Below, piece after piece: positions 1 to 64,000 of a stretch of 64,000 bases of DNA (position 1 is its first letter; each line of letters opens with the position of its first letter). Source of the DNA: a virus. Position numbers and translations under genes: made by a program. A model generated the notes under the pieces. It was not told the DNA's origin and made no database searches. It was given only the letters and a program-made list of their open reading frames with translations. The stretch spans positions 1-64,000 of IMG/VR virus record IMGVR_UViG_3300047476_001203; one strand, given 5' to 3'.

Positions 1-574
1 TCTTAAATTCCTTTGGGTTTACCTTCTGTGATATGGAATAATCCTCAGCAAAAAGTTCATTGGGGTTATATCCCCCGAGGTTCCAATACGTATGGGTCTT
101 CCATAATTGAAATCCTCCCACCGCGAAAGGTGTCCCCATATAAGTGGATAGAGATTGGAACGTATCGAATACTCTGAACGTCCATCTATATGGATAGTCC
201 GTATAGAACGGAACGGTAATCAAATCCTTCTTATACCCCATACATTCTTCCAATATACTTGGATTGGTTAAGAATACATCTGAGTCCAAGAATAACATAT
301 ATGGGGTTATTACCAATTTACTACCGTTTAATCTTCCTGTACTTGGATATCCACCTTCTATTACCGTAATCTTTAATATATGTTTGAAGTCTGATTGCAA
401 TCTTTCTATATACTGTAAAGATTCTTCTTCATCTGATATATCTGCTATGATTACTCTTACCCCCGAAATGTGGTTTTGTTTGGAAATATTATATATACAG
501 TCATATAAGGTTCTTCCCTCATTCTTGGATGGGATTACAATTGTTAGTTTCCTACTTAATGACCGTATATTCAT
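1..574 (-). CDS. Glycosyltransferase family 2 (GT-A fold), cut by the left edge
   Basis: Translating the minus strand by hand gives 191 codons with no stop before the window edge, so the C terminus is missing. The N terminus carries the GT2 nucleotide-sugar fold: a first strand TIVIPSKNE (about residues 11-19), a DSD metal-binding triplet at about residues 97-99 (LFLDSDVF), then GGFQLW and a FAEDY acceptor or base motif near the cut end. It should transfer a sugar from a nucleotide-sugar to an unknown acceptor in the cytoplasm. The ATG lies 23 bases inside the 3' end of the preceding phosphoesterase gene, so the two are probably translated together. Family and fold are clear; the donor and acceptor cannot be told. 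Confidence 0.85.
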   Translation of the reverse strand, partial: MNIRSLSRKLTIVIPSKNEGRTLYDCIYNISKQNHISGVRVIIADISDEEESLQYIERLQSDFKHILKITVIEGGYPSTGRLNGSKLVITPYMLFLDSDVFLTNPSILEECMGYKKDLITVPFYTDYPYRWTFRVFDTFQSLSTYMGTPFAVGGFQLWKTHTYWNLGGYNPNELFAEDYSISQKVNPKEFK

Positions 575-1235
575 TGTTGTTATATATGATGTAACTATTA
601 TTTTCAATCCAATCCCCGCAGTTCAGATACCTTATCCCATCAACCATTCTATCCTCAGGATGATGAATGTGACCCGAGATAACCGTTGAACAGTGATGTT
701 TCTTTGCCTGTCTTGTTAGTTCCACCTCATATTGTGTGATAAACTTAACCGCCTCCTTTACCTTATTCTTAAGGAATTTGGATAACGAACGCTTAAATCC
801 CATCTTCTTTAATGACCTATCAATCGATATCGCCATATCATATCCAACGGAACCAAGAACGCCCAACCACTTTAACTTAACAACACCATCATATAAATCC
901 CCGTGGGTTATAAACGTATTGTTCCATACATATTCATTGTGAATCTCCACATTTCCAAAAGAGAATTCCCCGTACTCCCTTAGAAACTGGTCGTGATTCC
1001 CCGGTATGTATATAACCTTTGTCCCATTCTTTGAATGAGATAATATCTTCCTCAATACATTGGTATGTGATTGGGGCCAACGGAATTTCCTCTTTAATAA
1101 CCATCCGTCAATTATATCCCCAACAAGAAATAGATACTCAGGTTGGTATTGTTTTAAAATTGTTAGGACTTGTTCCGCATTGGAACCTTTTGAACCCAGA
1201 TGAACATCTGAGATGAATAATGCTTGTATCTTCAT
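552..1235 (-). CDS. Calcineurin-like metallophosphoesterase, LpxH-like
   Basis: The 227-residue protein shows the complete five-block binuclear metallophosphoesterase signature: DVH near the N terminus, GDIID, GNHD, THGD and GHIHH near the C terminus. Sequence order and length match UDP-2,3-diacylglucosamine diphosphatase (LpxH/YbbF-type), which cleaves a pyrophosphate in lipid A synthesis, but the substrate in a phage is unknown. I start at the ATG of MKIQALF rather than 14 codons upstream, because the metal-binding strand begins at once after it. A glycosyltransferase overlaps its 3' end, which suggests a shared role in envelope or surface-glycan chemistry. The fold is certain; the LpxH label is inference. 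Confidence 0.85.
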   Translation of the reverse strand: MKIQALFISDVHLGSKGSNAEQVLTILKQYQPEYLFLVGDIIDGWLLKRKFRWPQSHTNVLRKILSHSKNGTKVIYIPGNHDQFLREYGEFSFGNVEIHNEYVWNNTFITHGDLYDGVVKLKWLGVLGSVGYDMAISIDRSLKKMGFKRSLSKFLKNKVKEAVKFITQYEVELTRQAKKHHCSTVISGHIHHPEDRMVDGIRYLNCGDWIENNSYIIYNNNEYTVIK

Positions 1236-1286
1236 TCCCAATAAATATCCTGAATGGATACGGGAATCTGTTAACAAAATATTATA

Positions 1287-1322
1287 ACTTCCGAGTTTGG
1301 ACCATTTTTACTTCCGAGTTTG
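1287..1322. repeat. Two copies of a 13-bp direct repeat, ACTTCCGAGTTTG, 23 bp apart
   Basis: The same 13 bases occur twice, starting 23 bp apart with a 10-bp spacer, in the short gap upstream of the LpxH-like gene. A spacing of about two helical turns would put both copies on one face of the DNA. This would suit a regulator-binding site, but no function is shown. Confidence 0.5.
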
Positions 1323-1334
1323 TCATATAAAAAC

Positions 1335-1766
1335 TTAAATGTCTTCATCTCTTGTATGTAAGTTAACTTCAACAATCAATTGTCTAATATAGTCTATGGT
1401 ATCTTCATAACCACTCAATAATATATCCTCAATTCTATCCGTTGTTATATAATCATCAAAGGTGAGTCCATAACAATCATCAATCCGTGTTATTGCTCTG
1501 TATCTTGTGGGAATACCACTAACTCCATTGGTATGTAGGAAATCTCTATTGGTTACAATAAAAGCGTGACTCCTATCAAACGTTCCATTTCTCCAATAAT
1601 TGAAATCCTGTATGGATGATGCTATTACCGCACATTCCCTTGTTCTCGGTACTGCCGGAACTACATCAAATAATTCATTATAGACAGTTCTACCCGCCAT
1701 TCTTCTTATTAACGGAAGACTTAGAACATAATGGTCATTCTTTCTTAAGAACTTAAATTCTTTCAT
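1335..1766 (-). CDS. Small protein with FKFL N-terminal peptide, unknown function
   Basis: 143 residues, starting MKEFKFLRKND. The N-terminal FKF[FL] peptide is shared with six other small proteins in this window whose bodies are unrelated to it. The rest is polar and looks globular and cytoplasmic, with no membrane segment or recognisable motif. The start overlaps the stop of the next upstream gene by 4 bases, so it belongs to a translationally coupled minus-strand operon. Function unknown. Confidence 0.85.
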   Translation of the reverse strand: MKEFKFLRKNDHYVLSLPLIRRMAGRTVYNELFDVVPAVPRTRECAVIASSIQDFNYWRNGTFDRSHAFIVTNRDFLHTNGVSGIPTRYRAITRIDDCYGLTFDDYITTDRIEDILLSGYEDTIDYIRQLIVEVNLHTRDEDI

Positions 1767-1996
1767 CTTAATGTATTTGCATAGTTTCCTGTATAATATC
1801 CTCTATTCCATATCTCCGACCTTAGTTCATCCGTGTATGGACAATTCCTATTATTACCAACCCCCGCATCGAATCCTTCCCTATATGTCCCAATTTCCCC
1901 ACACTCAACAATATCCAATGGAATATTATCCCTCATATAATAAAGAGTATATGATTCATTCTTTATCTCCTTTTGAAAGAACTTAAACTGTCTCAT
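1763..1996 (-). CDS. Small protein with FKFF N-terminal peptide, unknown function
   Basis: 77 residues, starting MRQFKFFQKEI. It carries the shared FKFF leader, followed by an unrelated short body with a GYYTGNYANTLR end. It overlaps its neighbours by 4 and 14 bases. Two FKFF/FKFL genes lie side by side here, yet their bodies do not align, so this is not a simple tandem duplication. Function unknown. Confidence 0.82.
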   Translation of the reverse strand: MRQFKFFQKEIKNESYTLYYMRDNIPLDIVECGEIGTYREGFDAGVGNNRNCPYTDELRSEIWNRGYYTGNYANTLR

Positions 1997-2327
1997 CTGT
2001 TAGATTCTTTATTATAATAGGTTCATCACAATGGGGACAATCCTTAAGAACCAATAGATTATTCATATGGAAACTCCATTTGGATACCATTGGAACTTCC
2101 TCGGGTTTTAGTTTCCTGAAACCATCTTGATTATCCACCTCACCATATATGTCATAGTACTTACCTTTGTATCTGGTGATGATATGATTCCCATTTGTAT
2201 AAGGAATACACCCTTTATACATCTTGGATAGGAGCAAATGAAACTTATAACATCCACCCTTGGAATATATGTGGTGAATGTATTCGTCCGTATGGTTTAG
2301 TTCCTCAATGAAGTCAGATATTCCCAT
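1983..2327 (-). CDS. Conserved phage-type protein with C-terminal CPHC pair, unknown function
   Basis: About 114 residues from the ATG of MGISDFIEEL; a TTG six codons upstream is possible but less likely. It has a GGCYKFH motif near residue 25 and a CPHC pair near the C terminus, where a bound metal is conceivable although only two cysteines are close together. Similar G-x-C-Y-x-F-H proteins are common in phage genomes without a known role. Confidence 0.8.
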   Translation of the reverse strand: MGISDFIEELNHTDEYIHHIYSKGGCYKFHLLLSKMYKGCIPYTNGNHIITRYKGKYYDIYGEVDNQDGFRKLKPEEVPMVSKWSFHMNNLLVLKDCPHCDEPIIIKNLTDETV

Positions 2328-2646
2328 TGTCTTGTTGTTTAGCAAGTTCTATAAGTTTATCTATACAAGCATTCTCTACTTCTTCGTATGTATCAAATCT
2401 TCTTAAATCATTTATAGAATAACCATTTTCATAATGAGTTATGCTTATAAACAAATCATACTTCTCCCTAAACCATCTAAATGCTTGTTGGTAGAGTGGT
2501 GAAGCACAAGCATAACTAAGTGAATTTAGTTCAGTTGTATTTGGAAAGTAGCAACCTTCCAATGTATAAAATCCAAAGCATTCTTCATTAAAACCTAATT
2601 CTTTAAGTTCTAATGCTTGTTCGTATGGTATAAATTCTTTGTTCAT
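2314..2646 (-). CDS. Conserved hypothetical protein of Bacteroidota and their phages
   Basis: 110 residues. The pattern PYEQALELKELGF, then APLYQQAFRWFREKY-like text (here SPLYQQAFRWFREKY), then a DTYEEVENACIDKLIEL tail, is one I recognise as a recurrent uncharacterised family in Bacteroidota genomes and prophages. No catalytic motif is evident. It lies first in the operon, directly after the tRNA-like gene, with an A-rich leader and no Shine-Dalgarno sequence. The family link supports a Bacteroidota host, but this is recognition by memory and not a search result. Confidence 0.82.
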   Translation of the reverse strand: MNKEFIPYEQALELKELGFNEECFGFYTLEGCYFPNTTELNSLSYACASPLYQQAFRWFREKYDLFISITHYENGYSINDLRRFDTYEEVENACIDKLIELAKQQDNGNI

Positions 2647-2663
2647 ATATTATTTGTTTTTGT

Positions 2664-2760
2664 AGTCAGGACAGGATTCGAACCTGTAGGATAGGGCTTA
2701 CCAAGAGCGACTCTGCCTAACGTCCATTAACGTAATCGTTACCAATTCCGCCACCTGACT
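2664..2760 (-). tRNA. tRNA-like gene, class II size, anticodon not assignable
   Basis: On the minus strand a perfect 7-bp acceptor stem (AGTCAGG/CCTGACT) encloses a canonical T arm (ACAGG-TTCGAAT-CCTGT) and a D-arm start (GCGGAATTGGTA) typical of Leu/Ser-type tRNAs. At 97 nt it is long even for class II. The middle can form AGAG-TCG-CTCT as a variable arm and ACGT/ACGT around a 6-base loop where the anticodon should be, so no standard 7-base anticodon loop can be assigned; UAA (Leu) is one reading. The 3' CCA is not encoded. It may be a divergent or decaying tRNA. Confidence 0.65.
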
Positions 2761-2769
2761 ATATTTTTA

Positions 2770-2877
2770 TTATTGTGTTAACATCGTAATCACAATACCT
2801 AATAAGATTGAAAAAATTACAGCGGTTATTGTAAATCCTACCATAATGCCATCAAAATATGTTTTTTCTTTTTTCAT
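2770..2877 (-). CDS. Very small single-pass membrane protein
   Basis: 35 residues, MKKEKTYFDG followed by one hydrophobic helix (about residues 11-33, rich in I, V, L, F, T). The frame is clean, starts with ATG and fills the gap between the tRNA-like gene and the next gene. Positive residues at the N terminus suggest Nin-Cout insertion. Function unknown; such tiny membrane peptides are common in phage early regions. Confidence 0.6.
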   Translation of the reverse strand: MKKEKTYFDGIMVGFTITAVIFSILLGIVITMLTQ

Positions 2878-2880
2878 AAC

Positions 2881-3066
2881 TTATTTATCTTTTGGTTTAA
2901 TCCCGATAAAAAGAACCAATAAAGAAATTGGCAACCCTAATATCATCCATACATAAAAACTTACGAGTAGTGATGGGTCTTGGTCTCTTGAAAATGATGC
3001 CGCACCTGTTAATGCTAACACAAGAACAAATCCGGACCAATTTAATCTTTTAATATAATTTTTCAT
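2881..3066 (-). CDS. Small two-helix membrane protein
   Basis: 61 residues with two hydrophobic segments (about 10-25 and 35-55) and a charged C-terminal tail (KPKDK). The 4-base overlap with its upstream neighbour, another membrane protein, indicates coupled translation. Function unknown. Confidence 0.75.
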   Translation of the reverse strand: MKNYIKRLNWSGFVLVLALTGAASFSRDQDPSLLVSFYVWMILGLPISLLVLFIGIKPKDK

Positions 3067-3257
3067 ATGTCCATTAAAAATTCAAGTATTGAACTTAAAG
3101 TTGTAAATCCAAAAACTAAGTAAAGTAATTTCACACCCCAAAACCAACCAAACAAATCCGATTCTCCGGTTAGGAACCAAAAGATTAGGTACCAAAAACC
3201 AAATGATATTAATACACTCAATAAGAATATTAATATAACTTTTAAAACTTCTAACAT
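3063..3257 (-). CDS. Small membrane protein
   Basis: 64 residues from the ATG of MLEVLKVILI. I reject the upstream in-frame start because it would lie 47 bases inside the preceding gene and would add a charged stretch before the membrane helix. Two hydrophobic segments cover most of the protein. Function unknown. Confidence 0.72.
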   Translation of the reverse strand: MLEVLKVILIFLLSVLISFGFWYLIFWFLTGESDLFGWFWGVKLLYLVFGFTTLSSILEFLMDI

Positions 3258-3267
3258 AAAATAAATT

Positions 3268-3579
3268 TTAATTTGCTTCGGCTTCGTAAACAATTTCATC
3301 CACGGTCTCTTCAATCATTGGTTGGTTCTCCAACTCCTCAATAACAATGTTAATTGCTTCACGATATCGGGTTTCTCCCGGTTGGAAATAGATTCCGGTT
3401 AAACCCAACACTTCATTATCTATGTAGTGGCGGTTTTTACCTTTACCTTTTAATATTTCGTGGTCCATCGACACATCATCCCAATAGTCCAATACAAGTT
3501 TATGTCCACCCTTATCTTTGTGTACCAATCTAACAATATTGTTATGACTGAAGTTCTTAATAAATTCTCCTAGTTTCAT
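3268..3579 (-). CDS. Conserved small phage protein, acidic C terminus
   Basis: 103 residues. MKLGEFIKNFSHNNIVRLV-type N termini recur in small phage proteins of unknown role. The C-terminal third is strongly acidic (ELENQPMIEETVDEIVYEAEAN). The start follows an A-rich leader, AAAAAATAATAATATG, without a Shine-Dalgarno sequence. No catalytic motif seen. Confidence 0.8.
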   Translation of the reverse strand: MKLGEFIKNFSHNNIVRLVHKDKGGHKLVLDYWDDVSMDHEILKGKGKNRHYIDNEVLGLTGIYFQPGETRYREAINIVIEELENQPMIEETVDEIVYEAEAN

Positions 3580-3583
3580 ATTA

Positions 3584-3841
3584 TTATTTTTTAATTAATT
3601 CAAATAGATGCCAAACAAAAGGATTATCGATATATGTACCAATGTACTCATATTCATCAATATTTCTAATGTTATGACCTGTACCGTGAATTTCAAATAC
3701 TCTCTCTTCTAACTCAGCATCAACATTAACAATCGCCCACATATGAGGGATGTCATTTTGCATTTGAACGGTTAATATCTTTGCTCCTTTCGGCATCATT
3801 ATAGTACCTACATCAACTCTATATTTCCAAATCTGTGTCAT
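3584..3841 (-). CDS. Hypothetical protein, 85 residues
   Basis: Starts at the ATG of MTQIWKYRVD, which avoids the 26-base overlap implied by a start nine codons upstream. The sequence alternates strands and polar loops (IMMPKGAKILTVQMQ, HMWAIVNVDAELEERVFEIHGTGHNI) and resembles a small beta-rich domain. A similar pattern is widespread in phage and bacterial orphans ('IPKGAEILSVQ...LWALVD...'). No function known. Confidence 0.8.
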   Translation of the reverse strand: MTQIWKYRVDVGTIMMPKGAKILTVQMQNDIPHMWAIVNVDAELEERVFEIHGTGHNIRNIDEYEYIGTYIDNPFVWHLFELIKK

Positions 3842-3842
3842 A

Positions 3843-4028
3843 TTATTTAATTTTAAAAAAATTAACAAATCTATCTTTTAAAGTAATTTTGTTTTTCTTT
3901 AACATCTCTTGATATTCTACTACTTCAATCGCTTCACTCATTGAGATTGGTGTTCCTCTTCTTACCTTATCAGATAATTCTTCAAGACGTTTGTCTATGA
4001 TTGTTTTTCTAAATGTATTTTGTAACAT
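3843..4028 (-). CDS. Hypothetical protein, 61 residues, helical
   Basis: Mostly charged amphipathic helix (KRLEELSDKVRRG, then SEAIEVVEYQEMLKKNKI). No transmembrane segment. It sits two bases upstream of the next gene in the same operon. Function unknown. Confidence 0.72.
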   Translation of the reverse strand: MLQNTFRKTIIDKRLEELSDKVRRGTPISMSEAIEVVEYQEMLKKNKITLKDRFVNFFKIK

Positions 4029-4039
4029 ATTGTTATGTT

Positions 4040-4387
4040 TTAATCTTCAAATATTATTTTACCACATTCCCAACATTTATAAACACCCTCACGATAACCT
4101 TCTCTTCTTCTTAAAGGATGTTCACATTTATTTTTATGCGAGCCAGGGATTTCATCATCACCAATCAACTCTTCATTACTCAATCCACCCCAATCGTCAT
4201 TTTTAACAATTTTGAAGTTGAGTGTTAACCATCCTAATAGTGCTAAAGAAATACATAACCACCAATACCATTCTTTATCGGGCACAATGGTCCCCATCAA
4301 CTTGTGTATAATATATGTACACATCGGTATATACCAAATGGCTATTGTTCTCCACGGATTTAAAAAACCACGTTTTTTAATTTTCAT
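4040..4387 (-). CDS. Membrane protein with C-terminal zinc-ribbon-like module
   Basis: 115 residues. Two hydrophobic segments (about 13-33 and 40-58) are followed by an acidic linker (NEELIGDDEIPG) and a CxH...CWECG module (KCEHPLRRREGYREGVYKCWECGKI) that could bind one zinc. The topology suggests a membrane-anchored cytoplasmic zinc finger. No family is recognised. Confidence 0.78.
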   Translation of the reverse strand: MKIKKRGFLNPWRTIAIWYIPMCTYIIHKLMGTIVPDKEWYWWLCISLALLGWLTLNFKIVKNDDWGGLSNEELIGDDEIPGSHKNKCEHPLRRREGYREGVYKCWECGKIIFED

Positions 4388-4445
4388 AAGTTATTTCTTT
4401 TTATATTACAAAAATATACAAAAAAATCAATAAAATGCTCAGTAT

Positions 4446-4919
4446 TTATACTGAATTTGGAATAAACCATTCGGGAATCTCACCATTCTTCCACTTTGAA
4501 AATGAACTCTTGGTAAAGTTGTAATAGTTTCTGTAGGATTGGACGTGACACATTTCTTTGTACTCATTAGGCATCGCTAGTGGTGGTTCGATAAACTTAC
4601 CTTCTGGTATGTTTGGTGGGTTATCACAACACCATAGAATAATGTCATATGATTTGTGTGTTTTAAGATATCTACGTTTGTACTCCCAACACAATTGAAT
4701 ACCCAACATACATAACCATCTATAGTTTTCAGTATTAGTTCTTGTCCATATAGCACAAGGATGATTCTTATGAGATAGTTTGTATGGTGCTTCAGAACCG
4801 GTTACCCAATGTGCACCACACAATAGTTGTGCGGTTTCAAGTATCATCTTAACAACGTGTTTGTCATTGTGGTATCTTGCACATCTTGTGGGGTTCTTAT
4901 CCAAGTAAAATATATTCAT
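4446..4919 (-). CDS. Conserved phage protein of the MNIFYLD-x-P family, unknown function
   Basis: 157 residues starting MNIFYLDKNPTRCARYHNDK; the ATG overlaps the stop of the FKFF gene upstream as TAATG. The pattern 'NIFYLD-P..CA..H.DKHVVKMILE.AQLLC' is a familiar phage orphan family. The invariant-looking His and Asp/Lys residues (YHNDKHVVK) and several Cys and Trp residues suggest an enzyme, but I know of no demonstrated activity. Any link to a DNA-repair function would be a guess. Confidence 0.85.
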   Translation of the reverse strand: MNIFYLDKNPTRCARYHNDKHVVKMILETAQLLCGAHWVTGSEAPYKLSHKNHPCAIWTRTNTENYRWLCMLGIQLCWEYKRRYLKTHKSYDIILWCCDNPPNIPEGKFIEPPLAMPNEYKEMCHVQSYRNYYNFTKSSFSKWKNGEIPEWFIPNSV

Positions 4920-5350
4920 TACCAAGCATTTAATAATTTTGCAATTCCGATAATTGTAACAATGGTTGTCAATGCACTCACAACAACCACACCAATTGGG
5001 TCATATAACCAACTTTCTTGAAGAACAATTTTAATCTTCATCCACCATTTTGGATTCACCTTTGTTACCGTTGTTGTTTGGAATAATTTTATTGGGTTAT
5101 CATTTAAATCTCTTCCTTCATTAATCCGTCTTGTAACTTCCGCTCGTCTCTCCTCCGTTAATCTATCGTGACGTAAGTTCCTATCATAAAAGTATCGTTC
5201 CATCTCATTATTGGGATGACGAAGTCTATCATATTGACCACGGTTTGTGTGATATAACATTCTTCTACTCATATGGCCCTCAGGGGTGTCCTGAAAGGTG
5301 TACTCATCACTATAAACATAACCCTTAAAAAATTTGAACGGTTTAATCAT
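4919..5350 (-). CDS. FKFF-tagged membrane protein
   Basis: 143 residues starting MIKPFKFFKGY. After the shared N-terminal FKFF peptide comes a very charged middle (EERRAEVTRRINEGRDL) and one C-terminal transmembrane helix (about 115-138, VVVVSALTTIVTIIGIAKLL). This is the only FKFF-tagged member with a clear membrane anchor, so the tag itself is at the cytoplasmic or free end. Function unknown. Confidence 0.85.
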   Translation of the reverse strand: MIKPFKFFKGYVYSDEYTFQDTPEGHMSRRMLYHTNRGQYDRLRHPNNEMERYFYDRNLRHDRLTEERRAEVTRRINEGRDLNDNPIKLFQTTTVTKVNPKWWMKIKIVLQESWLYDPIGVVVVSALTTIVTIIGIAKLLNAW

Positions 5351-5356
5351 AAACTA

Positions 5357-5521
5357 TTATTCTGCGGTAACATTTTTTTGTTCAATAGCCCTACTCACCC
5401 TCCTCTCAAGTTCGGCAACTCTTGACCTAGTTGTATCATCCCTTAACCTATCCTCCAATTCTCTCAACCTTCTCTCAAGTTTCTCAACCCTCAAAATTAA
5501 CTCATCTTGTCTATTTCTCAT
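5357..5521 (-). CDS. Small coiled-coil protein
   Basis: 54 residues, a clean ATG frame beginning MRNRQDELILRVEKLERRL. Leucines and charged residues keep a heptad register for most of the length (VEKLERRLRELEDRL, VAELERRV), so it should form a coiled coil. The ATG overlaps the TGA of the secreted protein upstream by one base, a coupled-translation junction. Confidence 0.65.
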   Translation of the reverse strand: MRNRQDELILRVEKLERRLRELEDRLRDDTTRSRVAELERRVSRAIEQKNVTAE

Positions 5522-5805
5522 CAATCTACCAAATAATATTTTGACTTTCTGTAATCAATTTTTTCTTGATGTGAGTCTTTCCAATTTTGGATAATATCCA
5601 ATGCTTGTTCTTTGTGTTGGAATGGATATGCTCCTGACCTCCACACCTTAAATGGTAGGTAGAAGTAGTTTGTTCTATACCATATCCTTTCTTGGGGTAA
5701 GTAATATGTCGTTCCATTATATACCCACGTTTCGATACGATACTTAGGTTTAGCTTCTGATGTTATCACTCCCAATAACATTAGTAATAAAATAATTTTT
5801 TTCAT
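5521..5805 (-). CDS. Secreted or periplasmic small protein with signal peptide
   Basis: 94 residues. The N terminus (MKKIILLLMLLGVITSEAKP) is a textbook signal peptide with likely cleavage after SEA. The mature part is rich in aromatic residues (Tyr, Trp) and basic residues with no cysteine. The leader upstream is AT-only. Function unknown; it could act in the envelope during infection or lysis. Confidence 0.82.
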   Translation of the reverse strand: MKKIILLLMLLGVITSEAKPKYRIETWVYNGTTYYLPQERIWYRTNYFYLPFKVWRSGAYPFQHKEQALDIIQNWKDSHQEKIDYRKSKYYLVD

Positions 5806-5846
5806 CGTATATAAAATATACTAAAAAAATATTATAATAAAAACTT

Positions 5847-6077
5847 TTAACGATACCTCCTGTTTAATTGTCTACCAGCAGCAGACGGTGTTTGTAAATA
5901 ATTGTTATAGTACATTACAAATTCTCTACCATCTTCTTGGATGACACATCTAAAAAAATCGGGTAACATTTGTGTAACCGTACAATAATATCCACGCAAG
6001 ATAAATGAAGAACCAACTTCCAATCGACACCTATCTTTATACTTGTTCTTCTGAAAGAATTTAAATTCACTTACCAT
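5847..6077 (-). CDS. Small protein with FKFF N-terminal peptide
   Basis: 76 residues, starting MVSEFKFFQKNKY. The body looks like a small beta domain (LEVGSSFILRGYYCTVTQML). The ATG overlaps the upstream gene's 3' end by 11 bases. It shares only the N-terminal peptide with the other FKFF proteins. Function unknown. Confidence 0.82.
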   Translation of the reverse strand: MVSEFKFFQKNKYKDRCRLEVGSSFILRGYYCTVTQMLPDFFRCVIQEDGREFVMYYNNYLQTPSAAGRQLNRRYR

Positions 6078-6426
6078 AAATTTTTTTAATTTTATAATAG
6101 AGTTTGAATAGTAATTTACTCAACCATACCGGTCGTCTATAATAAAATCGAGCCCATTCTTTTTTCTGTGGATAAGACCAATGATAACCTACCATTTGTT
6201 CAAAGAAAAACTTTCTTAATCTCCATTTTATTTCTTCACTAAACGATAACATATAAACATCACACATTAACTCGGTTTCATCGTAGTAGTATTCATTACT
6301 GTTAATTGTTTTAAAATAAAAAATGGTGTCACCTATTTTACACAATCCTGAGAGATGAATGTCATAATGACTATTCACCCAAAAAAATTTTAACTCATCA
6401 TAAGGTAATGTGGCAATTCGATTCAT
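6067..6426 (-). CDS. Hypothetical protein, 119 residues
   Basis: Rich in aromatic residues, with a basic C terminus (KLLFKLYYKIKKIYGK) that could bind membrane or nucleic acid. It contains DELKFFW at residues 10-16, reminiscent of the FKFF peptide but internal, so I do not count it as tagged. Function unknown. Confidence 0.78.
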   Translation of the reverse strand: MNRIATLPYDELKFFWVNSHYDIHLSGLCKIGDTIFYFKTINSNEYYYDETELMCDVYMLSFSEEIKWRLRKFFFEQMVGYHWSYPQKKEWARFYYRRPVWLSKLLFKLYYKIKKIYGK

Positions 6427-6439
6427 AAAAAAAATTTAA

Positions 6440-6622
6440 TTATTTATCCTCAACCCAAATTTCTATCGGTTCGTCAAATGGTGATGTCTTGTTTGGTATA
6501 TAATTTGGATTCTTTACACTTTTCCAACTCATACCACATCTATTACACTTACAACGATTAGGTGCCCACCCAAAATTGTATGTGTACTTGTGTCCGAATA
6601 TTTTACAAATTAATTTCTTCAT
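6440..6622 (-). CDS. Small zinc-ribbon-like protein
   Basis: 60 residues: MKKLICKIFGHKY, then RCKCNRCGMSW. His/Cys spacing (C, H, then CxCxxC) fits a small treble-clef or zinc-ribbon seen in many phage 'GHKW/CxxCG' miniproteins. Probably a cytoplasmic nucleic-acid or protein-binding module; target unknown. Confidence 0.75.
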   Translation of the reverse strand: MKKLICKIFGHKYTYNFGWAPNRCKCNRCGMSWKSVKNPNYIPNKTSPFDEPIEIWVEDK

Positions 6623-6623
6623 C

Positions 6624-6788
6624 TTAGTAATTTTTAATTAATCCAAATAAAAAACTAATTTGTAATTTTCCAGTTCTACCCCATTCTATATAGAGTAGTG
6701 ATTCGTTGTGGTTGATTTCTAATAACGAAAACCAACTTCTTCCTCTACCTTCGATTTCAATATCGAATAGTTCTATGTTTAATCTCAT
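6624..6788 (-). CDS. Hypothetical protein, 54 residues
   Basis: ATG frame MRLNIELFDIEIEGRGRSWF with no internal stop, part of a run of very short genes that fills an otherwise gene-free stretch. The ATG overlaps the stop of the upstream mini-gene. The pattern 'LFD.EI...GRS...IE......L..IEW' resembles a beta-sandwich-like phage orphan. Function unknown. Confidence 0.6.
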   Translation of the reverse strand: MRLNIELFDIEIEGRGRSWFSLLEINHNESLLYIEWGRTGKLQISFLFGLIKNY

Positions 6789-6931
6789 AATGGTATGTAA
6801 AAAAATAATGAATCAAATTTTGAATGTGCGAGAAAATAACTACCGTCTTTACATCGATATAAATTAACTCGTCTACCATTCACTACGTCAGTGAAACGAT
6901 ATTCAATAAAGGTTGCAAATAATCTTTTCAT
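6785..6931 (-). CDS. Hypothetical protein, 48 residues
   Basis: ATG frame MKRLFATFIEYRFTDVVNGR ending in SLFFYIPL. It overlaps the downstream mini-gene by 4 bases, supporting real coupled translation. No motif recognised. Confidence 0.58.
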   Translation of the reverse strand: MKRLFATFIEYRFTDVVNGRRVNLYRCKDGSYFLAHSKFDSLFFYIPL

Positions 6932-6936
6932 ATTTC

Positions 6937-7041
6937 TTACCATTTACCCCATTGGGATTTGTGTCTATTCTCTTCGGCAATCTTAAAACCCAACCATATT
7001 TCTTGAAGGGTTTTTTTAAATTTAATTATTAATTTGTTCAT
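6937..7041 (-). CDS. Hypothetical basic peptide, 34 residues
   Basis: ATG frame MNKLIIKFKKTLQEIWLGF, ending HKSQWGKW. It starts inside the last codons of the membrane protein upstream. Amphipathic and basic. The ending resembles a Trp-rich small-protein family but no assignment is possible. Confidence 0.5.
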   Translation of the reverse strand: MNKLIIKFKKTLQEIWLGFKIAEENRHKSQWGKW

Positions 7042-7390
7042 ATGCTTTTGGTGATGGTAAACCACTATATTCACAATGAAAATCTTCTCGGTACTCTCTT
7101 AGTTTTTCTTTAATCTCCTCGGGAAAGTACATACCATTAGATTCCATATCAGCAATAGTTCTGTTAACCGATTTATAAATTATTTTCTTTTCTCTTTTAG
7201 GAATAGATTGTTCATCAAACAATCTTTGCATCATAACAAACAATGCGTCTCTTCCATATTTTTTTGCGTTCGGGTCATATTGATACCCGTTCTTTTCCAT
7301 ACTCATAAATTCCTTATACACAAGAATACCGAATACTAAAAATAAGGTAGACACAATAGTTGTAAGAATTATAATATCTAAATTCTCCAT
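7022..7390 (-). CDS. Membrane-anchored small protein
   Basis: 122 residues with one N-terminal transmembrane helix (about residues 5-25, DIIILTTIVSTLFLVFGILV) and a charged soluble domain predicted to be helical. The N terminus is probably outside and the C-terminal domain cytoplasmic, given the positive residues after the helix. Function unknown. Confidence 0.8.
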   Translation of the reverse strand: MENLDIIILTTIVSTLFLVFGILVYKEFMSMEKNGYQYDPNAKKYGRDALFVMMQRLFDEQSIPKREKKIIYKSVNRTIADMESNGMYFPEEIKEKLREYREDFHCEYSGLPSPKAYEQINN

Positions 7391-7393
7391 TTT

Positions 7394-7567
7394 TTATTTT
7401 CTTTTAATGTTTACAAAATTCAACAACCCTAAAATTGTTGGTGGCCATAACCCAATAAAAATTGCTTTCAAAGGATTGTTTTGTACTAAGTAAATGTATT
7501 CACTCACAAAAATACAAATTACACACACCATTAAAATAAGCATTTCACTTATACTGAACTTCTTCAT
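7394..7567 (-). CDS. Small two-helix membrane protein
   Basis: 57 residues: MKKFSISEMLILMVCVICIF, then a second hydrophobic stretch (AIFIGLWPPTILGLLNFV) and a basic end (NIKRK). The ATG frame fills the space between two accepted genes. Function unknown; holin-like size and topology, but nothing else supports that. Confidence 0.6.
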   Translation of the reverse strand: MKKFSISEMLILMVCVICIFVSEYIYLVQNNPLKAIFIGLWPPTILGLLNFVNIKRK

Positions 7568-7573
7568 AATTTT

Positions 7574-8218
7574 TTAATTTAAACTGTTTGGATAATATAA
7601 TAAAGTTGGATTCTTTTTTTGAATGTCAACATCGGGATACTCTTGTTTGAATTTCATAACATCAAATTTTTTGGTAATTAAATGATGTCCGTTTTTTGTT
7701 GGGATAATCGATTCAACTTTCGGTCCAACCTTATACCCAATCGGTATTCCTACCTCGTCATATTCAACAACAGTAATTGGTTCACAACCATATTCAATAT
7801 GGGCAACCATTAGTGGTGAGACTTGTGGATTATCAATGTCAACAATCCATCTCTTCTCCTGTGTTTTTAATTGACCAACAACGGAATCAAATAATCCTTT
7901 TTGATTTTGTACTCCGTTCTTAATTCTTTCCGCCAAGGTTGCCAACATATCCAATGAAACATCTTTGTGATTTTGTTTTTGAATATGGATGTATGCTCTC
8001 GCCTTAAACACCTCACATAATTGTTTTATCTCGTCATATCTCATATCGAGATATGAAATACTATCAACACAATATGTCTTTATTGTCCTGACTGACTGAT
8101 GATTATCTTTCTCACCTTCGGGTTGGTCCTTCTTGCGTTTGAAAACATAAAGCATATAAAAATCTCCGACTTCGGAGAAATTTAACAACTGCTTAATTTT
8201 TTCGATATTATCTATCAC
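7574..8218 (-). CDS. Hypothetical protein, possibly a small primase-polymerase (AEP)-like domain
   Basis: About 214 residues from the GTG at VIDNIEKIKQ; an ATG 21 codons further in is also possible. Three blocks resemble archaeo-eukaryotic primase motifs: a D-x-D strand (RWIVDIDN), a following N-G-H-H strand (PTKNGHHLI) and a later acidic strand (KFDVMKF). The order and spacing are suggestive only. If real it would bind nucleotides and act in priming or repair. I recognise no close family, so treat the assignment as weak. Confidence 0.7.
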   Translation of the reverse strand: MIDNIEKIKQLLNFSEVGDFYMLYVFKRKKDQPEGEKDNHQSVRTIKTYCVDSISYLDMRYDEIKQLCEVFKARAYIHIQKQNHKDVSLDMLATLAERIKNGVQNQKGLFDSVVGQLKTQEKRWIVDIDNPQVSPLMVAHIEYGCEPITVVEYDEVGIPIGYKVGPKVESIIPTKNGHHLITKKFDVMKFKQEYPDVDIQKKNPTLLYYPNSLN

Positions 8219-8435
8219 TTTTGTCAGTTGATGTGAAATATTTTTCAATTGCCTCTAACCTATCATCAGCATCAATTAACATCTTAAGAGCATCTTCCGC
8301 ATTGTTGTAGAAGTCTTTCGTTGAATGGTCACCAATACCTACACCTTTATTACCTAAAAGGTCTAATGATAGTAATGCTTTCGCTTTATCAGCTTCCGCC
8401 GATGTTTGTAACATTTTAATTAAATTCTGATTCAT
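8208..8435 (-). CDS. Conserved small helical phage protein
   Basis: 75 residues: SAEADKAKALLSLDLLGNKGVGIGDHSTKDFYNNAE is a pattern I have seen repeatedly in phage orphans ('A.A.L.LL....VGIGDHST...') but without a function. The C-terminal part is a charged helix. It overlaps the next gene by 11 bases. Confidence 0.8.
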   Translation of the reverse strand: MNQNLIKMLQTSAEADKAKALLSLDLLGNKGVGIGDHSTKDFYNNAEDALKMLIDADDRLEAIEKYFTSTDKSDR

Positions 8436-8447
8436 ATTTTTGTTTGT

Positions 8448-8756
8448 TTAAAATAATGATTCAATTAAGTATGAAAGTTTATATCCTGTAAATGCACCAA
8501 GTGCTGATGGGATTGGGAATACGATTAACTTACCTAAACTTGTTACATATCTCGGTCTGTTTTGTATCCTACCCAACATATAATAATAACTCAAGTAACC
8601 AACCATAACCATCAAATCAGTTCTTGTGGATATAAACACTACGATTGTTGCACCAAGAAATCCAAAGAAAAAATTATCCCTAACTCCTTCCCATACCTCT
8701 AGTGAAGTGGCTTCATTCCACTCTTTTATTATTCTTTGTAATTTTTTTCTTGACAT
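8448..8756 (-). CDS. Membrane protein, 102 residues
   Basis: I start at the ATG of MSRKKLQRII, which forms a TAATG overlap with the preceding gene; an upstream in-frame start would overlap that gene by 67 bases. Two to three hydrophobic segments follow (FFFGFLGATIVVFIS, LMVMVGYLSYYYML, IPSALGAFTGYKL). Function unknown. Confidence 0.78.
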   Translation of the reverse strand: MSRKKLQRIIKEWNEATSLEVWEGVRDNFFFGFLGATIVVFISTRTDLMVMVGYLSYYYMLGRIQNRPRYVTSLGKLIVFPIPSALGAFTGYKLSYLIESLF

Positions 8757-9031
8757 TATTTTCTTGTATCGAATTTTTGAACTATCGACATTATATCTGT
8801 GACGTCTGTTGGTCTTAACCAACCCACAACATCTTCGGTTATTGGTGTGTCATATAGAATTTCTCCGGTTTCCTCACTAACAACCGCCAACTCATACAAA
8901 TCTTTTTCATTTCCATATGAGTAGTCGTGTTTAACTACTGATACACCGTATCCATTCCCAAAATAAAGACGACTAACTACACCATTATTTATTGGGTGAG
9001 GATTAAAAACCAAATCATTAAATGTTTTCAT
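8756..9031 (-). CDS. Small phage protein, paralogue A of a two-copy family
   Basis: 91 residues. It aligns along its length with the 92-residue protein encoded near 13.7-13.9 kb: M-x-TF-x-D, GVSV, LYEL/LFEL, YDTP/YNTP, GWL/GFL, then DVT/EVT and VQ-F. The family is known to me as a common uncharacterised phage protein. The leader AAAAAATAATAGTATG is identical to that of another gene near 32.0 kb. Function unknown. Confidence 0.85.
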   Translation of the reverse strand: MKTFNDLVFNPHPINNGVVSRLYFGNGYGVSVVKHDYSYGNEKDLYELAVVSEETGEILYDTPITEDVVGWLRPTDVTDIMSIVQKFDTRK

Positions 9032-9600
9032 ACTATTATTTTTTGGTACTTAATTACTTTGAAATGTTCTCTATATTTTTCTCTCGGTATCAGATACCCC
9101 ATCGTGTGACTGTTTATATCACCCGATTCTTCTGATACAGGAAACTCATTGTTTGATATAATCTCTCTAAGTTTTGTTACAGGTATTGACCACAATTCGT
9201 CCAAGTGAAAAAAGAAATTCATCCACACATCTGCGGTCGTTGTTGTTATTCCTGAATCAACTCCTCTACTATGAAACTCTATGAATATATTTCCAGTATC
9301 CTTTCCTTCAATCCATATCTCTCTTTCCCATCCTTGTGGTTTAAACCACTTACCTGGTATAATATAAACATCGGTTTTGATTTCGTACTTAAATGGTTTT
9401 GATTTATGTTTTAATTCTAAATCCCATTTTTTTAAATCACCTCTCTCTTCCGATTCTCTTACAAATTCTAAACCTTTATAGTCCATCAAATATTGTGCAG
9501 CCATCTTCTCACCAATCTTACCAATACGATTATCCTTTGTGAAATTCTTTTGACTCACAATGTTATCAATATCAGATTTGGTGACGTATAGTTTTACCAT
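9028..9600 (-). CDS. PD-(D/E)XK nuclease-like protein
   Basis: 190 residues. E31 (GEKMAAQYL helix), D60 (WDLELKH) and the E73-x-K75 pair (KYEIKTD) have the order and spacing of the PD-(D/E)XK nuclease core, followed by a conserved-looking strand IFIEFHSRG and the GITTTTADVW segment often seen after the core in phage members. It probably cuts or trims DNA with Mg2+ in the cytoplasm. It overlaps both neighbours by 1-4 bases. Fold assignment is moderate; substrate unknown. Confidence 0.8.
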   Translation of the reverse strand: MVKLYVTKSDIDNIVSQKNFTKDNRIGKIGEKMAAQYLMDYKGLEFVRESEERGDLKKWDLELKHKSKPFKYEIKTDVYIIPGKWFKPQGWEREIWIEGKDTGNIFIEFHSRGVDSGITTTTADVWMNFFFHLDELWSIPVTKLREIISNNEFPVSEESGDINSHTMGYLIPREKYREHFKVIKYQKIIV

Positions 9601-9842
9601 TAATATTTGTTCTTTTCTGATTTACTTAACTCTTTTAAAACCTCAACACTTCCTTTCAAATTTTCAAAATCAATATCTCTTTCTAAATGTTGAACGTTTA
9701 TCTTTGTTGCAAGTACTTCTTGTAATGTTTTTTTAGCTATTGAATCTGCCAATTTTCTTTTTTGTTTGGTGGTATCAACACCTAACAAAGGTGCTTCAAA
9801 CTCAACTTCTAATTCTAATTTAATTCTGTATTTGAATAACAT
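9600..9842 (-). CDS. Hypothetical protein, 80 residues
   Basis: Charged, with an N-terminal strand-rich part (FKYRIKLELEVEFEAPLLG) and a helical remainder. It is the first gene after a clear Bacteroidota-type promoter, so it leads the operon that includes the nuclease-like gene. Function unknown. Confidence 0.78.
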   Translation of the reverse strand: MLFKYRIKLELEVEFEAPLLGVDTTKQKRKLADSIAKKTLQEVLATKINVQHLERDIDFENLKGSVEVLKELSKSEKNKY

Positions 9843-9846
9843 AGTG

Positions 9847-9877
9847 TAAAGTTATTATATTTTTGGAATATTCCAAA
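9847..9877 (-). promoter_or_regulatory. Bacteroidota-type promoter (TTTG-N19-TAACTTTA)
   Basis: On the minus strand TTTGGAATATTCC is followed after 19 bases (counted from TTTG) by TAACTTTA, one base off TAnnTTTG. It lies just upstream of the operon-leading 80-residue gene. The -33 region includes a perfect TTGGAATATTCCAA palindrome. Confidence 0.65.
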
Positions 9878-10117
9878 TTATTTTCGAACAATATTAATCA
9901 TAATTCCTGCTAACCCTGAAGAAACGGTATAGGAATTAAATCGGTTATCGTTTATCCAACCGAAGTCCTTGAATCTGAATATGATATGCTGTTTCCCTTC
10001 AAAATTGGCGTAGATTGCGTTATCCGCATAATCGATAGAAGGTTGCAGTATAAACCCCATTTTCCAACTCTCTCTAAACTCTTCTTCTAATTCGTCAGGA
10101 GTGATTAGTATCGTCAT
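9878..10117 (-). CDS. Hypothetical protein, 79 residues
   Basis: I start at the ATG of MTILITPDELEEEF; the upstream in-frame start is a TTG and would increase overlap with the FKFF gene from 23 to 59 bases. The protein looks like a compact alpha/beta domain. Its end lies at the promoter for the next operon. Function unknown. Confidence 0.72.
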   Translation of the reverse strand: MTILITPDELEEEFRESWKMGFILQPSIDYADNAIYANFEGKQHIIFRFKDFGWINDNRFNSYTVSSGLAGIMINIVRK

Positions 10118-10424
10118 AAGTGTCGTCGTTTTCCGTGAATCTATAATGTTCAATGGTCAATAAATCTGAAGTAATATCAAAACCCCAACCATCAGGATAT
10201 TCACTAGTACCTGTATGTGTTCTACCATTACAGGTTATTGATTTCACAACGACAACAAAGTTATCGGGAAAATGATTTAGGAAGTCATAGATACCTCTGT
10301 ATTGTTCGGTAACTATGAAATGGTCTAACCCATCTAAATTTACATTAGTGTCATATATCCAACTTGGAGAAGAGTCTAAATCTAATCCGGTACTTCTCCC
10401 TGAAAAAAATTTAAAACTTCTCAT
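10095..10424 (-). CDS. Small protein with FKFF N-terminal peptide, 109 residues
   Basis: Starts at the ATG of MRSFKFFSGRS. A longer reading frame upstream would add a hydrophobic stretch, but that part is non-coding next to a separate small membrane gene, and the FKFF peptide marks the true start in six other genes. The body is acidic and ends in a run of Asp (ENDDTYDDTNHS). Function unknown. Confidence 0.78.
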   Translation of the reverse strand: MRSFKFFSGRSTGLDLDSSPSWIYDTNVNLDGLDHFIVTEQYRGIYDFLNHFPDNFVVVVKSITCNGRTHTGTSEYPDGWGFDITSDLLTIEHYRFTENDDTYDDTNHS

Positions 10425-10465
10425 AGAAAAAATATAAGAAATAAAATTTAAAATTCCAAAAGATA

Positions 10466-10597
10466 CTATGAAAAGAATGAATATTTTATAATGTAGTAAA
10501 GTATAGTACCACCGGTCCAAAATACTAAACCACCGATACCTACTGCGATAATAAGTGCAATGATTCTTGCTACTTTATCTGTTTTGCTTGAGTCCAT
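10466..10597 (-). CDS. Very small membrane protein
   Basis: 43 residues: MDSSKTDKVARII, then one long hydrophobic helix (IALIIAVGIGGLVFWTGGTI) and a YYIIKYSFFS end. Its start overlaps the 3' end of the SGNH gene upstream by 28 bases. Function unknown. Confidence 0.6.
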   Translation of the reverse strand: MDSSKTDKVARIIALIIAVGIGGLVFWTGGTILYYIIKYSFFS

Positions 10598-11265
10598 ATT
10601 TCTATAATTTTATATAAGTCGTTAGCCAAATCCTTATGTCCGTCCTCTGAATAGTGACCATCCTCCATCACACCCAATGTCTCAATTGTGAGTGTTTCAT
10701 ATTCGTGTAATGGAATCACATTTTCAAAAAAACTAATGATATTTTCGTCATATTTTCTTTGAATATTCATATTCGAAAAATACCAAAATATTGAGAAGAT
10801 ATCTTCACCACAAACCTTTTTTATTATTTTGGTGTAGTTAGAAACCTCCTTATAATATATACTTGAGGAATTACGATTTACACCAATCTCCTCCAAACTT
10901 TTTTCGGACACGAACCTGTTGGGTGATTTACAACCCGCCTGAATCATAACCTTTTCAAACTTGTTATTATCATCCGCAATTCTAAACCTATTAGGATATG
11001 TCCAATTGACTATCACAATGTCACCAGGTCGGATTTGGTCCATCACCTCAATAAAACTATGAAATATTTCATCATTCGAGTTTCCTGCCGATGCCAATAT
11101 CTCTAAATCACATTCCAATTTATCCGATATAATCTCACCATAACACTTCGGTGAATAACCTTTCCAAATGTGGTATCGAACCCTATAATCAATAGGGTCG
11201 TAAAGTTTTTGGTCAAAGTCACTGAACTTCTGACTAAAGGAATCTCCGAATATCCACAGTTTCAT
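10570..11265 (-). CDS. SGNH/GDSL hydrolase-like protein, copy 1
   Basis: 231 residues. Block I GDSFS with the nucleophilic Ser sits at residues 7-11, a G-N-S-N-D segment (SAGNSND) fits block III Asn, and GHYSEDGH near the C terminus fits the Asp/His block. SGNH proteins remove or transfer acyl groups on glycans. It is the last of four head-to-tail related genes with 1-8 base overlaps, and of eight in the window. No signal peptide, so it acts in the cytoplasm or on virion proteins during assembly (inference). Confidence 0.85.
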   Translation of the reverse strand: MKLWIFGDSFSQKFSDFDQKLYDPIDYRVRYHIWKGYSPKCYGEIISDKLECDLEILASAGNSNDEIFHSFIEVMDQIRPGDIVIVNWTYPNRFRIADDNNKFEKVMIQAGCKSPNRFVSEKSLEEIGVNRNSSSIYYKEVSNYTKIIKKVCGEDIFSIFWYFSNMNIQRKYDENIISFFENVIPLHEYETLTIETLGVMEDGHYSEDGHKDLANDLYKIIEIWTQAKQIK

Positions 11266-11870
11266 TATAAAGAATGTATTCTCGTTTTTATTTCATTATA
11301 AAATTTATCTGCAACTATTTCATTTCCAACCTCATCGAACTTATTATCAATTACAGTTGCACCTTTCTCTTCAAAATACTTAACCAAACAAGTTGTTGAT
11401 TCATTACATAAGTAACTTCTTTTTGCTTTAAATGATGGTCTTGCGGGATATATCAACCTATCCTCATCACTTGACCAAAAAAACAAATTATATCTCTTCG
11501 ATTTCGCAAGTTCATCTAAAATATTTTCATAGTAATAAATCTGTTCACACCATTTTTCAGATAACCTATCTCTAACCACATTCTCAATATATGTTGAGTC
11601 AATGTGTTCGTCACCTAAATCATTTGGGCTGTAACAAATAAACTCATCATTGATTGGTGTTCTAAAATTACAAACATTACCCCAACCAATAATAACAATA
11701 TCATCACTATGAATCAAATCACATACACCACAGAAATCATCAAAGATTTGATAGTTGCAAGTTTTATCTTTTGATAAGTTTTTAACTTGGTATCCTAATT
11801 TCTCACCTAATAAAGTTGTCCAACTACTATTACTGAAACCATCACCAAATACCCACATTACTCTAATCAT
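11265..11870 (-). CDS. SGNH-like protein, copy 2, catalytic residues lost
   Basis: 201 residues, clearly homologous to its tandem neighbours (VFGDGFS, DDIVIIGW, LFFWSSD). However block I reads GDGFS, so Gly replaces the nucleophilic Ser, and the C-terminal H-[YF]-G-E-x-G-H block reads KFDEVGN, so the His is gone. It is probably a non-catalytic paralogue, perhaps a partner or scaffold of the active copies. The frame is intact, with no sign of decay other than these substitutions. Confidence 0.83.
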   Translation of the reverse strand: MIRVMWVFGDGFSNSSWTTLLGEKLGYQVKNLSKDKTCNYQIFDDFCGVCDLIHSDDIVIIGWGNVCNFRTPINDEFICYSPNDLGDEHIDSTYIENVVRDRLSEKWCEQIYYYENILDELAKSKRYNLFFWSSDEDRLIYPARPSFKAKRSYLCNESTTCLVKYFEEKGATVIDNKFDEVGNEIVADKFYNEIKTRIHSL

Positions 11871-12613
11871 AATAAACTCTTTTTTATTTTGGTGGAGATT
11901 TCTTTGTAAAAAACTTCCGCCTGAACCCGATGTCCAATTTCACCAAAATGTAAATCGGGTATTTTACCCTTTGTTTCCATTTCAACGGTTTTTGCACCCT
12001 TTTTTCTAATTAGGTGTGCTAATACACCATCAACAGAATCTGAACAAAGGTACTTTTTTTTATTTTTAAATTCTTTTGGTTCATCGTAGATAATTTTACT
12101 ATCACTTGACCAAAAAAATATCTCAAAACCTTTGTGTTTTGAGAGTTCTTCTATTAAATTTTGTCTATCGTAAATTTCTCTTGTATATATTGGATTAGTT
12201 CTCTCAACTAAAAGGAAATCTAACGTCTCCGTTGACATATGGGTTGAGTTGACGTCACTATTTTTTGTGTGGTTTGGGAGTACTGAGATTAATTTTGGTA
12301 GTTGTTTTTCATCATAACTGCTAATCCAAAATCTTGCGAGTTGCGTCCAACCAATTACCACAATGTCACCCTCATTAATCATTTCACAATTGTCACAGAA
12401 CGCACCGAAAATATGGTCATTAGAACTACCTCCCACTCCTTTATTTTCAACCTCCATACCCAACATCTTACCCAATCTATGTGGCCAAGTTTCAGGTAAC
12501 GTTCCACCTAACCAATCTCGATATAACATATAGTTGTTTTTCTCACCATTCATAGAACTCAGTGGATGATATTCTGCGGTGTAACTACAACCAAATGTCC
12601 ATAACTTATTCAT
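11867..12613 (-). CDS. SGNH hydrolase-like protein, copy 3
   Basis: 248 residues. Block I is GCSYTAEY with Ser at residue 10, block III-like GGSSNDHIF, then VVIGWTQLARFW, the FFWSSD strand shared with its neighbours, and a C-terminal DLHFGEIGH block. All catalytic positions appear present. It overlaps both neighbours by a few bases and is the closest paralogue of copy 4. Confidence 0.86.
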   Translation of the reverse strand: MNKLWTFGCSYTAEYHPLSSMNGEKNNYMLYRDWLGGTLPETWPHRLGKMLGMEVENKGVGGSSNDHIFGAFCDNCEMINEGDIVVIGWTQLARFWISSYDEKQLPKLISVLPNHTKNSDVNSTHMSTETLDFLLVERTNPIYTREIYDRQNLIEELSKHKGFEIFFWSSDSKIIYDEPKEFKNKKKYLCSDSVDGVLAHLIRKKGAKTVEMETKGKIPDLHFGEIGHRVQAEVFYKEISTKIKKSLL

Positions 12614-13358
12614 TGTAATATCCGTTTCTATATCTGTTTATGTCTCTTAGAAACATTTCTGACATTACTCTATGACCAACTTCACCATAATGTTCATCAT
12701 CCGGTAGAATTCTATTAGTCTCTTCGTGAAAACTTTGTGCACCATATTCACGGAGAAACTTAGTCATATCCGTATTTGCTTCAGGCACTAAACAATTGTA
12801 TTTGTACTTAAATGAGTTATCTTCTTTGTTGATTATTTGTTTATCTGCCGACCAAAAATATAATTCGAATTGCTTAGCAAGACTTAATTCCTTCATTAAC
12901 TTCATAAAGGAATATATCTCATCACACCAAACAGGGTTAATTCTGTTAACCAATATTTGTTGCATCACTTTTAAATCATATTGTACGTGGCTATGTGCTT
13001 CTGATGGAATAACAGAAACCATTTGATGGTGTCTACCCATATTTTTATTGACAATATCGAATCGTTCTTTTCTCGACCATTCGACAATTACCACATCACC
13101 TTTTTGAATTCTTTGACAGTTTGCGGAAAATCTGTTGAATATTCTGTAGTTAGAAAAACCAGGGTACCCCATATTTTCTTTTTCTAACCCTAATTCTCTT
13201 GCAACAATTGTGGGCCACACATCATTTATATCACCACCTCGGTAATTTCTATATCTGATGTTATTATTTTCAGATTCATCACTTTGACCGGGTTTCAAAT
13301 ATGATGTAAAATCATATTCTGCGGTGAAACTACATCCAAATGTCCACAATTTACTCAT
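12606..13358 (-). CDS. SGNH hydrolase-like protein, copy 4
   Basis: 250 residues. GCSFTAEYD (Ser at residue 10), GYPGFSNYRIF, VVIVEWSRKERF, ELYFWSADK and DDEHYGEVGHR cover the SGNH blocks. It is the promoter-proximal gene of the four-gene tandem. Acts on unknown acyl esters; likely substrates are sugars made by the glycosyltransferases elsewhere in the window. Confidence 0.86.
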   Translation of the reverse strand: MSKLWTFGCSFTAEYDFTSYLKPGQSDESENNNIRYRNYRGGDINDVWPTIVARELGLEKENMGYPGFSNYRIFNRFSANCQRIQKGDVVIVEWSRKERFDIVNKNMGRHHQMVSVIPSEAHSHVQYDLKVMQQILVNRINPVWCDEIYSFMKLMKELSLAKQFELYFWSADKQIINKEDNSFKYKYNCLVPEANTDMTKFLREYGAQSFHEETNRILPDDEHYGEVGHRVMSEMFLRDINRYRNGYYNE

Positions 13359-13372
13359 TACAATATATATCT

Positions 13373-13666
13373 TTAATCTACTTTATGGAATGTCATCTCC
13401 TCAACAGGGTAACAATTGCGTAAAGCTAAAACAAATGTTTTCAAATGTTTAACACAATCGTTATCAGCTCTCAGTGCTGCATTTGTTAGGTCGTTATTTA
13501 CTACTGATTGTACAAAGTCACCTCCTTGAAATCCTACCTTATCTCTTGTTCTCATCACAGAAACTATGATATCAACGATGTGGTCACTAGCATCAATTGC
13601 ATATCTCTTTAAAAAGTTTTGTGCTGCTGGATAATACAAATCCTCAGTTGTTTCTACGTTTGTCAT
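13373..13666 (-). CDS. Hypothetical protein, 97 residues
   Basis: Helical, cytoplasmic, with a hydrophobic middle (ASDHIVDIIVSVM). It overlaps its upstream neighbour by 4 bases. No family recognised. The leader is A-rich without a Shine-Dalgarno sequence. Confidence 0.78.
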   Translation of the reverse strand: MTNVETTEDLYYPAAQNFLKRYAIDASDHIVDIIVSVMRTRDKVGFQGGDFVQSVVNNDLTNAALRADNDCVKHLKTFVLALRNCYPVEEMTFHKVD

Positions 13667-13941
13667 ATTATTTGTTTTTTTGGAAAATTTTGAACTTCAA
13701 TCATTAATTCAGTTACCTCATCTTCAGTTAAAAAACCAATAGGTCCTACTAATGGTGTGTTATAAACCACATTAGCGTTTTCATCTAATGTAACCAATTC
13801 AAATAAACCTTGTTCGGCACCTAAAGAACAAGCGAAAGACCTTGTTACACTAACTCCCCATTCATTTTCGAACATCAACATTGAATACTGTCCATCTCTA
13901 TCGTGAGTAAATTCAATGTCTTTAAAAGTTTTATAACTCAT
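13663..13941 (-). CDS. Small phage protein, paralogue B of a two-copy family
   Basis: 92 residues. Shares with the 91-residue protein near 8.8-9.0 kb the pattern TFKDIEF, WGVSV, G-LFEL, VYNTP, GFL, and VTELM-x-VQNF. Divergence is substantial, so the duplication is old or the copies were acquired separately. Function unknown. Confidence 0.83.
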   Translation of the reverse strand: MSYKTFKDIEFTHDRDGQYSMLMFENEWGVSVTRSFACSLGAEQGLFELVTLDENANVVYNTPLVGPIGFLTEDEVTELMIEVQNFPKKQII

Positions 13942-14147
13942 AATGAATTAACGTGTTTTATATGTTCATCACACGCGTTTATTTTTTCATATAATAACAT
14001 TCTAACCATTTTACCTAACTCGAAATCATTAGAACAATTTAAAATCATTTCTGATTTTAATGTGATTGTTTTTTTGGCATCTTCAGACATTTGAATCATT
14101 TGTCTTTTATAGATGTTTTTCTCGTCTTGGGTATTATTCTGTGACAT
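13938..14147 (-). CDS. Hypothetical helical protein, 69 residues
   Basis: I start at the ATG of MSQNNTQDEKN (two codons after an in-frame TTG). Mostly charged helix with a short hydrophobic patch (GKMVRMLLYEKI). Coupled by overlaps to both neighbours. Function unknown. Confidence 0.72.
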   Translation of the reverse strand: MSQNNTQDEKNIYKRQMIQMSEDAKKTITLKSEMILNCSNDFELGKMVRMLLYEKINACDEHIKHVNSL

Positions 14148-14475
14148 TTTCAATCAAGTTAATAGATAATGGTTTAACATATTCAGGTATCAGTTGACCA
14201 ACTGTACTAACTTTGACGTTAAATTTGTTTGAGAACCACTGAGTTAATATTTCAGAAGCCTCGTAATTGTACACATCAAAATTATCAGCAATAAACTCAA
14301 CATCAGTTTCTAAAACCCAAAGAGTGTTATCTAAACCTAATTCGTTTTTAGATTCAAAACACATTCTAAAGTGTTTATTATCCTCGGTTAAGAACTTAGA
14401 ACTTCCTTTGACTTTTATTTTGTACTTATTAAATCTCTTATCTAAAGCCTCAAATTCAAGTTTATTCTGATGCAT
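14134..14475 (-). CDS. Hypothetical protein, 113 residues
   Basis: Starts MHQNKLEFEALDKRF. Alternating strands and helices with no recognisable motif. Its ATG overlaps the end of the caspase-like gene by 14 bases, so the two are co-expressed. Function unknown. Confidence 0.78.
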   Translation of the reverse strand: MHQNKLEFEALDKRFNKYKIKVKGSSKFLTEDNKHFRMCFESKNELGLDNTLWVLETDVEFIADNFDVYNYEASEILTQWFSNKFNVKVSTVGQLIPEYVKPLSINLIENVTE

Positions 14476-15022
14476 ATAGTCTCATATTATTGTATTCAGC
14501 AACATCATTATTCTCGGCGATTAAACCATATTCTTTTCGAACATTTTCATAAATGATGTTGGTTGGTTCATTAATATATTTTGATATGATATTAACAAAA
14601 CCGTAATTAGATTCATCAACAATTTTTTGTGGTGTGTTAGGTAATCCACAATATAGTGCCTCACCAACTTCACTAATGAACATTCCTGAATAGAAACCTT
14701 TCAAACCAAATAAGTTAACAAACTTATCGGCGTTACACCAAATAAACACATTATCTTTCTTTTCTTTTAAAAGTGGTACACAATGTTGGTCAATGATATA
14801 CCCCGTGTTTCTCCAACCAGAATATTTGAATTGTCCCACGGAAAAAAGTCCACCAGGACTTCCGTGACCCATCATCATAACTCGGTCGTGTTCGTTGATA
14901 AGGTTCATTACGTCCATTTTAGACATACCACCTTTCACAACAGTCTTATCCACAACGTCTTTGTAGACAATGTCGAGGAAGGATGTGCTCTCATCCTCTG
15001 GATGTATAATTAATGTTTTCAT
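14462..15022 (-). CDS. Caspase-like (clan CD-type) protein
   Basis: 186 residues. A hydrophobic strand ending in His-Gly (RVMMMGHGSPGGLF, H53) and a second hydrophobic strand ending in Cys (NVFIWCNAD, C96) reproduce the His and Cys dyad of the caspase/CHAT fold. Known clan CD members are proteases, and in bacteria several act in defence and cell suicide. This is the first gene of its operon, behind a strong Bacteroidota-type promoter. Activity and target are unknown; the dyad assignment is by eye. Confidence 0.8.
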   Translation of the reverse strand: MKTLIIHPEDESTSFLDIVYKDVVDKTVVKGGMSKMDVMNLINEHDRVMMMGHGSPGGLFSVGQFKYSGWRNTGYIIDQHCVPLLKEKKDNVFIWCNADKFVNLFGLKGFYSGMFISEVGEALYCGLPNTPQKIVDESNYGFVNIISKYINEPTNIIYENVRKEYGLIAENNDVAEYNNMRLYASE

Positions 15023-15026
15023 ATTA

Positions 15027-15057
15027 CAAAGATAATAATGTTTTTGAATATTCCAAA
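15027..15057 (-). promoter_or_regulatory. Bacteroidota-type promoter (TTTG-N19-TATCTTTG)
   Basis: Minus strand TTTGGAATATTC, then TATCTTTG after a 19-base spacer, ending a few bases before the ATG of the caspase-like gene. The -7 element is a perfect TAnnTTTG match, so transcription would begin almost at the start codon, giving a very short leader. Confidence 0.75.
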
Positions 15058-15092
15058 AAATATCTAGTATTTTTTATAAAAAAGATATTCCG

Positions 15093-15458
15093 TTATATTC
15101 TTTGGAAAACGTCATCAACGATTGAGTCTGCCAACTCTTTGTAACCCTCTTCTGTTTTATATCTATCATTGAAGGTTTGGATAGAATGAATTGCGGTTGT
15201 GTGGTCTCTACCACTAACCATTTCACCAATACTTTTCAAAGGGTAAGAAAATTCTTTTCTCATTACCGCACAAAATATGTGTCTTGCGTCACATACTTCT
15301 CTTTTTCTTCCTCTTGAAAGAATCTCAGTTACAGTCACACCGCAATGTTCTGCGACGATACTCATAATTTTTTCAGGGGAAATAAGACTTCTTTTGATTC
15401 TCTTCTTTTTAGGTAATAATGTTTGTTTAATACCCGGATAAACGTAAGGACTAATCAT
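15093..15458 (-). CDS. Free-standing DnaA domain IV (origin-binding helix-turn-helix)
   Basis: 121 residues. From residue 27 the protein reads like the C-terminal DNA-binding domain of DnaA: ISPEKIMSIVAEHCGVTVTEILSRGRK, then ARHIFCAVMRKE, then VSGRDHTTAIHSI with the GRDHTTxxH signature that contacts DnaA boxes. The AAA+ ATPase domain is absent. The protein may bind the phage or host origin, either recruiting replication or blocking host initiation. It is transcribed away from the caspase-like gene's promoter on the same strand. Confidence 0.88.
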   Translation of the reverse strand: MISPYVYPGIKQTLLPKKKRIKRSLISPEKIMSIVAEHCGVTVTEILSRGRKREVCDARHIFCAVMRKEFSYPLKSIGEMVSGRDHTTAIHSIQTFNDRYKTEEGYKELADSIVDDVFQRI

Positions 15459-15479
15459 TCATTCGTTTTTTATGATTAA

Positions 15480-15980
15480 TTAATATTTGATGTAACTTAT
15501 ACCACCTTGAGTTCCGTTGAGTGAGTTGTTGTATTTTTTCTGTGCAACATCTCTCGGAATTATTTTAGAATTCTTGTGGTAGATTGCCCATTTCCATTCT
15601 TTATCAGGTCTATAACCAGGACCTTTCCAATGGTGATGTAATGATTTAGAATAACTTTCTAATCTTATAACCGTACCCTCTAAAACACTATTTTCAGATA
15701 CTTCAAGATACGGCATTCCTTCATATAATTTTGTTTTATTTGGACAATTATACATAACCGCATAACCACAAGAAACTGATACTTCTAAATCTGCATCACT
15801 TCTTGCTGAAATCAAAAGTGCAATATCTGTTGGTGCTTTTAATTCCTTCTTAACTTTTGATTCGTACTCAATAAGTCTAGCAAGATTGGAACCAAACTTC
15901 TTCATTGCCGCTTGTGGTGAATCAAAGATATCAGTACAGATACCTTCTTTTAATTGTACTTTATATTGTTTAACTTGCAT
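15480..15980 (-). CDS. Hypothetical protein, 166 residues
   Basis: Starts MQVKQYKVQLKEGI. Contains a His-rich segment (SLHHHWKGPGYRPDKEWKWAIYHKN) in a basic, aromatic C-terminal half. The N-terminal half is a mixed alpha/beta pattern. No motif assigned. It lies between the KWCTT protein and the DnaA-like gene in one run. Confidence 0.78.
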   Translation of the reverse strand: MQVKQYKVQLKEGICTDIFDSPQAAMKKFGSNLARLIEYESKVKKELKAPTDIALLISARSDADLEVSVSCGYAVMYNCPNKTKLYEGMPYLEVSENSVLEGTVIRLESYSKSLHHHWKGPGYRPDKEWKWAIYHKNSKIIPRDVAQKKYNNSLNGTQGGISYIKY

Positions 15981-15991
15981 AATATATTTGT

Positions 15992-17074
15992 TTAAAGTGA
16001 GCCTGAACGGAATGTTTGAGGTTGGTTTTCTCTATCTTCATATTGACGTTCTTCATTTCTTTCTTCGAGTTCACCCATCAATCTTCTTTCTCTTATTCTT
16101 CTTTCTTCATTTCTTCTTTCAATTGCTTGACTAAAAGGGTTTAATCTATCTTGTCTCTCTTCTTGGACCGGTTCTTCCATAACTGGAGATGGTTCTTCCA
16201 TTGAAACAGTTTCTCTTAACTCTTCTCCTATGGGAGATGGTGCGTCGAACAAATCTGATTTACTTTTCATTAATTTATCTTCGATTACCCTTTGTTCATC
16301 GGACAATAAAAATCTATTTGTTTTTGCTTTCTTCTCTTTAGAAACAGATTGAATCAAGAGTCTAATCTCATCAGTCAATTCAGTATCTAATGAATCAATT
16401 CTACTATCTTTTTGATTCCAAAAAGAAAACTCAGGGTCATTTTTATCTAAAGAATAAAAACTTGCAACTTTATATCCCGTTACTTTGTTAATACAATATA
16501 TTAATACTCCTTTAGACGAATACTTAATAAAATATTCAGGATTACCTTCAGATGTTGTGCACCATTTAGTATTTGAACCATACTTTTTAGATGCTAAGTA
16601 TGTTAATGGTCTAACAATTAACCACTCGTCAGTGTCCATTAGTTTAACTATTTGGGTTTCCATCTGTTTTGTGGTGACTTTCATTTCAGCCATACTCAAT
16701 TGATTTAAAACATCTTCAAATGATTTATACTTACTTAAATCATTTTGTGAAATTAAACCTCTTTCATTGTATTCACAAAACTTTCTAAAACTTCTTAAAT
16801 CTTCAAAATTAAAGAACGCGTCAAGAAATCTAAACATTAATAAAACTTGAATGTCAGAAAAATTATTCAAATCCTCCATTCGAATGAAATCAAATTTATT
16901 AATCAATGATGTTTTGATTTCAAGTATGTGTTCATCTAATGAACTGGTGTTTCTCATTAATCTTAGTAACGTGTCTGTGTACTTTGATTTCTTTTCAGGA
17001 CTGAACAGCTCTAAAACATCTATTAAATTTAAGACATTTTGTGTATCAGTTTTTAGTTCTTTTATCTTTGACAT
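15992..17074 (-). CDS. Phage protein with YG-x-x-T-K-W-C-T-T motif, PcfJ-like in part
   Basis: 360 residues. An N-terminal helical part (about 1-150) is followed by the segment LIVRPLTYLASKKYG and KWCTTSEG (about 155-180), then IKYSSKGVLIYCINK. Proteins with a central W-C-[TV] and a following F-x-x-Y strand are widespread in phages and resemble the PcfJ region found in two other genes here. The C terminus is a low-complexity Glu/Arg-rich tail (ERRNEERRIRERR). Role unknown. Confidence 0.8.
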   Translation of the reverse strand: MSKIKELKTDTQNVLNLIDVLELFSPEKKSKYTDTLLRLMRNTSSLDEHILEIKTSLINKFDFIRMEDLNNFSDIQVLLMFRFLDAFFNFEDLRSFRKFCEYNERGLISQNDLSKYKSFEDVLNQLSMAEMKVTTKQMETQIVKLMDTDEWLIVRPLTYLASKKYGSNTKWCTTSEGNPEYFIKYSSKGVLIYCINKVTGYKVASFYSLDKNDPEFSFWNQKDSRIDSLDTELTDEIRLLIQSVSKEKKAKTNRFLLSDEQRVIEDKLMKSKSDLFDAPSPIGEELRETVSMEEPSPVMEEPVQEERQDRLNPFSQAIERRNEERRIRERRLMGELEERNEERQYEDRENQPQTFRSGSL

Positions 17075-17125
17075 TATTAAAAAGTTTTTAATAAAAATAT
17101 AGAGTTTTTATTTTAAAATAACAAA

Positions 17126-17614
17126 TTATTTGATGTTATTTGTTCTATCCCATTTAGCTTTTCTTGCTTCTGGTGATAACATATGACTCTCATCAATTGT
17201 ATGAGGGATTTGAACTCTTACACACGTTTGCGGTAATCTACTATTCATAAAATAATTGTTGATGTAGCCCATCATATTTGCAGAGCCTATTGGGTTCGCG
17301 GAGTGGATATAAATCTGTGGTAGTGGTATGTTTTTATTCATACTCTCAGCAACTAACCACTTACAACAATCATAACCTGTTTTCTCATTAACTATATTGT
17401 CATAGTTTAATGTGTAGTTATTTTTTACGTTTGTATAATATTCAACCATTGACAGTTCACCTAAGTCGTGGTCCAATGATATAACTTCATAGTTCTCTAA
17501 ACCATTCAGTCTTATATGACTAACAAACTCATCATAGTTTCTTACTACTTTCCAATCACCTTCTGTTGGTGTTCTTACATCATCAAGATATAAGTAAATT
17601 TTATTTTTATTCAT
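17126..17614 (-). CDS. Cyclic-phosphate processing receiver-like domain (cREC-like)
   Basis: 162 residues. YLYLDDVRTP (D11, D12), VISLDHDLG (D48-H49-D50), KTGYDCCKWLVAE and YIHSANPIGSANM (H104) follow the order of the receiver-derived cREC family, which comparative work has linked to processing 2',3'-cyclic phosphates at broken RNA ends. Its ATG overlaps the start side of the RNA ligase gene by 8 bases, so they are co-translated, and this supports an RNA-repair role. The family name is from memory; the DHD and HS-N motifs are visible. Confidence 0.82.
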   Translation of the reverse strand: MNKNKIYLYLDDVRTPTEGDWKVVRNYDEFVSHIRLNGLENYEVISLDHDLGELSMVEYYTNVKNNYTLNYDNIVNEKTGYDCCKWLVAESMNKNIPLPQIYIHSANPIGSANMMGYINNYFMNSRLPQTCVRVQIPHTIDESHMLSPEARKAKWDRTNNIK

Positions 17615-18803
17615 CTTTTTTAAATGGTTTTGAATATTTTGGATATAGATTTTTCCAAATCAAATCCGAGTAATCTTTATTATCTAACATTCTAAATAGA
17701 AGTGCCTGCAAATCTAATTTTTGTTCTTTAATTTTTAATGCAGATTCTTTTCTTGTCATTTCAGGTTTAATAATGTTCATAAATGTTAACTGACACATTG
17801 TGTCGGTTATTCGATACATTTCCAAGAACTTACTTTCCTCACCCTTTACCCAATCATAGAATTCATCTGGTACTTTATCCAATATTTCATCGAGTGGTTT
17901 ACCTGCTCTTAGATATTCCCATATGTCACGATTGGATACATTAGTTAAAATTCTATGAAGTCGTTTATACTCTTCTCCTTTGATTTTCATACGAAAACCA
18001 TTCTTGAAACGAACAACATATCCCTCTCTATCCTTTGATATCTCCTCCTTCAACAAATCATAACCTTCTCCCCAAGTTTTATATAACATAACAACACGAA
18101 ATCCAATATTGGAAATCATATTTTGAAATCGAATGTCTTCATCGCTGTTATGAATATCAACTTCATTACCTGATTTTGTTTCAATCATTCCTAACAAAAC
18201 AATATCTTCATAATCATATTCACACACTATTCTATTCTCTTTGTAAATTATCTCAAACAAATATGTGTAACCCTTGTGTAGTCTTTCGAAATCATATCTA
18301 TCTAAAAGTTCTTTTCCTTTAATTGCTTGTGACGATGTAAATGACCCACGAGTTGCCATAATCCATTCACCTTTTATTTTAGGTGTTGGTTCATAATATG
18401 GATTATCAAAATCAGGTAAGTTCTTTGGGTCAAAAAACTTTTCCATACCTGTTTCATAATTGTTATTAAACCATATGTTGTATCTTCTTTCGTCACTCAA
18501 TTCATATTCATAATAAAAAAGAATACCTAATGACCCATCCATTTTTTCATAAACCTCAAAAAATTCGTTTGGTAAATCTTCAGGTTTATGTTCTTCGTAG
18601 TTAAAGAATTTCTTAAATGGTCTTGCAACAATATCACCTTTAGAATTGGTAACCAATCCGCGACATTGAATTGTAACATCATCCCACAACTTTTCATATT
18701 GAACTCTTGGACTATAATTCCAAATAGTTAAATCGAGAGTTGGGTGAGTCTGTTTATGTAACAACCCATCTTTATGATATTTTTCTAATGTCTCTAATTT
18801 CAT
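17607..18803 (-). CDS. RNA ligase, T4 Rnl1-like
   Basis: 398 residues. The nucleotidyltransferase motif I YEKMDGSLG has the AMP-accepting Lys at residue 87; upstream lies QCRGLV, and further motifs EWIMATRGSF, YTYLFEIIY, and MKIKGEEY (motif V) follow in order. T4 Rnl1 is 374 residues, so the length fits. It seals 5'-phosphate and 3'-OH RNA ends, as in repair of tRNAs cut by host anticodon nucleases. Neighbours with end-healing activities overlap at both ends. Confident for the family. Confidence 0.92.
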   Translation of the reverse strand: MKLETLEKYHKDGLLHKQTHPTLDLTIWNYSPRVQYEKLWDDVTIQCRGLVTNSKGDIVARPFKKFFNYEEHKPEDLPNEFFEVYEKMDGSLGILFYYEYELSDERRYNIWFNNNYETGMEKFFDPKNLPDFDNPYYEPTPKIKGEWIMATRGSFTSSQAIKGKELLDRYDFERLHKGYTYLFEIIYKENRIVCEYDYEDIVLLGMIETKSGNEVDIHNSDEDIRFQNMISNIGFRVVMLYKTWGEGYDLLKEEISKDREGYVVRFKNGFRMKIKGEEYKRLHRILTNVSNRDIWEYLRAGKPLDEILDKVPDEFYDWVKGEESKFLEMYRITDTMCQLTFMNIIKPEMTRKESALKIKEQKLDLQALLFRMLDNKDYSDLIWKNLYPKYSKPFKKDE

Positions 18804-19453
18804 CTATCAACGTTTAACATATCATCTGTGTGATGGTCATCAGCACCAAGTTCTGAACCTATTTCTCTTTTCTTCATATCGTTCAATATCTTCTTCAAAT
18901 CATATGGTGCGAACTCAGGGTTACCATCCATACCAACATCCATTCTACGTCCATTACTATACTTTTTATGGTTAGGTAAGTGACAGTGTCCGTGAAGATG
19001 AACACGTCCTTTACGTAATCCATTCCACGACGATATTGGATAGTGACACATCTCTATTGTTTCGCCTTGATATGAGAATTGTTCAAACCAATTCACGCTT
19101 AGAAATTTGTTACGAATATCATCTCGATTTCTGTCAATGTGATGGTCGTGATTACCTAAAACTAAATGAATATTCTTACAAATTAATCTGTTGTAAAATT
19201 CTTCTATTTGTTCAAATCCACCAAACGACCAGTCACCCAAATGTATTAACACATCATCTTGACCAACCAATTCATTAATGTTATTTACAATTGCAGAATT
19301 CATTTTATCGATAGTTTCGAAATCTCTAGTTTGTGCTATCGGTATTGAACCATCAGGCATTCTCCATTTGGTAGTTCCTCGACATATATTACTATGATTG
19401 TAATGTGTGTCGGATGTTATCCAAACCTTTATGTGATTATCTATCTTTATCAT
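18800..19453 (-). CDS. Calcineurin-like metallophosphoesterase
   Basis: 217 residues. SDTHYNHSN, HLGDWSFGG, LGNHDHH, CHYPISSW and HLHGHCH cover the metal-binding blocks of the phage/bacterial 'YfcE-like' metallophosphoesterases. It overlaps the RNA ligase start by 4 bases. In this setting it may remove phosphate or cyclic phosphate from RNA ends, which the kinase nearby cannot do because it lacks a phosphatase domain. The substrate is inference; the fold is clear. Confidence 0.88.
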   Translation of the reverse strand: MIKIDNHIKVWITSDTHYNHSNICRGTTKWRMPDGSIPIAQTRDFETIDKMNSAIVNNINELVGQDDVLIHLGDWSFGGFEQIEEFYNRLICKNIHLVLGNHDHHIDRNRDDIRNKFLSVNWFEQFSYQGETIEMCHYPISSWNGLRKGRVHLHGHCHLPNHKKYSNGRRMDVGMDGNPEFAPYDLKKILNDMKKREIGSELGADDHHTDDMLNVDR

Positions 19454-19457
19454 CTTA

Positions 19458-19958
19458 CTAACAAAAATCTGTTGATGTACTTACTCGAAGTCCATCGATT
19501 ATTAAATCGTCATATTTTTCATTATCAGTCCAAAATGACCCGTGACCTTTTAGTCTTTGTTCTTTACGATATTCTTTATTAACAACCAAACCATCAGGTT
19601 CACCCCAATTAAGTGCCATCACAATAAACTCATTTACATCTAACTCTTCTCCATATTCATCAACAACACGACCATCTCTAATGAATTTAAGTAGTTCTTC
19701 TTTATTGGAGTAGTATTTGTTATCGTGAAAATTCCAACAGAATTTCCAACCACTACTTCGTTTACCTAAGTGAATATTGGTACCATTAATGAAAGTGTCC
19801 CAAGGTGATTCTGAACCCCATTGGTCATCAACAGCGACTCTAAATCCACATTCAATGTTAGATGGTGATATGTCTAAATTGGTGATACTATGAATTAGTT
19901 TAATCTTTTTGTTTTCCATCTCTTCCACAGTTGGAATTCGATAATAATTTGTTCCCAT
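19458..19958 (-). CDS. Conserved MGTNYY-type phage protein, unknown function
   Basis: 166 residues beginning MGTNYYRIPTVEEM and containing NIHLGKRSSGWKFCWN. This N terminus and the 'HLGKRS-GW' strand mark an uncharacterised family common in phages and bacteria. No catalytic motif is known to me. It is the first gene of the repair operon, right behind a promoter-like element. Confidence 0.85.
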   Translation of the reverse strand: MGTNYYRIPTVEEMENKKIKLIHSITNLDISPSNIECGFRVAVDDQWGSESPWDTFINGTNIHLGKRSSGWKFCWNFHDNKYYSNKEELLKFIRDGRVVDEYGEELDVNEFIVMALNWGEPDGLVVNKEYRKEQRLKGHGSFWTDNEKYDDLIIDGLRVSTSTDFC

Positions 19959-19978
19959 TGTTAGTAAGTTCTTTTACG

Positions 19979-20009
19979 TAAAAATACATATTATTATTGA
20001 TATTACAAA
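19979..20009 (-). promoter_or_regulatory. Bacteroidota-like promoter (TTTG-N19-TATTTTTA)
   Basis: Minus strand TTTG, 19-base spacer, TATTTTTA (TAnnTTTG with the last base changed). It lies between the terminator and the first gene of the RNA-repair run, so that run probably starts its own transcript. Confidence 0.5.
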
Positions 20010-20017
20010 ATATCAAA

Positions 20018-20045
20018 AAAAAATCCCCGAAAAATCGGGGATTAA
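20018..20045 (-). terminator. Intrinsic terminator, 8-bp stem
   Basis: ATCCCCGA, a 4-base A loop (plus-strand view) and TCGGGGAT form a perfect hairpin. On the minus strand it is followed by a run of nine T. It directly follows the kinase gene and separates that transcript from the RNA-repair operon downstream. Confidence 0.88.
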
Positions 20046-20046
20046 A

Positions 20047-20481
20047 TTATAACTTAACGTTGAATCGGTCTTTCATTTGTTTGACTTTTTCATCCGGTAC
20101 CCCGTGTACATTACTACTTCCGTGACGATTCTCAACAACAAGAGTATGGACACGATATTTGTATCTTTCCGCAATTTCAAAATACTTCTCCATTTCCCAC
20201 TCCTCGGTAAATGTATTTGCAACAACGATTCTACTGAATTCATTCTTCATTCTCTCAGCACATTTCAAAAGACAATCATTATGAGCCTCTTTCAATTTTG
20301 AACCGTCGAAATTGTAAATTCCTTTATCAGACATAAAGAAGTTATCCGCAGATAAAACATCGGGATTATCACCTCTCACACATCTCAAAATAACCTCACC
20401 TACAGTAGTTTTCCCTGAACCAGGTACTCCTCGTAGTAAGATTAAATCACCAATATATTCTTTATCTTCCATATTGTACAT
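20047..20481 (-). CDS. P-loop polynucleotide kinase-like protein
   Basis: 144 residues. Walker A is GVPGSGKTT at residues 18-26, followed by LSADNFF (the DxF/Asp that activates the substrate hydroxyl in T4 Pnk-type kinases) and VVANTFTEEWEM. It matches the kinase half of Pnkp and the AAA_33 family, but has no phosphatase half. It likely puts phosphate on 5' RNA or DNA ends before ligation. A -7-like TATCTTTG lies 16 bases before the ATG, and the gene ends at a strong terminator, so it may be its own unit. Confidence 0.87.
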   Translation of the reverse strand: MYNMEDKEYIGDLILLRGVPGSGKTTVGEVILRCVRGDNPDVLSADNFFMSDKGIYNFDGSKLKEAHNDCLLKCAERMKNEFSRIVVANTFTEEWEMEKYFEIAERYKYRVHTLVVENRHGSSNVHGVPDEKVKQMKDRFNVKL

Positions 20482-20494
20482 TTTTATAAATACC

Positions 20495-21034
20495 CTACAA
20501 AGATATAAAACTTGGTAATTCTAAATCCTTATCTGATATTCTTTTTTGAGTTTCTGGTATTTTCCAATCAATTTTTAAGGTTTCGTCATTGTAAACGATT
20601 CCACCTTCAGACTCCTTATTGTATTGATTATCAACCTTATATTGAAAGATTGCATTGGTACTTAATACTGAGAATCCGTGTGCACATCCCCTTGGGACAA
20701 AGAGTTGTCTATTCAAAGACCAACCCAACTCCACCTTAACAACTTCACCGTAGGTTAAGGAGTCCTTTCTAATATCCACCACAACGTCCAAAACACGTCC
20801 TTGTGTACACGTTACTAACTTAGCCTGTTCATACTCTCCCTTTTGGAAATGAAGTCCTCTAATGGTCCCATAATGAGAATATGACATATTATCCTGAACG
20901 AACTCAACATCATATCCCACATTTTGATTAAAGTCTTCTTTATTGTATGGTACCGAGAAGAATCCTCTATCGTCGTGAAACGATTCGTATGTGATAAGAA
21001 AACATCCCTCGATGTCTGTCTTGATAAACTTCAT
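20495..21034 (-). CDS. rmlC: dTDP-4-dehydrorhamnose 3,5-epimerase (RmlC-like)
   Basis: 179 residues, the family's usual length. Cupin core motifs are intact: DDRGFF, QDNMSYSHYGTIRGLHFQ (catalytic His), then VVVDIRKDSLTYG, VPRGCAHGF and YNDETLKIDW near the end. The enzyme inverts C3 and C5 of dTDP-4-keto-6-deoxyglucose on the way to L-rhamnose or related sugars. No RmlA, B or D is present in the window, so it must use host precursors or make another deoxy sugar. It fits the glycan theme of the window. Confidence 0.92.
   Translation of the reverse strand: MKFIKTDIEGCFLITYESFHDDRGFFSVPYNKEDFNQNVGYDVEFVQDNMSYSHYGTIRGLHFQKGEYEQAKLVTCTQGRVLDVVVDIRKDSLTYGEVVKVELGWSLNRQLFVPRGCAHGFSVLSTNAIFQYKVDNQYNKESEGGIVYNDETLKIDWKIPETQKRISDKDLELPSFISL
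20498..20505 (-). promoter_or_regulatory. Candidate -7 element TATCTTTG
   Basis: Perfect TAnnTTTG on the minus strand, at the end of the RmlC gene and 16 bases before the kinase ATG. No good TTTG at the expected distance (GGAT lies there). Confidence 0.4.
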
Positions 21035-21978
21035 TATTGAATGTTTTTAAACATTTGAGGTACTGTTCCATACACCGGTAACTTACCATCCCATTTATTA
21101 ATGTACTCTAATTGTAACAACAATGGAGTTAATGTTGCTTGTTTTAATCTGTTTGATTCCGCTTCCGCCTTTGCAGATGTCAACATTGCTTGAGCGTTAC
21201 CTTCGGCGGTTGCCACTTTAATCTTAGCTTGTGCCTCGGCCGTTTTAACTTCATTCTCCGCTCTCAATGCCGCTTGAACTGCGTTGTTCTTAGCTTCAAT
21301 AGACTTCTTAAATGTCTCAGGATAAATCAAGTTAGATGTGAATTGGTTGATAACAAATCCTTCTTTTAATAACTGCCCATCCAATAATCTACGAACTTCA
21401 ATTTCAAATACCGCTCTGTTACTAATTAATTCATCGGCAGTATATTTGTTAGTAGCCAATCTGAACGCATCGTACACCGCAGTCTTTAAGAAACCTTCTT
21501 CAATGTCCTCTAATGGTCTACGATACTTACTAAATATGGATGGTACTTTTTCTCTTTGTACTGAATAGTTCATAATTGGTGAGACACTAAATTCACTACC
21601 GTCCTTACTATTCACAACAAATGAATTCTCACCTTTATATTCTTTATGTTGGATGAATGTAGGAAATTCATATACTGTTGTGGTAATTGGGTTGTAAAAT
21701 ACCATACCGGTCACCGCAACCACGGCATCAACTCCCTTATCATCACCATATTGATTTACTTTGACACCAACGTGTCCTGCGTCGATTCTCTCACAAGAGA
21801 AAAATAAAAAAGTTAATGTAAAAAATAATCCTACTCCGATTAAAATGTTTCTCATAATTTGTTTTCTTTTTTGTTGTTGTTGTTGATTAAATTCGCTCTC
21901 CATTCGGTCGAGCTCTTCTTTTGTTCTACGATTTCCGTATCTATCGTACTGATTATCGTATCTACTAAATGATGCCAT
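21034..21978 (-). CDS. SPFH/prohibitin-like membrane protein
   Basis: 314 residues. A charged Gln-rich N-terminal stretch precedes one transmembrane helix (about 42-63) ending FFSC, then an SPFH/band-7 domain (VGVKVNQYGDDKGV, YEFPTFIQHKEYKG, FSVSPIMNYSV) and a long Ala/Glu coiled coil (AENEVKTAEAQAKIKVATAEGNAQ). Prohibitin-like proteins form membrane rings or scaffolds. The Ser-Cys at the end of the helix is lipobox-like but follows a long N-terminal tail, so lipidation is doubtful. Phage copies are known in large phages; the role here is unknown. Confidence 0.9.
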   Translation of the reverse strand: MASFSRYDNQYDRYGNRRTKEELDRMESEFNQQQQQKRKQIMRNILIGVGLFFTLTFLFFSCERIDAGHVGVKVNQYGDDKGVDAVVAVTGMVFYNPITTTVYEFPTFIQHKEYKGENSFVVNSKDGSEFSVSPIMNYSVQREKVPSIFSKYRRPLEDIEEGFLKTAVYDAFRLATNKYTADELISNRAVFEIEVRRLLDGQLLKEGFVINQFTSNLIYPETFKKSIEAKNNAVQAALRAENEVKTAEAQAKIKVATAEGNAQAMLTSAKAEAESNRLKQATLTPLLLQLEYINKWDGKLPVYGTVPQMFKNIQ

Positions 21979-21979
21979 A

Positions 21980-22378
21980 TTATTTTGTTTTATTTATTGT
22001 TGTACGATGAGGTTCTATTGGAAATTCAGGTTTGTTTTTCTTTCTGGTTTTCACAAAAGGTTCGTCGGTCTTAACCCCATCAAATTGTTTTGGATTTCTT
22101 TTTTTCTTCGGTTTTAATTCATCAGGATTAATGTAATCGAGTTCGGTTTCACCCGGTTCAATATTCATCAAACCATCAACGAACTTATCCATTTTAATGT
22201 AGTAATAAACAAATATTAAACTGAATAAACCAATGACCGCAGATAAAATATTAAACATCGTATTTGATGCGGTTAATCCTGGAAATACAATGAATGTAAA
22301 AATTGCAAATACCCCGAAACCAATAAAAATTGGTGAAGATGTTTTCTCCGAGAAAACTTTTTTAAAAATGTCTTTCAT
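21980..22378 (-). CDS. Two-helix membrane protein with basic tail
   Basis: 132 residues: two hydrophobic segments (about 17-37, 42-63), then a long charged cytoplasmic tail rich in Lys, Arg and Pro (PKKKRNPKQFDGVKT). It lies immediately downstream of its own promoter and one base from the SPFH gene, so it may work with it at the membrane. Function unknown. Confidence 0.8.
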   Translation of the reverse strand: MKDIFKKVFSEKTSSPIFIGFGVFAIFTFIVFPGLTASNTMFNILSAVIGLFSLIFVYYYIKMDKFVDGLMNIEPGETELDYINPDELKPKKKRNPKQFDGVKTDEPFVKTRKKNKPEFPIEPHRTTINKTK

Positions 22379-22395
22379 AGTTAGTGTGTTTTATT

Positions 22396-22427
22396 AAAAT
22401 ATATTGAATAATTTTCGTATTTCCAAA
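22396..22427 (-). promoter_or_regulatory. Bacteroidota-like promoter (TTTG-N20-TATATTTT)
   Basis: Minus strand TTTGGAAATAC, then TATATTTT after a 20-base spacer. The -33 half is the extended TTTGGAA form seen at several other promoters in the window. It lies in the gap before the membrane protein/SPFH genes. Confidence 0.55.
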
Positions 22428-22748
22428 TTATTGCTCGAATTTTTTATAAGTCATCCCATAAAACCCGTAATTTGTTATTACCGATTCTTTGTCTCCCATT
22501 GAAACAGCAACTTCTTCTGTTGGGAAGATTGCATCGACAGGACATTCGGGTTCACAAGCACCGCAATCAATACAAGTGTCAGGATTAATATATAATTGTT
22601 TACCAAATAATTCTTCCTTCGACATTGTGGAAATCTCCGAAGCAATTCTATCTGTATGAATTGGTCCATTGATGGCATCAACAGGACAAACAGATACACA
22701 ACTGGTATCTAAACAATTAATACATTTTTTTCCAATAATATATGACAT
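22428..22748 (-). CDS. Ferredoxin, two [4Fe-4S] clusters
   Basis: 106 residues. Two cluster sets are visible: C-x2-C-x4-C-x3-CP near residues 9-21 ([14 protein letters not shown]) and C-x2-C-x2-C-x3-CP near residues 61-71 ([12 protein letters not shown]). It is an electron carrier in the cytoplasm. Phage ferredoxins are known in cyanophages and large phages, usually thought to feed a ribonucleotide reductase or other host enzymes; no partner is in the window. Confidence 0.92.
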
Positions 22749-22757
22749 ATAATAATT

Positions 22758-23174
22758 TTAACTATCAAACCAAAAGACAAATCGAGGAACCATTCCGCGA
22801 CTGTCAAGTGCTTTCATTATATCTAATACAAGATGGTAATCGGTTCCAACAAATACATCTTCATCTTCATTCTTTAACATCTCATCAATTAACATCTCAT
22901 ATTCATTTAATGATAACCAAGAATGTGAATGATTGTATTCGTCATCACCATTAGCTTCCCTAACTTCAAAACTTAGATTATCTTTTGGTAATCCTTTTGG
23001 TCTCACACCAAATTCCAATTCGGGGTTATATCTAACCGCACCATCAGTTAAATAACCAAAGACATTATAGTTTCTACCTAAACTAAGTTCTTCCGAAACC
23101 GCATTCCATTGCGGTTCATCTCTTTTATCGTCCTTACTACGATACTCAATAAATCCGTGAATGTCACAACCCAT
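22758..23174 (-). CDS. Conserved MGCDIH-type phage protein, unknown function
   Basis: 138 residues. The N terminus MGCDIHGFIEYRSKD and the later VFGYLTDGAVRYNP mark a recurrent phage and bacterial orphan family. The C-terminal half is acidic. Overlaps the sulfotransferase-like gene's start by 11 bases. No function known. Confidence 0.84.
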   Translation of the reverse strand: MGCDIHGFIEYRSKDDKRDEPQWNAVSEELSLGRNYNVFGYLTDGAVRYNPELEFGVRPKGLPKDNLSFEVREANGDDEYNHSHSWLSLNEYEMLIDEMLKNEDEDVFVGTDYHLVLDIMKALDSRGMVPRFVFWFDS

Positions 23175-23760
23175 AATTCATTTTTTTTGATTGGTATATT
23201 ACTTTATTCATAATAACTGTTTCTTTTTTTATTATCTCATTAAAATATATCCACTCATTTGGATATTCTTTTTTAAGTTTAATTAATAATTCTGGTTTTG
23301 TTAAGTGTAATTTATTATTTAAAAAATCATACTCTTCTTTTTTATGTGGAAACTTATTGTTGAATAATTTTGACAAGTTTTTCAAATTAACAAAATCAAA
23401 ATTTCTCTCCATATTTGGTATGTCTTCGTACAATTTTTCCCATAAATTTAATGACCAATGTTCTCCATAATTTATTTTAAATCTATCAACTATCGGTTTT
23501 AAATTTAATGATTCTAAATTCTTTTCTCTAGCATATGTTAGGACTTCAGTATGTAAAGCGGTTATGAAATGTTCACTTGGTTCTCTATAAAGAAAATAGT
23601 TTATTTTATCTTTACCAATATACAATTTACTAAGTTCATAATGTGATTCGTACTTTGAAAATCCTAAAGGTTCTGTATAGTCAGCTAACCATCGAGTACC
23701 ACATTTTAATGGTGCCGTAATATTAAATCCTCCACTATACCAATACCTCTTTAATATCAT
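23164..23760 (-). CDS. Sulfotransferase-like protein 1
   Basis: 198 residues. The segment APLKCGTRWL near residues 16-25 resembles the PAPS-binding 5' loop (P-x-x-G-T-x-x-L), and YREPSEHFITALH fits the later 3'-phosphate-binding strand with its Arg. The rest is charged and helical. It would move sulfate or another group from a nucleotide donor. One of four such proteins here. The assignment rests on two short motifs. Confidence 0.78.
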   Translation of the reverse strand: MILKRYWYSGGFNITAPLKCGTRWLADYTEPLGFSKYESHYELSKLYIGKDKINYFLYREPSEHFITALHTEVLTYAREKNLESLNLKPIVDRFKINYGEHWSLNLWEKLYEDIPNMERNFDFVNLKNLSKLFNNKFPHKKEEYDFLNNKLHLTKPELLIKLKKEYPNEWIYFNEIIKKETVIMNKVIYQSKKMNYGL

Positions 23761-23762
23761 TA

Positions 23763-24428
23763 TTAATAAAACTTTCTCAATACTTCAATCACATCCCAAG
23801 CATCTTCCAATGCGTTATGTGTAACAATACCCTTAACCCCAGCACGTTCTTTACAAGTTGTTAAATTTGGTAATGACTTATCGTTCACCCAATCAACCAT
23901 TAAGATTGCAGGGTCCAATACTCTTTGACGTGTACGAATTAACTTTTGCCACCAAGGAAGTTCTTGTAGGAATAGTTTATCGAATGTTCCGAAGTTTTTA
24001 CCTGCAACATTCAATGTGATTGGTTTAGTTGCTCCATTAATTACAGGTTTAAGATATCCACCACCCATTTGAACATATCCTCCACTATTACTTCCTTGGA
24101 AATATCCATTCCTTTCTAACCACCAATAGAATTCTTTAACGACATCATCTTCTTTATAGAAACTATAACCACTATGGGTGTCGAGGTTTTGTTTGGTCTC
24201 ATCATCACCTTCAAGGTAGTCACCAATCATAGAGATAAGTTCCTTATTCATTGTAAGTGCTCTCGGTGAACCAACGATTTCATTCTGAAGAACAACTGCA
24301 TTGAACTTAGGACAATCTTCGTACGGTAATTTGTTTTCAGTATCTTCGATGATGGCACCGATGGATAATACTTTGTGTTTCTCGTGGTCAAGACCGGATG
24401 TCTCAATATCAATTGATACGTAAATCAT
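23763..24428 (-). CDS. DnaQ-like 3'-5' exonuclease (DEDDh)
   Basis: 221 residues. VSIDIETSGLD carries the first Asp-x-Glu pair, FGTFDKLFL and LDPAILMVDWV carry the middle Asp residues, and THNALEDAWDV carries the terminal His and Asp, so the DEDDh set is complete. It should trim nucleic acid 3' ends or act as RNase T-type nuclease. It overlaps the small membrane protein gene by 20 bases. Confidence 0.9.
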   Translation of the reverse strand: MIYVSIDIETSGLDHEKHKVLSIGAIIEDTENKLPYEDCPKFNAVVLQNEIVGSPRALTMNKELISMIGDYLEGDDETKQNLDTHSGYSFYKEDDVVKEFYWWLERNGYFQGSNSGGYVQMGGGYLKPVINGATKPITLNVAGKNFGTFDKLFLQELPWWQKLIRTRQRVLDPAILMVDWVNDKSLPNLTTCKERAGVKGIVTHNALEDAWDVIEVLRKFY

Positions 24429-24585
24429 TTTTTATGAAATTAAAGGTGTGAATAACAGATGTAAAAAATATAACAAAAAAAATCAACAATCCAAAATCCG
24501 TATTGATTTTTGGGTAAAAAATGATGAACAATCCGGGTGATGCCATCACTAAGAGTACTTTAAGGAATTTACTTGTATTTTTCAT
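24409..24585 (-). CDS. Small two-helix membrane protein
   Basis: 58 residues from the ATG of MKNTSKFLKV. Two hydrophobic segments are joined by KINTDF. It is directly preceded by a clear promoter element, so it begins a transcript that also carries the exonuclease. Function unknown. Confidence 0.72.
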   Translation of the reverse strand: MKNTSKFLKVLLVMASPGLFIIFYPKINTDFGLLIFFVIFFTSVIHTFNFIKNDLRIN

Positions 24586-24602
24586 AATATTCAATTAAAA
24601 TA

Positions 24603-24632
24603 CAAATATAAAATATATTCTTGAATAACAAA
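24603..24632 (-). promoter_or_regulatory. Bacteroidota-type promoter (TTTG-N18-TATATTTG)
   Basis: Minus strand TTTG, 18-base spacer, perfect TATATTTG. It sits immediately after the terminator hairpin of the upstream gene and about 18 bases before the next ATG. Confidence 0.7.
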
Positions 24633-24656
24633 AAAAAACCTCACATTTGTGAGGTT
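24633..24656 (-). terminator. Intrinsic terminator, 8-bp stem
   Basis: AACCTCAC-ATTT-GTGAGGTT forms a perfect hairpin; on the minus strand it is followed by a run of about nine T. It ends the transcript of the 80-residue gene upstream. Confidence 0.88.
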
Positions 24657-24662
24657 AATTTT

Positions 24663-24905
24663 TTACATAAATAATTGATGTTTGGAGTGTAGTTTCATAA
24701 CGTGTTTACAATCAGGTAGATTGTCCTTTCCTTCACACCATCTAATTGCTAAATTTGTAAGTAAAGATGCATCATCACGAGACATTGAAACTTCACTTTC
24801 TTTATTAGATTGGTAATTTTTCAACATTTCATCCCAAGTATAGTCTTCGACTAATTTTACTACATTTTTAAGTTGTGATTCGGTAATTGCTATTTTCTTT
24901 CCCAT
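24663..24905 (-). CDS. Small protein with tag-like N terminus, unknown function
   Basis: 80 residues starting MGKKIAITESQLKNVVKLVE. N termini of the form '[IL]TES[DQ]L..[IV]V..V' occur on many unrelated phage proteins in my experience and look like a targeting peptide. The body is short with a CEGKDNLPDC pair. It is followed at once by a terminator. Function unknown. Confidence 0.8.
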   Translation of the reverse strand: MGKKIAITESQLKNVVKLVEDYTWDEMLKNYQSNKESEVSMSRDDASLLTNLAIRWCEGKDNLPDCKHVMKLHSKHQLFM

Positions 24906-24934
24906 TTGATATATGTTTTTTTTATAATATTTTA

Positions 24935-26236
24935 TTAATCAAGATTAGTAACGTCGCTTGGTTCAATTAATAATTTTTCAAGGACACTATCAGGACTAAC
25001 CTCTAAAATTCTAGATGTTAATTCTTGGAATAACTCTAAGTATAGTTGTTTGAATATGTCCTCATTCTCAACACAATTCATTGAATTTGGGTCCATATCA
25101 CCAAGTGGATATGTTACACTTGCCCTAATTGGGTCAAATAAATTTCCTCTTTTAGATGCGAATGTTTGTTGGACTGTTCTAACCGAATTTGTTGCGGTGA
25201 ATATTGCGTTTAATTTATAAACATCACCTGTAACGTTTCCAATAACGGTTAAGTCAGAAATAACGTTAAATGCTTTCTCACCTCTTTGAACTGCTTGTTT
25301 AAATAATTTATAAACCGGTGTTAATTCAAATTGTGATTTGTCATATGCTCTTTGTGATGGGTCCCACTTTCCACCTGAGTAAACTTGACCAGCATAATTT
25401 CTAACCATTTTACTTGGGTCCGGTCTCTTGCCTTTTGGTTTTTCTCCCATCTCTAAAGACCCTCTAAAATTAAGAATTTTTTCAATTGCGTCTTGAATAT
25501 CATCATCATCTCTAACAGTGTGATAATTGAAGTATATCTCAGGTCCACAAAACTTAGATTCTTTATTTCTATATGGAGATAAAATATTAATGTTTGATGT
25601 TGGTTCAGTAAAAGTTGATTCTCCCTTTAATTCAGGAATTCCACATTTATCCAAATGTGTTATTATACTTTTTTGATTAAAGAACGCATTAATTAATGGG
25701 TTTACAAGTGTTCTCTTAGCTCTAGCATCTTTCGCACTTAACTCAAGTCTTTCTCTTACTTTGGCTCTTTGTTCCTCATCTTCTTTATTCCAACCGAATT
25801 TCTTTTGTCTTGCCGCTAATTTATCAATTCTTCTATCCACTTTTACTTCGGTGTCAACGGCACCGCCATATTTCGTACCGTACTTCGGTGTTCTCGGTGG
25901 TGCGGTGAATGTACTAATCACATTATTATTTTGGTCAATCTCAATATATCTCGTTTCTTTTTTTCCATTTTCTAAATTGAGAAATTGTAGTAATCGATGT
26001 TCCAATGGACCGGTTCTCAATTTATGAGCCTTAATGATACCTGGTTCTAATTGCTCACCTGTCTTTGAATCAATAGCATTTACAGGAATTCCTCTTATAG
26101 AATCCACGTTAAATGTCATTTGTTGGGGTAATTGAGAGGGAACCCACATAGCGTTAAGGGCCATTTCCGATAACTCATAGCTTTGAACTTCTTCAAGTAT
26201 GAGTTTAGATATAAATTCTTTAGTTAAAAATTCCAT
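24935..26236 (-). CDS. Hypothetical 433-residue protein, possibly virion-associated
   Basis: Starts MEFLTKEFISKLILEEVQSY, an amphipathic helix followed by SEM, similar in style to short targeting peptides of phage prohead proteins. A long soluble body follows with no recognised domain; notable are APPRTPKYGTKYGG and a basic stretch KVDRRIDKLAARQKK. The single gene sits behind a promoter-like AT box and next to the cell-wall hydrolase. A structural or DNA-packaging-associated role is only inference. Confidence 0.82.
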   Translation of the reverse strand: MEFLTKEFISKLILEEVQSYELSEMALNAMWVPSQLPQQMTFNVDSIRGIPVNAIDSKTGEQLEPGIIKAHKLRTGPLEHRLLQFLNLENGKKETRYIEIDQNNNVISTFTAPPRTPKYGTKYGGAVDTEVKVDRRIDKLAARQKKFGWNKEDEEQRAKVRERLELSAKDARAKRTLVNPLINAFFNQKSIITHLDKCGIPELKGESTFTEPTSNINILSPYRNKESKFCGPEIYFNYHTVRDDDDIQDAIEKILNFRGSLEMGEKPKGKRPDPSKMVRNYAGQVYSGGKWDPSQRAYDKSQFELTPVYKLFKQAVQRGEKAFNVISDLTVIGNVTGDVYKLNAIFTATNSVRTVQQTFASKRGNLFDPIRASVTYPLGDMDPNSMNCVENEDIFKQLYLELFQELTSRILEVSPDSVLEKLLIEPSDVTNLD

Positions 26237-26309
26237 TATGTTTTGGTTTTATTCTATAAATATACCAAAACGTACTTTAATTCTTTATATTAGTAAAGCA
26301 ATAGGAACT

Positions 26310-26456
26310 TTATTTCTTTTTCTTGAATAGGTCTGATAGTTTTTTACCCGGTTTTAGAATTTTACCTGTGTTTTCGTCCATCATAGGTGCTCTGTAGATT
26401 TCAAAAGCAGTCCATAGACCTACCACTATCATACCAATTCCAATGTAGAAAAACAT
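26310..26456 (-). CDS. Very small membrane protein
   Basis: 48 residues: MFFYIGIGMIVVGLWTAFEI, one N-terminal helix, then a polar basic tail ending FKKKK. The clean ATG frame ends before an AT-rich gap of about 70 bases that holds a TATTTATA-type element. Function unknown. Confidence 0.6.
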   Translation of the reverse strand: MFFYIGIGMIVVGLWTAFEIYRAPMMDENTGKILKPGKKLSDLFKKKK

Positions 26457-26458
26457 AT

Positions 26459-26731
26459 TTATTCAGTTTCGTGATTAAGGTAATTCTCGTATTCGAGTTG
26501 AAGATTTTTGTGTTTTTCGAAGAAAAAGTCTCGAGTGAGCTCGTGTCTACCTACTTCAATAGATATAATGAATAGTTCATCGTGTAGACTATCATTTTTC
26601 ATACCGAGTTCATTTATTGTGGATTTTTGTTCTTCGATGGTTGATATGTCATTGTTCCACATAACTGTCATCCACAATAAGATTAATGTCAATAATACAA
26701 TGACACCTTTTAATTTAGTTTCTGATTTCAT
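26459..26731 (-). CDS. Membrane-anchored coiled-coil protein, inner-spanin-like
   Basis: 90 residues from the ATG of MKSETKLKGV; a longer frame would overlap the upstream gene by 52 bases. One N-terminal helix (about 8-25) is followed by a helical periplasm-facing domain with heptad character (TIEEQKSTINELGMKNDSLHDE). Type II topology with a coiled coil, lying just downstream of the wall-hydrolase gene, is what an inner spanin looks like. No matching outer spanin is seen, so this is tentative. Confidence 0.76.
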   Translation of the reverse strand: MKSETKLKGVIVLLTLILLWMTVMWNNDISTIEEQKSTINELGMKNDSLHDELFIISIEVGRHELTRDFFFEKHKNLQLEYENYLNHETE

Positions 26732-26733
26732 AG

Positions 26734-27024
26734 TTATTTGATTTTCCAAAATTGCCACCATTTCTTTTCTTTTGGTGGTAAACATTGTGAGAATGGATTA
26801 TCACCAAACGACACCTTACCATAGTATTTTGATGTCATTATATTTAAAAAAACCTCGTGATATTTTTCGGGTATTGTACTGAAGTCGGCGGTTATCTTAA
26901 CGTCTAGTGTTATGTCATCAGTATTGTCTGTCAGAAGTAATGTGTTTCTTAATTCGACAGGTTTTGACGTGGTCACACCAATGTGGTCACCTTGTCCTAT
27001 ATGTCTTAAATCGAAATTGTTCAT
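26734..27024 (-). CDS. Hypothetical protein, 96 residues
   Basis: Beta-rich body (TLLLTDNTDDITLDVKITADF) with a C-terminal Trp/Lys tail (PPKEKKWWQFWKIK) that could touch membrane. It leads a short operon behind one of the best promoter matches in the window. Function unknown. Confidence 0.78.
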   Translation of the reverse strand: MNNFDLRHIGQGDHIGVTTSKPVELRNTLLLTDNTDDITLDVKITADFSTIPEKYHEVFLNIMTSKYYGKVSFGDNPFSQCLPPKEKKWWQFWKIK

Positions 27025-27028
27025 AAGT

Positions 27029-27059
27029 CAAATATAAGAATATATTTGATAAATCCAAA
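27029..27059 (-). promoter_or_regulatory. Bacteroidota-type promoter (TTTG-N19-TATATTTG)
   Basis: Minus strand TTTGGATTTATC and TATATTTG separated by 19 bases from TTTG, a perfect -33/-7 match, ending about 5 bases before the ATG of the 96-residue gene. Confidence 0.75.
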
Positions 27060-27086
27060 ACAATATTGAAAAATTTTAAGAAATAA

Positions 27087-28682
27087 TTAAGCCATACTAC
27101 TAACAATCTTCTCTATCTTTCTACCCCCTTGGGCAATTAGACTGTTAGATGCCTTATTGGAAGAACTCCAATTCTTTCTTGTTTCAACCGCAATATTTAA
27201 AAGTTCTTTAGGGTCGGTAATTCCTGAAGCCACTTTTTCATTCATAACTCTTGCGAATCTTTGGAACCATCCCGGACCATTCCATACCGCATACACGAAA
27301 TTAAACGTAAGTCCTGGGTCACTCATTACAATTGCTCTTGCCGGTTCGGACATATAACTTCCCATATATTTTTGGAATAATGGTTTCATCATTTTAGGAA
27401 CCAACTCTCTAAGTTTTGATTCTAAAGGACCACCCATATATCCATATTTCCAATTAGTTCTTGCACCCGCTTCATCAATTAGTCTCCAAAACTCTCTAGC
27501 ATCGGGGCCTTGTGTTTCCCAACCACCGGTTTTTCTATCCATACCCATCATAGTCTCACCCGATGCACCATATCTTGAATCTTTGATTCTACCGTCAGCT
27601 AACATATCAGGATGGTAATAACCACCCTCCAAATTATCAATTACGATGTTAGCCATTTTTTCAAAATCAGTTGCTGCAACACCTTTTAAGTCAACCGCAC
27701 CTTTCAGTCCTTTCATAGATGCATTACTTAATTTTGCAATATCTTCTTTTGTGATATTTTTAAGTTTAAGAAGTTCAATCATTTTAAGTAACATCTCCTT
27801 TGATGCTTTAACCATACTCAATGAACTTCCCCCACCTGAGGCTGTTGAACCTCCAGTTGCCTTTGTTAATCCATTTACATAGTCCGCTAAGTTACCACTT
27901 GATAAACCTACGTGAACGTGAGAAGCCATACCTGGTAATGTCATAATCTTACCGATAACATCACCCTCTTTTACTTGGTCTCCTTTTTTTACATTACTTT
28001 CAATATGTGTGTAGAAAACATCTGGTTTACCATCAGAACTTTGTACTTTTACTTGGTCGCCATATATTTTTTTAACACCTACCTTTTTAAGTCCACCACT
28101 ACCTTTAACAAATCCTGTAACCGTTCCATTTGTTATGGAATAAACATCAGTACCTGCAGGTGCTGCGACATCCCAAGCATTATGACTTGGCCATCCTTCA
28201 GCACTATGGGTACCTTGACCTGGATATCCAATCAAAGAACCACCACCCGCACTTGTTAAGTTTACAGCTTCGTTTACTGTTTTACCTGATTGAGTATTGG
28301 TACTACCTGATGTTACATAATCATTTGTGAACTTTTGAACCGCAGCAGCAGTTTCAGGACCAAATAAACCATCAATACCATAATTCGGTAATTCGTATCC
28401 TAATAATTTTAAACCGATTTGCATCGATTCAACTTCATTTTTAAATGTTATTGAACCTTTTTCTTGTTGAGTAATTCCTTCACCAGCAGCAGCCTTCTCT
28501 AAGGTTTCATAAAAGTTAGCTAAGTCATCTTTTACCGTATCTGCCTTCTTTGGGTCTGTACCGTTTTGAGTTGTCCCTGTAGTTGAAGCAACTTCCATTA
28601 CTTTACCCAATAAATCTTCCGATAATATTCCGTAGGTTAATGTATGTATTCTTGTAATTTCCTCAAGTAATGTTCTTTTCAT
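27087..28682 (-). CDS. Cell-wall hydrolase: PG-binding, M23 peptidase and lysozyme-like domains
   Basis: 531 residues. Order: a tag-like N terminus (MKRTLLEEITRIHTLTYG, 1-18), a PG_binding_1 repeat (about 68-115, GYELPNYGIDGLFGPETAAA), an M23 zinc endopeptidase (about 150-275; ligands in PSHNAWDVAAPAG and SHVHVGLS, with YTHIES between), and a C-terminal lysozyme-like domain (about 340-530; NLEGGYYHPDM with a candidate catalytic Glu, then SRYGASGET). M23 cuts peptide stem bonds and the C-terminal domain would cut glycan strands. No signal peptide, so it is either released by a holin or, given the tag, carried in the virion baseplate. Confidence 0.88.
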   Translation of the reverse strand: MKRTLLEEITRIHTLTYGILSEDLLGKVMEVASTTGTTQNGTDPKKADTVKDDLANFYETLEKAAAGEGITQQEKGSITFKNEVESMQIGLKLLGYELPNYGIDGLFGPETAAAVQKFTNDYVTSGSTNTQSGKTVNEAVNLTSAGGGSLIGYPGQGTHSAEGWPSHNAWDVAAPAGTDVYSITNGTVTGFVKGSGGLKKVGVKKIYGDQVKVQSSDGKPDVFYTHIESNVKKGDQVKEGDVIGKIMTLPGMASHVHVGLSSGNLADYVNGLTKATGGSTASGGGSSLSMVKASKEMLLKMIELLKLKNITKEDIAKLSNASMKGLKGAVDLKGVAATDFEKMANIVIDNLEGGYYHPDMLADGRIKDSRYGASGETMMGMDRKTGGWETQGPDAREFWRLIDEAGARTNWKYGYMGGPLESKLRELVPKMMKPLFQKYMGSYMSEPARAIVMSDPGLTFNFVYAVWNGPGWFQRFARVMNEKVASGITDPKELLNIAVETRKNWSSSNKASNSLIAQGGRKIEKIVSSMA

Positions 28683-28709
28683 AATATTATAAATATATGA
28701 ACATCACAA

Positions 28710-28913
28710 TTAATACCCATAATGAGAATCCATATTTCTCTTATGTTGGTGTTTGGGTTTTTCTGGTTTTTCGATATTCCAATCTAAGAAATCTTCTCCT
28801 TTATAATCAGGGTGATTTTTTTGCATATAATCAATACCCCTCACCCAAAAAAATGAGATGATTGCTGCCAATCCAAAACTGCAACCAATTCCAATTAGAT
28901 AACTTTCCATCAT
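28710..28913 (-). CDS. Small single-pass membrane protein
   Basis: 67 residues: MMESYLIGIGCSFGLAAIIS helix, then polar His/Lys-rich tail (KPEKPKHQHKRNMDSHYGY). The 4-base overlap with the HAD gene upstream indicates coupling. It lies upstream of the wall-hydrolase gene, so a lysis link is conceivable. Function unknown. Confidence 0.75.
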   Translation of the reverse strand: MMESYLIGIGCSFGLAAIISFFWVRGIDYMQKNHPDYKGEDFLDWNIEKPEKPKHQHKRNMDSHYGY

Positions 28914-29506
28914 TTGTTTTCTGTTAAGTAGTTTAAAATTTTCTCTTTAATACCTGATTGTTTTATCCCCTCAGTTCTTCTAGTTGTTAGGACAAAATTG
29001 GTTAATCCCCAATCCATTTCCATATCACCCCACGATTCGTGAACTTGAGGGATTCCCATATTCAAATCATCGACAGCAACCCAATGAGTAATCTCAGGAT
29101 GGTCGTGTAGATACTGAGTAATTTCAATTGAACGTTCCTGTTCTAACATCCATCTTGGTGACCAAGCAAATGTGTGTTCATTATAACAAGTACAATCGGA
29201 CACACTTTTAGTAAATCCTATCGGTTTCTTTATAATTCCTTGAGATTCATAATACTCACCCATCTCCTCAACATTCGCCCACTTTTTCCAATCAGACGAA
29301 ACAACAATCTCAGCATCTGTCTCTTCAAGTATTTCATTTAATACCTCAATAGCTTTTTTATTAAAATTATCGAATCTTACATCAACAGGTAAAGATGAAA
29401 CTGATTGACTCAACTTGCGTTTTGCTTTTTGTTGTTTTTTAACTCTACCACCCCACTCGGTTGCTAAACATATCACACCATCGTGGTCAAGAAATATTAC
29501 CTTCAT
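28910..29506 (-). CDS. HAD-superfamily phosphatase of the RNA-repair (SAK) type
   Basis: 198 residues. IFLDHDGVI has the HAD nucleophile and acid pair (D7, D9); VVSSDWKKW is motif II with its Ser; a downstream WVAVDDLNMG is the acidic motif IV. The layout and the NFVLTTRRTEGI end resemble the HAD domain of 'Swiss-army-knife' RNA-repair proteins and related phage orphans. It may remove phosphates from RNA ends or nucleotides. It is not adjacent to the ligase group but lies within 10 kb. Confidence 0.84.
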   Translation of the reverse strand: MKVIFLDHDGVICLATEWGGRVKKQQKAKRKLSQSVSSLPVDVRFDNFNKKAIEVLNEILEETDAEIVVSSDWKKWANVEEMGEYYESQGIIKKPIGFTKSVSDCTCYNEHTFAWSPRWMLEQERSIEITQYLHDHPEITHWVAVDDLNMGIPQVHESWGDMEMDWGLTNFVLTTRRTEGIKQSGIKEKILNYLTENK

Positions 29507-29822
29507 TTTTTCTTCCTTTAATTATTATTCTAAATGTACTAAAAATTCCTAACAACATAAAAATTTGTACGGGCCAAAATGGTAAATTGTGTAACTCGTG
29601 TAACATCCAAAAGATGTTCATAAAAACCCAAGACAACAATGTTAGGTTACTTTCCCTACCATTTTTTTCCTTTATAAAAATATAAATTGTAATGATTGAC
29701 GTTGGGATGACCATAAATGTTGCCATCCACGTAAATTTTAAGCACCAAAATATATCTTTAAACAACCACGAAATTACGTGAATTTCTTGTATATTCCAAT
29801 TTATTTTAGGATATCTAGTCAA
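29487..29822 (-). CDS. Membrane protein with an internal duplication
   Basis: About 111 residues if translation starts at the TTG overlapping the SpeD stop (an earlier TTG is possible; there is no upstream ATG). Two halves repeat the same pattern: VISWLFKDIFWCL and LLSWVFMNIFWML, each followed by further hydrophobic helix, so four transmembrane helices and an inverted or direct repeat are likely. Function unknown. Confidence 0.7.
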   Translation of the reverse strand: MTRYPKINWNIQEIHVISWLFKDIFWCLKFTWMATFMVIPTSIITIYIFIKEKNGRESNLTLLSWVFMNIFWMLHELHNLPFWPVQIFMLLGIFSTFRIIIKGRKNEGNIS

Positions 29823-30231
29823 TATGTTCCGGTTGAGGTGTCCATTTACCTTCAGACGTAATGGCTGGGGTACTATTTCTATCAATCATAACCCACTCCG
29901 CTTCAACGATTCCCCAAGGCTCAAATTGTTCTATAACGTCTTGTAATGTGAAACATTTACAACTGTAAATGTCAAATTGAACCATTGCGGGTTGATGGTG
30001 GTCCCAAATGTGTATTGATGAGTGTGATGTTGCTAATGTTACTGTACCCGTTAAACCTTCATTACCAGGATAATCTACGTAAACACTTGTTGGTCCCCCA
30101 ACAACCTCCATCTTAACTTTGTGAACTAAGTCAACAAACCATTTATTTAAAACTTCTACCTCTTTAGGGGGATTCTTAACCCAAATCTTCATTAAAAGAT
30201 GTTGGTGGTAGGGTTCAAACTTTTCAATCAT
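29815..30231 (-). CDS. speD: S-adenosylmethionine decarboxylase-like protein (SpeD-like)
   Basis: 138 residues, normal for the prokaryotic proenzyme. ATSHSSIHIWDHHQPA carries the Ser self-cleavage site and the following H-x-W strand; FDIYSCKCFTLQD carries the proton-donor Cys. The enzyme self-cleaves to form a pyruvoyl group and decarboxylates S-adenosylmethionine for spermidine synthesis. Phage copies are known in cyanophages; polyamines help neutralise packed DNA. No SpeE is in the window. Confidence 0.88.
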   Translation of the reverse strand: MIEKFEPYHQHLLMKIWVKNPPKEVEVLNKWFVDLVHKVKMEVVGGPTSVYVDYPGNEGLTGTVTLATSHSSIHIWDHHQPAMVQFDIYSCKCFTLQDVIEQFEPWGIVEAEWVMIDRNSTPAITSEGKWTPQPEHID

Positions 30232-30283
30232 ATATGTCTTTTTACATTACATATATATCATAAAAATTGTATTTTTTATAGAA

Positions 30284-30631
30284 TTACCTAAAATAAATTC
30301 TATCGGGAAAATCACCGAAAACAAACTTCGTAACGTCACATAACCACATACTTAAATCATAACTTAATCCCTTATATGACATCAATCTGTACCAACCCCC
30401 CTCACCTAATTCCCAAGCCTCAAGTCTTCCATAATATTCAAATTCCAATACTTCACAATTTTCAAATGGTTTATCCGATAAAATCACGTAAACTTCATTT
30501 TCACCTTGTGATAAAAGCTCCAAAAAAGTGTCAGCCCCTGAAACCATTTGAAGGTCCCAACGTTCCCCTTCCCATTCAGGTATATCTATAAACCATCCGT
30601 AGTTGTCTTTATAGAATCTGTAATGTTTCAT
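30284..30631 (-). CDS. Conserved phage hypothetical protein, 115 residues
   Basis: Very rich in aromatic residues: RFYKDNYGWFIDIPEWEG, later YDLSMWLCDVTKFVFGDFP. DUF-like proteins with this 'YGWFIDIP' opening are common in phages. No motif of known activity. Overlaps the metallopeptidase gene by 4 bases. Confidence 0.82.
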   Translation of the reverse strand: MKHYRFYKDNYGWFIDIPEWEGERWDLQMVSGADTFLELLSQGENEVYVILSDKPFENCEVLEFEYYGRLEAWELGEGGWYRLMSYKGLSYDLSMWLCDVTKFVFGDFPDRIYFR

Positions 30632-31308
30632 TTTGTAAATTTTTTGAAGTTACTAATGAATCCTTTTTCATATTTTTTAAGTTCTTTAGTGTCCAATCCG
30701 TTGTATAAACCGGTTGACATAAAGGCATTAATTTCATCATCAATAATTTTTTTATCATCCACATATCCCATCTTTATTAATTTCTTTTTTAACTTTTCGT
30801 AATGTGATGGTTTTATTTTACTGACAAGTTTTTCAACTTCCTTCTTATATTCTTTATTGGTGTAGTATAGTCCGTGAGCAATTTCGTGGTCTAAAGTTTT
30901 TAGGTCTTTACTACTAGCACCGATTAAATACCAAGGTGTACTTGTACCATTATTTTTATGTTGAGAGTCAAGAGCACAATAGAAGTAAATGTTATTCATT
31001 ACTTCGTCATATTCTGTTTCCTTATAAAAAGTGTCGTTAGCTTTCTCCAACACATTAGATGGGATATTATAACCTGACCAATCTTCTGGATATGTGAACA
31101 CCCTTTTCTTCCAAGCACTTTTATAGAATCTCATATACTCCATCCAACTAAATTTTTTACCTCTAAACTCTTTGTATGGAGATTCATAAAATTCTTGATA
31201 ACGACAAAACAACATTGCCCTGTCATAGTCGTCATCAACTAATACACAATAAATTTTTGGTTTGATTTCTTTAACTTTCCCTTTAACTAAAGGATGTTTA
31301 ATTTTCAT
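30628..31308 (-). CDS. Zinc metallopeptidase-like protein (HExxH)
   Basis: 226 residues. The zinc-binding motif HEIAHG is at residues 141-146 (DHEIAHGLYYT) and a candidate third ligand Glu lies near residue 193 (DDEINAFMSTGL). The basic, non-secreted N-terminal part suggests a cytoplasmic enzyme that cleaves an unknown host or phage protein. Function inferred only from the motif. Confidence 0.82.
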   Translation of the reverse strand: MKIKHPLVKGKVKEIKPKIYCVLVDDDYDRAMLFCRYQEFYESPYKEFRGKKFSWMEYMRFYKSAWKKRVFTYPEDWSGYNIPSNVLEKANDTFYKETEYDEVMNNIYFYCALDSQHKNNGTSTPWYLIGASSKDLKTLDHEIAHGLYYTNKEYKKEVEKLVSKIKPSHYEKLKKKLIKMGYVDDKKIIDDEINAFMSTGLYNGLDTKELKKYEKGFISNFKKFTK

Positions 31309-31727
31309 TATATAAGTAAATTTGTAATGTCGTTACCATCCTTATATATGTCAAGATACCCCACGACTTTGGGTATCTTATTAGTATTCTCAAACTCAGT
31401 TGTTTTCGGCATCATACCAACAACCCATTTAGGTTCTTCAATCTTTTTTAGATTGAATGAAAAAATACCTCGAGGTGTTGAGTTGATATAATAAACGGAC
31501 CCTTTTTGAATTAGAGAATCCCATTTTATTTTTTCTATCAATAAATCAGAATAATCCGCTCGTCTACATTTTAACTCATAGATTTTTTTTCTTTGAATAC
31601 TAAATGCATCCGTCGGATTATACTGGTCAGTCTTTTCCAAATCAGGAATCAACTTAGTTTTAAGAAGATTAAAAAGTTTTTCTTCGTTTAAATTGATAAG
31701 AAGTCTTTTCTTTTCAATTGACAACAT
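31308..31727 (-). CDS. Hypothetical protein, 139 residues
   Basis: Mixed alpha/beta, basic, with LKCRRADYSDLLIEKI and RGIFSFNLKKIEEPKWVVG. It overlaps the metallopeptidase and the next gene by single bases and is coupled to both. No motif recognised. Confidence 0.8.
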   Translation of the reverse strand: MLSIEKKRLLINLNEEKLFNLLKTKLIPDLEKTDQYNPTDAFSIQRKKIYELKCRRADYSDLLIEKIKWDSLIQKGSVYYINSTPRGIFSFNLKKIEEPKWVVGMMPKTTEFENTNKIPKVVGYLDIYKDGNDITNLLI

Positions 31728-32008
31728 TAACGCAAATGTTTGAATTTATCTCCCAAGTTATTGATGAAGTTTTCTTCCTCAATTGAAAGTAAATCTCTAC
31801 ACTTAGCTAACTTATTAAGACTATCCCAAAATCTTTGGTCATTGATGTTTGGTCTGCGAACACCATTGTTCTTACCAGTAGTTTCTGTAGAGGATTGGAT
31901 ATATCCATCTTCTTCTAATATCTCAATCAATCTATCTCTTTCTCTTTTACTACAAGCATCAATAAATTCACTTGGGTCGATGTCAATTTCGGACGTAAAT
32001 TCTGGCAT
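31727..32008 (-). CDS. Hypothetical helical protein, 93 residues
   Basis: Charged helical protein (ACSKRERDRLIEILEED) with no cysteine or membrane helix. Its leader CTAAAAAATAATAGTATG repeats the A-rich leader seen at the 91-residue gene near 9.0 kb. Function unknown. Confidence 0.78.
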   Translation of the reverse strand: MPEFTSEIDIDPSEFIDACSKRERDRLIEILEEDGYIQSSTETTGKNNGVRRPNINDQRFWDSLNKLAKCRDLLSIEEENFINNLGDKFKHLR

Positions 32009-32012
32009 ACTA

Positions 32013-32204
32013 TTATTTTTTAGTTTCTATCAAAATGGATTTTAATGAATCCGCTTTCTTTAAATCCACTTCTTTAACAATGTTAACATTTTTCTCAGCT
32101 CTTAATTTAGCTAATTCTTTTTGTTGGAAGAAACAGATAATCAACAAAGCAATTGCACCACCCATTGTGATATTCTTTTGATTATTTTTAATAAATTCTA
32201 TCAT
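32013..32204 (-). CDS. Small membrane protein with charged tail
   Basis: 63 residues from the ATG of MIEFIKNNQK. One transmembrane helix (about 14-30) and a helical Lys/Glu-rich tail. The longer in-frame start is non-ATG and overlaps the neighbouring mini-gene. Function unknown. Confidence 0.75.
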   Translation of the reverse strand: MIEFIKNNQKNITMGGAIALLIICFFQQKELAKLRAEKNVNIVKEVDLKKADSLKSILIETKK

Positions 32205-32214
32205 ACTATTTGTT

Positions 32215-32376
32215 TTATAACTCTTCAACAATTCCTAATAACTCCGCTAATCCTAATAATATTGCAGTGTTACCAAATTGCTCGTTAAATAAAAACCAAC
32301 AAGCGGTTAATCTTAACACACTCTTGAATAAACTTATCCAAAAATGTGAATTACTTTTTGATTCTTTTGGTTGCAT
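32215..32376 (-). CDS. Small hydrophobic protein, 53 residues
   Basis: ATG frame MQPKESKSNSHFWISLFK ending in LLGIVEEL; hydrophobic centre (VLRLTACWFLFNEQFGNTAIL). It fills the gap between two accepted genes and overlaps the one upstream by 26 bases. Function unknown. Confidence 0.55.
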   Translation of the reverse strand: MQPKESKSNSHFWISLFKSVLRLTACWFLFNEQFGNTAILLGLAELLGIVEEL

Positions 32377-32617
32377 TTGTTTTCTTTTTAAAACTTTTCT
32401 TCAATGTGTAAATTATCTCATCAACCTCATTGACTGCCATCCCAAGACCAAGTGAAACTTCACTTGATAGTTGGAAATTTTCGCTATCTCCAAGTTTAAG
32501 ATATCTTAAAGATTCTTTGCGAAAACCTAAAGCTTGTCTTTTGAGGTCTTCCTTTTTGTTTCTTAACTCCGCATATACTTTGTTAAGGGTTCTTTGGTCG
32601 TAAGTAAGTGCTTTCAT
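32351..32617 (-). CDS. Hypothetical helical protein, 88 residues
   Basis: Basic and helical: NKVYAELRNKKEDLKRQ, ending KKTNATKRIKK. It begins a transcript behind a promoter match. Possibly nucleic-acid binding by charge alone. Function unknown. Confidence 0.78.
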   Translation of the reverse strand: MKALTYDQRTLNKVYAELRNKKEDLKRQALGFRKESLRYLKLGDSENFQLSSEVSLGLGMAVNEVDEIIYTLKKSFKKKTNATKRIKK

Positions 32618-32621
32618 AATA

Positions 32622-32653
32622 AAAATATATTAAATTATTTTGAAGATTCCAAA
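32622..32653 (-). promoter_or_regulatory. Bacteroidota-like promoter (TTTG-N20-TATATTTT)
   Basis: Minus strand TTTGGAATCTTC and TATATTTT with a 20-base spacer; the -33 part lies inside the last codons of the methyltransferase gene. Same extended TTTGGAA element as at three other sites. Confidence 0.6.
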
Positions 32654-33588
32654 TAATTGTGAATAAAATTTATTCTTTGACCAATCCAATACATAACATT
32701 AACTGTCATTGAATTACCCACAGCACCTTTCACGTTTGAATATGAAGGTTTTTTTCCGTTGATTTCAAAATCTAAATAACCATCGGGAAACCCTTGTAAT
32801 CTTTCTAGTTCTCTTTCAGTAAATGTTCTGATACCATTATCATCTACCCAATAGTTTGAGGTAGATACTTTACCAAACCCATCAACCAATGTTCTTGCGT
32901 AGGATTTGGTTACCGTACCAGCGAGTTTAATTTGTCCGAGAATATTTTTGGTGTACTCATCCCTCTTGAGTTTATTCTTTTCTTCAACGCTTTCAAAACA
33001 TCCTTCTTCAAATAATACTGAGAATGGGACTCTCCAGTCTTTTCCACGATATCCGACAATATAGATTCTTTTGCGTCGTTGGGGAACTCCGAAGTATTGC
33101 GAGTCGAAAACCCTATAAGCGATTGAGTAATTTTCCCCTTGGACAACCCCTTGTTTTTCGATGTGTTCAGGTCTGAAGTCAACTCCTGTGAAAGAGGTGA
33201 TGATTTGACATAAGGCTTTTTTGTGTTGACTTTTAAAAACGCCTTCGACATTTTCCCAAATGAACCACTTAGGTCGTTTTTCTTTAAGAATTTGTCCATA
33301 GCTAAGGGCGATTTGACCACGGATATCATCCATTCCTTTGTTGAGTCCTGCATCGGAAAAAGATTGACAAGGCGTTCCTCCGACCAATAAGTCGAATTTT
33401 GTTTTTTTGTACGTTTCATTTGTGTTGAGTTTAGTAATGTCAGTAAATAAAGGTGTGTTTGGGTAGTGATGTGATAGAACTTGTTGTGGGAACTTTGCAA
33501 AGTCACATACACCTTTACATTCCCAACCAAGTGGTGACCAAGCTACGGTAGCCGCTTCGATTCCACTGCAAACAGATAGGTATTTCAT
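32635..33588 (-). CDS. DNA (cytosine-5) methyltransferase
   Basis: 317 residues. SAM-binding motif VCSGIEAATVA, catalytic loop GGTPCQSFSDAG (Cys about residue 74), ENVEG motif VI, and QYFGVPQRRKRIYIV motif VIII appear in order; the C-terminal FTERELERLQGFPDGY closes the fold. It methylates C5 of cytosine in a short target. No restriction enzyme is nearby, so it is an orphan that may shield phage DNA from host restriction. Confidence 0.93.
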   Translation of the reverse strand: MKYLSVCSGIEAATVAWSPLGWECKGVCDFAKFPQQVLSHHYPNTPLFTDITKLNTNETYKKTKFDLLVGGTPCQSFSDAGLNKGMDDIRGQIALSYGQILKEKRPKWFIWENVEGVFKSQHKKALCQIITSFTGVDFRPEHIEKQGVVQGENYSIAYRVFDSQYFGVPQRRKRIYIVGYRGKDWRVPFSVLFEEGCFESVEEKNKLKRDEYTKNILGQIKLAGTVTKSYARTLVDGFGKVSTSNYWVDDNGIRTFTERELERLQGFPDGYLDFEINGKKPSYSNVKGAVGNSMTVNVMYWIGQRINFIHNYLESSK

Positions 33589-33608
33589 TGTGTTATAGTT
33601 TAGTTAAA

Positions 33609-33616
33609 CAAATCTA
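33609..33616 (-). promoter_or_regulatory. Candidate -7 element TAGATTTG
   Basis: Perfect TAnnTTTG on the minus strand, 20 bases before the methyltransferase ATG; TTTC (one mismatch to TTTG) lies 19 bases upstream of it. Weaker than the other promoters. Confidence 0.4.
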
Positions 33617-33684
33617 ACAATAAAAAAATAAAATTGAAAATTTTTTTGAAATCTTTTTAAAAATATAATATAACTAACTATAAA

Positions 33685-35082
33685 TCAATTAGTTATGATT
33701 TCGTATTTCTCTTTTTTCCACACCAAATATGGATATTCTTTCAAACGTTCACATAAAATTGCCATAGCATTTTCGAATATTTCTTTATTTACCGGTGTAT
33801 TTGCCTTTCCATACGCTTGAACAAATGAACCTCTTCGATATTGTAAATTAATTCTTTTTCTACCATACGATAACGCAACATAAATGTATAATGCTCCGTG
33901 AAAAAATTGTTTGGACATACAGTTCTTCATCAATGTTCCCTCAAGAATAAAATCATCTTCAGATAAAATTACTTTTGGTATGTAAACATTATCACCAAGA
34001 ACAATTGGTTCTTCAATTGCATTAACAATATCATCAGGAATGTTATATTTTAATTTGTATCCAAGAGACAAATGTTTTTTAAGTAAGGACCATTCACTTA
34101 TTAAGTAATCAATATCATCGGGTTTCCTCAACTTGATTTTTAAATCATATCCTCTTTCTTCTAAGTAATGTCTAAGTGTAAACAAATCTTGGATGACACT
34201 AAACGGGCTCTCTAATCTATCATCGTCCGCCATCCACTTCTCGAGTACTTTTGTTAATGCCTCTTTCTCTGCATCATTCTTACATACAAATGTTTTCTTA
34301 GGTGTATTTTGAACACTACACACTGACCACCAATCAAATCGTTTGATGTATTCAATATAGTTGTCACCAAACAATTTACAAAGAAAACTTAAACATTTGA
34401 TATTAACTTTACCATATTTGTTTGAGGATAATGCGCCTACCAAATACTTTGATTTGATTCCGTAAGAATCTAATACTGCAGGTAAAAACTTGTTGTCGTT
34501 TAATTTAAGATATTTCTTTTTTGGGTACTCGTCCATAATGTTTAGATAAACATTATCGTGGAATTTAATTCCTTTTTTGTGTAAGTGAAAATCAACAATC
34601 AAATCAAATAAAGGATTGATTTTGGTTTTCTCATCGTAAGTTTTGTTCTTGATGAATTCATCATCTACATTTGATAGTAATTCATTTTTGATATGGGTAA
34701 AGATGGTCTCAGTAATTCTTTTATACTTGACCCCCCAATAGTTTAATCTTTTCTCACCGTAGTAAAATCCCCTATCAACTAAATCACACAACTTATCGAA
34801 GTTGTTCTTTTTTACTGTTAAAACTGATTTAACAGATTCACCATTCTTTATGCGGTCGTTTTGTAATCTATAAGTTACCTGTATATCACCTGTTACCTTA
34901 TTGATTATTAATTCGTGACAAAACCTTAATTTATTGCCATCACCGAGTCTGGTGTAGTTAATGTAGAAGTCCGCGTAGTAAATTAATGTGGTATCATCAG
35001 AACCGAGTCTTAATTCACAAGTTGAACTTGACTGTTTATTTCTCTCTACCTTTTCTTGAAAATAATGTTCGTGCGTTATCAT
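33685..35082 (-). CDS. PcfJ-like protein, paralogue 1
   Basis: 465 residues. The C-terminal third has the PcfJ pattern: EGTLMKNCMSKQFFHGALYIYVALSYGRK and later QYRRGSFVQAYG, a conserved M-x-x-C core then a strand of nucleotide-type fold. The middle (NDNKFLPAVLDSYGIKSK) aligns with KNDNKLVAAILDRLGIKSK in the next gene, so the two are paralogues. PcfJ is found on conjugative plasmids and in phages, role unknown; a nucleic-acid function is often suspected. Confidence 0.82.
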   Translation of the reverse strand: MITHEHYFQEKVERNKQSSSTCELRLGSDDTTLIYYADFYINYTRLGDGNKLRFCHELIINKVTGDIQVTYRLQNDRIKNGESVKSVLTVKKNNFDKLCDLVDRGFYYGEKRLNYWGVKYKRITETIFTHIKNELLSNVDDEFIKNKTYDEKTKINPLFDLIVDFHLHKKGIKFHDNVYLNIMDEYPKKKYLKLNDNKFLPAVLDSYGIKSKYLVGALSSNKYGKVNIKCLSFLCKLFGDNYIEYIKRFDWWSVCSVQNTPKKTFVCKNDAEKEALTKVLEKWMADDDRLESPFSVIQDLFTLRHYLEERGYDLKIKLRKPDDIDYLISEWSLLKKHLSLGYKLKYNIPDDIVNAIEEPIVLGDNVYIPKVILSEDDFILEGTLMKNCMSKQFFHGALYIYVALSYGRKRINLQYRRGSFVQAYGKANTPVNKEIFENAMAILCERLKEYPYLVWKKEKYEIITN

Positions 35083-35120
35083 CTACATAAAATGTAGACA
35101 ATAACATTTACATTGTGTAG

Positions 35121-37007
35121 TTAAAATAATCCTAACACATCATCGGTAGGAATTTTTGTCTTTGTAACATCTATACCATTGATAGTTAATGGGATAACTC
35201 TTTTTTCTATTGACTTAATTGAATACTTATATTTTGAAATTCTTCTTTTTAGTGCATCCAAAGCATCCTCAAAGTGTTCTGGCGGTGCTTGATTACAGAA
35301 ATATCTTGATTGTGTACAGGTCTTATCTCTAACATCGAACTCATTAGTAACTCTTTCACTACCAAAAACACTGTCGGCTCTTAATGATACAATTATAGAT
35401 AATTCTTTATTGGAGTATGATGCAACACAATGATGCATATGTGAACCTTCCTCAGAATATTCCATTTCCTGTTTCAATAGTACAGGATAGTACATTCTAT
35501 ATTTTTCCATACTTGGATAGATACCATCTAATTCCCAAACTTTAATTGGTTCTTCTATCATTGAAATTAGTTTCTCATCAAAGACATATTCAATTACACT
35601 ACCCTTTTTTATCAATCTGTCAAGACGTGATAATTCTAAGTGTTCATTATGAAACTCTTTCCAATTCTTAGCTCTCAACATCATATCAGGATAATAATCC
35701 CTCAACTTTTTAATCATTAAAAAATGGTCATCAATTTGATTTAACTGACTGTTTAAAACGGTATCCATTCTATGATTGTTTTCATTTACCGTTGCGTACT
35801 CATTAAACAATTTAATTAGATTATATTTCTCAGTATCGTTTAAATAGAACGTGTTATCGTATGTGACCTTTTCTTTGTAGAAATTGTTAGTGTAAGGTGA
35901 AATAGTCTTATCTGACATATTTTTACAAAAAATATCAATATTAATATTTGATAGGTACTTGAACATCTCCTCACCAAAATATCTTTTCAATCTGAATAGA
36001 CTTGTAATATCAATATCAGGATTTTTATGTAGAAGTTTAATTGTTTGTTTAGATTTAATTCCTAATCTATCTAATATTGCTGCAACTAATTTATTATCGT
36101 TCTTTTTAAGAAAGGGTTTTGTTGGGTAACAAAACGTAATTAAATTTCTGTAATTATCAGGTGTTTTAATACCTTTAATCATCACGAACAAGTCGATTAA
36201 ATTGTTATATATCCATTGGTTAGAATCCCTTTTCACACCATAATTTGGTTCTGTTGTTTTATGGTTTTGAAAGGTATTGAAGAAATGATATAACGTCTCA
36301 AAGAAGACCTTATCACTAAATTCTTCAGATAGTTCTTTTTGTATCTTTATTGAGCTTTTAAAATCGTTATTAGTGATAAACTTGTCCACCCTACCACCAA
36401 AATGAGTTAATAAAGAATCTAATGACATCCATAGATTGGCAAAAGTATTCTTTCTGGCTTTCATTATGTTTGAATTGTACGCCTTCTCAAATGTTGTGAT
36501 GTCACCTGTCTTTAAGTTTAAACAAATTCCGTTGATGGTTGCAGCTTTTTTAAAATACTTACAATTTACAAATCGTTTCTTTGTTTGAGAATATAATTTG
36601 ATTGTTAATTTATCTCCGTTCTGTACTATTGACCTTTCGTAATAATATGTTTCAATAGAACTGAACGCCCTACCAAAGTGTTGTTTTATTTGTCTATCAT
36701 TTTTTGTGTAATATGCACCATTTTTTTTGAAGTATCCGTTTAATTGTACGTTGACACCGGTAGATTCGGGAGAATAAAAAAACTTAGTGTTCTTTTTTCT
36801 CATTTCCGACTTATTCTCAAGTTCAAGTGTATGAGTACTATATGAACGTACGAATATATTATTCATAGATTCACTGTCAAAATCCCAATTATCAACTTTG
36901 AAGGTATTAAATGCGTTGTTTTTAGGTTTTTCGGATAATTTACAATAATCCCTGTATGGATGAATTTCGGAGAAGGAGTACCTCTGAACAAGAATTTCTT
37001 TTCTCAT
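35121..37007 (-). CDS. PcfJ-like protein, paralogue 2
   Basis: 628 residues. C-terminal PcfJ core EYSEEGSHMHHCVASYSNKEL (M-H-H-C-V) and DALKRRISKYKY match the family better than paralogue 1. A long N-terminal half is basic and unrelated to known domains. Both copies are co-oriented and separated by 38 bases. The upstream gap holds a perfect -7 TATATTTG. Confidence 0.83.
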   Translation of the reverse strand: MRKEILVQRYSFSEIHPYRDYCKLSEKPKNNAFNTFKVDNWDFDSESMNNIFVRSYSTHTLELENKSEMRKKNTKFFYSPESTGVNVQLNGYFKKNGAYYTKNDRQIKQHFGRAFSSIETYYYERSIVQNGDKLTIKLYSQTKKRFVNCKYFKKAATINGICLNLKTGDITTFEKAYNSNIMKARKNTFANLWMSLDSLLTHFGGRVDKFITNNDFKSSIKIQKELSEEFSDKVFFETLYHFFNTFQNHKTTEPNYGVKRDSNQWIYNNLIDLFVMIKGIKTPDNYRNLITFCYPTKPFLKKNDNKLVAAILDRLGIKSKQTIKLLHKNPDIDITSLFRLKRYFGEEMFKYLSNINIDIFCKNMSDKTISPYTNNFYKEKVTYDNTFYLNDTEKYNLIKLFNEYATVNENNHRMDTVLNSQLNQIDDHFLMIKKLRDYYPDMMLRAKNWKEFHNEHLELSRLDRLIKKGSVIEYVFDEKLISMIEEPIKVWELDGIYPSMEKYRMYYPVLLKQEMEYSEEGSHMHHCVASYSNKELSIIVSLRADSVFGSERVTNEFDVRDKTCTQSRYFCNQAPPEHFEDALDALKRRISKYKYSIKSIEKRVIPLTINGIDVTKTKIPTDDVLGLF

Positions 37008-37030
37008 ATGAATGTTTTATTAGTAGAATT

Positions 37031-37038
37031 CAAATATA
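37031..37038 (-). promoter_or_regulatory. Candidate -7 element TATATTTG
   Basis: Perfect TAnnTTTG on the minus strand, 23 bases before the ATG of the PcfJ-like gene; no TTTG at the expected distance, so only half of a promoter is visible. Confidence 0.4.
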
Positions 37039-37084
37039 GGAAAAAAACTGGAATATCACTATTTATTTAAAAAGTTTTATATAT

Positions 37085-37213
37085 ATGGCAAAGTCTAAGG
37101 GAAGTTCTACATCAATGAAGGTATCATTTGGTAAGAAAAGTACGGGTAAAGCACGTAAATCTTATGGTCCAAAAGACCAAAAACCAAAGAGATACAGAGG
37201 TCAAGGACGTTAA
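37085..37213 (+). CDS. Small strongly basic protein on the opposite strand
   Basis: 42 residues, MAKSKGSSTSMKVSFGKKST and ending RYRGQGR, with about a third Lys or Arg. It is one of only two isolated plus-strand genes outside the 43.5-50.5 kb block and its stop overlaps that of the gene on the other strand by 3 bases. Short basic proteins ending in YRGQGR are a repeated phage motif in my memory, perhaps DNA-binding or virion-core proteins. The frame is too short to be certain. Confidence 0.6.
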   Translation: MAKSKGSSTSMKVSFGKKSTGKARKSYGPKDQKPKRYRGQGR

Positions 37214-37461
37214 TCTTCTTCGTATATTGGATATATGTGAATCGGTGTGTACTCTCCAACATACGCATTTAGTATGTTGAATTCAACCCATTCGTAAGCA
37301 TCTTCGTAGGTAAACTCATTTATCCTTTGAGTTTCGGATATCAGTTTATTAATATCATAGACTGCCTTACCTTCCTGTGTAAAACCAATAATGGCTAAGT
37401 CTAACTCGTCCCATAGAATTGCGTCAGGGTTAATTTCCGATATTTTTTCTCTTGTTATCAT
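37210..37461 (-). CDS. Hypothetical acidic protein, 83 residues
   Basis: Acidic, no membrane segment: INPDAILWDELDLAIIGFTQEGKAVYD. A DUF-like 'AIIGF...G..VYD' pattern is common in phages, where it is often annotated hypothetical. Overlaps the peptidase gene by 4 bases. Confidence 0.78.
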   Translation of the reverse strand: MITREKISEINPDAILWDELDLAIIGFTQEGKAVYDINKLISETQRINEFTYEDAYEWVEFNILNAYVGEYTPIHIYPIYEED

Positions 37462-37949
37462 AGTCTACCTCCTCCTTTATATGATTTTTTATATTTTGGT
37501 TCACTTAAACTACTAATTTTAACCCCCTCAGATTTATTTGCCGCGTGGACAAATTTATCATTACCAATGTAAATTCCACAATGCCAACCACTTGGACTGA
37601 TTCGACTATTGAAGAATACTATATCACCAATGATTAGATTAGTCTTAGATATTCTTTTAGTTTGTGACCATTGTTTATATGCAACATCTTTCAGTTCTAA
37701 ACCATAGACATCACGATATAATCTTTTGGTGAACTGAGAGCAGTCAATACCCTTCTTGGTTTTACCGCCTAATTTGTACGGAATACCAATCCACTCGGTA
37801 ATGAATTTATCTAACTTAGGTGCTTCTTGTGTTTCAATATGTTTAACATAATCAGAAAATTGATTCTGACTAAATGATGGTATTGTTGATACGGTTAAAA
37901 GAATTATTAACCATATCAACTCTTTATAAATTTTTTTTACTCTTTTCAT
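37458..37949 (-). CDS. NlpC/P60-family peptidase with membrane anchor or signal
   Basis: 163 residues from the ATG of MKRVKKIYKEL. A basic N terminus and hydrophobic helix (LIWLIILLTVSTIPSFS) form a signal or anchor; the papain-like NlpC/P60 domain follows with catalytic Cys in GIDCSQFTKRLY, His in WHCGIYIG and a third polar residue in FVHAAN. Such enzymes cut the peptide stem of peptidoglycan. A periplasmic location suits a lysis or exclusion role, separate from the larger wall hydrolase. Confidence 0.9.
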   Translation of the reverse strand: MKRVKKIYKELIWLIILLTVSTIPSFSQNQFSDYVKHIETQEAPKLDKFITEWIGIPYKLGGKTKKGIDCSQFTKRLYRDVYGLELKDVAYKQWSQTKRISKTNLIIGDIVFFNSRISPSGWHCGIYIGNDKFVHAANKSEGVKISSLSEPKYKKSYKGGGRL

Positions 37950-38082
37950 TATATTCAATATTATCTAATTCTTGTTGCAACTGTTGTATTTTAAGTTTAT
38001 CATCAGTTGAGTGTGTTTTTTGAAGCTTTAGTCTTAGTATTTCAAGCCTCATTGAATCCGTTTTTTTATTTAGTTGGTTCAT
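37924..38082 (-). CDS. Small coiled-coil protein
   Basis: 52 residues, ATG frame MNQLNKKTDSMRLEILRLKLQ ending EYNEKSKKNL. It overlaps the peptidase start by 26 bases. Heptad-like Leu/Ile and charged residues (IQQLQQELDNIE) suggest a coiled coil. Function unknown. Confidence 0.58.
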   Translation of the reverse strand: MNQLNKKTDSMRLEILRLKLQKTHSTDDKLKIQQLQQELDNIEYNEKSKKNL

Positions 38083-38086
38083 AATT

Positions 38087-39223
38087 TTAGTTACTTAGTG
38101 GTGCCTTTATTGGTGGATGTGATTGATAGTTTTCCAATATCACATCTTGCCCTCCAAATGAAAATATACCATCTCTAACGTGCACAGTTGGTAAATCAAA
38201 TGGTTCTCTTTTTATTTGTTCTTTTGCTTGTTCTATATGATTCTTATATAAATGTACATCACCTAAATTCCCTATCAATTCATCAGGTACCATATTCATT
38301 TCATCCGCAATCATTGTTAACAATAAACCATATGATGCGATATTGAATGGTAATCCTAAGAATGTATCTACCGAACGTTGGTTCCACATTAATGAGATGG
38401 CTCTTTTAGGTATGTTATATACTTCCAGTTCTTCACTCAATCCTCCACCGAATGGAACTATGTCATCTACCATCAATTGAAACTTATCGTCACCGACTTT
38501 CTTCTTTAATAAATCCCACCTCTCTTCACCGGTTAGCTCTCTTGTATAAACTTGAAATCCATAATGACAAGGTGGTAAAACCATTTGACCTAATTCACTT
38601 ACATTCCAAGCACTAACCATCAATCTTCTACTATCTGGATTTGTTTTAAGTTGTAATATTAGATTTGAGATTTGGTCAATTGATGTAGATATTTCAGGAT
38701 AATGTGTGTTACCATCATACCATTCATTCTCTTGGTATTTCCAACTTCTCCATTGCTTACCATAGATTGGCCCTAACTCACCCCACTTCTTAGCAAACTC
38801 ATCGTCGGTTTTAATTTTGTTAATGAACTCTGACTGTGTTAATGGTGTTAATTTATCTGAATCACTAAACCAAACTTCCATATGTGGTTGCATCCCCATT
38901 ATATCACCACACTTATATCCATCAATAACATCATTAATTTTTTTAGTGTAGTTCTTATATGCGTCACCATCCCAAATATGACAATTATTATCTACAAGAT
39001 ATTTGATGTTAGTACTTCCACTTAAGAACCAAATCAATTCGGTTACCATAGTTTTCCAAGCCATCTTTTTAGTGGTGAGTAATGGAAACCCTTGTGACAT
39101 CCTATGTCTTATTTGACGACCGAATACTGATATAGTACCAGTGCCTGTTCTATCGGTTTTAACAACACCATTATCTAAAATGTCTTGTAATAATTCTTGA
39201 TACTTACTATCTAGTGTGTTCAT
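38087..39223 (-). CDS. thyA: Thymidylate synthase (ThyA-type), enlarged
   Basis: 378 residues, against about 264 in most bacteria. The core is intact: DRTGTGT near the start, the catalytic Cys at residue 219 in LPPCHYGFQVY, RRLMVSAWN before it, and NQRSVDTFLGLPFNIASY after. Extra length is in a loop between residues 95 and 145 and in a C-terminal stretch near 230-275, as seen in some phage and Bacteroidota enzymes. It makes dTMP from dUMP with methylenetetrahydrofolate for phage DNA synthesis. Confidence 0.94.
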   Translation of the reverse strand: MNTLDSKYQELLQDILDNGVVKTDRTGTGTISVFGRQIRHRMSQGFPLLTTKKMAWKTMVTELIWFLSGSTNIKYLVDNNCHIWDGDAYKNYTKKINDVIDGYKCGDIMGMQPHMEVWFSDSDKLTPLTQSEFINKIKTDDEFAKKWGELGPIYGKQWRSWKYQENEWYDGNTHYPEISTSIDQISNLILQLKTNPDSRRLMVSAWNVSELGQMVLPPCHYGFQVYTRELTGEERWDLLKKKVGDDKFQLMVDDIVPFGGGLSEELEVYNIPKRAISLMWNQRSVDTFLGLPFNIASYGLLLTMIADEMNMVPDELIGNLGDVHLYKNHIEQAKEQIKREPFDLPTVHVRDGIFSFGGQDVILENYQSHPPIKAPLSN

Positions 39224-39578
39224 AAATGTTTAATCTTTTTTCATTTTCAATTTTATCCTGATTGGTGTATCTTTCTTTGTACGATATAATTCTATGAAAT
39301 TCTTTATATGCGGACGGGTGAGTTTCTTTTATTCTATCTAAACCATATTCATATTCAAAAAGTACATCTTCATATCTCCGTTCTTTTTTATCAAAACCAT
39401 CCTCTAGTTGTTCTATTTGCCCCTGTAAATTAACTATTTCACTTCGTAATGAATCTTCATTACAAGTAACATTAGGTTGAGGAGTTGTTTCGTTTGGTTT
39501 ATTTAATGCAACCATTAATAATACCAATATTATTACAGTACCAATAAAAAGTCTTATAGTTATGTTGTCACTTTTCAT
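39207..39578 (-). CDS. Membrane-anchored coiled-coil protein
   Basis: 123 residues. One N-terminal helix (about 8-25), then a polar linker and a coiled-coil-like part (SLRSEIVNLQGQIEQLEDGF, RRYEDVLFEYEYGLD). Topology is like an inner spanin or a structural tether, but no outer partner is seen. It overlaps ThyA by 17 bases. Confidence 0.76.
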   Translation of the reverse strand: MKSDNITIRLFIGTVIILVLLMVALNKPNETTPQPNVTCNEDSLRSEIVNLQGQIEQLEDGFDKKERRYEDVLFEYEYGLDRIKETHPSAYKEFHRIISYKERYTNQDKIENEKRLNIYEHTR

Positions 39579-40219
39579 ATCAATTTATCTTTTAATAATT
39601 CAAAAAATATATTAGTTAAAGTTTTATGTGCATTCTCACCATAATGATTATCGGTGAGAATATTACCACTCTCCATTTTTATTGTTTCAAGTTTTAACAA
39701 CTTGTGTACATTTAAATCAGTATTGTCATCAAACGGTGTCCAATGAATTATTTTATTTTTCTTCATTGTGTGATTAATAAAATGAATCCAATTGTTAACT
39801 TCTTTATAATAAATTAGATTATCCCTATTAACAAATATCTCATCAATCGTATTTCTTGACATATCGGTGTGGTGAGTGATGTGATAATCTGTAACGGTTC
39901 CTGGTACAAATTTCACCCAATCGCCGTCTTTAGCGGCAAGTCTAAATCTAATCACACTCGACCAACCAATAATAACAATATCATTTTCTTTAATCCTATG
40001 TACGTTATTACACAAGGTCTCAAAAATGGAATAATTATCATATCCACCAACCCCTAAGTTCTCACATTCAATCCCCAATTGTTCACCTAAAAAATCACAA
40101 TAGACTTTTGGTAAATAACCTTTGTAATCGATATAACTTTTACCCCAATCAACTTTTGGGTCATATCTTTGAGTGTAGCTATCACCAAAACACCAAAGTT
40201 TATTTTTTGTAGTATGCAT
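39575..40219 (-). CDS. SGNH hydrolase-like protein, copy 5
   Basis: 214 residues. FGDSYTQRYD, GVGGYDNYSIFE, IVIIGWSSV and NHYGENAHK give blocks I, III and the His block. It is most similar to copies 1, 3 and 4 of the tandem at 10.6-13.4 kb, so the cluster was probably dispersed. Overlaps the next gene by 20 bases. Confidence 0.85.
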   Translation of the reverse strand: MHTTKNKLWCFGDSYTQRYDPKVDWGKSYIDYKGYLPKVYCDFLGEQLGIECENLGVGGYDNYSIFETLCNNVHRIKENDIVIIGWSSVIRFRLAAKDGDWVKFVPGTVTDYHITHHTDMSRNTIDEIFVNRDNLIYYKEVNNWIHFINHTMKKNKIIHWTPFDDNTDLNVHKLLKLETIKMESGNILTDNHYGENAHKTLTNIFFELLKDKLI

Positions 40220-40403
40220 TTTTTTGTATTTGTACTCCCATAAAAAATGTTAACCATCTAAATGATAGACCATACGCTGGTGTAGATATGCCGGTCTCAA
40301 AAAAGGTTTCTTTATTATAAAAGAAAACAATTGTTGGTATTATAAACCAATGATGTTTCTTTTTGTAAATGAAAAAATCAGTTAAATATCTTGGCTCTTT
40401 CAT
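40200..40403 (-). CDS. Small membrane protein, 67 residues
   Basis: Two hydrophobic stretches (HHWFIIPTIVFFYN, and GLSFRWLTFFMGVQI) in a basic protein. Overlaps both neighbours by 1 and 20 bases. Function unknown. Confidence 0.72.
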   Translation of the reverse strand: MKEPRYLTDFFIYKKKHHWFIIPTIVFFYNKETFFETGISTPAYGLSFRWLTFFMGVQIQKNAYYKK

Positions 40404-40891
40404 TATATGACTGTTTTTTCTCGTTTTTGTTTAATGTATTTATTTTTTACGTGGATATAGGAATCAAACAATTTTATATCCATCTCAATATTCAAATATT
40501 CACACAACTCATAAAAAGATTGTGATGGTTCATCTTTAAAAATGTCCTCATAATAATAAATTTTATTGTCCCTAACCACTAAATCAAATATTATGTTCCA
40601 CTCACCAAATTGAGTTTCAATTGTTGGCTTTCTTCTTATATAAATTACTTTATCAAATTGTTTAACAATCCTAATTGAATGTTCTAATAATGTTTCCCCA
40701 TCTTTAAATAAAAGTGGGTCGGGTTCTTTCGAGAAGACAGTTTTAACAATACAATCATTTCCCCACTCAACTTCAGTTGTTCTTTTGAACGGCTCGTATT
40801 TTGTTATGTAATGTTTGGGATATGAATCCACAATAAAATTGTACAAAGAACTAGTTCCCGAATTTGGTATTCCGAATATTAAAATTTTCAT
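40403..40891 (-). CDS. Sulfotransferase-like protein 2
   Basis: 162 residues. FGIPNSGTSSLYNF is a P-loop-like 5'-PSB (G-x-P-N-S-G-T-S-S-L), and KVIYIRRKPTIETQFG carries the basic 3'-PB motif. It likely transfers sulfate from PAPS to a sugar or protein, though these motifs are loose. It is shorter than typical full-length sulfotransferases and lies in the SGNH/membrane group. Confidence 0.78.
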   Translation of the reverse strand: MKILIFGIPNSGTSSLYNFIVDSYPKHYITKYEPFKRTTEVEWGNDCIVKTVFSKEPDPLLFKDGETLLEHSIRIVKQFDKVIYIRRKPTIETQFGEWNIIFDLVVRDNKIYYYEDIFKDEPSQSFYELCEYLNIEMDIKLFDSYIHVKNKYIKQKREKTVI

Positions 40892-40892
40892 T

Positions 40893-41201
40893 TTAAATTT
40901 TAGTTCTTTTCTCGTTTTTAAAAATCGGTGTCAATTTTTCTTTTGTTTTTTCATAATGTACCATTGCAAACCATTTACCTATGATACTCCCAATGATGTA
41001 AAATACTACCCCAAGATAATCCCCTTTAAATAAACTATCTAATGAATAATATGTTGCACCTAACGATACTAAACTTGTCCAAACACTATTAAGTAATAAG
41101 CTTCTAATCTTGTTTTCATATGTGTACTTAATCTCCATAACTTTGAAGATGTTGAACATAATTTGAAAGAATAAGATTAGAAGATAGTTTTTAATCATCA
41201 T
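40893..41201 (-). CDS. Membrane protein of about 102 residues
   Basis: Start at the ATG pair MMIKNYLL; an upstream GTG adds one residue. Two to three hydrophobic helices (LLILFFQIMFNIFKV, VWTSLVSLGATYYSL, GVVFYIIGSIIGKWF) and a basic tail. Resembles small DUF2179/DUF5698-like membrane proteins in pattern only. Function unknown. Confidence 0.74.
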   Translation of the reverse strand: MMIKNYLLILFFQIMFNIFKVMEIKYTYENKIRSLLLNSVWTSLVSLGATYYSLDSLFKGDYLGVVFYIIGSIIGKWFAMVHYEKTKEKLTPIFKNEKRTKI

Positions 41202-41484
41202 CACCGTAATTTCCTGTTGTTCTTCTTAAAAGTCTATCCACTTCGTCTTCTTTCTCTCTCATTTCAATCATACGAATATAGTAAGTGTCAGGACTATTGG
41301 TTTCGGTTTTCATATTCTTATCAAACCATTTACTAAACCATTTACCTTTATATGCAAGGACTTGACATCTGTCAGAAAATTCGTTTGCATCATCTTGGTC
41401 TAATAAACCCTCATCAACAAGTTTTCCAAGTACAATGTCTTTTACCTTGTTGTAATTTTCCATTTCTGCGGTTAAATCAATCAT
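41191..41484 (-). CDS. Hypothetical helical protein, 97 residues
   Basis: Charged, helical, with DLLRRTTGNYGDDD-like end and a MIEMREKEDEVDRLL segment. No motif recognised. Sits inside a run of short overlapping genes. Confidence 0.78.
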   Translation of the reverse strand: MIDLTAEMENYNKVKDIVLGKLVDEGLLDQDDANEFSDRCQVLAYKGKWFSKWFDKNMKTETNSPDTYYIRMIEMREKEDEVDRLLRRTTGNYGDDD

Positions 41485-41695
41485 TGTTTATGTTTTTAGT
41501 TTCTTCTTTTAATTTATTTAAACATTTATAAAGGGTATGGGACTCTGCCAAGGTATATGCACCTTGACTCTGTAAAGTCTCAATTGAGAGTTCTATAATC
41601 TTCAGAGCCGTCTCCTTATCTAACTTATCAACCAAATAGGTATCCAATTCTTGGGGGGTCCTATATTCTAAAAAATTATTAAAAATACTTGCCAT
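41477..41695 (-). CDS. Hypothetical helical protein, 72 residues
   Basis: IFNNFLEYRTPQELDTYLVDK; helical, acidic, no membrane segment. It starts the run of short genes, and its ATG faces the plus-strand DUF192 gene across a 47-base divergent gap that probably holds both promoters. Confidence 0.75.
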   Translation of the reverse strand: MASIFNNFLEYRTPQELDTYLVDKLDKETALKIIELSIETLQSQGAYTLAESHTLYKCLNKLKEETKNINND

Positions 41696-41742
41696 AATTT
41701 AATATTACGAATTTATTTTGAGAAAACCAAATAATTATAGGT

Positions 41743-42102
41743 ATGTCAGTCTTAATTAACAACCAAACCTTCCCCGCGGAGTACCTATCCCAACCAGATG
41801 AACTACAAAGAGGTATGATGGGTAGAGAGTCTCTAAACGGGTGTATGGTCTTTAAAATGGGTATGGGGACACATTCATTTTGGATGAAGAAGTGTCTAAT
41901 ACCACTTGATATTGTTTTCGTTAATAAAGACAGAATAAGTAACATACATCGTGATTGTCAACCTTGTGAGGACGATTGTGATAAAAGATACAGAGGTATC
42001 GGTGACCACGTAATCGAATTTCCTTCAGGAGCCGCAGCTAACTTTAAAATTGGTGATAAAGTTAAAATGTATCTTGGGACTCCACAGAATCCTGTTCGAT
42101 AA
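41743..42102 (+). CDS. DUF192-family protein
   Basis: 119 residues. ELQRGMMGRESLNGCMVFKM and FWMKKCLIPLDIVFV with later GDHVIEFPSGAAANF match DUF192 (COG1430), a small soluble family of unknown biochemical role that often appears with secreted or tail-like genes. It is isolated on the plus strand and its last 41 bases overlap the end of the methyltransferase gene on the other strand. Confidence 0.88.
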   Translation: MSVLINNQTFPAEYLSQPDELQRGMMGRESLNGCMVFKMGMGTHSFWMKKCLIPLDIVFVNKDRISNIHRDCQPCEDDCDKRYRGIGDHVIEFPSGAAANFKIGDKVKMYLGTPQNPVR

Positions 42103-42763
42103 AACTATCAACCGCATTTATAAAATCGTACTTAACTTTTGGTTTTACTTTTTCAAATACCCAAAAGTAACTATGGTATTTTCTAGCGTGTTCTTGTTTA
42201 GTCCATTTAGTACCAAAACTATTGATTCTCACATTAGAAGTTAGTACAAACATATCTCTTGGATAAAATCCAATCTGTAAAGCCATATTCATAATCAAAC
42301 AGTGTGTGAAGTGATTCTTACCTCCCGATACTGTGTCCTGACATTTCATTACCACATATCCACCTTTATCACAGATTCTATATAGTTCCTTAAGTGTGTT
42401 GAAGTAATTGACTTTCAAGTCGTTATATGTAGTGTACCCCTCAAATCTTTTAGCAATAATCGAACTACCTTCTTTATTTGATTTGTAAGATGAACCAGCA
42501 ACCACAAACGGTGGGTCGTACATAATACTCTTCATTGAATTGTCTTCGAAGGGAAGATTTTCAGAATTTGCCTCTACAACTGATTCATTTACAGGAAATA
42601 AATCACTTTTGTAAACTGGTCCTGGTAGGTCTTTCCAAAAATTACCTTTAGAATAGGTACAATCCAAATCGAATCTTTCGATTTTATACAAATCCATTAT
42701 GTTTCTAATTGCTTCAAAGTTAGATGTGTAAACACTTTTGACCGGTTGAAAGTCTTTTTCCAT
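42062..42763 (-). CDS. DNA adenine-N6 or cytosine-N4 methyltransferase
   Basis: 233 residues. DPPF at residues 83-86 (MYDPPFVVAG) is motif IV of the N6-adenine/N4-cytosine group; a SAM-type region (GGYVVMKCQD) is visible further on. Order of motifs suggests a beta-like permutation, DPPF before the SAM motif. No restriction partner is in the window. It methylates phage or host DNA. Confidence 0.87.
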   Translation of the reverse strand: MEKDFQPVKSVYTSNFEAIRNIMDLYKIERFDLDCTYSKGNFWKDLPGPVYKSDLFPVNESVVEANSENLPFEDNSMKSIMYDPPFVVAGSSYKSNKEGSSIIAKRFEGYTTYNDLKVNYFNTLKELYRICDKGGYVVMKCQDTVSGGKNHFTHCLIMNMALQIGFYPRDMFVLTSNVRINSFGTKWTKQEHARKYHSYFWVFEKVKPKVKYDFINAVDSFIEQDSVESQDTF

Positions 42764-42764
42764 T

Positions 42765-43457
42765 TTAAATTAAGTTTTTAAGTTGTGGGTATATGAAATT
42801 ATCGAATATTATTTTTTGTGATTCATTTCCAAAATGTGAGTCGTTAGGTATTGATGGTACATTGTTGTTTTTTGTGAAGTCATCGACTGTACCATAAAGT
42901 ATAGGTATTTTTTTTATCAATTCCAAATATCCTGATTTTTTAGCCAATTCGTGAATGTCAGTGTACCAACTAAAAAATACCACTTTCTTACCATATGACT
43001 CACAAATATGGTACACTAGAAGTATTGTATGTAGAATTTTATATTCAAGATTATACGTTGAAATCGTTGATTGTTGATAAATGAAATCTAAAACTTTTTC
43101 AGAATCGTACCAATTACTAAATTCAGTTTCAAACGCCTTTTCATTTCTCATTGTAGTGAAATTAAAATACTTAACTCCATTAACATTTGTTGGGGAGTGA
43201 AGTCCTCTCTCATCTGATTTAATATGTGACACACCCATCATAATTCTCGCCGGGTGAGTTAATTGAAAAACAAATAAATCTAAATCAGGATTGTTGTCAA
43301 TAATAAATTTAACCTTCTCAATATTAAATTCATTGGACCCTCCTCTTGATGAAGAATCAATAATTTCCGCATTTAAGGTCTCACCCATATGATACCACCA
43401 AGGTTGACCTCCGTAATTTTTCGAACTATGTGAACACCCTGTCACACCTATTTTCAT
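42765..43457 (-). CDS. SGNH hydrolase-like protein, copy 6
   Basis: About 230 residues from the ATG of MKIGVTGCSHSS. A longer frame would add a hydrophobic, Phe-rich stretch that looks non-coding. Block I is GCSHS, block III-like SSRGGSNEF, and the C-terminal DSHFGNESQ keeps one His although the second His of the H-x-G-E-x-G-H pattern is Gln. Possibly reduced in activity. Confidence 0.82.
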   Translation of the reverse strand: MKIGVTGCSHSSKNYGGQPWWYHMGETLNAEIIDSSSRGGSNEFNIEKVKFIIDNNPDLDLFVFQLTHPARIMMGVSHIKSDERGLHSPTNVNGVKYFNFTTMRNEKAFETEFSNWYDSEKVLDFIYQQSTISTYNLEYKILHTILLVYHICESYGKKVVFFSWYTDIHELAKKSGYLELIKKIPILYGTVDDFTKNNNVPSIPNDSHFGNESQKIIFDNFIYPQLKNLI

Positions 43458-43553
43458 ATTCACTTGATTTTTAAATAAATCTTTGTTAGATTTTATTAAA
43501 ATATAGTGAATAAAAAACAATAAACCAAAATATTTATATAAAAAGAAAACAAT

Positions 43554-43742
43554 ATGGGATGCGGATGTAAAAAAAGAAACGTTCAACCACAAAACACACC
43601 TCTACCGGTTGAAGTACAAATAAATTTTTCGGAAGAAACTACATCTACCGAATTAGGTCCTGTAACTGAAGAACAGAGTACTCTTATCAATGAAATTGCT
43701 AACAAGTTAAGAGAGATTAATTCGTCAGAGGAACCTCAATAA
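43554..43742 (+). CDS. Small MGCGC protein
   Basis: 62 residues: MGCGCKKRNVQPQNTPLPVE then an acidic helical tail. Two N-terminal cysteines next to Gly could hold a metal or a lipid. It is the first gene of the plus-strand block and is followed by a perfect terminator, so it may be a separate transcript. Similar MGCGC mini-proteins occur in phages; role unknown. Confidence 0.72.
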   Translation: MGCGCKKRNVQPQNTPLPVEVQINFSEETTSTELGPVTEEQSTLINEIANKLREINSSEEPQ

Positions 43743-43750
43743 AGTTAACA

Positions 43751-43778
43751 ATATCGGACTTCTGTCCGATATTTTTTA
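43751..43778 (+). terminator. Intrinsic terminator, 9-bp stem
   Basis: ATATCGGAC, a four-base TTCT loop and GTCCGATAT form a perfect hairpin followed by six T on the plus strand. It ends the MGCGC gene's transcript. Confidence 0.9.
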
Positions 43779-43810
43779 TCTATATAATATATAAAAATTT
43801 ATATACAAAT

Positions 43811-44008
43811 ATGAAAGCTGAAGTTAAATTAACCAGTGTGAACATTTTAGATGATGTTTATAAAAAATTCAAAATTAAATCAATTGACGGCTCAATTAAC
43901 CTACAAAAACTAGTGAATAGGTCTTTAGATTTATATACAAAAAGCGAAGATTTCAAAGACAAGATTGACAATCATAATGGATTAGCATCCAGTGGTTCAA
44001 AGTTTTAA
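43811..44008 (+). CDS. Ribbon-helix-helix-like DNA-binding protein
   Basis: 65 residues. KAEVKLTSVNILDDVYKKFK, then DGSINLQKLVNRSLDLY, follow the RHH pattern: a short strand, then two helices, with the 'LQKLVNR' helix typical of phage Arc/CopG-like mini-regulators. As the first gene after the terminator it might set expression of the glycosyltransferase block. DNA binding is inference. Confidence 0.78.
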   Translation: MKAEVKLTSVNILDDVYKKFKIKSIDGSINLQKLVNRSLDLYTKSEDFKDKIDNHNGLASSGSKF

Positions 44009-44011
44009 TTA

Positions 44012-45367
44012 ATGAAGAAAAAGATATTATTGTTATCTGATGATTTGAGAATGACATCAGGTATATCTACTATGTCGAAAGAACTTGTATTGGGTACCAT
44101 TCACAAGTACGATTGGGTACAATTGGGTGCTGCAATTCAACACCCTGAATTTGGTAAAGTAGTAGATATAAATCAAGATGTGAGAGACAGAACCGGTATT
44201 GAAGATGCTAACCTTAAAATATATCCTAACCACGGTTATGGTGATATTAATATTCTAAGAACATTATTAGCGGTTGAGAAACCAGATGCTATCTTACACT
44301 TTACAGACCCACATTATTGGCAATGGTTGTACGATAATGAACACGAAATAAGACAACAAGTTCCAATATTATATTACCATATTTGGGACGATTTACCTGA
44401 CCCAAAATATAATAGAGATTACTACGAGAGTTGTGATTGGATTGGTTGTATATCTAAACAGACTTATGGTATTGTTCATCGAGTTGGTAAAATGATTGAT
44501 GAAGTTACACATAAACCATTGGAAGATTGGCAAATTAGTTACGTACCTCACGGAATCAATCCAAAGGTATTCAAACCTTTAGATAATGTTAGTGACGACA
44601 TCAAGAAACTAATTTTTGGTGATAAGGAATATGATTTTGTGTTATTCTATAACAACAGAAATATTAGAAGAAAACAACCATCTGATGTGATTTATTCATA
44701 TAAATTATTCTGTGATAAATTACCAAAAGAACATTCAGATAAATGTTTATTATTAATGCACACTGCAGCTGTGGATGAGAACGGAACTGACTTACCTGCG
44801 GTAATTGAAGCGTTATGTCCTTATGATGTTAAGTTTACAGGGTTGAAATTAGAACAAGATAAATTAAACGAGATTTATAATCTTGTTGATTGTACAATCA
44901 ACATCGCAAATAACGAAGGGTTTGGTTTAACAACTGCAGAATCATTAATGGCGGGTACACCAATCATTGTAAATGTAACTGGTGGTTTACAAGACCAATG
45001 TGGATTTAATTATAGTGCCGATAACTACATAACATTTGGTACTCTACACGATAGAAAGACACACGGTTCAACATTACACGGTGAATGGGCTTTCCCAATT
45101 TGGCCATCGGCAATTAATTTAAACGGTTCAGTACCTACACCATATATTTTTGATGATAGGGTTAATGATGATGAAGTTGCAAATACTATTTCAACAGTTT
45201 ATGCTCAGGGTCGACCAGAAAGAAAGAGAAGAGGTTTGTTGGGTAGAGAATTTATGATTAAGAATTTATCTTCTGACATTATGAATAACTCATTGATTGA
45301 AGGTATTGAAAGAGTTTTTGAAAACTATAAACCAAGAAAAAGATTTGACTTATATAAGATAATATAA
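44012..45367 (+). CDS. Glycosyltransferase, GT4-like (GT-B fold)
   Basis: 451 residues. Start: ILLLSDDLRMTSGIS; the GT-B C-terminal domain has DCTINIANNEGFGLTTAESLMAGTP, the standard donor-binding E-x7-E region, then IIVNVTGGLQDQ. It transfers a sugar from a nucleotide donor to an unknown acceptor. The next gene is a shorter relative. In operon with more glycosyltransferases and an epimerase. Confidence 0.9.
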   Translation: MKKKILLLSDDLRMTSGISTMSKELVLGTIHKYDWVQLGAAIQHPEFGKVVDINQDVRDRTGIEDANLKIYPNHGYGDINILRTLLAVEKPDAILHFTDPHYWQWLYDNEHEIRQQVPILYYHIWDDLPDPKYNRDYYESCDWIGCISKQTYGIVHRVGKMIDEVTHKPLEDWQISYVPHGINPKVFKPLDNVSDDIKKLIFGDKEYDFVLFYNNRNIRRKQPSDVIYSYKLFCDKLPKEHSDKCLLLMHTAAVDENGTDLPAVIEALCPYDVKFTGLKLEQDKLNEIYNLVDCTINIANNEGFGLTTAESLMAGTPIIVNVTGGLQDQCGFNYSADNYITFGTLHDRKTHGSTLHGEWAFPIWPSAINLNGSVPTPYIFDDRVNDDEVANTISTVYAQGRPERKRRGLLGREFMIKNLSSDIMNNSLIEGIERVFENYKPRKRFDLYKII

Positions 45368-45368
45368 T

Positions 45369-46616
45369 ATGAAACCATTTTTATTATTTAGGGGACCGGT
45401 AAAAACAAGAAGTGGGTATGGTGCACATTCAAGAGATTTGTTACAAGCACTATACGAAATGGATTTGTTTGAGATAAAGATAGATAGTTGTATGTGGGGG
45501 TCAACTCCGATGACCGCATTGGAAAAAGATAATCAGTTTCATAGATGGATTGAATCTAATATAATTAATCCGATGAATATCACATCAGATATATACGTTC
45601 AGGTAACAGTACCTAATGAATTTACCAGAAGAGGTAAATTTAACATTGGAATCACTGCGGGAATTGAAACAACCGTTGCACCTAAAGAATGGGTTGATGG
45701 TTGTAATAGGATGGATTTAATTATTACAACATCAAAGTTTTCAAAAGAAGTGTTGTTATCAACTGTCTATAATGAAAATGAAAACAACACAGGGAAACTA
45801 ATTAAACAACATAAAATACAAAAACCAATCGAAGTTCTATTTGAGGGTGTCGATATTTCTACATTCAATAATGAGTACAAAGGTATTGATTTGGACATTA
45901 AAGAAGATTTTGCTTACTTGTTTGTTGGTCATTGGTTAAAAGGTTCTCTCGGACAAGATAGAAAAGATGTGGGAATGATGATTAAATGTTTTATGGAATC
46001 ATTCAAAGATGTTGAGGATAAACCCGCACTAATACTTAAAACATCATCAGCAACTTTTTCAATAAAAGAACGTGAGAACGTAAGAAGAAAGATTGAAGAA
46101 TTAACAAAGGGGTACGATAATCCGCCGTCGGTGTACCTTTTATTTGGTGAATTGACTAATCAAGAAATGAATGAATTGTATAATCATCCTAAGATTAAAT
46201 CAATGGTATCAATCACCAAGGGTGAAGGTTTCGGTAGACCTCTATTAGAATTTTCAATGACGGGAAAACCAATCGTTGCATCTAATTGGTCGGGACATAA
46301 AGATTTCTTACCTATGGATAAAGCAATTATGATTGGTGGTTCATTGACTGATGTGCACGAAAGTGCCGCTGATAGTTTTATTTTGAAGGGTTCTAAATGG
46401 TTTACCGCAAATTATAATGAATTTGCGGAAGTGTTAAGATTAGTTAAAAATGATTATGAGAAATTCAAAGAAAAATCTGAAATACTGAGAGAAGAAAATA
46501 AAGAAAAGTTTTCAATGGAAAAAATGAAAGAAGTGTTTATGGACTTAATTAAACCATACACCGTTCAACCTAAAGAACATAATTTGGTTTTACCAAAGTT
46601 GACAAAAATTAAGTAA
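45369..46616 (+). CDS. Glycosyltransferase, GT4-like (GT-B fold)
   Basis: 415 residues. SITKGEGFGRPLLEFSMTGKP is the donor-binding E-x7-E motif, followed by IVASNWSGHKDFL; the N terminus (LLFRGPVKTRSGYG) fits a GT-B acceptor domain. It is coupled to the previous gene and to the FKFL gene by near-zero spacing. Acceptor unknown. Confidence 0.9.
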   Translation: MKPFLLFRGPVKTRSGYGAHSRDLLQALYEMDLFEIKIDSCMWGSTPMTALEKDNQFHRWIESNIINPMNITSDIYVQVTVPNEFTRRGKFNIGITAGIETTVAPKEWVDGCNRMDLIITTSKFSKEVLLSTVYNENENNTGKLIKQHKIQKPIEVLFEGVDISTFNNEYKGIDLDIKEDFAYLFVGHWLKGSLGQDRKDVGMMIKCFMESFKDVEDKPALILKTSSATFSIKERENVRRKIEELTKGYDNPPSVYLLFGELTNQEMNELYNHPKIKSMVSITKGEGFGRPLLEFSMTGKPIVASNWSGHKDFLPMDKAIMIGGSLTDVHESAADSFILKGSKWFTANYNEFAEVLRLVKNDYEKFKEKSEILREENKEKFSMEKMKEVFMDLIKPYTVQPKEHNLVLPKLTKIK

Positions 46617-46879
46617 TGTCGTTTAAATTTTTAAGGGATAATAATAGTTTATTTTCTGATTTAGAACCGACACAAATTTTAACATTAAGTCGAGCGGCTT
46701 ATTATCCTCAAAATGTTGAATTTTGTTTTCAGTTCGGGGACAACGAACCTACGGTATTTGCAACAGGTCCTAATGAATGTACCATTCGTTTATCACCGAG
46801 CCCTGATGGTAATGTCACATTTACAAGTAATGAAGGTTCAACATTTAAATTATTTGCAAGGGAGATAGGAAATGATTAG
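46616..46879 (+). CDS. FKFL-tagged small protein
   Basis: 87 residues starting MSFKFLRDNN. The tag is followed by a beta-rich body (EFCFQFGDNEPTVFATGPNECTIRL). The start is on the last base of the glycosyltransferase stop, so translation is coupled. Carrying a FKF[FL] peptide on the plus strand shows the tag is not tied to one operon. Function unknown. Confidence 0.82.
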   Translation: MSFKFLRDNNSLFSDLEPTQILTLSRAAYYPQNVEFCFQFGDNEPTVFATGPNECTIRLSPSPDGNVTFTSNEGSTFKLFAREIGND

Positions 46880-47090
46880 TGAATTTAAATTTTTTAGAGG
46901 TATTTCTAAAAAGGCAAGAGTGTTACGTGTAGATTGGAGACCAGAAATATTAGAGACAGGTGTCAATTATACTGATATTGTATCAGAATTATCAAGAGCA
47001 CTTTCTGAACAGATTTCTCGTGAAATCGATAACGACATTGTGAATCAACTAACAAGAAGAATAAACGGAGGATATAATCAAAGAGCATAA
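46872..47090 (+). CDS. FKFF-tagged small protein
   Basis: 72 residues starting MISEFKFFRGIS. Its first residues match the FKFF protein near 6.0 kb (MVSEFKFF) more than its neighbour, which again argues against local duplication. The body is helical and basic (LSEQISREIDNDIVNQL). It overlaps the previous gene by 8 bases. Confidence 0.82.
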   Translation: MISEFKFFRGISKKARVLRVDWRPEILETGVNYTDIVSELSRALSEQISREIDNDIVNQLTRRINGGYNQRA

Positions 47091-47093
47091 AAT

Positions 47094-47714
47094 ATGATAT
47101 TAAGTTACGCAATTACAGTTTGTAATGAATTAGATGAAATCAAAAGATTGTTACCTTTCTTGATTGAGAAAAAAGGAACTAATGATGAGGTGGTAATTCT
47201 TTTTGATGAGAAAAATGGTTCTCCAGAAGTACTTGAATATTTGTTAGAGTTTAATAAATTACCAAATGTACAGACTTGGAGAGGATTGGATTTTGAAAAT
47301 AATTTTGCGGATTGGAAGAACAAATTATCTGACTATTGTAAAGGTGATTACATATTCCAATTAGACGCCGATGAATTGGTTGGTGAAATGTTTATGTTAA
47401 ACATTAAACCTATTCTTGAGACTAACCCTGAAGTTGATTTATATTATCTATCAAGAATAAACATTGTTGATGGTATAACTGATGAACATATAAGGAAGTG
47501 GGGTTGGAGTGTGAACCAAAATGGTTGGATAAACTTTCCTGATAAACAGGGTAGAATATTCAGAAAGAATTTAAAGTGGTTTGGTAATGTTCACGAAAGA
47601 ATAATGGGTGCAGAAACAATTACCTCATTACCTGATAGTGAAGATTTTTGTATAATCCACCACAAAAAAATCGAAAGACAAGAAAAACAAAATAACTTTT
47701 ACTTAACATTATAA
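47094..47714 (+). CDS. Glycosyltransferase family 2
   Basis: 206 residues. SYAITVCNELDEI is the first strand with NE, then LDADELVG carries the DxD metal site; the C-terminal part is shortened compared with full-length GT2 enzymes (VHERIMGAE). It transfers a sugar to an unknown acceptor. Coupled to its neighbours by 3-4-base gaps. Confidence 0.88.
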   Translation: MILSYAITVCNELDEIKRLLPFLIEKKGTNDEVVILFDEKNGSPEVLEYLLEFNKLPNVQTWRGLDFENNFADWKNKLSDYCKGDYIFQLDADELVGEMFMLNIKPILETNPEVDLYYLSRINIVDGITDEHIRKWGWSVNQNGWINFPDKQGRIFRKNLKWFGNVHERIMGAETITSLPDSEDFCIIHHKKIERQEKQNNFYLTL

Positions 47715-47715
47715 A

Positions 47716-48714
47716 ATGAAGATATTAATTACAGGAGTAGCAGGATTATTAGGGTCAAGGTTAGCGGACTACATTGCTGAAAATCATCCAGATGTACATA
47801 TCGTTGGTATGGATGACTTGAGCGGTGGTTACAAAGAAAACGTAAACCCAAAGGTTGAGTTTTGGCAAATGAATTTGGTGGAACATCCAATTGAAAATTG
47901 TTTCGAGGTTCATAAGTTTGATTATGTTTATCACTTTGCAGCATATGCTGCAGAAGGGTTATCACCATTCATCAGAACTTACAACTACCAAAACAATTTG
48001 GTTGCAACATCAAGAATTATTACCCAATGTATTAAACACGATGTTAAACGTTTAGTGTTTACATCAACATTGGCAGTGTACGGTCACCAAGACGGTAATA
48101 TGTTTGATGAGGTTCAAGTACCTAAACCTATTGACCCGTATGGTGTCGCTAAGTATGGTTGTGAAATGGATATTCAAATTGCCGGTGAACAACACGGATT
48201 AGATTGGTGTATCATTCGACCTCACAATGTATTTGGAGTTAAACAAAACATATGGGACAAGTACAGAAACGTTTTAGGTATTTGGATGTATCAACATATG
48301 ATTGGTGAACCAATGACAATCTTTGGTGATGGTACTCAAACAAGAGCGTTTAGTTACATTGATGATAGTCTTGAACCATTATGGAAAGCGTCTCAAGACA
48401 ATAGAGCAAGTAAACAAATTATTAATCTTGGTGGTATTAAAGAATATTCAATTAATGAAGCCAATGAGATATTGAGAGAAGTTGTCGGTGGTGGTTCTGT
48501 TCAATATTATGAACAAAGACACGAAGTTAAACATTCGATACCTACTTGGCAAAAATCAATAGACCTATTAGATTTTGAATTTAAAACGGATTTGAAGGAA
48601 GGACTAACAAAGATGTGGGATTGGGCAAAACAACAACCGATAAGGGAAAGATTTGTTTGGCCGTTCTATGAGTTAGATAAAGGAATTTATTCATTTTGGA
48701 AAAATAAAAAATAA
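47716..48714 (+). CDS. NAD-dependent nucleotide-sugar epimerase/dehydratase (SDR)
   Basis: 332 residues. The Rossmann motif TGVAGLLGSRLADYI opens the protein, the YHFAAYAAEG strand and SSTLAVYGHQDG-like region follow (FTSTLAVYG), and YGVAKYG is the catalytic Tyr-x3-Lys. It looks closest to UDP-glucose 4-epimerase or a related dehydratase and probably makes an activated sugar for the surrounding glycosyltransferases. Specific sugar not deducible. Confidence 0.92.
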   Translation: MKILITGVAGLLGSRLADYIAENHPDVHIVGMDDLSGGYKENVNPKVEFWQMNLVEHPIENCFEVHKFDYVYHFAAYAAEGLSPFIRTYNYQNNLVATSRIITQCIKHDVKRLVFTSTLAVYGHQDGNMFDEVQVPKPIDPYGVAKYGCEMDIQIAGEQHGLDWCIIRPHNVFGVKQNIWDKYRNVLGIWMYQHMIGEPMTIFGDGTQTRAFSYIDDSLEPLWKASQDNRASKQIINLGGIKEYSINEANEILREVVGGGSVQYYEQRHEVKHSIPTWQKSIDLLDFEFKTDLKEGLTKMWDWAKQQPIRERFVWPFYELDKGIYSFWKNKK

Positions 48715-48717
48715 TAT

Positions 48718-49341
48718 ATGATAAGTGTAATAATGCCGACAATGTTCGTGCCAGATGGTGTTGTTGAATTAATTAAAGAAGTTACTTCACATCCTTTAGT
48801 TAGTGAATTGATTTTGATTGATAACACAAATGATGATGAGATTCACATAAAAGAAGATATACCAAAATTGGTATATGTTAAAGAAGGGAAGAATACTTAT
48901 GTAAATCCTGCTTGGAATAAAGGATACTCAATGGCTAAGGAAGATAAGTTAATGTTTCTTAATGATGACATAACAACCGATTGGTCTTTACTTGATAAAA
49001 TTCACGATAGTATAACTGAAGATAAAGGTATTATTGGATTAGGTGATGGATGTTGGACGGAACCTAAGGGTAGATTTTTATTAACCCCAATTTATCAATT
49101 GATTGGTGGATTTGCTTGTTTGTTTTTTATACATAAAAATTCGTATCGACCCATTCCCGAAGAATTAAAAGTATGGTATGGTGATAATTTTTTAATTCAC
49201 AAAGGCCCTAAACAAGCGTATCAAATGTTGAATTGGAAAATGGGTGGACATATATCAAAAACGGTATTGAAATCCGAATTTAACCCTGTGATTAGAGAAG
49301 ATGGTGTTCTTTGGTCAACTAAAATAAGTAGAATGAAATGA
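48718..49341 (+). CDS. Glycosyltransferase family 2-like protein
   Basis: 207 residues. SVIMPTMFVPDG begins a GT2-like strand, MFLNDDI is the DxD-like metal site and later GDGCWTE follows. Shorter than typical GT2 enzymes and without a clear C-terminal part, so it may work with a partner or be diverged. Confidence 0.84.
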   Translation: MISVIMPTMFVPDGVVELIKEVTSHPLVSELILIDNTNDDEIHIKEDIPKLVYVKEGKNTYVNPAWNKGYSMAKEDKLMFLNDDITTDWSLLDKIHDSITEDKGIIGLGDGCWTEPKGRFLLTPIYQLIGGFACLFFIHKNSYRPIPEELKVWYGDNFLIHKGPKQAYQMLNWKMGGHISKTVLKSEFNPVIREDGVLWSTKISRMK

Positions 49342-50450
49342 GTATATCTTTAGTAATGGCGGTCTACAATAAATTAGACCTAACAAAAAAATGTTATGAA
49401 AGAGTTCGTTTGTTATATCCTGAAGCACCATTTGTAATTAGTAGTGGTGGTTCAAGTGACGGAACAAAGGAGTGGTTAGAGTCGTTGAATGATGACTACT
49501 TATCATTCATACACGATGATGATAGGATAACATTCTCAGACACATATAACGCAGGAATCAAGTTGGTTGATACAGATAAATTAGTGTTGATTCATAACGA
49601 TATGATTTTAGGTGAACACTTTCTTGAGAACTTAGAAACCTTGTTGGATGAAAATCCAAATACATTAATATGTTACACAACAATAGAACCACCAATATTC
49701 AAAGGTCATTTAAGACCAGGTAAAGTATTATTGAATTTAGGTTCCGGTTTCGATGACTTCGATTACTTCCATTTCAACAGTTATGTAAATCAATGGAAGG
49801 ACAGTAAGAACTTATATGATGGTGCGGTATTCTTTATGAGTGGAACTAAAAAGATGTTTGATGATGTGGGTGGTTTTGATGGGTTTAGTTTCGTTCCGTG
49901 TTTCTGTGAGGATGATGATTTCTTAGTCCGTGCGAAACTAAAAGGTTACGAACTAAAAACTTGTGATTCGGCAATTGTTTATCATTTTGTTTCGCAGACT
50001 TCAAGATTCAGTGATGATATGAGGGTTGATAGAAGAATCATCGAAGTATCGTCTAATAGAAACTTTGTTAGAAAGTGGGGTATACCATTCTCAGCATTCA
50101 ATGAACTTAGATATTGGGAGGATAAAAACTTTAAGTATAAGACTTTCACAATGGGATTAACAACCAATAATAGAAATCGTTTTATGGAGATTGAACCGTT
50201 CTTCGATAAAATCGAAATAGGGACGATTCCTGAGGATTATATTGAAAATGAACAGAAGAATACCCGTTATGATTTAAGGTCAAAATTTACGTTCACAGAT
50301 AACGTAGACGTGATGATTTATGAAACTGCACCATTCGATGATATGGACATAATGACTTTACATAAATTAAGGTTATCAATACCTTATTATGAGGTGGGTG
50401 AATATCAAATTGGTAATATGATGATAGAAATAAGAAAGGAGGTTAAATAA
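49338..50450 (+). CDS. Glycosyltransferase family 2
   Basis: 370 residues. LVMAVYNKLDLT, SSGGSSDGTKEW, LIHNDMILG (HND metal site) and FCEDDDF (acceptor ED motif) are classic GT2. It is the last gene of the plus-strand block and its stop lies within the terminator hairpin. Confidence 0.9.
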   Translation: MSISLVMAVYNKLDLTKKCYERVRLLYPEAPFVISSGGSSDGTKEWLESLNDDYLSFIHDDDRITFSDTYNAGIKLVDTDKLVLIHNDMILGEHFLENLETLLDENPNTLICYTTIEPPIFKGHLRPGKVLLNLGSGFDDFDYFHFNSYVNQWKDSKNLYDGAVFFMSGTKKMFDDVGGFDGFSFVPCFCEDDDFLVRAKLKGYELKTCDSAIVYHFVSQTSRFSDDMRVDRRIIEVSSNRNFVRKWGIPFSAFNELRYWEDKNFKYKTFTMGLTTNNRNRFMEIEPFFDKIEIGTIPEDYIENEQKNTRYDLRSKFTFTDNVDVMIYETAPFDDMDIMTLHKLRLSIPYYEVGEYQIGNMMIEIRKEVK

Positions 50451-50468
50451 CCTCCTTATTTTTTATTA
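50437..50468. terminator. Terminator hairpin between converging genes, with both stop codons inside
   Basis: AAGGAGGTTA...TAACCTCCTT forms a 10-bp inverted repeat with a short AA centre, then a T-rich run on the plus strand. The stop codon of the plus-strand glycosyltransferase and that of the minus-strand gene facing it both lie within the hairpin arms. It would terminate both transcripts. Confidence 0.78.
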
Positions 50469-50910
50469 GTCTGAATAAAACTATATAATTGTCTTTTGTT
50501 TTTCCCGCATTTACTAAATCCTCTTTCGTGATTTCGGGATATTCTACATCAATCTCTTTATCCAATAATTGAGTGTATTCCTTTTCAAATTCGACATAGT
50601 CAGGATTCAATTTTTTAGAGATGATAACACCATTTTCATCTTTTTCGAAAATGTGCATATTGACAACAATTCTACCATTATTGTCCATCTTACCATATTT
50701 GGTTACTAATTCATCTCTTAAGTTATCTACTTTTTTTCTTTCACTTTCTAAAAATTTTGTAGTTTCAGTTAAATCATATTTTAAGATGATTGATAATTTT
50801 TGATTTATAAATCCTTCATAATATTTTTCACCCGTTTCTGGATTTGTGAGTCCATTAATCTCACTCTCTAATTGAAGAACGTCTTTTAATTTTAATGATA
50901 TCTTTTCCAT
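50443..50910 (-). CDS. Hypothetical protein, 155 residues, DUF1617-like
   Basis: Helical: SLKLKDVLQLESEINGLT, later FEKEYTQLLDKEIDVEYPEI. The mix of helix and 'E...L..EI.V' is like small phage DUF1617 proteins in style. Lies behind the tail fibre group on the minus strand, so perhaps related to tail assembly. Function unknown. Confidence 0.76.
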   Translation of the reverse strand: MEKISLKLKDVLQLESEINGLTNPETGEKYYEGFINQKLSIILKYDLTETTKFLESERKKVDNLRDELVTKYGKMDNNGRIVVNMHIFEKDENGVIISKKLNPDYVEFEKEYTQLLDKEIDVEYPEITKEDLVNAGKTKDNYIVLFRLIKNKEVI

Positions 50911-50947
50911 AAATTAATTATACTAAAAATTTTCACAAATGTCAATG

Positions 50948-51319
50948 TTATTCCTCATCCTTAGGGAATTGAGTTTTAACATCACTAATGGATTGAAACC
51001 ATTGTCCCGAAGATGATATTGAACCATTTTCATTTATTTCGTGCCATAACATATCTAATTGTTCTCCCAAATCAGGGTAGTTCATTTTTCTTAATGCTCC
51101 GTATGGTGGAACATATGAAGGGTCAGGGTACGGCATATATTCAATGTTATCTTCTACCCAATCTTCTTCAGGTTCCGCATCAAATAATATTGTATGCACA
51201 TCACCATTCGGTGCTTTATACCTTTTGTATTGGTCAATAACCTCCGTCCAAGTTTCTTGTGGAGTTTCTCCGTCGAGTAATAAATGAAATACTCCTAAAT
51301 TGTCAATAAATCTTCTCAT
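50948..51319 (-). CDS. Tail-fibre-associated small protein, chaperone-like
   Basis: 123 residues. The C-terminal half has YPDLGEQLDMLWHEIN and W-x2-I-x-VK-x2-FP (WFQSISDVKTQFPK), the 'YPxxxEQLDxLxxxx...VKxxFP' signature of proteins coded next to phage fibres, thought to help fibre assembly. It follows the fibre-tip genes directly. Assignment by motif memory. Confidence 0.78.
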   Translation of the reverse strand: MRRFIDNLGVFHLLLDGETPQETWTEVIDQYKRYKAPNGDVHTILFDAEPEEDWVEDNIEYMPYPDPSYVPPYGALRKMNYPDLGEQLDMLWHEINENGSISSSGQWFQSISDVKTQFPKDEE

Positions 51320-51331
51320 ATATTTTTAATT

Positions 51332-51817
51332 TTATTGTACTGGTCCTCCGTAATAGTTACCTCCATCACTTGTTTGGACTGAGGCAATTATACTTACGTT
51401 TGATTGTGTCACATCACTTCTAGTTGCGTATGCGTTTAATGTAAATCCATTATAATAATTACTACTTGCATATGCTCTCAATACGATATATCCATCAGAT
51501 GCTATATAAACTCCGTGTGCGGACATACCTGGATATATGTTTCTTAAACCTATGTTATAAAGAAATCCGTTCGTATATGGCATACCTGCGGTGCTTATGT
51601 GAAAACCCCAAGAACATCTAATAGGTGCTGCGGTACCATAGTTGTATCCAACCGCTTCAAACATCCACATATTATACGTAGTTGCACCAATTAAGCTAGT
51701 CTTCATATGAATATACAATGGACTACCTGCGGTGGTATTATAATTATAGATGTGCTTTTGTTGAAAGTACCAACTACTTACTGAACCTATTCTAAATGGT
51801 GGTGTTAATATTGCCAT
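51332..51817 (-). CDS. Fibre-tip-like protein, tandem copy 3
   Basis: 161 residues, related to the two genes upstream: YNYGTAAPIRC-SWGF, then a His-Gly block AHGVYIASDGYIV and a YYNGFTLNAY strand. All three share the pattern IEAVGYxYG (here FEAVGYNYG), IR-x-x-W-x-F, AHGVYxxSDGYxV, Y-x-x-LNAY, and SVQT ends. Likely trimeric beta-rich receptor-contact proteins on the fibre. Variable loops between conserved strands fit receptor-binding exchange. Confidence 0.85.
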   Translation of the reverse strand: MAILTPPFRIGSVSSWYFQQKHIYNYNTTAGSPLYIHMKTSLIGATTYNMWMFEAVGYNYGTAAPIRCSWGFHISTAGMPYTNGFLYNIGLRNIYPGMSAHGVYIASDGYIVLRAYASSNYYNGFTLNAYATRSDVTQSNVSIIASVQTSDGGNYYGGPVQ

Positions 51818-51820
51818 AGT

Positions 51821-52258
51821 TTAATAATACGTTGCTGCTGATGTTTGAACCGCAGATACTACGGATGTTATGGTTCCATAACCATTTCCTGCGGTATTGT
51901 ACGCATTTAACGTAAACCCACAATAATATAAACTACTAGCATACCCTACAATAACAATTTTATTGTCACCAGCAACGTAGTGACTATGTGCTGTCATCCC
52001 ATCATATGCGGTAGTTTGAACGTTACCAAAAAAATTTGTGTAGGTATAAAAATTCCAAGCACATCTAATTGGTGCGGATGTTCCATAATTATATCCAACA
52101 GCCTCAATCATTATCATTTGGTATGATTGATGGGTAATATTCAATTTCATATGATAATATTGACCACCACCAGATGATAAGTTGGCAACATTATATATAC
52201 CAAGTTGTTGTAAATAACCTCCTTCAGGATATATCCCCGTTCCTTGTAAATTTGCCAT
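51821..52258 (-). CDS. Fibre-tip-like protein, tandem copy 2
   Basis: 145 residues. IEAVGYNYGTSAPIRCAWNFY, TAHSHYVAGDNKIVIVGYASSLYYCGFTLNAY and SAVQTS mark it as a second copy with a different N terminus. It sits 3 bases from the next gene; the three copies lie directly downstream of the fibre gene. Confidence 0.85.
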   Translation of the reverse strand: MANLQGTGIYPEGGYLQQLGIYNVANLSSGGGQYYHMKLNITHQSYQMIMIEAVGYNYGTSAPIRCAWNFYTYTNFFGNVQTTAYDGMTAHSHYVAGDNKIVIVGYASSLYYCGFTLNAYNTAGNGYGTITSVVSAVQTSAATYY

Positions 52259-52686
52259 TAATAGTAATTTCCCGCATTATCTGTTTGAACGCTAGCAAGT
52301 ATACTAACTTCAAAATTATATCCTGTTGGATTTAAACAATACGCATTAAGAATCCACCCACTATAATACGATGCACAGTTAGCTCTTATAACCACATATC
52401 CATCTGATGATGTGTAAACTCCGTGAGCACTTAGACCACCATAAGCATTAGATGTTCCAATACTGATTGTTGAGTTACTGGCGGCGTAAGCGTAAAAACT
52501 CCAAGCGGCTCTGATGGCTTGATTCGCACCATACGCATAACCTACAGCCTCAATGGTACACATAATGTTAGCCATATTGATATTTGTTTTATAGTGAAAA
52601 TAATTGTTTCCACCATAATACCTATCTCTAAAAAATCCCAACTGAACGCCAGGTGCTGGTCTCGTATTTGCTAAAAAATTAGCCAT
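52258..52686 (-). CDS. Fibre-tip-like protein, tandem copy 1
   Basis: 142 residues. IEAVGYAYGANQAIRAAWSFY and SAHGVYTSSDGYVVIRANCASYYSGWILNAY match the other two copies; its N terminus (MANFLANTRPAPG) is unlike theirs. It overlaps the end of the tail fibre gene by 8 bases. Probably attaches to the fibre tip. Confidence 0.85.
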   Translation of the reverse strand: MANFLANTRPAPGVQLGFFRDRYYGGNNYFHYKTNINMANIMCTIEAVGYAYGANQAIRAAWSFYAYAASNSTISIGTSNAYGGLSAHGVYTSSDGYVVIRANCASYYSGWILNAYCLNPTGYNFEVSILASVQTDNAGNYY

Positions 52687-55600
52687 TATTCTTTAATTCG
52701 TTTATTTCTTTTTTCAAATCTTTTATCGCCTCGATTAATACCGCAGTAATTCTACCATAAGATACGGAATCTACTTTACCTTCTGAATCGTAAAGTACCA
52801 CATCAGGTAAAATTTCGGCAATTTCTTCAGCAATAACACCCATTTCTTTAACGTTATTCTCTTTTTTAACGTAGGTAACACCCCTTAATTGTAAAACTTT
52901 ATCCAAACCATAACTAATCGTTTCAATATCTTTCTTATATCGGATTGATGAGTTTTCTGTTAACGTACCACCAACTGTCATATTACCACCAGTTGTTAAT
53001 GTACCATTGAAATAATGTGCCCCTTGTGAATCTTTAAACTCTGTTCTTGATGTTGTTTTTACAATGTTGGAATAATACGATGAACTTGATAAACCTTTAT
53101 AAGCATATGTACTCCCTGTAGATTTAGTTCCATCCATTCTAACTAAAGTAATCATCGAATCTCCATCACTCCATCCCCCATAGCCTGCGTTGTTAAAACC
53201 ACCCACGTGAAAAACAGGTCGTGCATTTGCACTAGCATCTCTACCTACAACTAAGAAACCATCATTGTTATTATAACAATATAATGCGGTACACCACCCT
53301 TCACCACTTAAAACTTCTGAGGTACTTCTAAGTGATAACCCAGTAGCATCTGCGGTAGAAGTTGCCGCCATTGATGTCGCCGAAACACTTGAGAATGATG
53401 GTGAGTTACCTGTACCTAAGTTTTGGTTAATTGTGTATGATGTAATGTTACTCGCAGTTCCTGTGGTATTTTGATTCCACGTAGGTATATTACCCGCGTG
53501 ATATATAGTATTCCCTCTCCAATAAGGAGCTGTTGCATTTACTTGGAAATAAATTTCATTTATAGTACCGTTTGTTCTATAAAATCTAAAGTCTCCACTA
53601 TGTTGGACTAAGGATGTCACATCACCGGCGGTGATATCTCCTGTTGCATTATTTGGACTACCTCTAAGAATCATTCCGTGATAATTGTCAGTAAATGCTA
53701 TTCTACCATATCCACTATTGTTAAATCTAAGGTCACCTGTCATTGTGTCTCCTACTTTCTGTACAAAAGTTGATGTTAATTGTGCCGAACCTGATACCAA
53801 ACCTGACGGAACTCCTGATATTGAACCAAATGATATTTGAGAAGAACCGGACACAATACCTGAAGGTATTCCACTTAATGAACCATATGTTACTTGTGAT
53901 GAACCTGAGATAAGTCCCGACGGTACTCCACTAATACTGCCAAATGATATTTGTGATGAGCCTGATACGATACCTGAAGGTATTCCACTTAATGAACCGT
54001 ACGTTATTTGAGAAGAACCCGAAACTAAAGTCGGTTTATCAGTTATTCCGTTAAATGATATTTGACCTGAACCCGATACTACAGAAATTCCGTTAAAGAA
54101 TGCTCCTGAGTGTATTGTTGTTCCCGCAAGTACTTGTGAACTACCCGATACCACACCTGATGGTAATTGAGCGGAACCCGACCAAATACCGGTACCTGCT
54201 AATACTTGGGAAGACCCTGATACTAAACCACTCGGTATACTACTAATACTTAAGAAAGTAATCTGTGAAGAACCTGATACAATACCGGATGGTATATTTG
54301 ATAGTCCTGTGTAAGATACTTGTGAACTACCTGACACAACACCCGAAGGTAATTGAGCGGAACCTGACCAAACTCCACTTCCATTTAATACTTGGGAAGA
54401 ACCTGAAACTAACGTAGGTTTATCGGTAATTCCGTTAAAAGAAATTTGTGCAGAACCTGAAACAACACTTATACCATTAAAGAATGCACCTGAATGTATT
54501 GTTGTTCCCGCAAGTACTTGAGAAGACCCTGACACCGTACCTGCGGGTAAACTAGCAATTACCTGAGCGGAACCACTTACAACTCCTGCAGGTAACTGAG
54601 CCGAACCTGACCAAACACCTGTTGATGTTAATATTGTTGCTGCAGTTATTGAACCACCTAATGATGTACTCGTACCCGCAATTGTGATTGAACTATTTGT
54701 AAGTGAAGCGTTACCGATATTTGTTAATGTGTTAGAACCTCCACTAATTGTTTTGTTTGTTAATGCTTGTGATGCTGTCTTTAATACAACTTCGTCTTCA
54801 GAACCTAATGGACCCGCAACCCATTTATCGTTTGTTGAGTCCCAAAGGAATGAACCTGAAGTGAATGTTGGTGATGTAGCGTCTCTTACAACAATACCCG
54901 CATTAGTTGCTCCCGTACCATTTAATTGGATAATGTTATCTCCAATATTAACAGTTGTTGAATCGACTTGAGTTGTGGAACCTTGTACGGTTAAATTACC
55001 TTTAACGGTAACGTTTGCACCACTTAAACCAAATGCAGTGTTAAATGATGTTGTGAATGAGTTCAACGAACTTGTAGATGTGTTCAAGGCGGTAATTGCT
55101 GTTGTGTTACTACTCGTATAAGAATTTAAACTACTTGATGCAGTTTCTAATGCGGTTAATCTACCTGAAGCACTGCTTGTGAAACTATTCAAACTACTCG
55201 TTGCGGTGTGAATTGCATCTATGTTTGTTGTGTTAGAACTTGTATATGAATTTAAACTACTTGTTGCAGTATGAATTGCATTAATATTTGTAGTGTTACT
55301 ACTTGTATAAGAATTTAATGAATTGATTGCGGTATTGTTTGAGCCTGTGTAAGTATTCAACGCCGCAATTGAACCCGTTACCCCCTCAATAGATGTTAAT
55401 CTACCGTCCGCACTTGAAGAAAATGAATTCAAACTTGCGGTTGCAGTGTGAATAGCATTAATATTAGTTGTGTTTGAACTTGTATAAGTGTTCAAACTCC
55501 CTGTTGATGTTTGTAATGTACCAATTATAGTATCGTTACTTCCGGTGTATGTATTCAAACTCGCAGTTGCGGTATGAATGGCATTAATGTTAGTTGTATT

Positions 55601-56068
55601 AGATGATGTATAAGTGTTTATTGAACCGGTTGACGTTTCCAACGCGGTTAATCTACCATCAGCACTTGATGTGAATGTGTTTAAACTTGAGGTTGATGTT
55701 TGTAATGTACCAATTATAGTATCGTTACTTCCTGTATATGTGTTTAATGAGGATATAGAACCAGTAACACCCTCAATTGAAGTTAATCTACCGTTTGCAC
55801 TTGATGTGAATGTGTTTAACGAGCTGGTTGATGTTTGAATGGAGCTTAATACGGGATTTAATCCTGCAAACATTAAATTAGTGCTACTGGTAAAAGTATT
55901 AAAACTTGAGGTTAGGGTATATTTTGGTGCAAACGATGCGGTATCCGCACTTGTGGTGTTACCACTAATGGTTGCATTAATTATTCCAAGTACCGTTAAG
56001 TCTCCCTGTATTTCCGCTGAAGAGGATACCGACAGGGAACCCGATATGTGTGCGTCAAATATATTCAT
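52679..56068 (-). CDS. Large tail fibre with S74 intramolecular chaperone domain
   Basis: 1129 residues. N-terminal part (about 1-35) HISGSLSVSSSAEIQGD; about 50-340 a coiled-coil-like array of repeats around SSLNxYTSSNTTNINAIHTAT; about 345-440 a beta-helical-type head with TVNIGDNIIQLNG; about 480-765 an array of VSGSSQV repeats; about 1040-1129 the Peptidase_S74 chaperone domain (SSIRYKKDIETISYGLDKV, GVIAEEIAEILPDVV). S74 domains trimerise and cut themselves from the mature fibre. Function: host attachment. Confidence 0.93.
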   Translation of the reverse strand: MNIFDAHISGSLSVSSSAEIQGDLTVLGIINATISGNTTSADTASFAPKYTLTSSFNTFTSSTNLMFAGLNPVLSSIQTSTSSLNTFTSSANGRLTSIEGVTGSISSLNTYTGSNDTIIGTLQTSTSSLNTFTSSADGRLTALETSTGSINTYTSSNTTNINAIHTATASLNTYTGSNDTIIGTLQTSTGSLNTYTSSNTTNINAIHTATASLNSFSSSADGRLTSIEGVTGSIAALNTYTGSNNTAINSLNSYTSSNTTNINAIHTATSSLNSYTSSNTTNIDAIHTATSSLNSFTSSASGRLTALETASSSLNSYTSSNTTAITALNTSTSSLNSFTTSFNTAFGLSGANVTVKGNLTVQGSTTQVDSTTVNIGDNIIQLNGTGATNAGIVVRDATSPTFTSGSFLWDSTNDKWVAGPLGSEDEVVLKTASQALTNKTISGGSNTLTNIGNASLTNSSITIAGTSTSLGGSITAATILTSTGVWSGSAQLPAGVVSGSAQVIASLPAGTVSGSSQVLAGTTIHSGAFFNGISVVSGSAQISFNGITDKPTLVSGSSQVLNGSGVWSGSAQLPSGVVSGSSQVSYTGLSNIPSGIVSGSSQITFLSISSIPSGLVSGSSQVLAGTGIWSGSAQLPSGVVSGSSQVLAGTTIHSGAFFNGISVVSGSGQISFNGITDKPTLVSGSSQITYGSLSGIPSGIVSGSSQISFGSISGVPSGLISGSSQVTYGSLSGIPSGIVSGSSQISFGSISGVPSGLVSGSAQLTSTFVQKVGDTMTGDLRFNNSGYGRIAFTDNYHGMILRGSPNNATGDITAGDVTSLVQHSGDFRFYRTNGTINEIYFQVNATAPYWRGNTIYHAGNIPTWNQNTTGTASNITSYTINQNLGTGNSPSFSSVSATSMAATSTADATGLSLRSTSEVLSGEGWCTALYCYNNNDGFLVVGRDASANARPVFHVGGFNNAGYGGWSDGDSMITLVRMDGTKSTGSTYAYKGLSSSSYYSNIVKTTSRTEFKDSQGAHYFNGTLTTGGNMTVGGTLTENSSIRYKKDIETISYGLDKVLQLRGVTYVKKENNVKEMGVIAEEIAEILPDVVLYDSEGKVDSVSYGRITAVLIEAIKDLKKEINELKNNG

Positions 56069-56122
56069 CTAATATGTTATTATACTTAGATAAATACTTT
56101 GTTTGTCGGTTATGACTTCCGT

Positions 56123-56896
56123 TTATTTAGGTAAATAATCGGGAAAATTGGATTTTACAAACTGAAGTAGTTTTTTGGAGTATTCTTCGTTGTGTTTTGG
56201 GGTTGCGTGTTTACCATCGATAGAGAATTCACGAAAATCTCCGTAGTCACCGTCAAACCGGTATTTGTCAGAATATTCGTTATCCATTAAGAAAGAACCG
56301 TTCCATATATATGGGATATTCCTATTCTCCAAATAATTTGTAATTAGGAGGTGATTTTTATACCAATTGATTAAATCATTCTCATCGTGAGTAATTCTCG
56401 CAATTGATTTATACTCCTCCTTCCCTTCATTATCTTCCTTAAAATAACCCCAAGGAGTCATATGAAATGGTTCCAACTCTCCATTGTATCGATAGTATTC
56501 TTTACGGGATGGATAGGTATACATTAAGTTAACCAAATTAGGTCTTATCTTTTGAGTTAGGGTGATTACACATCTAGCAATGTAATCGTTACTACGTCCA
56601 CCAAACCCCAAATTTAAATCTACCCCGTTCTGTATCTGTCTTGAGAAATAATGAGGCCAAGTTTGGTTATCACTAACCCCGACACCTTCGGTATGGGAAC
56701 AACCAACTGACATTATTCTAAACCCATCCTTATATAATGAATCCCCCCTGAACCCCATTTCATTGTATGTGTAGGTATTAGTTTCGGAAATATCGGAACC
56801 TGATGTGTTGAATGTTTTATTTCTACGTTCATCTAATCTCCAAGAATGGTTACCCACCTCAAACCCCGAACTTGTCCAAAACTTCATTGATTTCAT
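56123..56896 (-). CDS. SGNH hydrolase-like protein, copy 7
   Basis: 257 residues, with two possible starts (MKSMKFW or MKFW). A preface of about 75 residues precedes the SGNH blocks SVGCSHTEGVGV, GGRSNDYIA and DGKHATPKH. It overlaps the DUF6734-like gene by 4 bases. An extended N terminus, absent in the other copies, might be a substrate or protein-binding part. Confidence 0.83.
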   Translation of the reverse strand: MKSMKFWTSSGFEVGNHSWRLDERRNKTFNTSGSDISETNTYTYNEMGFRGDSLYKDGFRIMSVGCSHTEGVGVSDNQTWPHYFSRQIQNGVDLNLGFGGRSNDYIARCVITLTQKIRPNLVNLMYTYPSRKEYYRYNGELEPFHMTPWGYFKEDNEGKEEYKSIARITHDENDLINWYKNHLLITNYLENRNIPYIWNGSFLMDNEYSDKYRFDGDYGDFREFSIDGKHATPKHNEEYSKKLLQFVKSNFPDYLPK

Positions 56897-57591
56897 ATTA
56901 AATTCTTGTTTCTAATGAAATAACTAACTTTATTTTTATCCGCAATGTGACAAACCCCGTTCATTGATAATTCATCAAACGATGGGTTATGTTTATATAG
57001 GTAATTTATATCATCAAAGTATAAATTTAAATATTGTTGGTTTAAAGTTATTGGTGGTATCCCGTGGTAACGTTTGTTAAAAAAATCGTAATTTGACTCA
57101 ATAACATCTAAAACTTCGGAATATGCTTTATTCACATTTCTAAAGTTGCAAGACGCGATTATTGAGGTGTTATTCAATTCCGTATAATCTAACGAGGTAT
57201 TTGAATATAGTTTATGTAGTTCGGTAAAATGTTCAATTTGTGAACTCGATAAAGGATGTTTGTAACATAAATTTAGTTTATCCTTTTTAATGATATCTAA
57301 TAATTTTTTAATATCCTCAACTACTAAATCATTATCCAAATGTATAAAGGGGAATTGAATTTCGGATAGAACTTTTAACTTAGGATATGACCATATTGTT
57401 GGTTTTCGGTATCTATCGGGTAAGGATAACTCAACCCAATCATATATTAAGTCTAAATTTTTAAAATAATCAATATCGGAATATATTATAGGAACTTCAC
57501 CTTGTATATTCAAACTTTTAATTGAGTACTTTAAGTAAACTTCAGTAATCTCTTTAAGTCTGGTTGGTAGATATGTGAATACTATTCTCAC
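56893..57591 (-). CDS. Glycosyltransferase-like protein (DUF6734-type)
   Basis: 232 residues. FPFIHLDNDLVV contains a D-x-D that could hold metal, after a long strand/helix series (WSYPKLKVLSEI). The layout resembles the DUF6734 GT-A family. It is coupled to the neighbours by a few bases and lies in the SGNH/sulfotransferase group, so it likely puts a sugar on the same acceptor. Confidence 0.78.
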   Translation of the reverse strand: MRIVFTYLPTRLKEITEVYLKYSIKSLNIQGEVPIIYSDIDYFKNLDLIYDWVELSLPDRYRKPTIWSYPKLKVLSEIQFPFIHLDNDLVVEDIKKLLDIIKKDKLNLCYKHPLSSSQIEHFTELHKLYSNTSLDYTELNNTSIIASCNFRNVNKAYSEVLDVIESNYDFFNKRYHGIPPITLNQQYLNLYFDDINYLYKHNPSFDELSMNGVCHIADKNKVSYFIRNKNLI

Positions 57592-58835
57592 TATAATAAT
57601 GGTCGTTTTGGTATGGGTTCGTTAGATATTGTGCCATTGACCATCATATCTAACATTGAATTTTCTTTATGTAATCTATTAATGAAAATATCGTGACATT
57701 CTTTAATCCAATCCTTACATAGTTGATAATTGTTATCAAAATCACTAATGAACGTTCTTATAAAATCAGCAAATAGTTTTGCGTTTCCTTGGTATTGTTT
57801 GGACTCATCATAAAAAGGATGTTTTCTAATCCCAACCAAATCCATAATACAATCGTATGGGTATGAATGGGTAGAAACGAAAGGAACGTTCGCTAAAATT
57901 AAACCTAACGACTTTTCACTTAAGTATTGACTGTGATAATCAGCGGAATTATGTGCCCAAGACTCATCACATATTTGAATTTTAGACATTGGTAAAATCC
58001 TCAAGAAATAGTCAAGACCTACTGTTATGTTTGTTAATATCCTTAAGTTCTGAAAATCAATCTCAGAATCGTAGTCATTTAAGTAAGCTCCTTCAATTTT
58101 TCTATACTTTGGCTGTACGGAGTCCTTTTCAATTACATTTGTTTGAGAAACAAAGATGTCTTCAATTTGTGTTAATTCCTCAGCAATTTTAACTCTAAGT
58201 GGTTTGTGGGCTCTTACTGAATAACCCATTTTATATTTTGGTATGATTGCATCACTAATATTCTTATAATCATAAAACCATCTAATACTAATCATTTCAT
58301 TCCATTGAAATATGATGTTAGTGAACGGGTTGTATAAATTTGGGTGTTTACTTAGTACAATCTTATTAGTAAAAACATTATCGGTCAATATAAAATGATT
58401 TGATAGTCTAAGAATTTGATTCTCAATTTCCTCAATTTGTATTGTTCCGTCCGTCTTTACTTTTGCATTATCATTCTTGATGAATATTTTTTCAGTTCTA
58501 AATAAAGATACTACCCAATTCTTTTTATCTTCAATAAGGTCTGCCATTCTTTCAATTATCGCAAAAGAATCCGAACCTCTATGTTCGGTACCATCAAAAT
58601 TTGTATCTTGACCTCTTTGTCTAAGTGCACCAAAGAAATCGATTATATGAATCCCTTCATCATCATTTATTTCAGGATTGAAGGATACCTCAAAGTTCTT
58701 TCCTCTGTATTCAAATGTAATATCCCTAATCGCACCATTTGTGTTATCCACTTCAACCATCTCTTTGTTCTTAACATTATGAAAGAACTTTTGAAATAAC
58801 ATATCGGTATAATAATGATGAACAAATATTTTCAT
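57591..58835 (-). CDS. Phage GT-like protein, exostosin/GT-B style
   Basis: 414 residues. The last third has YLSEKSLGLILANVPFVSTHSY with GIRKHPFYDES, the 'E-K-S-x-x-x-I-x-A-x-x-P-F-V' strand of exostosin-like or phage GT-B-like families, though no full set of catalytic motifs is seen. No signal peptide or membrane segment. I call it glycosyltransferase-like with caution. Confidence 0.74.
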   Translation of the reverse strand: MKIFVHHYYTDMLFQKFFHNVKNKEMVEVDNTNGAIRDITFEYRGKNFEVSFNPEINDDEGIHIIDFFGALRQRGQDTNFDGTEHRGSDSFAIIERMADLIEDKKNWVVSLFRTEKIFIKNDNAKVKTDGTIQIEEIENQILRLSNHFILTDNVFTNKIVLSKHPNLYNPFTNIIFQWNEMISIRWFYDYKNISDAIIPKYKMGYSVRAHKPLRVKIAEELTQIEDIFVSQTNVIEKDSVQPKYRKIEGAYLNDYDSEIDFQNLRILTNITVGLDYFLRILPMSKIQICDESWAHNSADYHSQYLSEKSLGLILANVPFVSTHSYPYDCIMDLVGIRKHPFYDESKQYQGNAKLFADFIRTFISDFDNNYQLCKDWIKECHDIFINRLHKENSMLDMMVNGTISNEPIPKRPLL

Positions 58836-58838
58836 ATA

Positions 58839-59336
58839 TTAAATTAGTTTCTTAATTGTTTTATCTCTATCACCTTTTCTTAATCTGTCTTCACTATTCG
58901 AATCAAAAATATCCTCATAGTATGTTATTGACACGTTGAGTTTAGTTGATAATTCATTTAACTCCTCATTCCATTTCATAATGTCGTTATGGCACAGTTC
59001 AAAAATATCTGTAGGTGTCTCTTCATAAACGTAAGGTTTGTTTGAGTCATAATTTTTAATCTTTGAAAAGTATGTTTGATAGGCGTGTGACTCAGCACAC
59101 TCTTTAACGTTTCTTCTCGTTAACAATATCACCTCATCAAAGTTTTTTGATAGTTGTATATTATCGTTGTGATGACATATTATTGTTTTAACCACAACAT
59201 TCTTTTCACCATTATACTCAACTCTACCAGTACCATCAAACGGTTCAAATAAAGGTTTTAAATTCTTCTCTTTCGCTATCTTGTGTAACAATGAAGTAGA
59301 ACCCGTTCTTGGTAGGGAGATTATTAGTACACTCAT
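58839..59336 (-). CDS. Sulfotransferase-like protein 3
   Basis: 165 residues. SLPRTGSTSLLHKI is a clear sulfotransferase P-loop-like 5'-PSB, and VILLTRRNVKECAESHAY is a 3'-PB strand with two Arg. It should transfer sulfate from PAPS to a sugar hydroxyl. It overlaps the 2OG-oxygenase gene by 4 bases, suggesting that the two enzymes share a product. Confidence 0.86.
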   Translation of the reverse strand: MSVLIISLPRTGSTSLLHKIAKEKNLKPLFEPFDGTGRVEYNGEKNVVVKTIICHHNDNIQLSKNFDEVILLTRRNVKECAESHAYQTYFSKIKNYDSNKPYVYEETPTDIFELCHNDIMKWNEELNELSTKLNVSITYYEDIFDSNSEDRLRKGDRDKTIKKLI

Positions 59337-59899
59337 AACAATGTTTTATTACTTTTAACTCTCGGATAATCAAAATCTGTTTCGGTCATCCAAACATTCA
59401 ACGCATATCTTATTCCCTTAGTTACCGGCAGAACTCCGTGATATGTTTCAGAACCATTGAATGAAATACTATCACCCAATTTTAAATCACATAAAGTCAA
59501 CCCACCCAAAGTTTCGAAGTTATATGGTGGGTTCTCGTCTTGGGTTAACGCAAATTGACCCCCTTCAAAATCGTCAGAAAGAACAATAACTGTAGTTAAT
59601 TCACTTGACTTATCTTTATGTAGATTAAGATACCTACCATCATAGTATGATGTTAAACTAATGTTGAAATTTTTTAAATTAAATGTCGAATAATCAAACC
59701 ATAATTTAAAATCTCCGTTTTTGTAGTTACTTGTTAATAAATTAATAATTCTTTCCTTAAAATTGGAATCGTACATTCTTCTACAATCCCATACTTCGGT
59801 TGGTTTATATGAAAAGGGTTCACCGAACTCAAGACAAAAATCAATTATATCTTTAGCGGTTCCTCTATCACAAAAATTATTGTTTATGTTATAATTCAT
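59333..59899 (-). CDS. 2OG-Fe(II) oxygenase, prolyl-4-hydroxylase-like
   Basis: 188 residues. LNLHKDKSSELTTVIVLS gives the H-x-D iron site and ETYHGVLPVTKGIRYALNVW gives the second His and the Arg that binds 2-oxoglutarate, about 65 residues apart. It hydroxylates an unknown amino acid or sugar using iron, oxygen and 2-oxoglutarate. Coupled to SGNH and sulfotransferase genes on both sides. Confidence 0.9.
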   Translation of the reverse strand: MNYNINNNFCDRGTAKDIIDFCLEFGEPFSYKPTEVWDCRRMYDSNFKERIINLLTSNYKNGDFKLWFDYSTFNLKNFNISLTSYYDGRYLNLHKDKSSELTTVIVLSDDFEGGQFALTQDENPPYNFETLGGLTLCDLKLGDSISFNGSETYHGVLPVTKGIRYALNVWMTETDFDYPRVKSNKTLL

Positions 59900-60717
59900 A
59901 GTAGATATGAATTTTTCTTTTTATTATGGATTAGTAAATTATCTTCATTTATGAATTTATACAATTCCTCAGCAATTAATTTATATCCGTTGTTACTTGG
60001 GTGTTTACCTGCGGTTGTGTCCACCCATCGATTATTATCCTCCCAAACATCTTTTCTATTTGTGTCGATTAACAAATTAGCCATTGTTTTATCTCTATAA
60101 CCCCAATATCTTTCACCCTCAATCAAATGAGTTTTATCAACCAGAACATCGATGTTTTTGTTAATCATAGTATCAAACGCATCGCAAAAAACATATCTAA
60201 TCCCCAACTCCTTAAACATAAATTGTAAGTGTAGAATGTAGTTTTGGTTAACTATGTCATAGTACGTGTCATTAAACAAATTACTAATGTAGTAATCTCT
60301 AAAATTCTTTTCCGCCCTATTATAGTTTACATTATCCCCACTAACACCGTCGAAAATATATTTGAAAAGATGTTGTTTACTCTTATATCGTTGACCCCAA
60401 ATATGAAAACTATTCTCGTTTGGAAAAAATGGTAGTTGGTCTCTTAATGATGAGGACCACATAATAACAACAAAATCATCTTGAGTGATGATTTCATTTT
60501 TTAATTGATAACAAACTGTATTGAATATTGAGTTGTTCGAAAAAGCCCCAACTCCGTTATTTTTAACTTCACATTCAAGTAGTTCTGATAAGTGTTTTGG
60601 CCAACAATATTTTTGTCTTATGTTAGTTCTTTCCTCAGGAATTTCTGTTGTTAATTCCTCATCAACATTACCCCCAACACCCTCAGTCCAACTATCTCCA
60701 TATGTGAATAACTTCAT
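59896..60717 (-). CDS. SGNH hydrolase-like protein, copy 8
   Basis: 273 residues. YGDSWTEGVGG, NNGVGAFSNNSIFN and AGKHPSNNGYKLIAEEL, the last being the most classical SGNH His block in the window (D/A-x-x-H-P-x-x-x-G-Y). It is the best match to standard acyl esterases or O-acetyltransferases among the eight copies. Confidence 0.87.
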   Translation of the reverse strand: MKLFTYGDSWTEGVGGNVDEELTTEIPEERTNIRQKYCWPKHLSELLECEVKNNGVGAFSNNSIFNTVCYQLKNEIITQDDFVVIMWSSSLRDQLPFFPNENSFHIWGQRYKSKQHLFKYIFDGVSGDNVNYNRAEKNFRDYYISNLFNDTYYDIVNQNYILHLQFMFKELGIRYVFCDAFDTMINKNIDVLVDKTHLIEGERYWGYRDKTMANLLIDTNRKDVWEDNNRWVDTTAGKHPSNNGYKLIAEELYKFINEDNLLIHNKKKNSYLL

Positions 60718-60728
60718 AAAACATTATC

Positions 60729-60872
60729 TTATTCCCCCAAGTGTTTAACCTTAATAGCTGTTACAACCGCTTGAAACGCAGTTGCTACTTTTGTTTTTAA
60801 TTCACTTGAAATGGGTGCAACAATTGCTTTAATTGTTTGTGCAGGTCTTTCTATTCTTTCTTTTTGTGCCAT
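60729..60872 (-). CDS. Small alanine-rich peptide, unknown function
   Basis: 47 residues: MAQKERIERPAQTIKAIVAP, then ISSELKTKVATAFQAVVTAI and KVKHLGE. The clean ATG frame lies 12 bases downstream of the Hint-domain gene on the same strand and 12 bases upstream of SGNH copy 8. It is amphipathic, basic at both ends. It could be a small structural or regulatory peptide; a precursor-peptide role next to the ATP-grasp-like gene is conceivable but unsupported. Confidence 0.55.
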   Translation of the reverse strand: MAQKERIERPAQTIKAIVAPISSELKTKVATAFQAVVTAIKVKHLGE

Positions 60873-60884
60873 AATATTTTAATT

Positions 60885-62375
60885 TTATATTTTCGGTACG
60901 GGTACATTTGAACAACCAGGACAGTACCAGCTATTACACCAGTGTCCACAATAGTTCCAAGGACACCAACAAGTATTGTGCATCACACTAAAATCACCAT
61001 CACCAATATCAACTAAGAATAAATCTGAAGATTCAAAGTCCAAACTATAAATGGTTTTTTGTGCGTGTTCCATTTCCAATCCTGTAATCTCTACAGTTGT
61101 TAATAGATTAGTGTTAGTGTCAGTGATTACTAATTTGTCACCAACGTACATTTTATTAACTCTCTCAAATCTTGTTGCTGTTGAACCTGATTCTTCAATA
61201 TAATATGTTGCTGAAGGTGCATCAGTCCAAGTTCTACCGTCAGATAATGTTATTCTAATGTAAATTGTATCAACCTCGGCTGATACCATAGCATTTAATG
61301 TGGTTCCGGTTTGTATTAAAGTTAAGTTATCTTGAGCAACAGTACTATCCCAACCAAACGTGTCAATTTTATTTTGTTCAAATTTAGCTGCGTGGTTATC
61401 ATTTAAATCGACATAATCTATTGAACGAACATAATCCCCTAATTGTATCGTATCAACATCCAACAATGTTCCATCGTATTTTAAAATAACACTATCATCA
61501 TCTGTGTGATAATCGTTCTTTGCGTAGTTACCCAATTCTTTAGTAATATACTTGTATCTACTTTTCTGATTTAACTTGTTGGTTCCTGTAACAAACTCAT
61601 CATCTGCAAATGTCAACGGTAATATTGTTGATTGGGTGTACCCACCCATATGAATAACATCCAATTCAGGTCCGTAAATAATATCAATACTTCTTATGAT
61701 TGAGTATCTACCTTGAACTAAATTATCTTCAGAAAATATAAATTCTTGAGCCAAGTGGTTAGGTTCAAGATTAGTCTTTAAATCTGATAAATCAGTACTT
61801 CCTGTAATTCTGTATATTGCAGGATAATCCATTGGGTTATAAGCAGGATTTCTTGGTTTTATTAGTACGTTTGGATTTGATGTTGTGGTATAATCAACAT
61901 CATTTAAAGTATCTAAATTTAACGACGTGGATGTGAAATATGTGTTTGGTACATATGTCGACCCACTCATTAATGAGAAAAATTCAAATTTATCGGCACA
62001 ATATGTCTCATCAACCAACGCAGTGGTATCGAAGGATTGTCTTAATATAAACTTATGAACATCATCTTCAATATAGGGAACGGTAACTGAACCGACCGGA
62101 ACAATAAATTCAGTAAATGACATATTATTCTCCTGACACTTTTCTTCTAATATTCTCTTAAATCTATACTGTTCAGTTAAGGGTTTATATGCGTCTCCTT
62201 CAGTCCATATTAAGTAAAATTCAGTGATGTTGTTACTAACTAACATCGTGAATAATGAGGTATAATCAAGCAAATCCGCACCCTCATTATAGATTGTGGT
62301 GTTTGTGTTTATTTCCAAAAACTTCACCGAGTCTCCCGTTTGTAGTAAGTCACTACCAATTATAGTTGCTTTCAT
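60885..62375 (-). CDS. ATP-grasp-like protein fused to a Hint (intein-like) domain and a Cys-rich tail
   Basis: 496 residues. The first 280 look like an ATP-grasp enzyme in pattern (VKFLEINTN, later NVLIKPRNPAYN and LAQEFIFSEDNL). From about residue 287 a Hint domain follows: DDSVILKYDGTLLDVDTIQLGDYVRSID, VNKMYVGDKLVI and, at the end, VEITGLEMEHAQKTIYSLDF leading to VMHNTC with His466-Asn467. The N-terminal Cys of true inteins is missing. The last 29 residues hold six Cys (CWCPWNYCGHWC...). Asn cyclisation could release this tail. Confidence 0.85.
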   Translation of the reverse strand: MKATIIGSDLLQTGDSVKFLEINTNTTIYNEGADLLDYTSLFTMLVSNNITEFYLIWTEGDAYKPLTEQYRFKRILEEKCQENNMSFTEFIVPVGSVTVPYIEDDVHKFILRQSFDTTALVDETYCADKFEFFSLMSGSTYVPNTYFTSTSLNLDTLNDVDYTTTSNPNVLIKPRNPAYNPMDYPAIYRITGSTDLSDLKTNLEPNHLAQEFIFSEDNLVQGRYSIIRSIDIIYGPELDVIHMGGYTQSTILPLTFADDEFVTGTNKLNQKSRYKYITKELGNYAKNDYHTDDDSVILKYDGTLLDVDTIQLGDYVRSIDYVDLNDNHAAKFEQNKIDTFGWDSTVAQDNLTLIQTGTTLNAMVSAEVDTIYIRITLSDGRTWTDAPSATYYIEESGSTATRFERVNKMYVGDKLVITDTNTNLLTTVEITGLEMEHAQKTIYSLDFESSDLFLVDIGDGDFSVMHNTCWCPWNYCGHWCNSWYCPGCSNVPVPKI

Positions 62376-62466
62376 AAATTTTGTTTCCTTACAATAAATA
62401 TATCTATAAAAATATTATTAGAAAAGGATATTTATAATGTTTATTTTTTTATTATATATGTATATA

Positions 62467-62754
62467 TTAAATTAAAGTACTCTTATTCTTATTTTTAACA
62501 GGTGTTATGTAATCTGAATCCACTTCTTCCCAATAACCCTTAGTACAAGGATTGAAATTTTTAGAGAATACTTTTTTATTTAGAGGACACCCACAATCAC
62601 CACAGTAAGCAGACCACTTCACGCCCCTCAAAACTTCTTTTCTGTAATCACAACCCAAACAAACATTTAATCTTTTTTCTGCCAATTCCTCTTGTTTAGG
62701 TGTTGGGTTAAATGATGTTTTCCAAGCCTCAAAAATTTCTTTATAATCTATCAT
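62467..62754 (-). CDS. Small zinc-ribbon protein (DUF6171-like)
   Basis: 95 residues. VCLGCDYR, YCGDCGCPLNKKVFS and NPCTKGYW form a four- to six-Cys ribbon of a type found beside phage glycan and tail genes. Its upstream gap of 91 bases is AT-only with TATTTATA-like boxes. It overlaps the next gene by 4 bases. Confidence 0.84.
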   Translation of the reverse strand: MIDYKEIFEAWKTSFNPTPKQEELAEKRLNVCLGCDYRKEVLRGVKWSAYCGDCGCPLNKKVFSKNFNPCTKGYWEEVDSDYITPVKNKNKSTLI

Positions 62755-63542
62755 ATTAAAGTCTTGGTTAATTTCGGTAGGTCGTAATAATCATAAATAC
62801 TGTTGTACTTTTTTATAAAATCATCATCTAAAGTTATTACACATTCCATATGTTTACTCGAATTAACCGAATGAAGTTCAAAAGGTTTTTCTAAAATATT
62901 CGACACCCATTCTTCCAATTTATTCAATTCATTGAAGTCAAACCAAATTATTGTTTGGTCATTATTTGTCCAATTAGATAATGGAGTTAATAAGATATCA
63001 ATCATATTAACCGCGTACCCTTTGGTATTTGATTTAAAATATTCTTCTTCCGACTTTTTAAATTTTGATGTTACTGAAATATCTATTTTTTCGTCAATCA
63101 ACTTTAAATCCATTAAGAACTCACATATCTTGTCCCATCTTTGTTTTTTAGTTGCAACATCTTCTTTTGTAAAAAAGAATAACTCATTCAACGATAGTTT
63201 GGAGAATTTTTTATAAATTTTATGAAACCCCATTCTTTGTAAATCAAATAAAACGTGTTTATATAATGAATAAAATCTCTCGTGTCTTTGTCTTTTAACC
63301 GCAATAATCGGATAGTTTCTACCAAACTTACTCTGTAAATCAATTAAAGATTCGTGTCCGTGATAGATATAGTTCATCAAATCTTTTTTATCCACCGATT
63401 TAAAATCAATATCTGAATTCGCTAACTCCCACTCCCCATTATGTGTTTGAATTTTAACATCATTAACCAAACAAGAATAATGAAAGGCAGTTGACGCACA
63501 TCTCGGTAAACTCAAATAAAAAAACTTATTTTCAACTAACAT
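62751..63542 (-). CDS. Sulfotransferase-like protein 4
   Basis: 263 residues. YLSLPRCASTAFHYS is a PAPS-type 5'-PSB and AVKRQRHERFYSLYKHVL carries a basic strand in the 3'-PB position. Length fits a full sulfotransferase, longer than the other three. It is coupled to the 2OG oxygenase by a single-base overlap, like the pair at 58.8-59.9 kb. Confidence 0.84.
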   Translation of the reverse strand: MLVENKFFYLSLPRCASTAFHYSCLVNDVKIQTHNGEWELANSDIDFKSVDKKDLMNYIYHGHESLIDLQSKFGRNYPIIAVKRQRHERFYSLYKHVLFDLQRMGFHKIYKKFSKLSLNELFFFTKEDVATKKQRWDKICEFLMDLKLIDEKIDISVTSKFKKSEEEYFKSNTKGYAVNMIDILLTPLSNWTNNDQTIIWFDFNELNKLEEWVSNILEKPFELHSVNSSKHMECVITLDDDFIKKYNSIYDYYDLPKLTKTLI

Positions 63543-63991
63543 TAGATTAATGATTTTTTAATTAGTTTGGAGGGCCATACGTTTATTGAATATCTAACCC
63601 CACTTGTTATTTCTTTAACAGAGTGTACAATATTTGAATCGAAGATGAATACGCTACCTTCTTTTTTAGGTACTGAATGTTCAATTTCATTTACAATATA
63701 CTTTACATCACCATCCTCATATTGGTCGTTCAATTGAATTATATAGGTTATTGTTGCCCCATTTACAATTTCGTGACTGTCTGGATGCCAATCTAAAAAA
63801 TCTCCCTCACCGTATCTATTAAATGAATAATTGTGTATTCGATTATACGTGATTCCATTAAACGGATTCAATTCATTAGATAATGTGATGATTTTATCAG
63901 TTAAACTTTTCAATATTGGTATACCCAACATTTCATTAGTAAAATAAGTACCCATTCGTTTATTACCCTCGTACGCAACATTCTCAGTCAT
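63542..63991 (-). CDS. 2OG-Fe(II) oxygenase, perhaps extending past the right edge
   Basis: 149 residues visible. LDWHPDSHEIVNG is the H-x-D site and VHSVKEITSGVRYSINVW holds the second His and 2OG-binding Arg. No stop occurs upstream of the ATG before the window ends, so the true start may be outside. It repeats the oxygenase plus sulfotransferase pairing of the 58.8-59.9 kb group. Confidence 0.88.
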   Translation of the reverse strand: MTENVAYEGNKRMGTYFTNEMLGIPILKSLTDKIITLSNELNPFNGITYNRIHNYSFNRYGEGDFLDWHPDSHEIVNGATITYIIQLNDQYEDGDVKYIVNEIEHSVPKKEGSVFIFDSNIVHSVKEITSGVRYSINVWPSKLIKKSLI

Positions 63992-64000
63992 TACTTTTCC

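Follow-up and report, generated by a model that had tools for sequence, protein, structure and literature searches.

A predicted RNA end-healing and sealing kit in a large tailed phage, with an optional 45-residue module in its RNA ligase

Genes of the locus and their families

The window, meaning the whole 64,000-nucleotide stretch analysed here (positions 1 to 64,000 of IMG/VR record IMGVR_UViG_3300047476_001203), comes from a large tailed virus of bacteria, of a phage group whose host is probably Bacteroidota. Five genes follow one another on its minus strand, in transcription order a 144-residue P-loop, polynucleotide-kinase-like protein (KIN, 20047..20481), a conserved 166-residue protein (g166, 19458..19958), a calcineurin-like metallophosphoesterase of 217 residues (MPE, 18800..19453), an Rnl1-type ATP-dependent RNA ligase of 398 residues (LIG, 17607..18803) and a receiver-derived protein of 162 residues with a predicted role in cyclic phosphate processing (cREC, 17126..17614). 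An earlier interpretation made from the letters alone (the sequence-only reading) had named kinase, phosphoesterase, ligase and cREC as one co-oriented set; all four were found at those places and in that orientation, as were the overlaps of 4-8 bases (8 bp for cREC/ligase and 4 bp for ligase/phosphoesterase), and the list lacked g166, the fifth gene, lying between kinase and phosphoesterase. The terminator that it had reported between the kinase and the other genes is likewise present, an intrinsic terminator 3' of the kinase gene on the minus strand (20022..20043; AATCCCCGATTTTTCGGGGATT-T7 read from 20043 to 20022, with a 9-bp stem, a 4-nt loop and a T run). The kinase being the gene upstream of this terminator and ending at it, g166, phosphoesterase, ligase and cREC form a unit of their own, from which the kinase is probably transcribed separately.

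Profile searches bore out all four family assignments of the sequence-only reading, and the catalytic residues of each family are conserved across 43-62 non-redundant homologues. The kinase matched AAA_33 (46.4 bits), PHROG 2071 (E 2e-36) and the polynucleotide kinase family PHROG 505 (E 3.6e-6). Its P-loop Lys24 and the Asp46 of its SAD motif, the pair represented by K15 and D35 in T4 Pnkp, were retained in 100% of 62 non-redundant homologues. The protein is N4BP2-like and not a T4 Pnkp, with a predicted 5'-OH RNA kinase activity; one of its homologues, in phage I29, carries the annotation NEDD4-binding protein 2 domain. The 162-residue protein scored 84.3 bits against PF20274, for which the curated cut-off is 27, and its receiver-type acidic positions D11, D12, D48 and D50, together with S105, were kept in 55/55 non-redundant homologues. 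The cREC family has been called experimentally uncharacterised (PMC9503650), and hydrolysis of 2',3'-cyclic phosphates is its predicted function.

The ligase matched PF09511 (61 bits) and PHROG 562 (E 2.6e-67), and carries nucleotidyltransferase motifs I, III, IV and V, including the K87xDG site of the nucleotidyl lysine; K87, D89, G90, E184, E260, K273 and K275 are invariant among its non-redundant homologues. T4 Rnl1 was the top Foldseek match over the full chain of its structure model (pLDDT 88; E 9e-17). In the phosphoesterase (PF00149, 38.9 bits; PHROG 547, E 1.7e-44) the binuclear metal site is complete, its DxH, GD, GNHD, H and GHxH motifs (D15, H17, D74, N101, H102, H137, H156 and H158) being invariant among 43 non-redundant homologues. 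The profile search placed g166 in no Pfam family; its motif HLGKRSxGWKFCWNFH is strongly conserved among non-redundant homologues. Of 34 non-redundant g166 loci, 16 have the phosphoesterase close by, for which reason the two are considered to belong together.

Linkage in other phages and the case for RNA repair

The genes remain linked while their order changes among phages. In the set anchored on the ligase, the kinase is present in 41 of 43 non-redundant loci, and the order KIN-LIG-cREC-p110 recurs in 27 of the 43. Single-linkage clustering had joined p110 (~110 residues) to cREC as an apparent second cREC-like gene, a candidate discarded once its sequences showed an unrelated, unknown family. 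Anchoring on cREC revealed KIN, LIG or MPE within 6 kb in 25/33, in several different arrangements, and anchoring on the phosphoesterase revealed KIN, LIG or cREC in 19/26. Kinase, ligase and phosphoesterase are also adjacent or a few genes apart in Vibrio phage Pontus, E. coli phages phi92 and JES2013 and Pseudomonas phage PaP1, and in a single fused phage protein, PHROG 8238, the same three enzymes of the window match successive parts (residues 4-109, 195-250 and 428-517 for kinase, phosphoesterase and ligase, the phosphoesterase match being weak at E 0.005). The phosphoesterase itself is missing from the cluster in most relatives. In a search in which most contigs were fragments, two genomes without it in the cluster (G013 and G014) had it elsewhere, beside g166, and a 251-kb contig with kinase and ligase (G004) had neither cREC nor a close phosphoesterase homologue. 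The 3'-end step is therefore not uniform.

Strong family assignments, intact catalytic residues and a linkage that is conserved though reshuffled support the healing and sealing of RNA proposed by the sequence-only reading. We put the probability at roughly 0.8 that the locus gives the phage a kit for healing and sealing RNA ends, whose ligase additionally bears an optional translated module of 45 residues. The activities, the order of the steps, tRNA as substrate and a counter-defence purpose are what we infer from these families. Cleavage by a host endoribonuclease, for instance an anticodon nuclease, would produce one end with a 2',3'-cyclic phosphate and one with a 5'-OH. The metallophosphoesterase, with cREC helping or acting earlier, would open the cyclic phosphate and take the phosphate off, so that a 3'-OH remains; the N4BP2-like kinase would phosphorylate the 5'-OH; and the Rnl1-type ligase would then join the ends through a K87-AMP intermediate. 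Against this reading count the non-uniform 3'-end step and the outcome of a search of the 115-kb record, which turned up no tRNA genes.

An alternative is that cREC and the phosphoesterase destroy signalling nucleotides of host defence (ADP-ribose cyclic phosphate or cyclic nucleotides) instead of healing RNA ends, ligase and kinase being nearby only as occupants of a shared counter-defence region. Iyer et al. indeed associate sirtuin, Nudix and ADP-ribose enzymes with cREC; g166, phosphoesterase and cREC also occur together with no ligase or kinase nearby; and ligase and kinase occur without cREC in 7/43 representatives having p110. Against this, most loci join cREC directly to ligase and kinase, with the 8-bp overlap in the window, and a Pfam scan of the neighbouring window proteins recognised no sirtuin, Macro, KptA or Nudix domain. 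The signalling explanation is considered unlikely. As an RNA-repair kit, the locus would add an abundant aquatic phage group to those with predicted RNA repair, here split over separate genes, and it offers clean tests of the cREC enzyme, for which a natural pair of isolates on one Flavobacterium host is at hand, phage immuto 3-5A having cREC and 2-6A lacking it.

A module shared by the ligase and thymidylate synthase

Overlooked by the sequence-only reading was a 45-residue in-frame insert in the ligase (I1, residues ~99-143; 18375..18509, minus strand; boundary uncertain by 1-2 codons), which shows up as a clean gap of 135 bp when compared with close relatives whose flanks are 82-93% identical. 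It lies at the tip of a β-hairpin, directly after the nucleotidyl lysine motif. Ligase homologues carry exactly 0, 40 or 45 extra residues at this site, the 40-residue form being rare and of other sequence. The insert was present in 23/58 of the cREC-anchored set, from which the frequency was taken because the ligase scan used six peptide patterns, of which one fell inside the insert and biased that sampling. I1 is more conserved than its host ligase, and its amino acids are conserved over synonymous sites, a codon pattern which implies its retention as a translated peptide.

The module recurs at two sites in thymidylate synthase (ThyA) and in small proteins. An apparent second ligase in three loci (L077, L079 and L081) was in fact thymidylate synthase, drawn into the ligase set by this shared insert, and the set was rebuilt without it. 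The phage's own ThyA (38087-39223; PF00303, 317.7 bits) holds an insert of the LTxxER...IPxR class at site A (I2, residues 228-274; 38402..38542, minus strand), with a counterpart in the ThyA of Flavobacterium phage immuto; the ThyA structure model was poor (pLDDT 59) and was left out of the analysis. An exact-pattern scan of 84,980 prokaryote genomes yielded no match to the ligase insert, nor did the insert sequence alone as a query against named phages. Three familiar kinds of element were considered and set aside: a palindromic element (no hairpin repeat; fold z-scores of -3.2, 0.06, 0.11 and -0.86 for four copies), an intein (45 residues, open in frame, no Pfam match) and an intron, for which the same features hold, no Rfam match was obtained in the 10-30 kb part of the window and the amino-acid conservation argues for continued translation.

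Most likely the insert serves the ligase as a surface element that can be replaced. Whether it could instead be an old lineage-specific loop, lost many times by precise deletion and never exchanged, turns on how its copies are distributed. On a nucleotide tree they mostly group by host site (5 changes, where 3 is the minimum possible), which indicates that they passed from one protein to another rarely or long ago and so favours such a loop; opposed to it are at least 11 gains or losses, hardly clustered, on the ligase tree, the exact extra lengths, the ability of a second sequence (I4) to occupy the same ligase site, and the sharing with ThyA and small proteins. We regard the old loop as doubtful; a simpler account of the pattern than repeated loss is that filled and empty alleles recombined. 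Beyond the replaceable element itself, it is suggested tentatively, at somewhat less than even odds, that large phages of this group hold a pool of short (20-51 residues) exchangeable peptide modules, many with LTxxER...IPxR ends, which would be inserted in frame into small proteins and into the loops of enzymes unrelated to each other (RNA ligase, and several sites of thymidylate synthase), be kept as translated surface elements and be switched on and off between relatives. Such a pool, if real, would amount to a protein-level cassette system, undescribed for phages. The swappable module in ligase and thymidylate synthase raises a new question, namely what phages gain from trading short peptides in frame within important enzymes; escape from an inhibitor or homing endonuclease, altered substrate choice and partner docking are candidate reasons.

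Comparison with known systems

The linkage of cREC and ligase was predicted by Iyer et al. in 2021 (PMC7824862), and in 2022 they described for Escherichia phage V5 and Proteus phage Mydo a neighbourhood comprising cREC, sirtuin, T4-like ligase, kinase, MazG and calcineurin (PMC9503650). The kit of the window thus belongs to a known kind, and both the RNA-repair idea and nearly the same gene set have been published before. Rnl1-like ligase, cREC, kinase and calcineurin-like phosphoesterase share one neighbourhood in either case, with the same proposed role of clearing cyclic phosphates and sealing. The window differs in that no adjacent sirtuin or MazG is recognised (the Pfam scan found no Sir2 family among neighbouring proteins), in the pairing of its phosphoesterase with g166, in the optional module of its ligase, and in coming from a different phage group. 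Bacterial Pnkp, made up of kinase, metallophosphoesterase and ligase and partnered by Hen1 (PMC4411300 for the Pnkp1-Rnl-Hen1 complex), and the fused PHROG 8238 represent the same three enzyme classes, which in the window are encoded by separate genes, with a ligase of Rnl1 type and cREC added; that scan recognised no Hen1 methyltransferase among the neighbouring proteins.

With tRNA repair by T4 pseT (Pnkp) and Rnl1, the locus has in common a kinase, an Rnl1-type ligase and the predicted end chemistry. The T4 kinase is fused to a HAD phosphatase, whereas the 3'-end work is predicted here for a calcineurin-like enzyme and cREC; the kinase is nearer to N4BP2-like proteins, and the ligase falls below the cut-off of the T4 RnlA equivalog TIGR02308 (64.8 against 242.25 bits). 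T4 Rnl1 also has a second job, the attachment of tail fibres, and a second role is therefore possible for the ligase of the window. That it chiefly catalyses tail-fibre attachment like T4 gp63, among unrelated neighbours, is very improbable, since for all that PHROG 562 bears the name RNA ligase and tail fibre attachment catalyst, the gene travels with kinase, cREC and phosphoesterase and its nucleotidyltransferase motif set is fully conserved.

The ligase insert resembles the palindromic elements of Rickettsia in being short, in frame, found in unrelated proteins and present or absent between close relatives, and differs from them in the lack of a conserved hairpin, in its strong amino-acid conservation and in its occurrence in phages only. 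What is new relative to the published kits is this optional 45-residue ligase module, shared with an unrelated enzyme of DNA-precursor synthesis.

The predicted RNA-repair cluster and its enzymes

The cluster lies on the minus strand at positions 17126-20481 of the window and is transcribed in the order kinase (144 aa), strong intrinsic terminator, g166 (an unknown 166-aa protein; 19458-19958, minus strand), calcineurin-like metallophosphoesterase (MPE, 217 aa), Rnl1-type RNA ligase (398 aa), and the receiver-derived cREC domain (162 aa). The gene overlaps of 4 and 8 bp claimed in the sequence-only reading were both correct when the coordinates were checked, and its four family assignments were likewise borne out: cREC by PF20274 (84 bits vs a cut-off of 27), the T4 Rnl1-like ligase by the T4 Rnl1 group (PHROG 562, E 3e-67), the phosphoesterase by PF00149 and PHROG 547, and the 144-aa kinase by AAA_33 and PHROG 2071, with polynucleotide kinase PHROG 505 matched more weakly. 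Successive parts of a fused 737-aa phage family, PHROG 8238, were matched by the kinase, the phosphoesterase (weakly, E 0.005), and the ligase.

Each family was compared across 43 to 62 non-redundant homologues, and the catalytic residues proved invariant or nearly so in all four: the lysine K87 and motifs III-V in the ligase, the full set of metal ligands in the phosphoesterase, K24 of the P-loop and D46 in the kinase, and the acidic residues in cREC. T4 Rnl1 was the best match of the ligase model (pLDDT 88) across the full chain; the ligase scores below the T4 RnlA equivalog cut-off and is therefore considered Rnl1-like, not the same enzyme as T4 RnlA. By its SADxFF and HGVP motifs, the kinase presumably resembles N4BP2-type kinases, and one homologue in another phage is annotated as N4BP2-like. 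The g166 core, HLGKRSxGWKFCWNFH, is almost invariant, and g166 is paired with the phosphoesterase in many phages. No tRNA genes were found in the 115-kb viral record.

Elsewhere in the window, five or more paralogous proteins of ~200-250 aa, one of them weakly like DUF6071, are encoded in tandem and dispersed (10570-13358 and 39575-40219), and the 121-aa product of 15093-15458 has the C-terminal DNA-binding domain of DnaA in stand-alone form (PF08299, 72 bits).

Linkage of the putative repair genes in other phages

The ligase-anchored comparison covered 80 loci, 43 of them non-redundant, of which 41 carried the kinase and 27 showed the commonest order, kinase-ligase-cREC-p110. Kinase, ligase, or MPE lay within 6 kb of cREC in 25/33 non-redundant loci, and kinase, ligase, or cREC accompanied MPE in 19/26. 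Given that the arrangements vary (MPE-kinase-ligase, MPE-cREC-kinase-ligase, g166-MPE-cREC, and cREC-MPE-ligase were all seen), functional linkage is favoured over mere shared ancestry. The carrier contigs are phages, 15 of the 22 tested having a large terminase. Among characterised phages, the kinase, ligase, and MPE genes are neighbours or near neighbours in Vibrio phage Pontus, E. coli phages phi92 and JES2013, and Pseudomonas phage PaP1, where they are mostly loosely annotated.

MPE is missing from the cluster in many relatives and cREC in some, so the 3'-end step is not uniform. Two closely related isolates, Flavobacterium phages immuto 3-5A and 2-6A, share 95-99% identity in the surrounding sequence, cREC being present in the former (locus L081, 5989-6396) and absent from the latter (L536, 22750-23608), a useful natural experiment on cREC.

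In most ClpC-type phages, p110, a family of ~110 aa for which no Pfam or PHROG match was found, stands directly behind cREC or the ligase (L005, 9693-10022, and 66 other loci); it may be an additional part of the repair set. In Pontus, phi92, and PaP1 (L098, L116, and L117), the kinase/ligase pair adjoins ribose-phosphate pyrophosphokinase genes, and nicotinamide or nicotinate phosphoribosyltransferase genes also stand beside it, neighbours which link RNA repair with NAD resynthesis.

An optional in-frame module in the ligase

More interesting than the repair kit is a segment at about residues 99-143 of the ligase (the 45-aa module I1), which is wholly missing from many close relatives in the alignment. 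Close filled and empty pairs have flanks 82-97% identical and differ cleanly by 135 bp (I1) or 120 bp (I4, a different 40-aa sequence at the same site), and the spacing across the site in all ligases is exactly 12, 52, or 57 residues, with no intermediates. On a ligase tree computed without the insert columns, the well-supported branches account for at least 11 changes between presence and absence, and parsimony required 15 changes vs 17.9 for random labels; the insert is thus hardly tied to descent. In 275/275 insert-bearing pairs, similarity was higher in the insert than elsewhere in the ligase (85% vs 63% in amino acids), and its codon identity of 95-96% at positions 1 and 2 but 70% at position 3 argues for conservation as a translated peptide. 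The ligase model predicts a helix for it, sitting on the tip of the beta-hairpin that follows motif I.

Such an exchangeable module is real as a sequence pattern, and its frequent gain and loss within the ligase probably reflects recombination of filled with empty alleles. At three loci (L016, 1275-2048; L063; L075), the ligase is followed directly by a GIY-YIG homing-endonuclease-like gene, ahead of cREC, and one speculative idea is that the insert evades such an endonuclease. Readings as an RNA hairpin element, an intron, or an intein were rejected, there being no consistent hairpin and neither intron nor intein found. No known domain was found in the insert. Searches of the open literature likewise turned up no description of it, a result short of proof that none exists. 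At the DNA level, a degenerate pattern for the I1 core matched 95 viral stretches and none of 84,980 prokaryote species genomes.

I1 also occurs at two different sites in thymidylate synthase (ThyA) and, close to the C-terminal end, in proteins of 110-251 aa; its copies group mainly by host site, so it has moved from protein to protein either rarely or long ago. ThyA sites A and B of these phages hold many other modules of 20 to 51 aa with similar ends (LTxxER...IPxR), the window's own ThyA module I2 included, and a site-A segment of this kind is found in ThyA of two ~640-kb phages and a Lak phage. A second module is common to ThyA site C and small proteins. A small protein in L435 and L439 pairs an N-terminal ~60-aa site-C segment (as in ThyA of L374) with I1 at its C-terminal end; it looks pieced together from the variable modules of ThyA.

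Published precedents

As judged from sequence, the RNA repair kit is real and well supported, and it was already anticipated in print. Iyer et al. 2021 (PMC7824862) named cREC, predicted its action on cyclic phosphates, and described its operonic linkage with RNA ligase. The V5/Mydo neighbourhoods of Iyer et al. 2022 (PMC9503650) couple a T4-like ligase, cREC, and a nucleotide kinase to a sirtuin, with an occasional calcineurin-like phosphoesterase. The window cluster belongs to the same kind, but no sirtuin was recognised nearby and, unlike those neighbourhoods, it has the g166-MPE pair.
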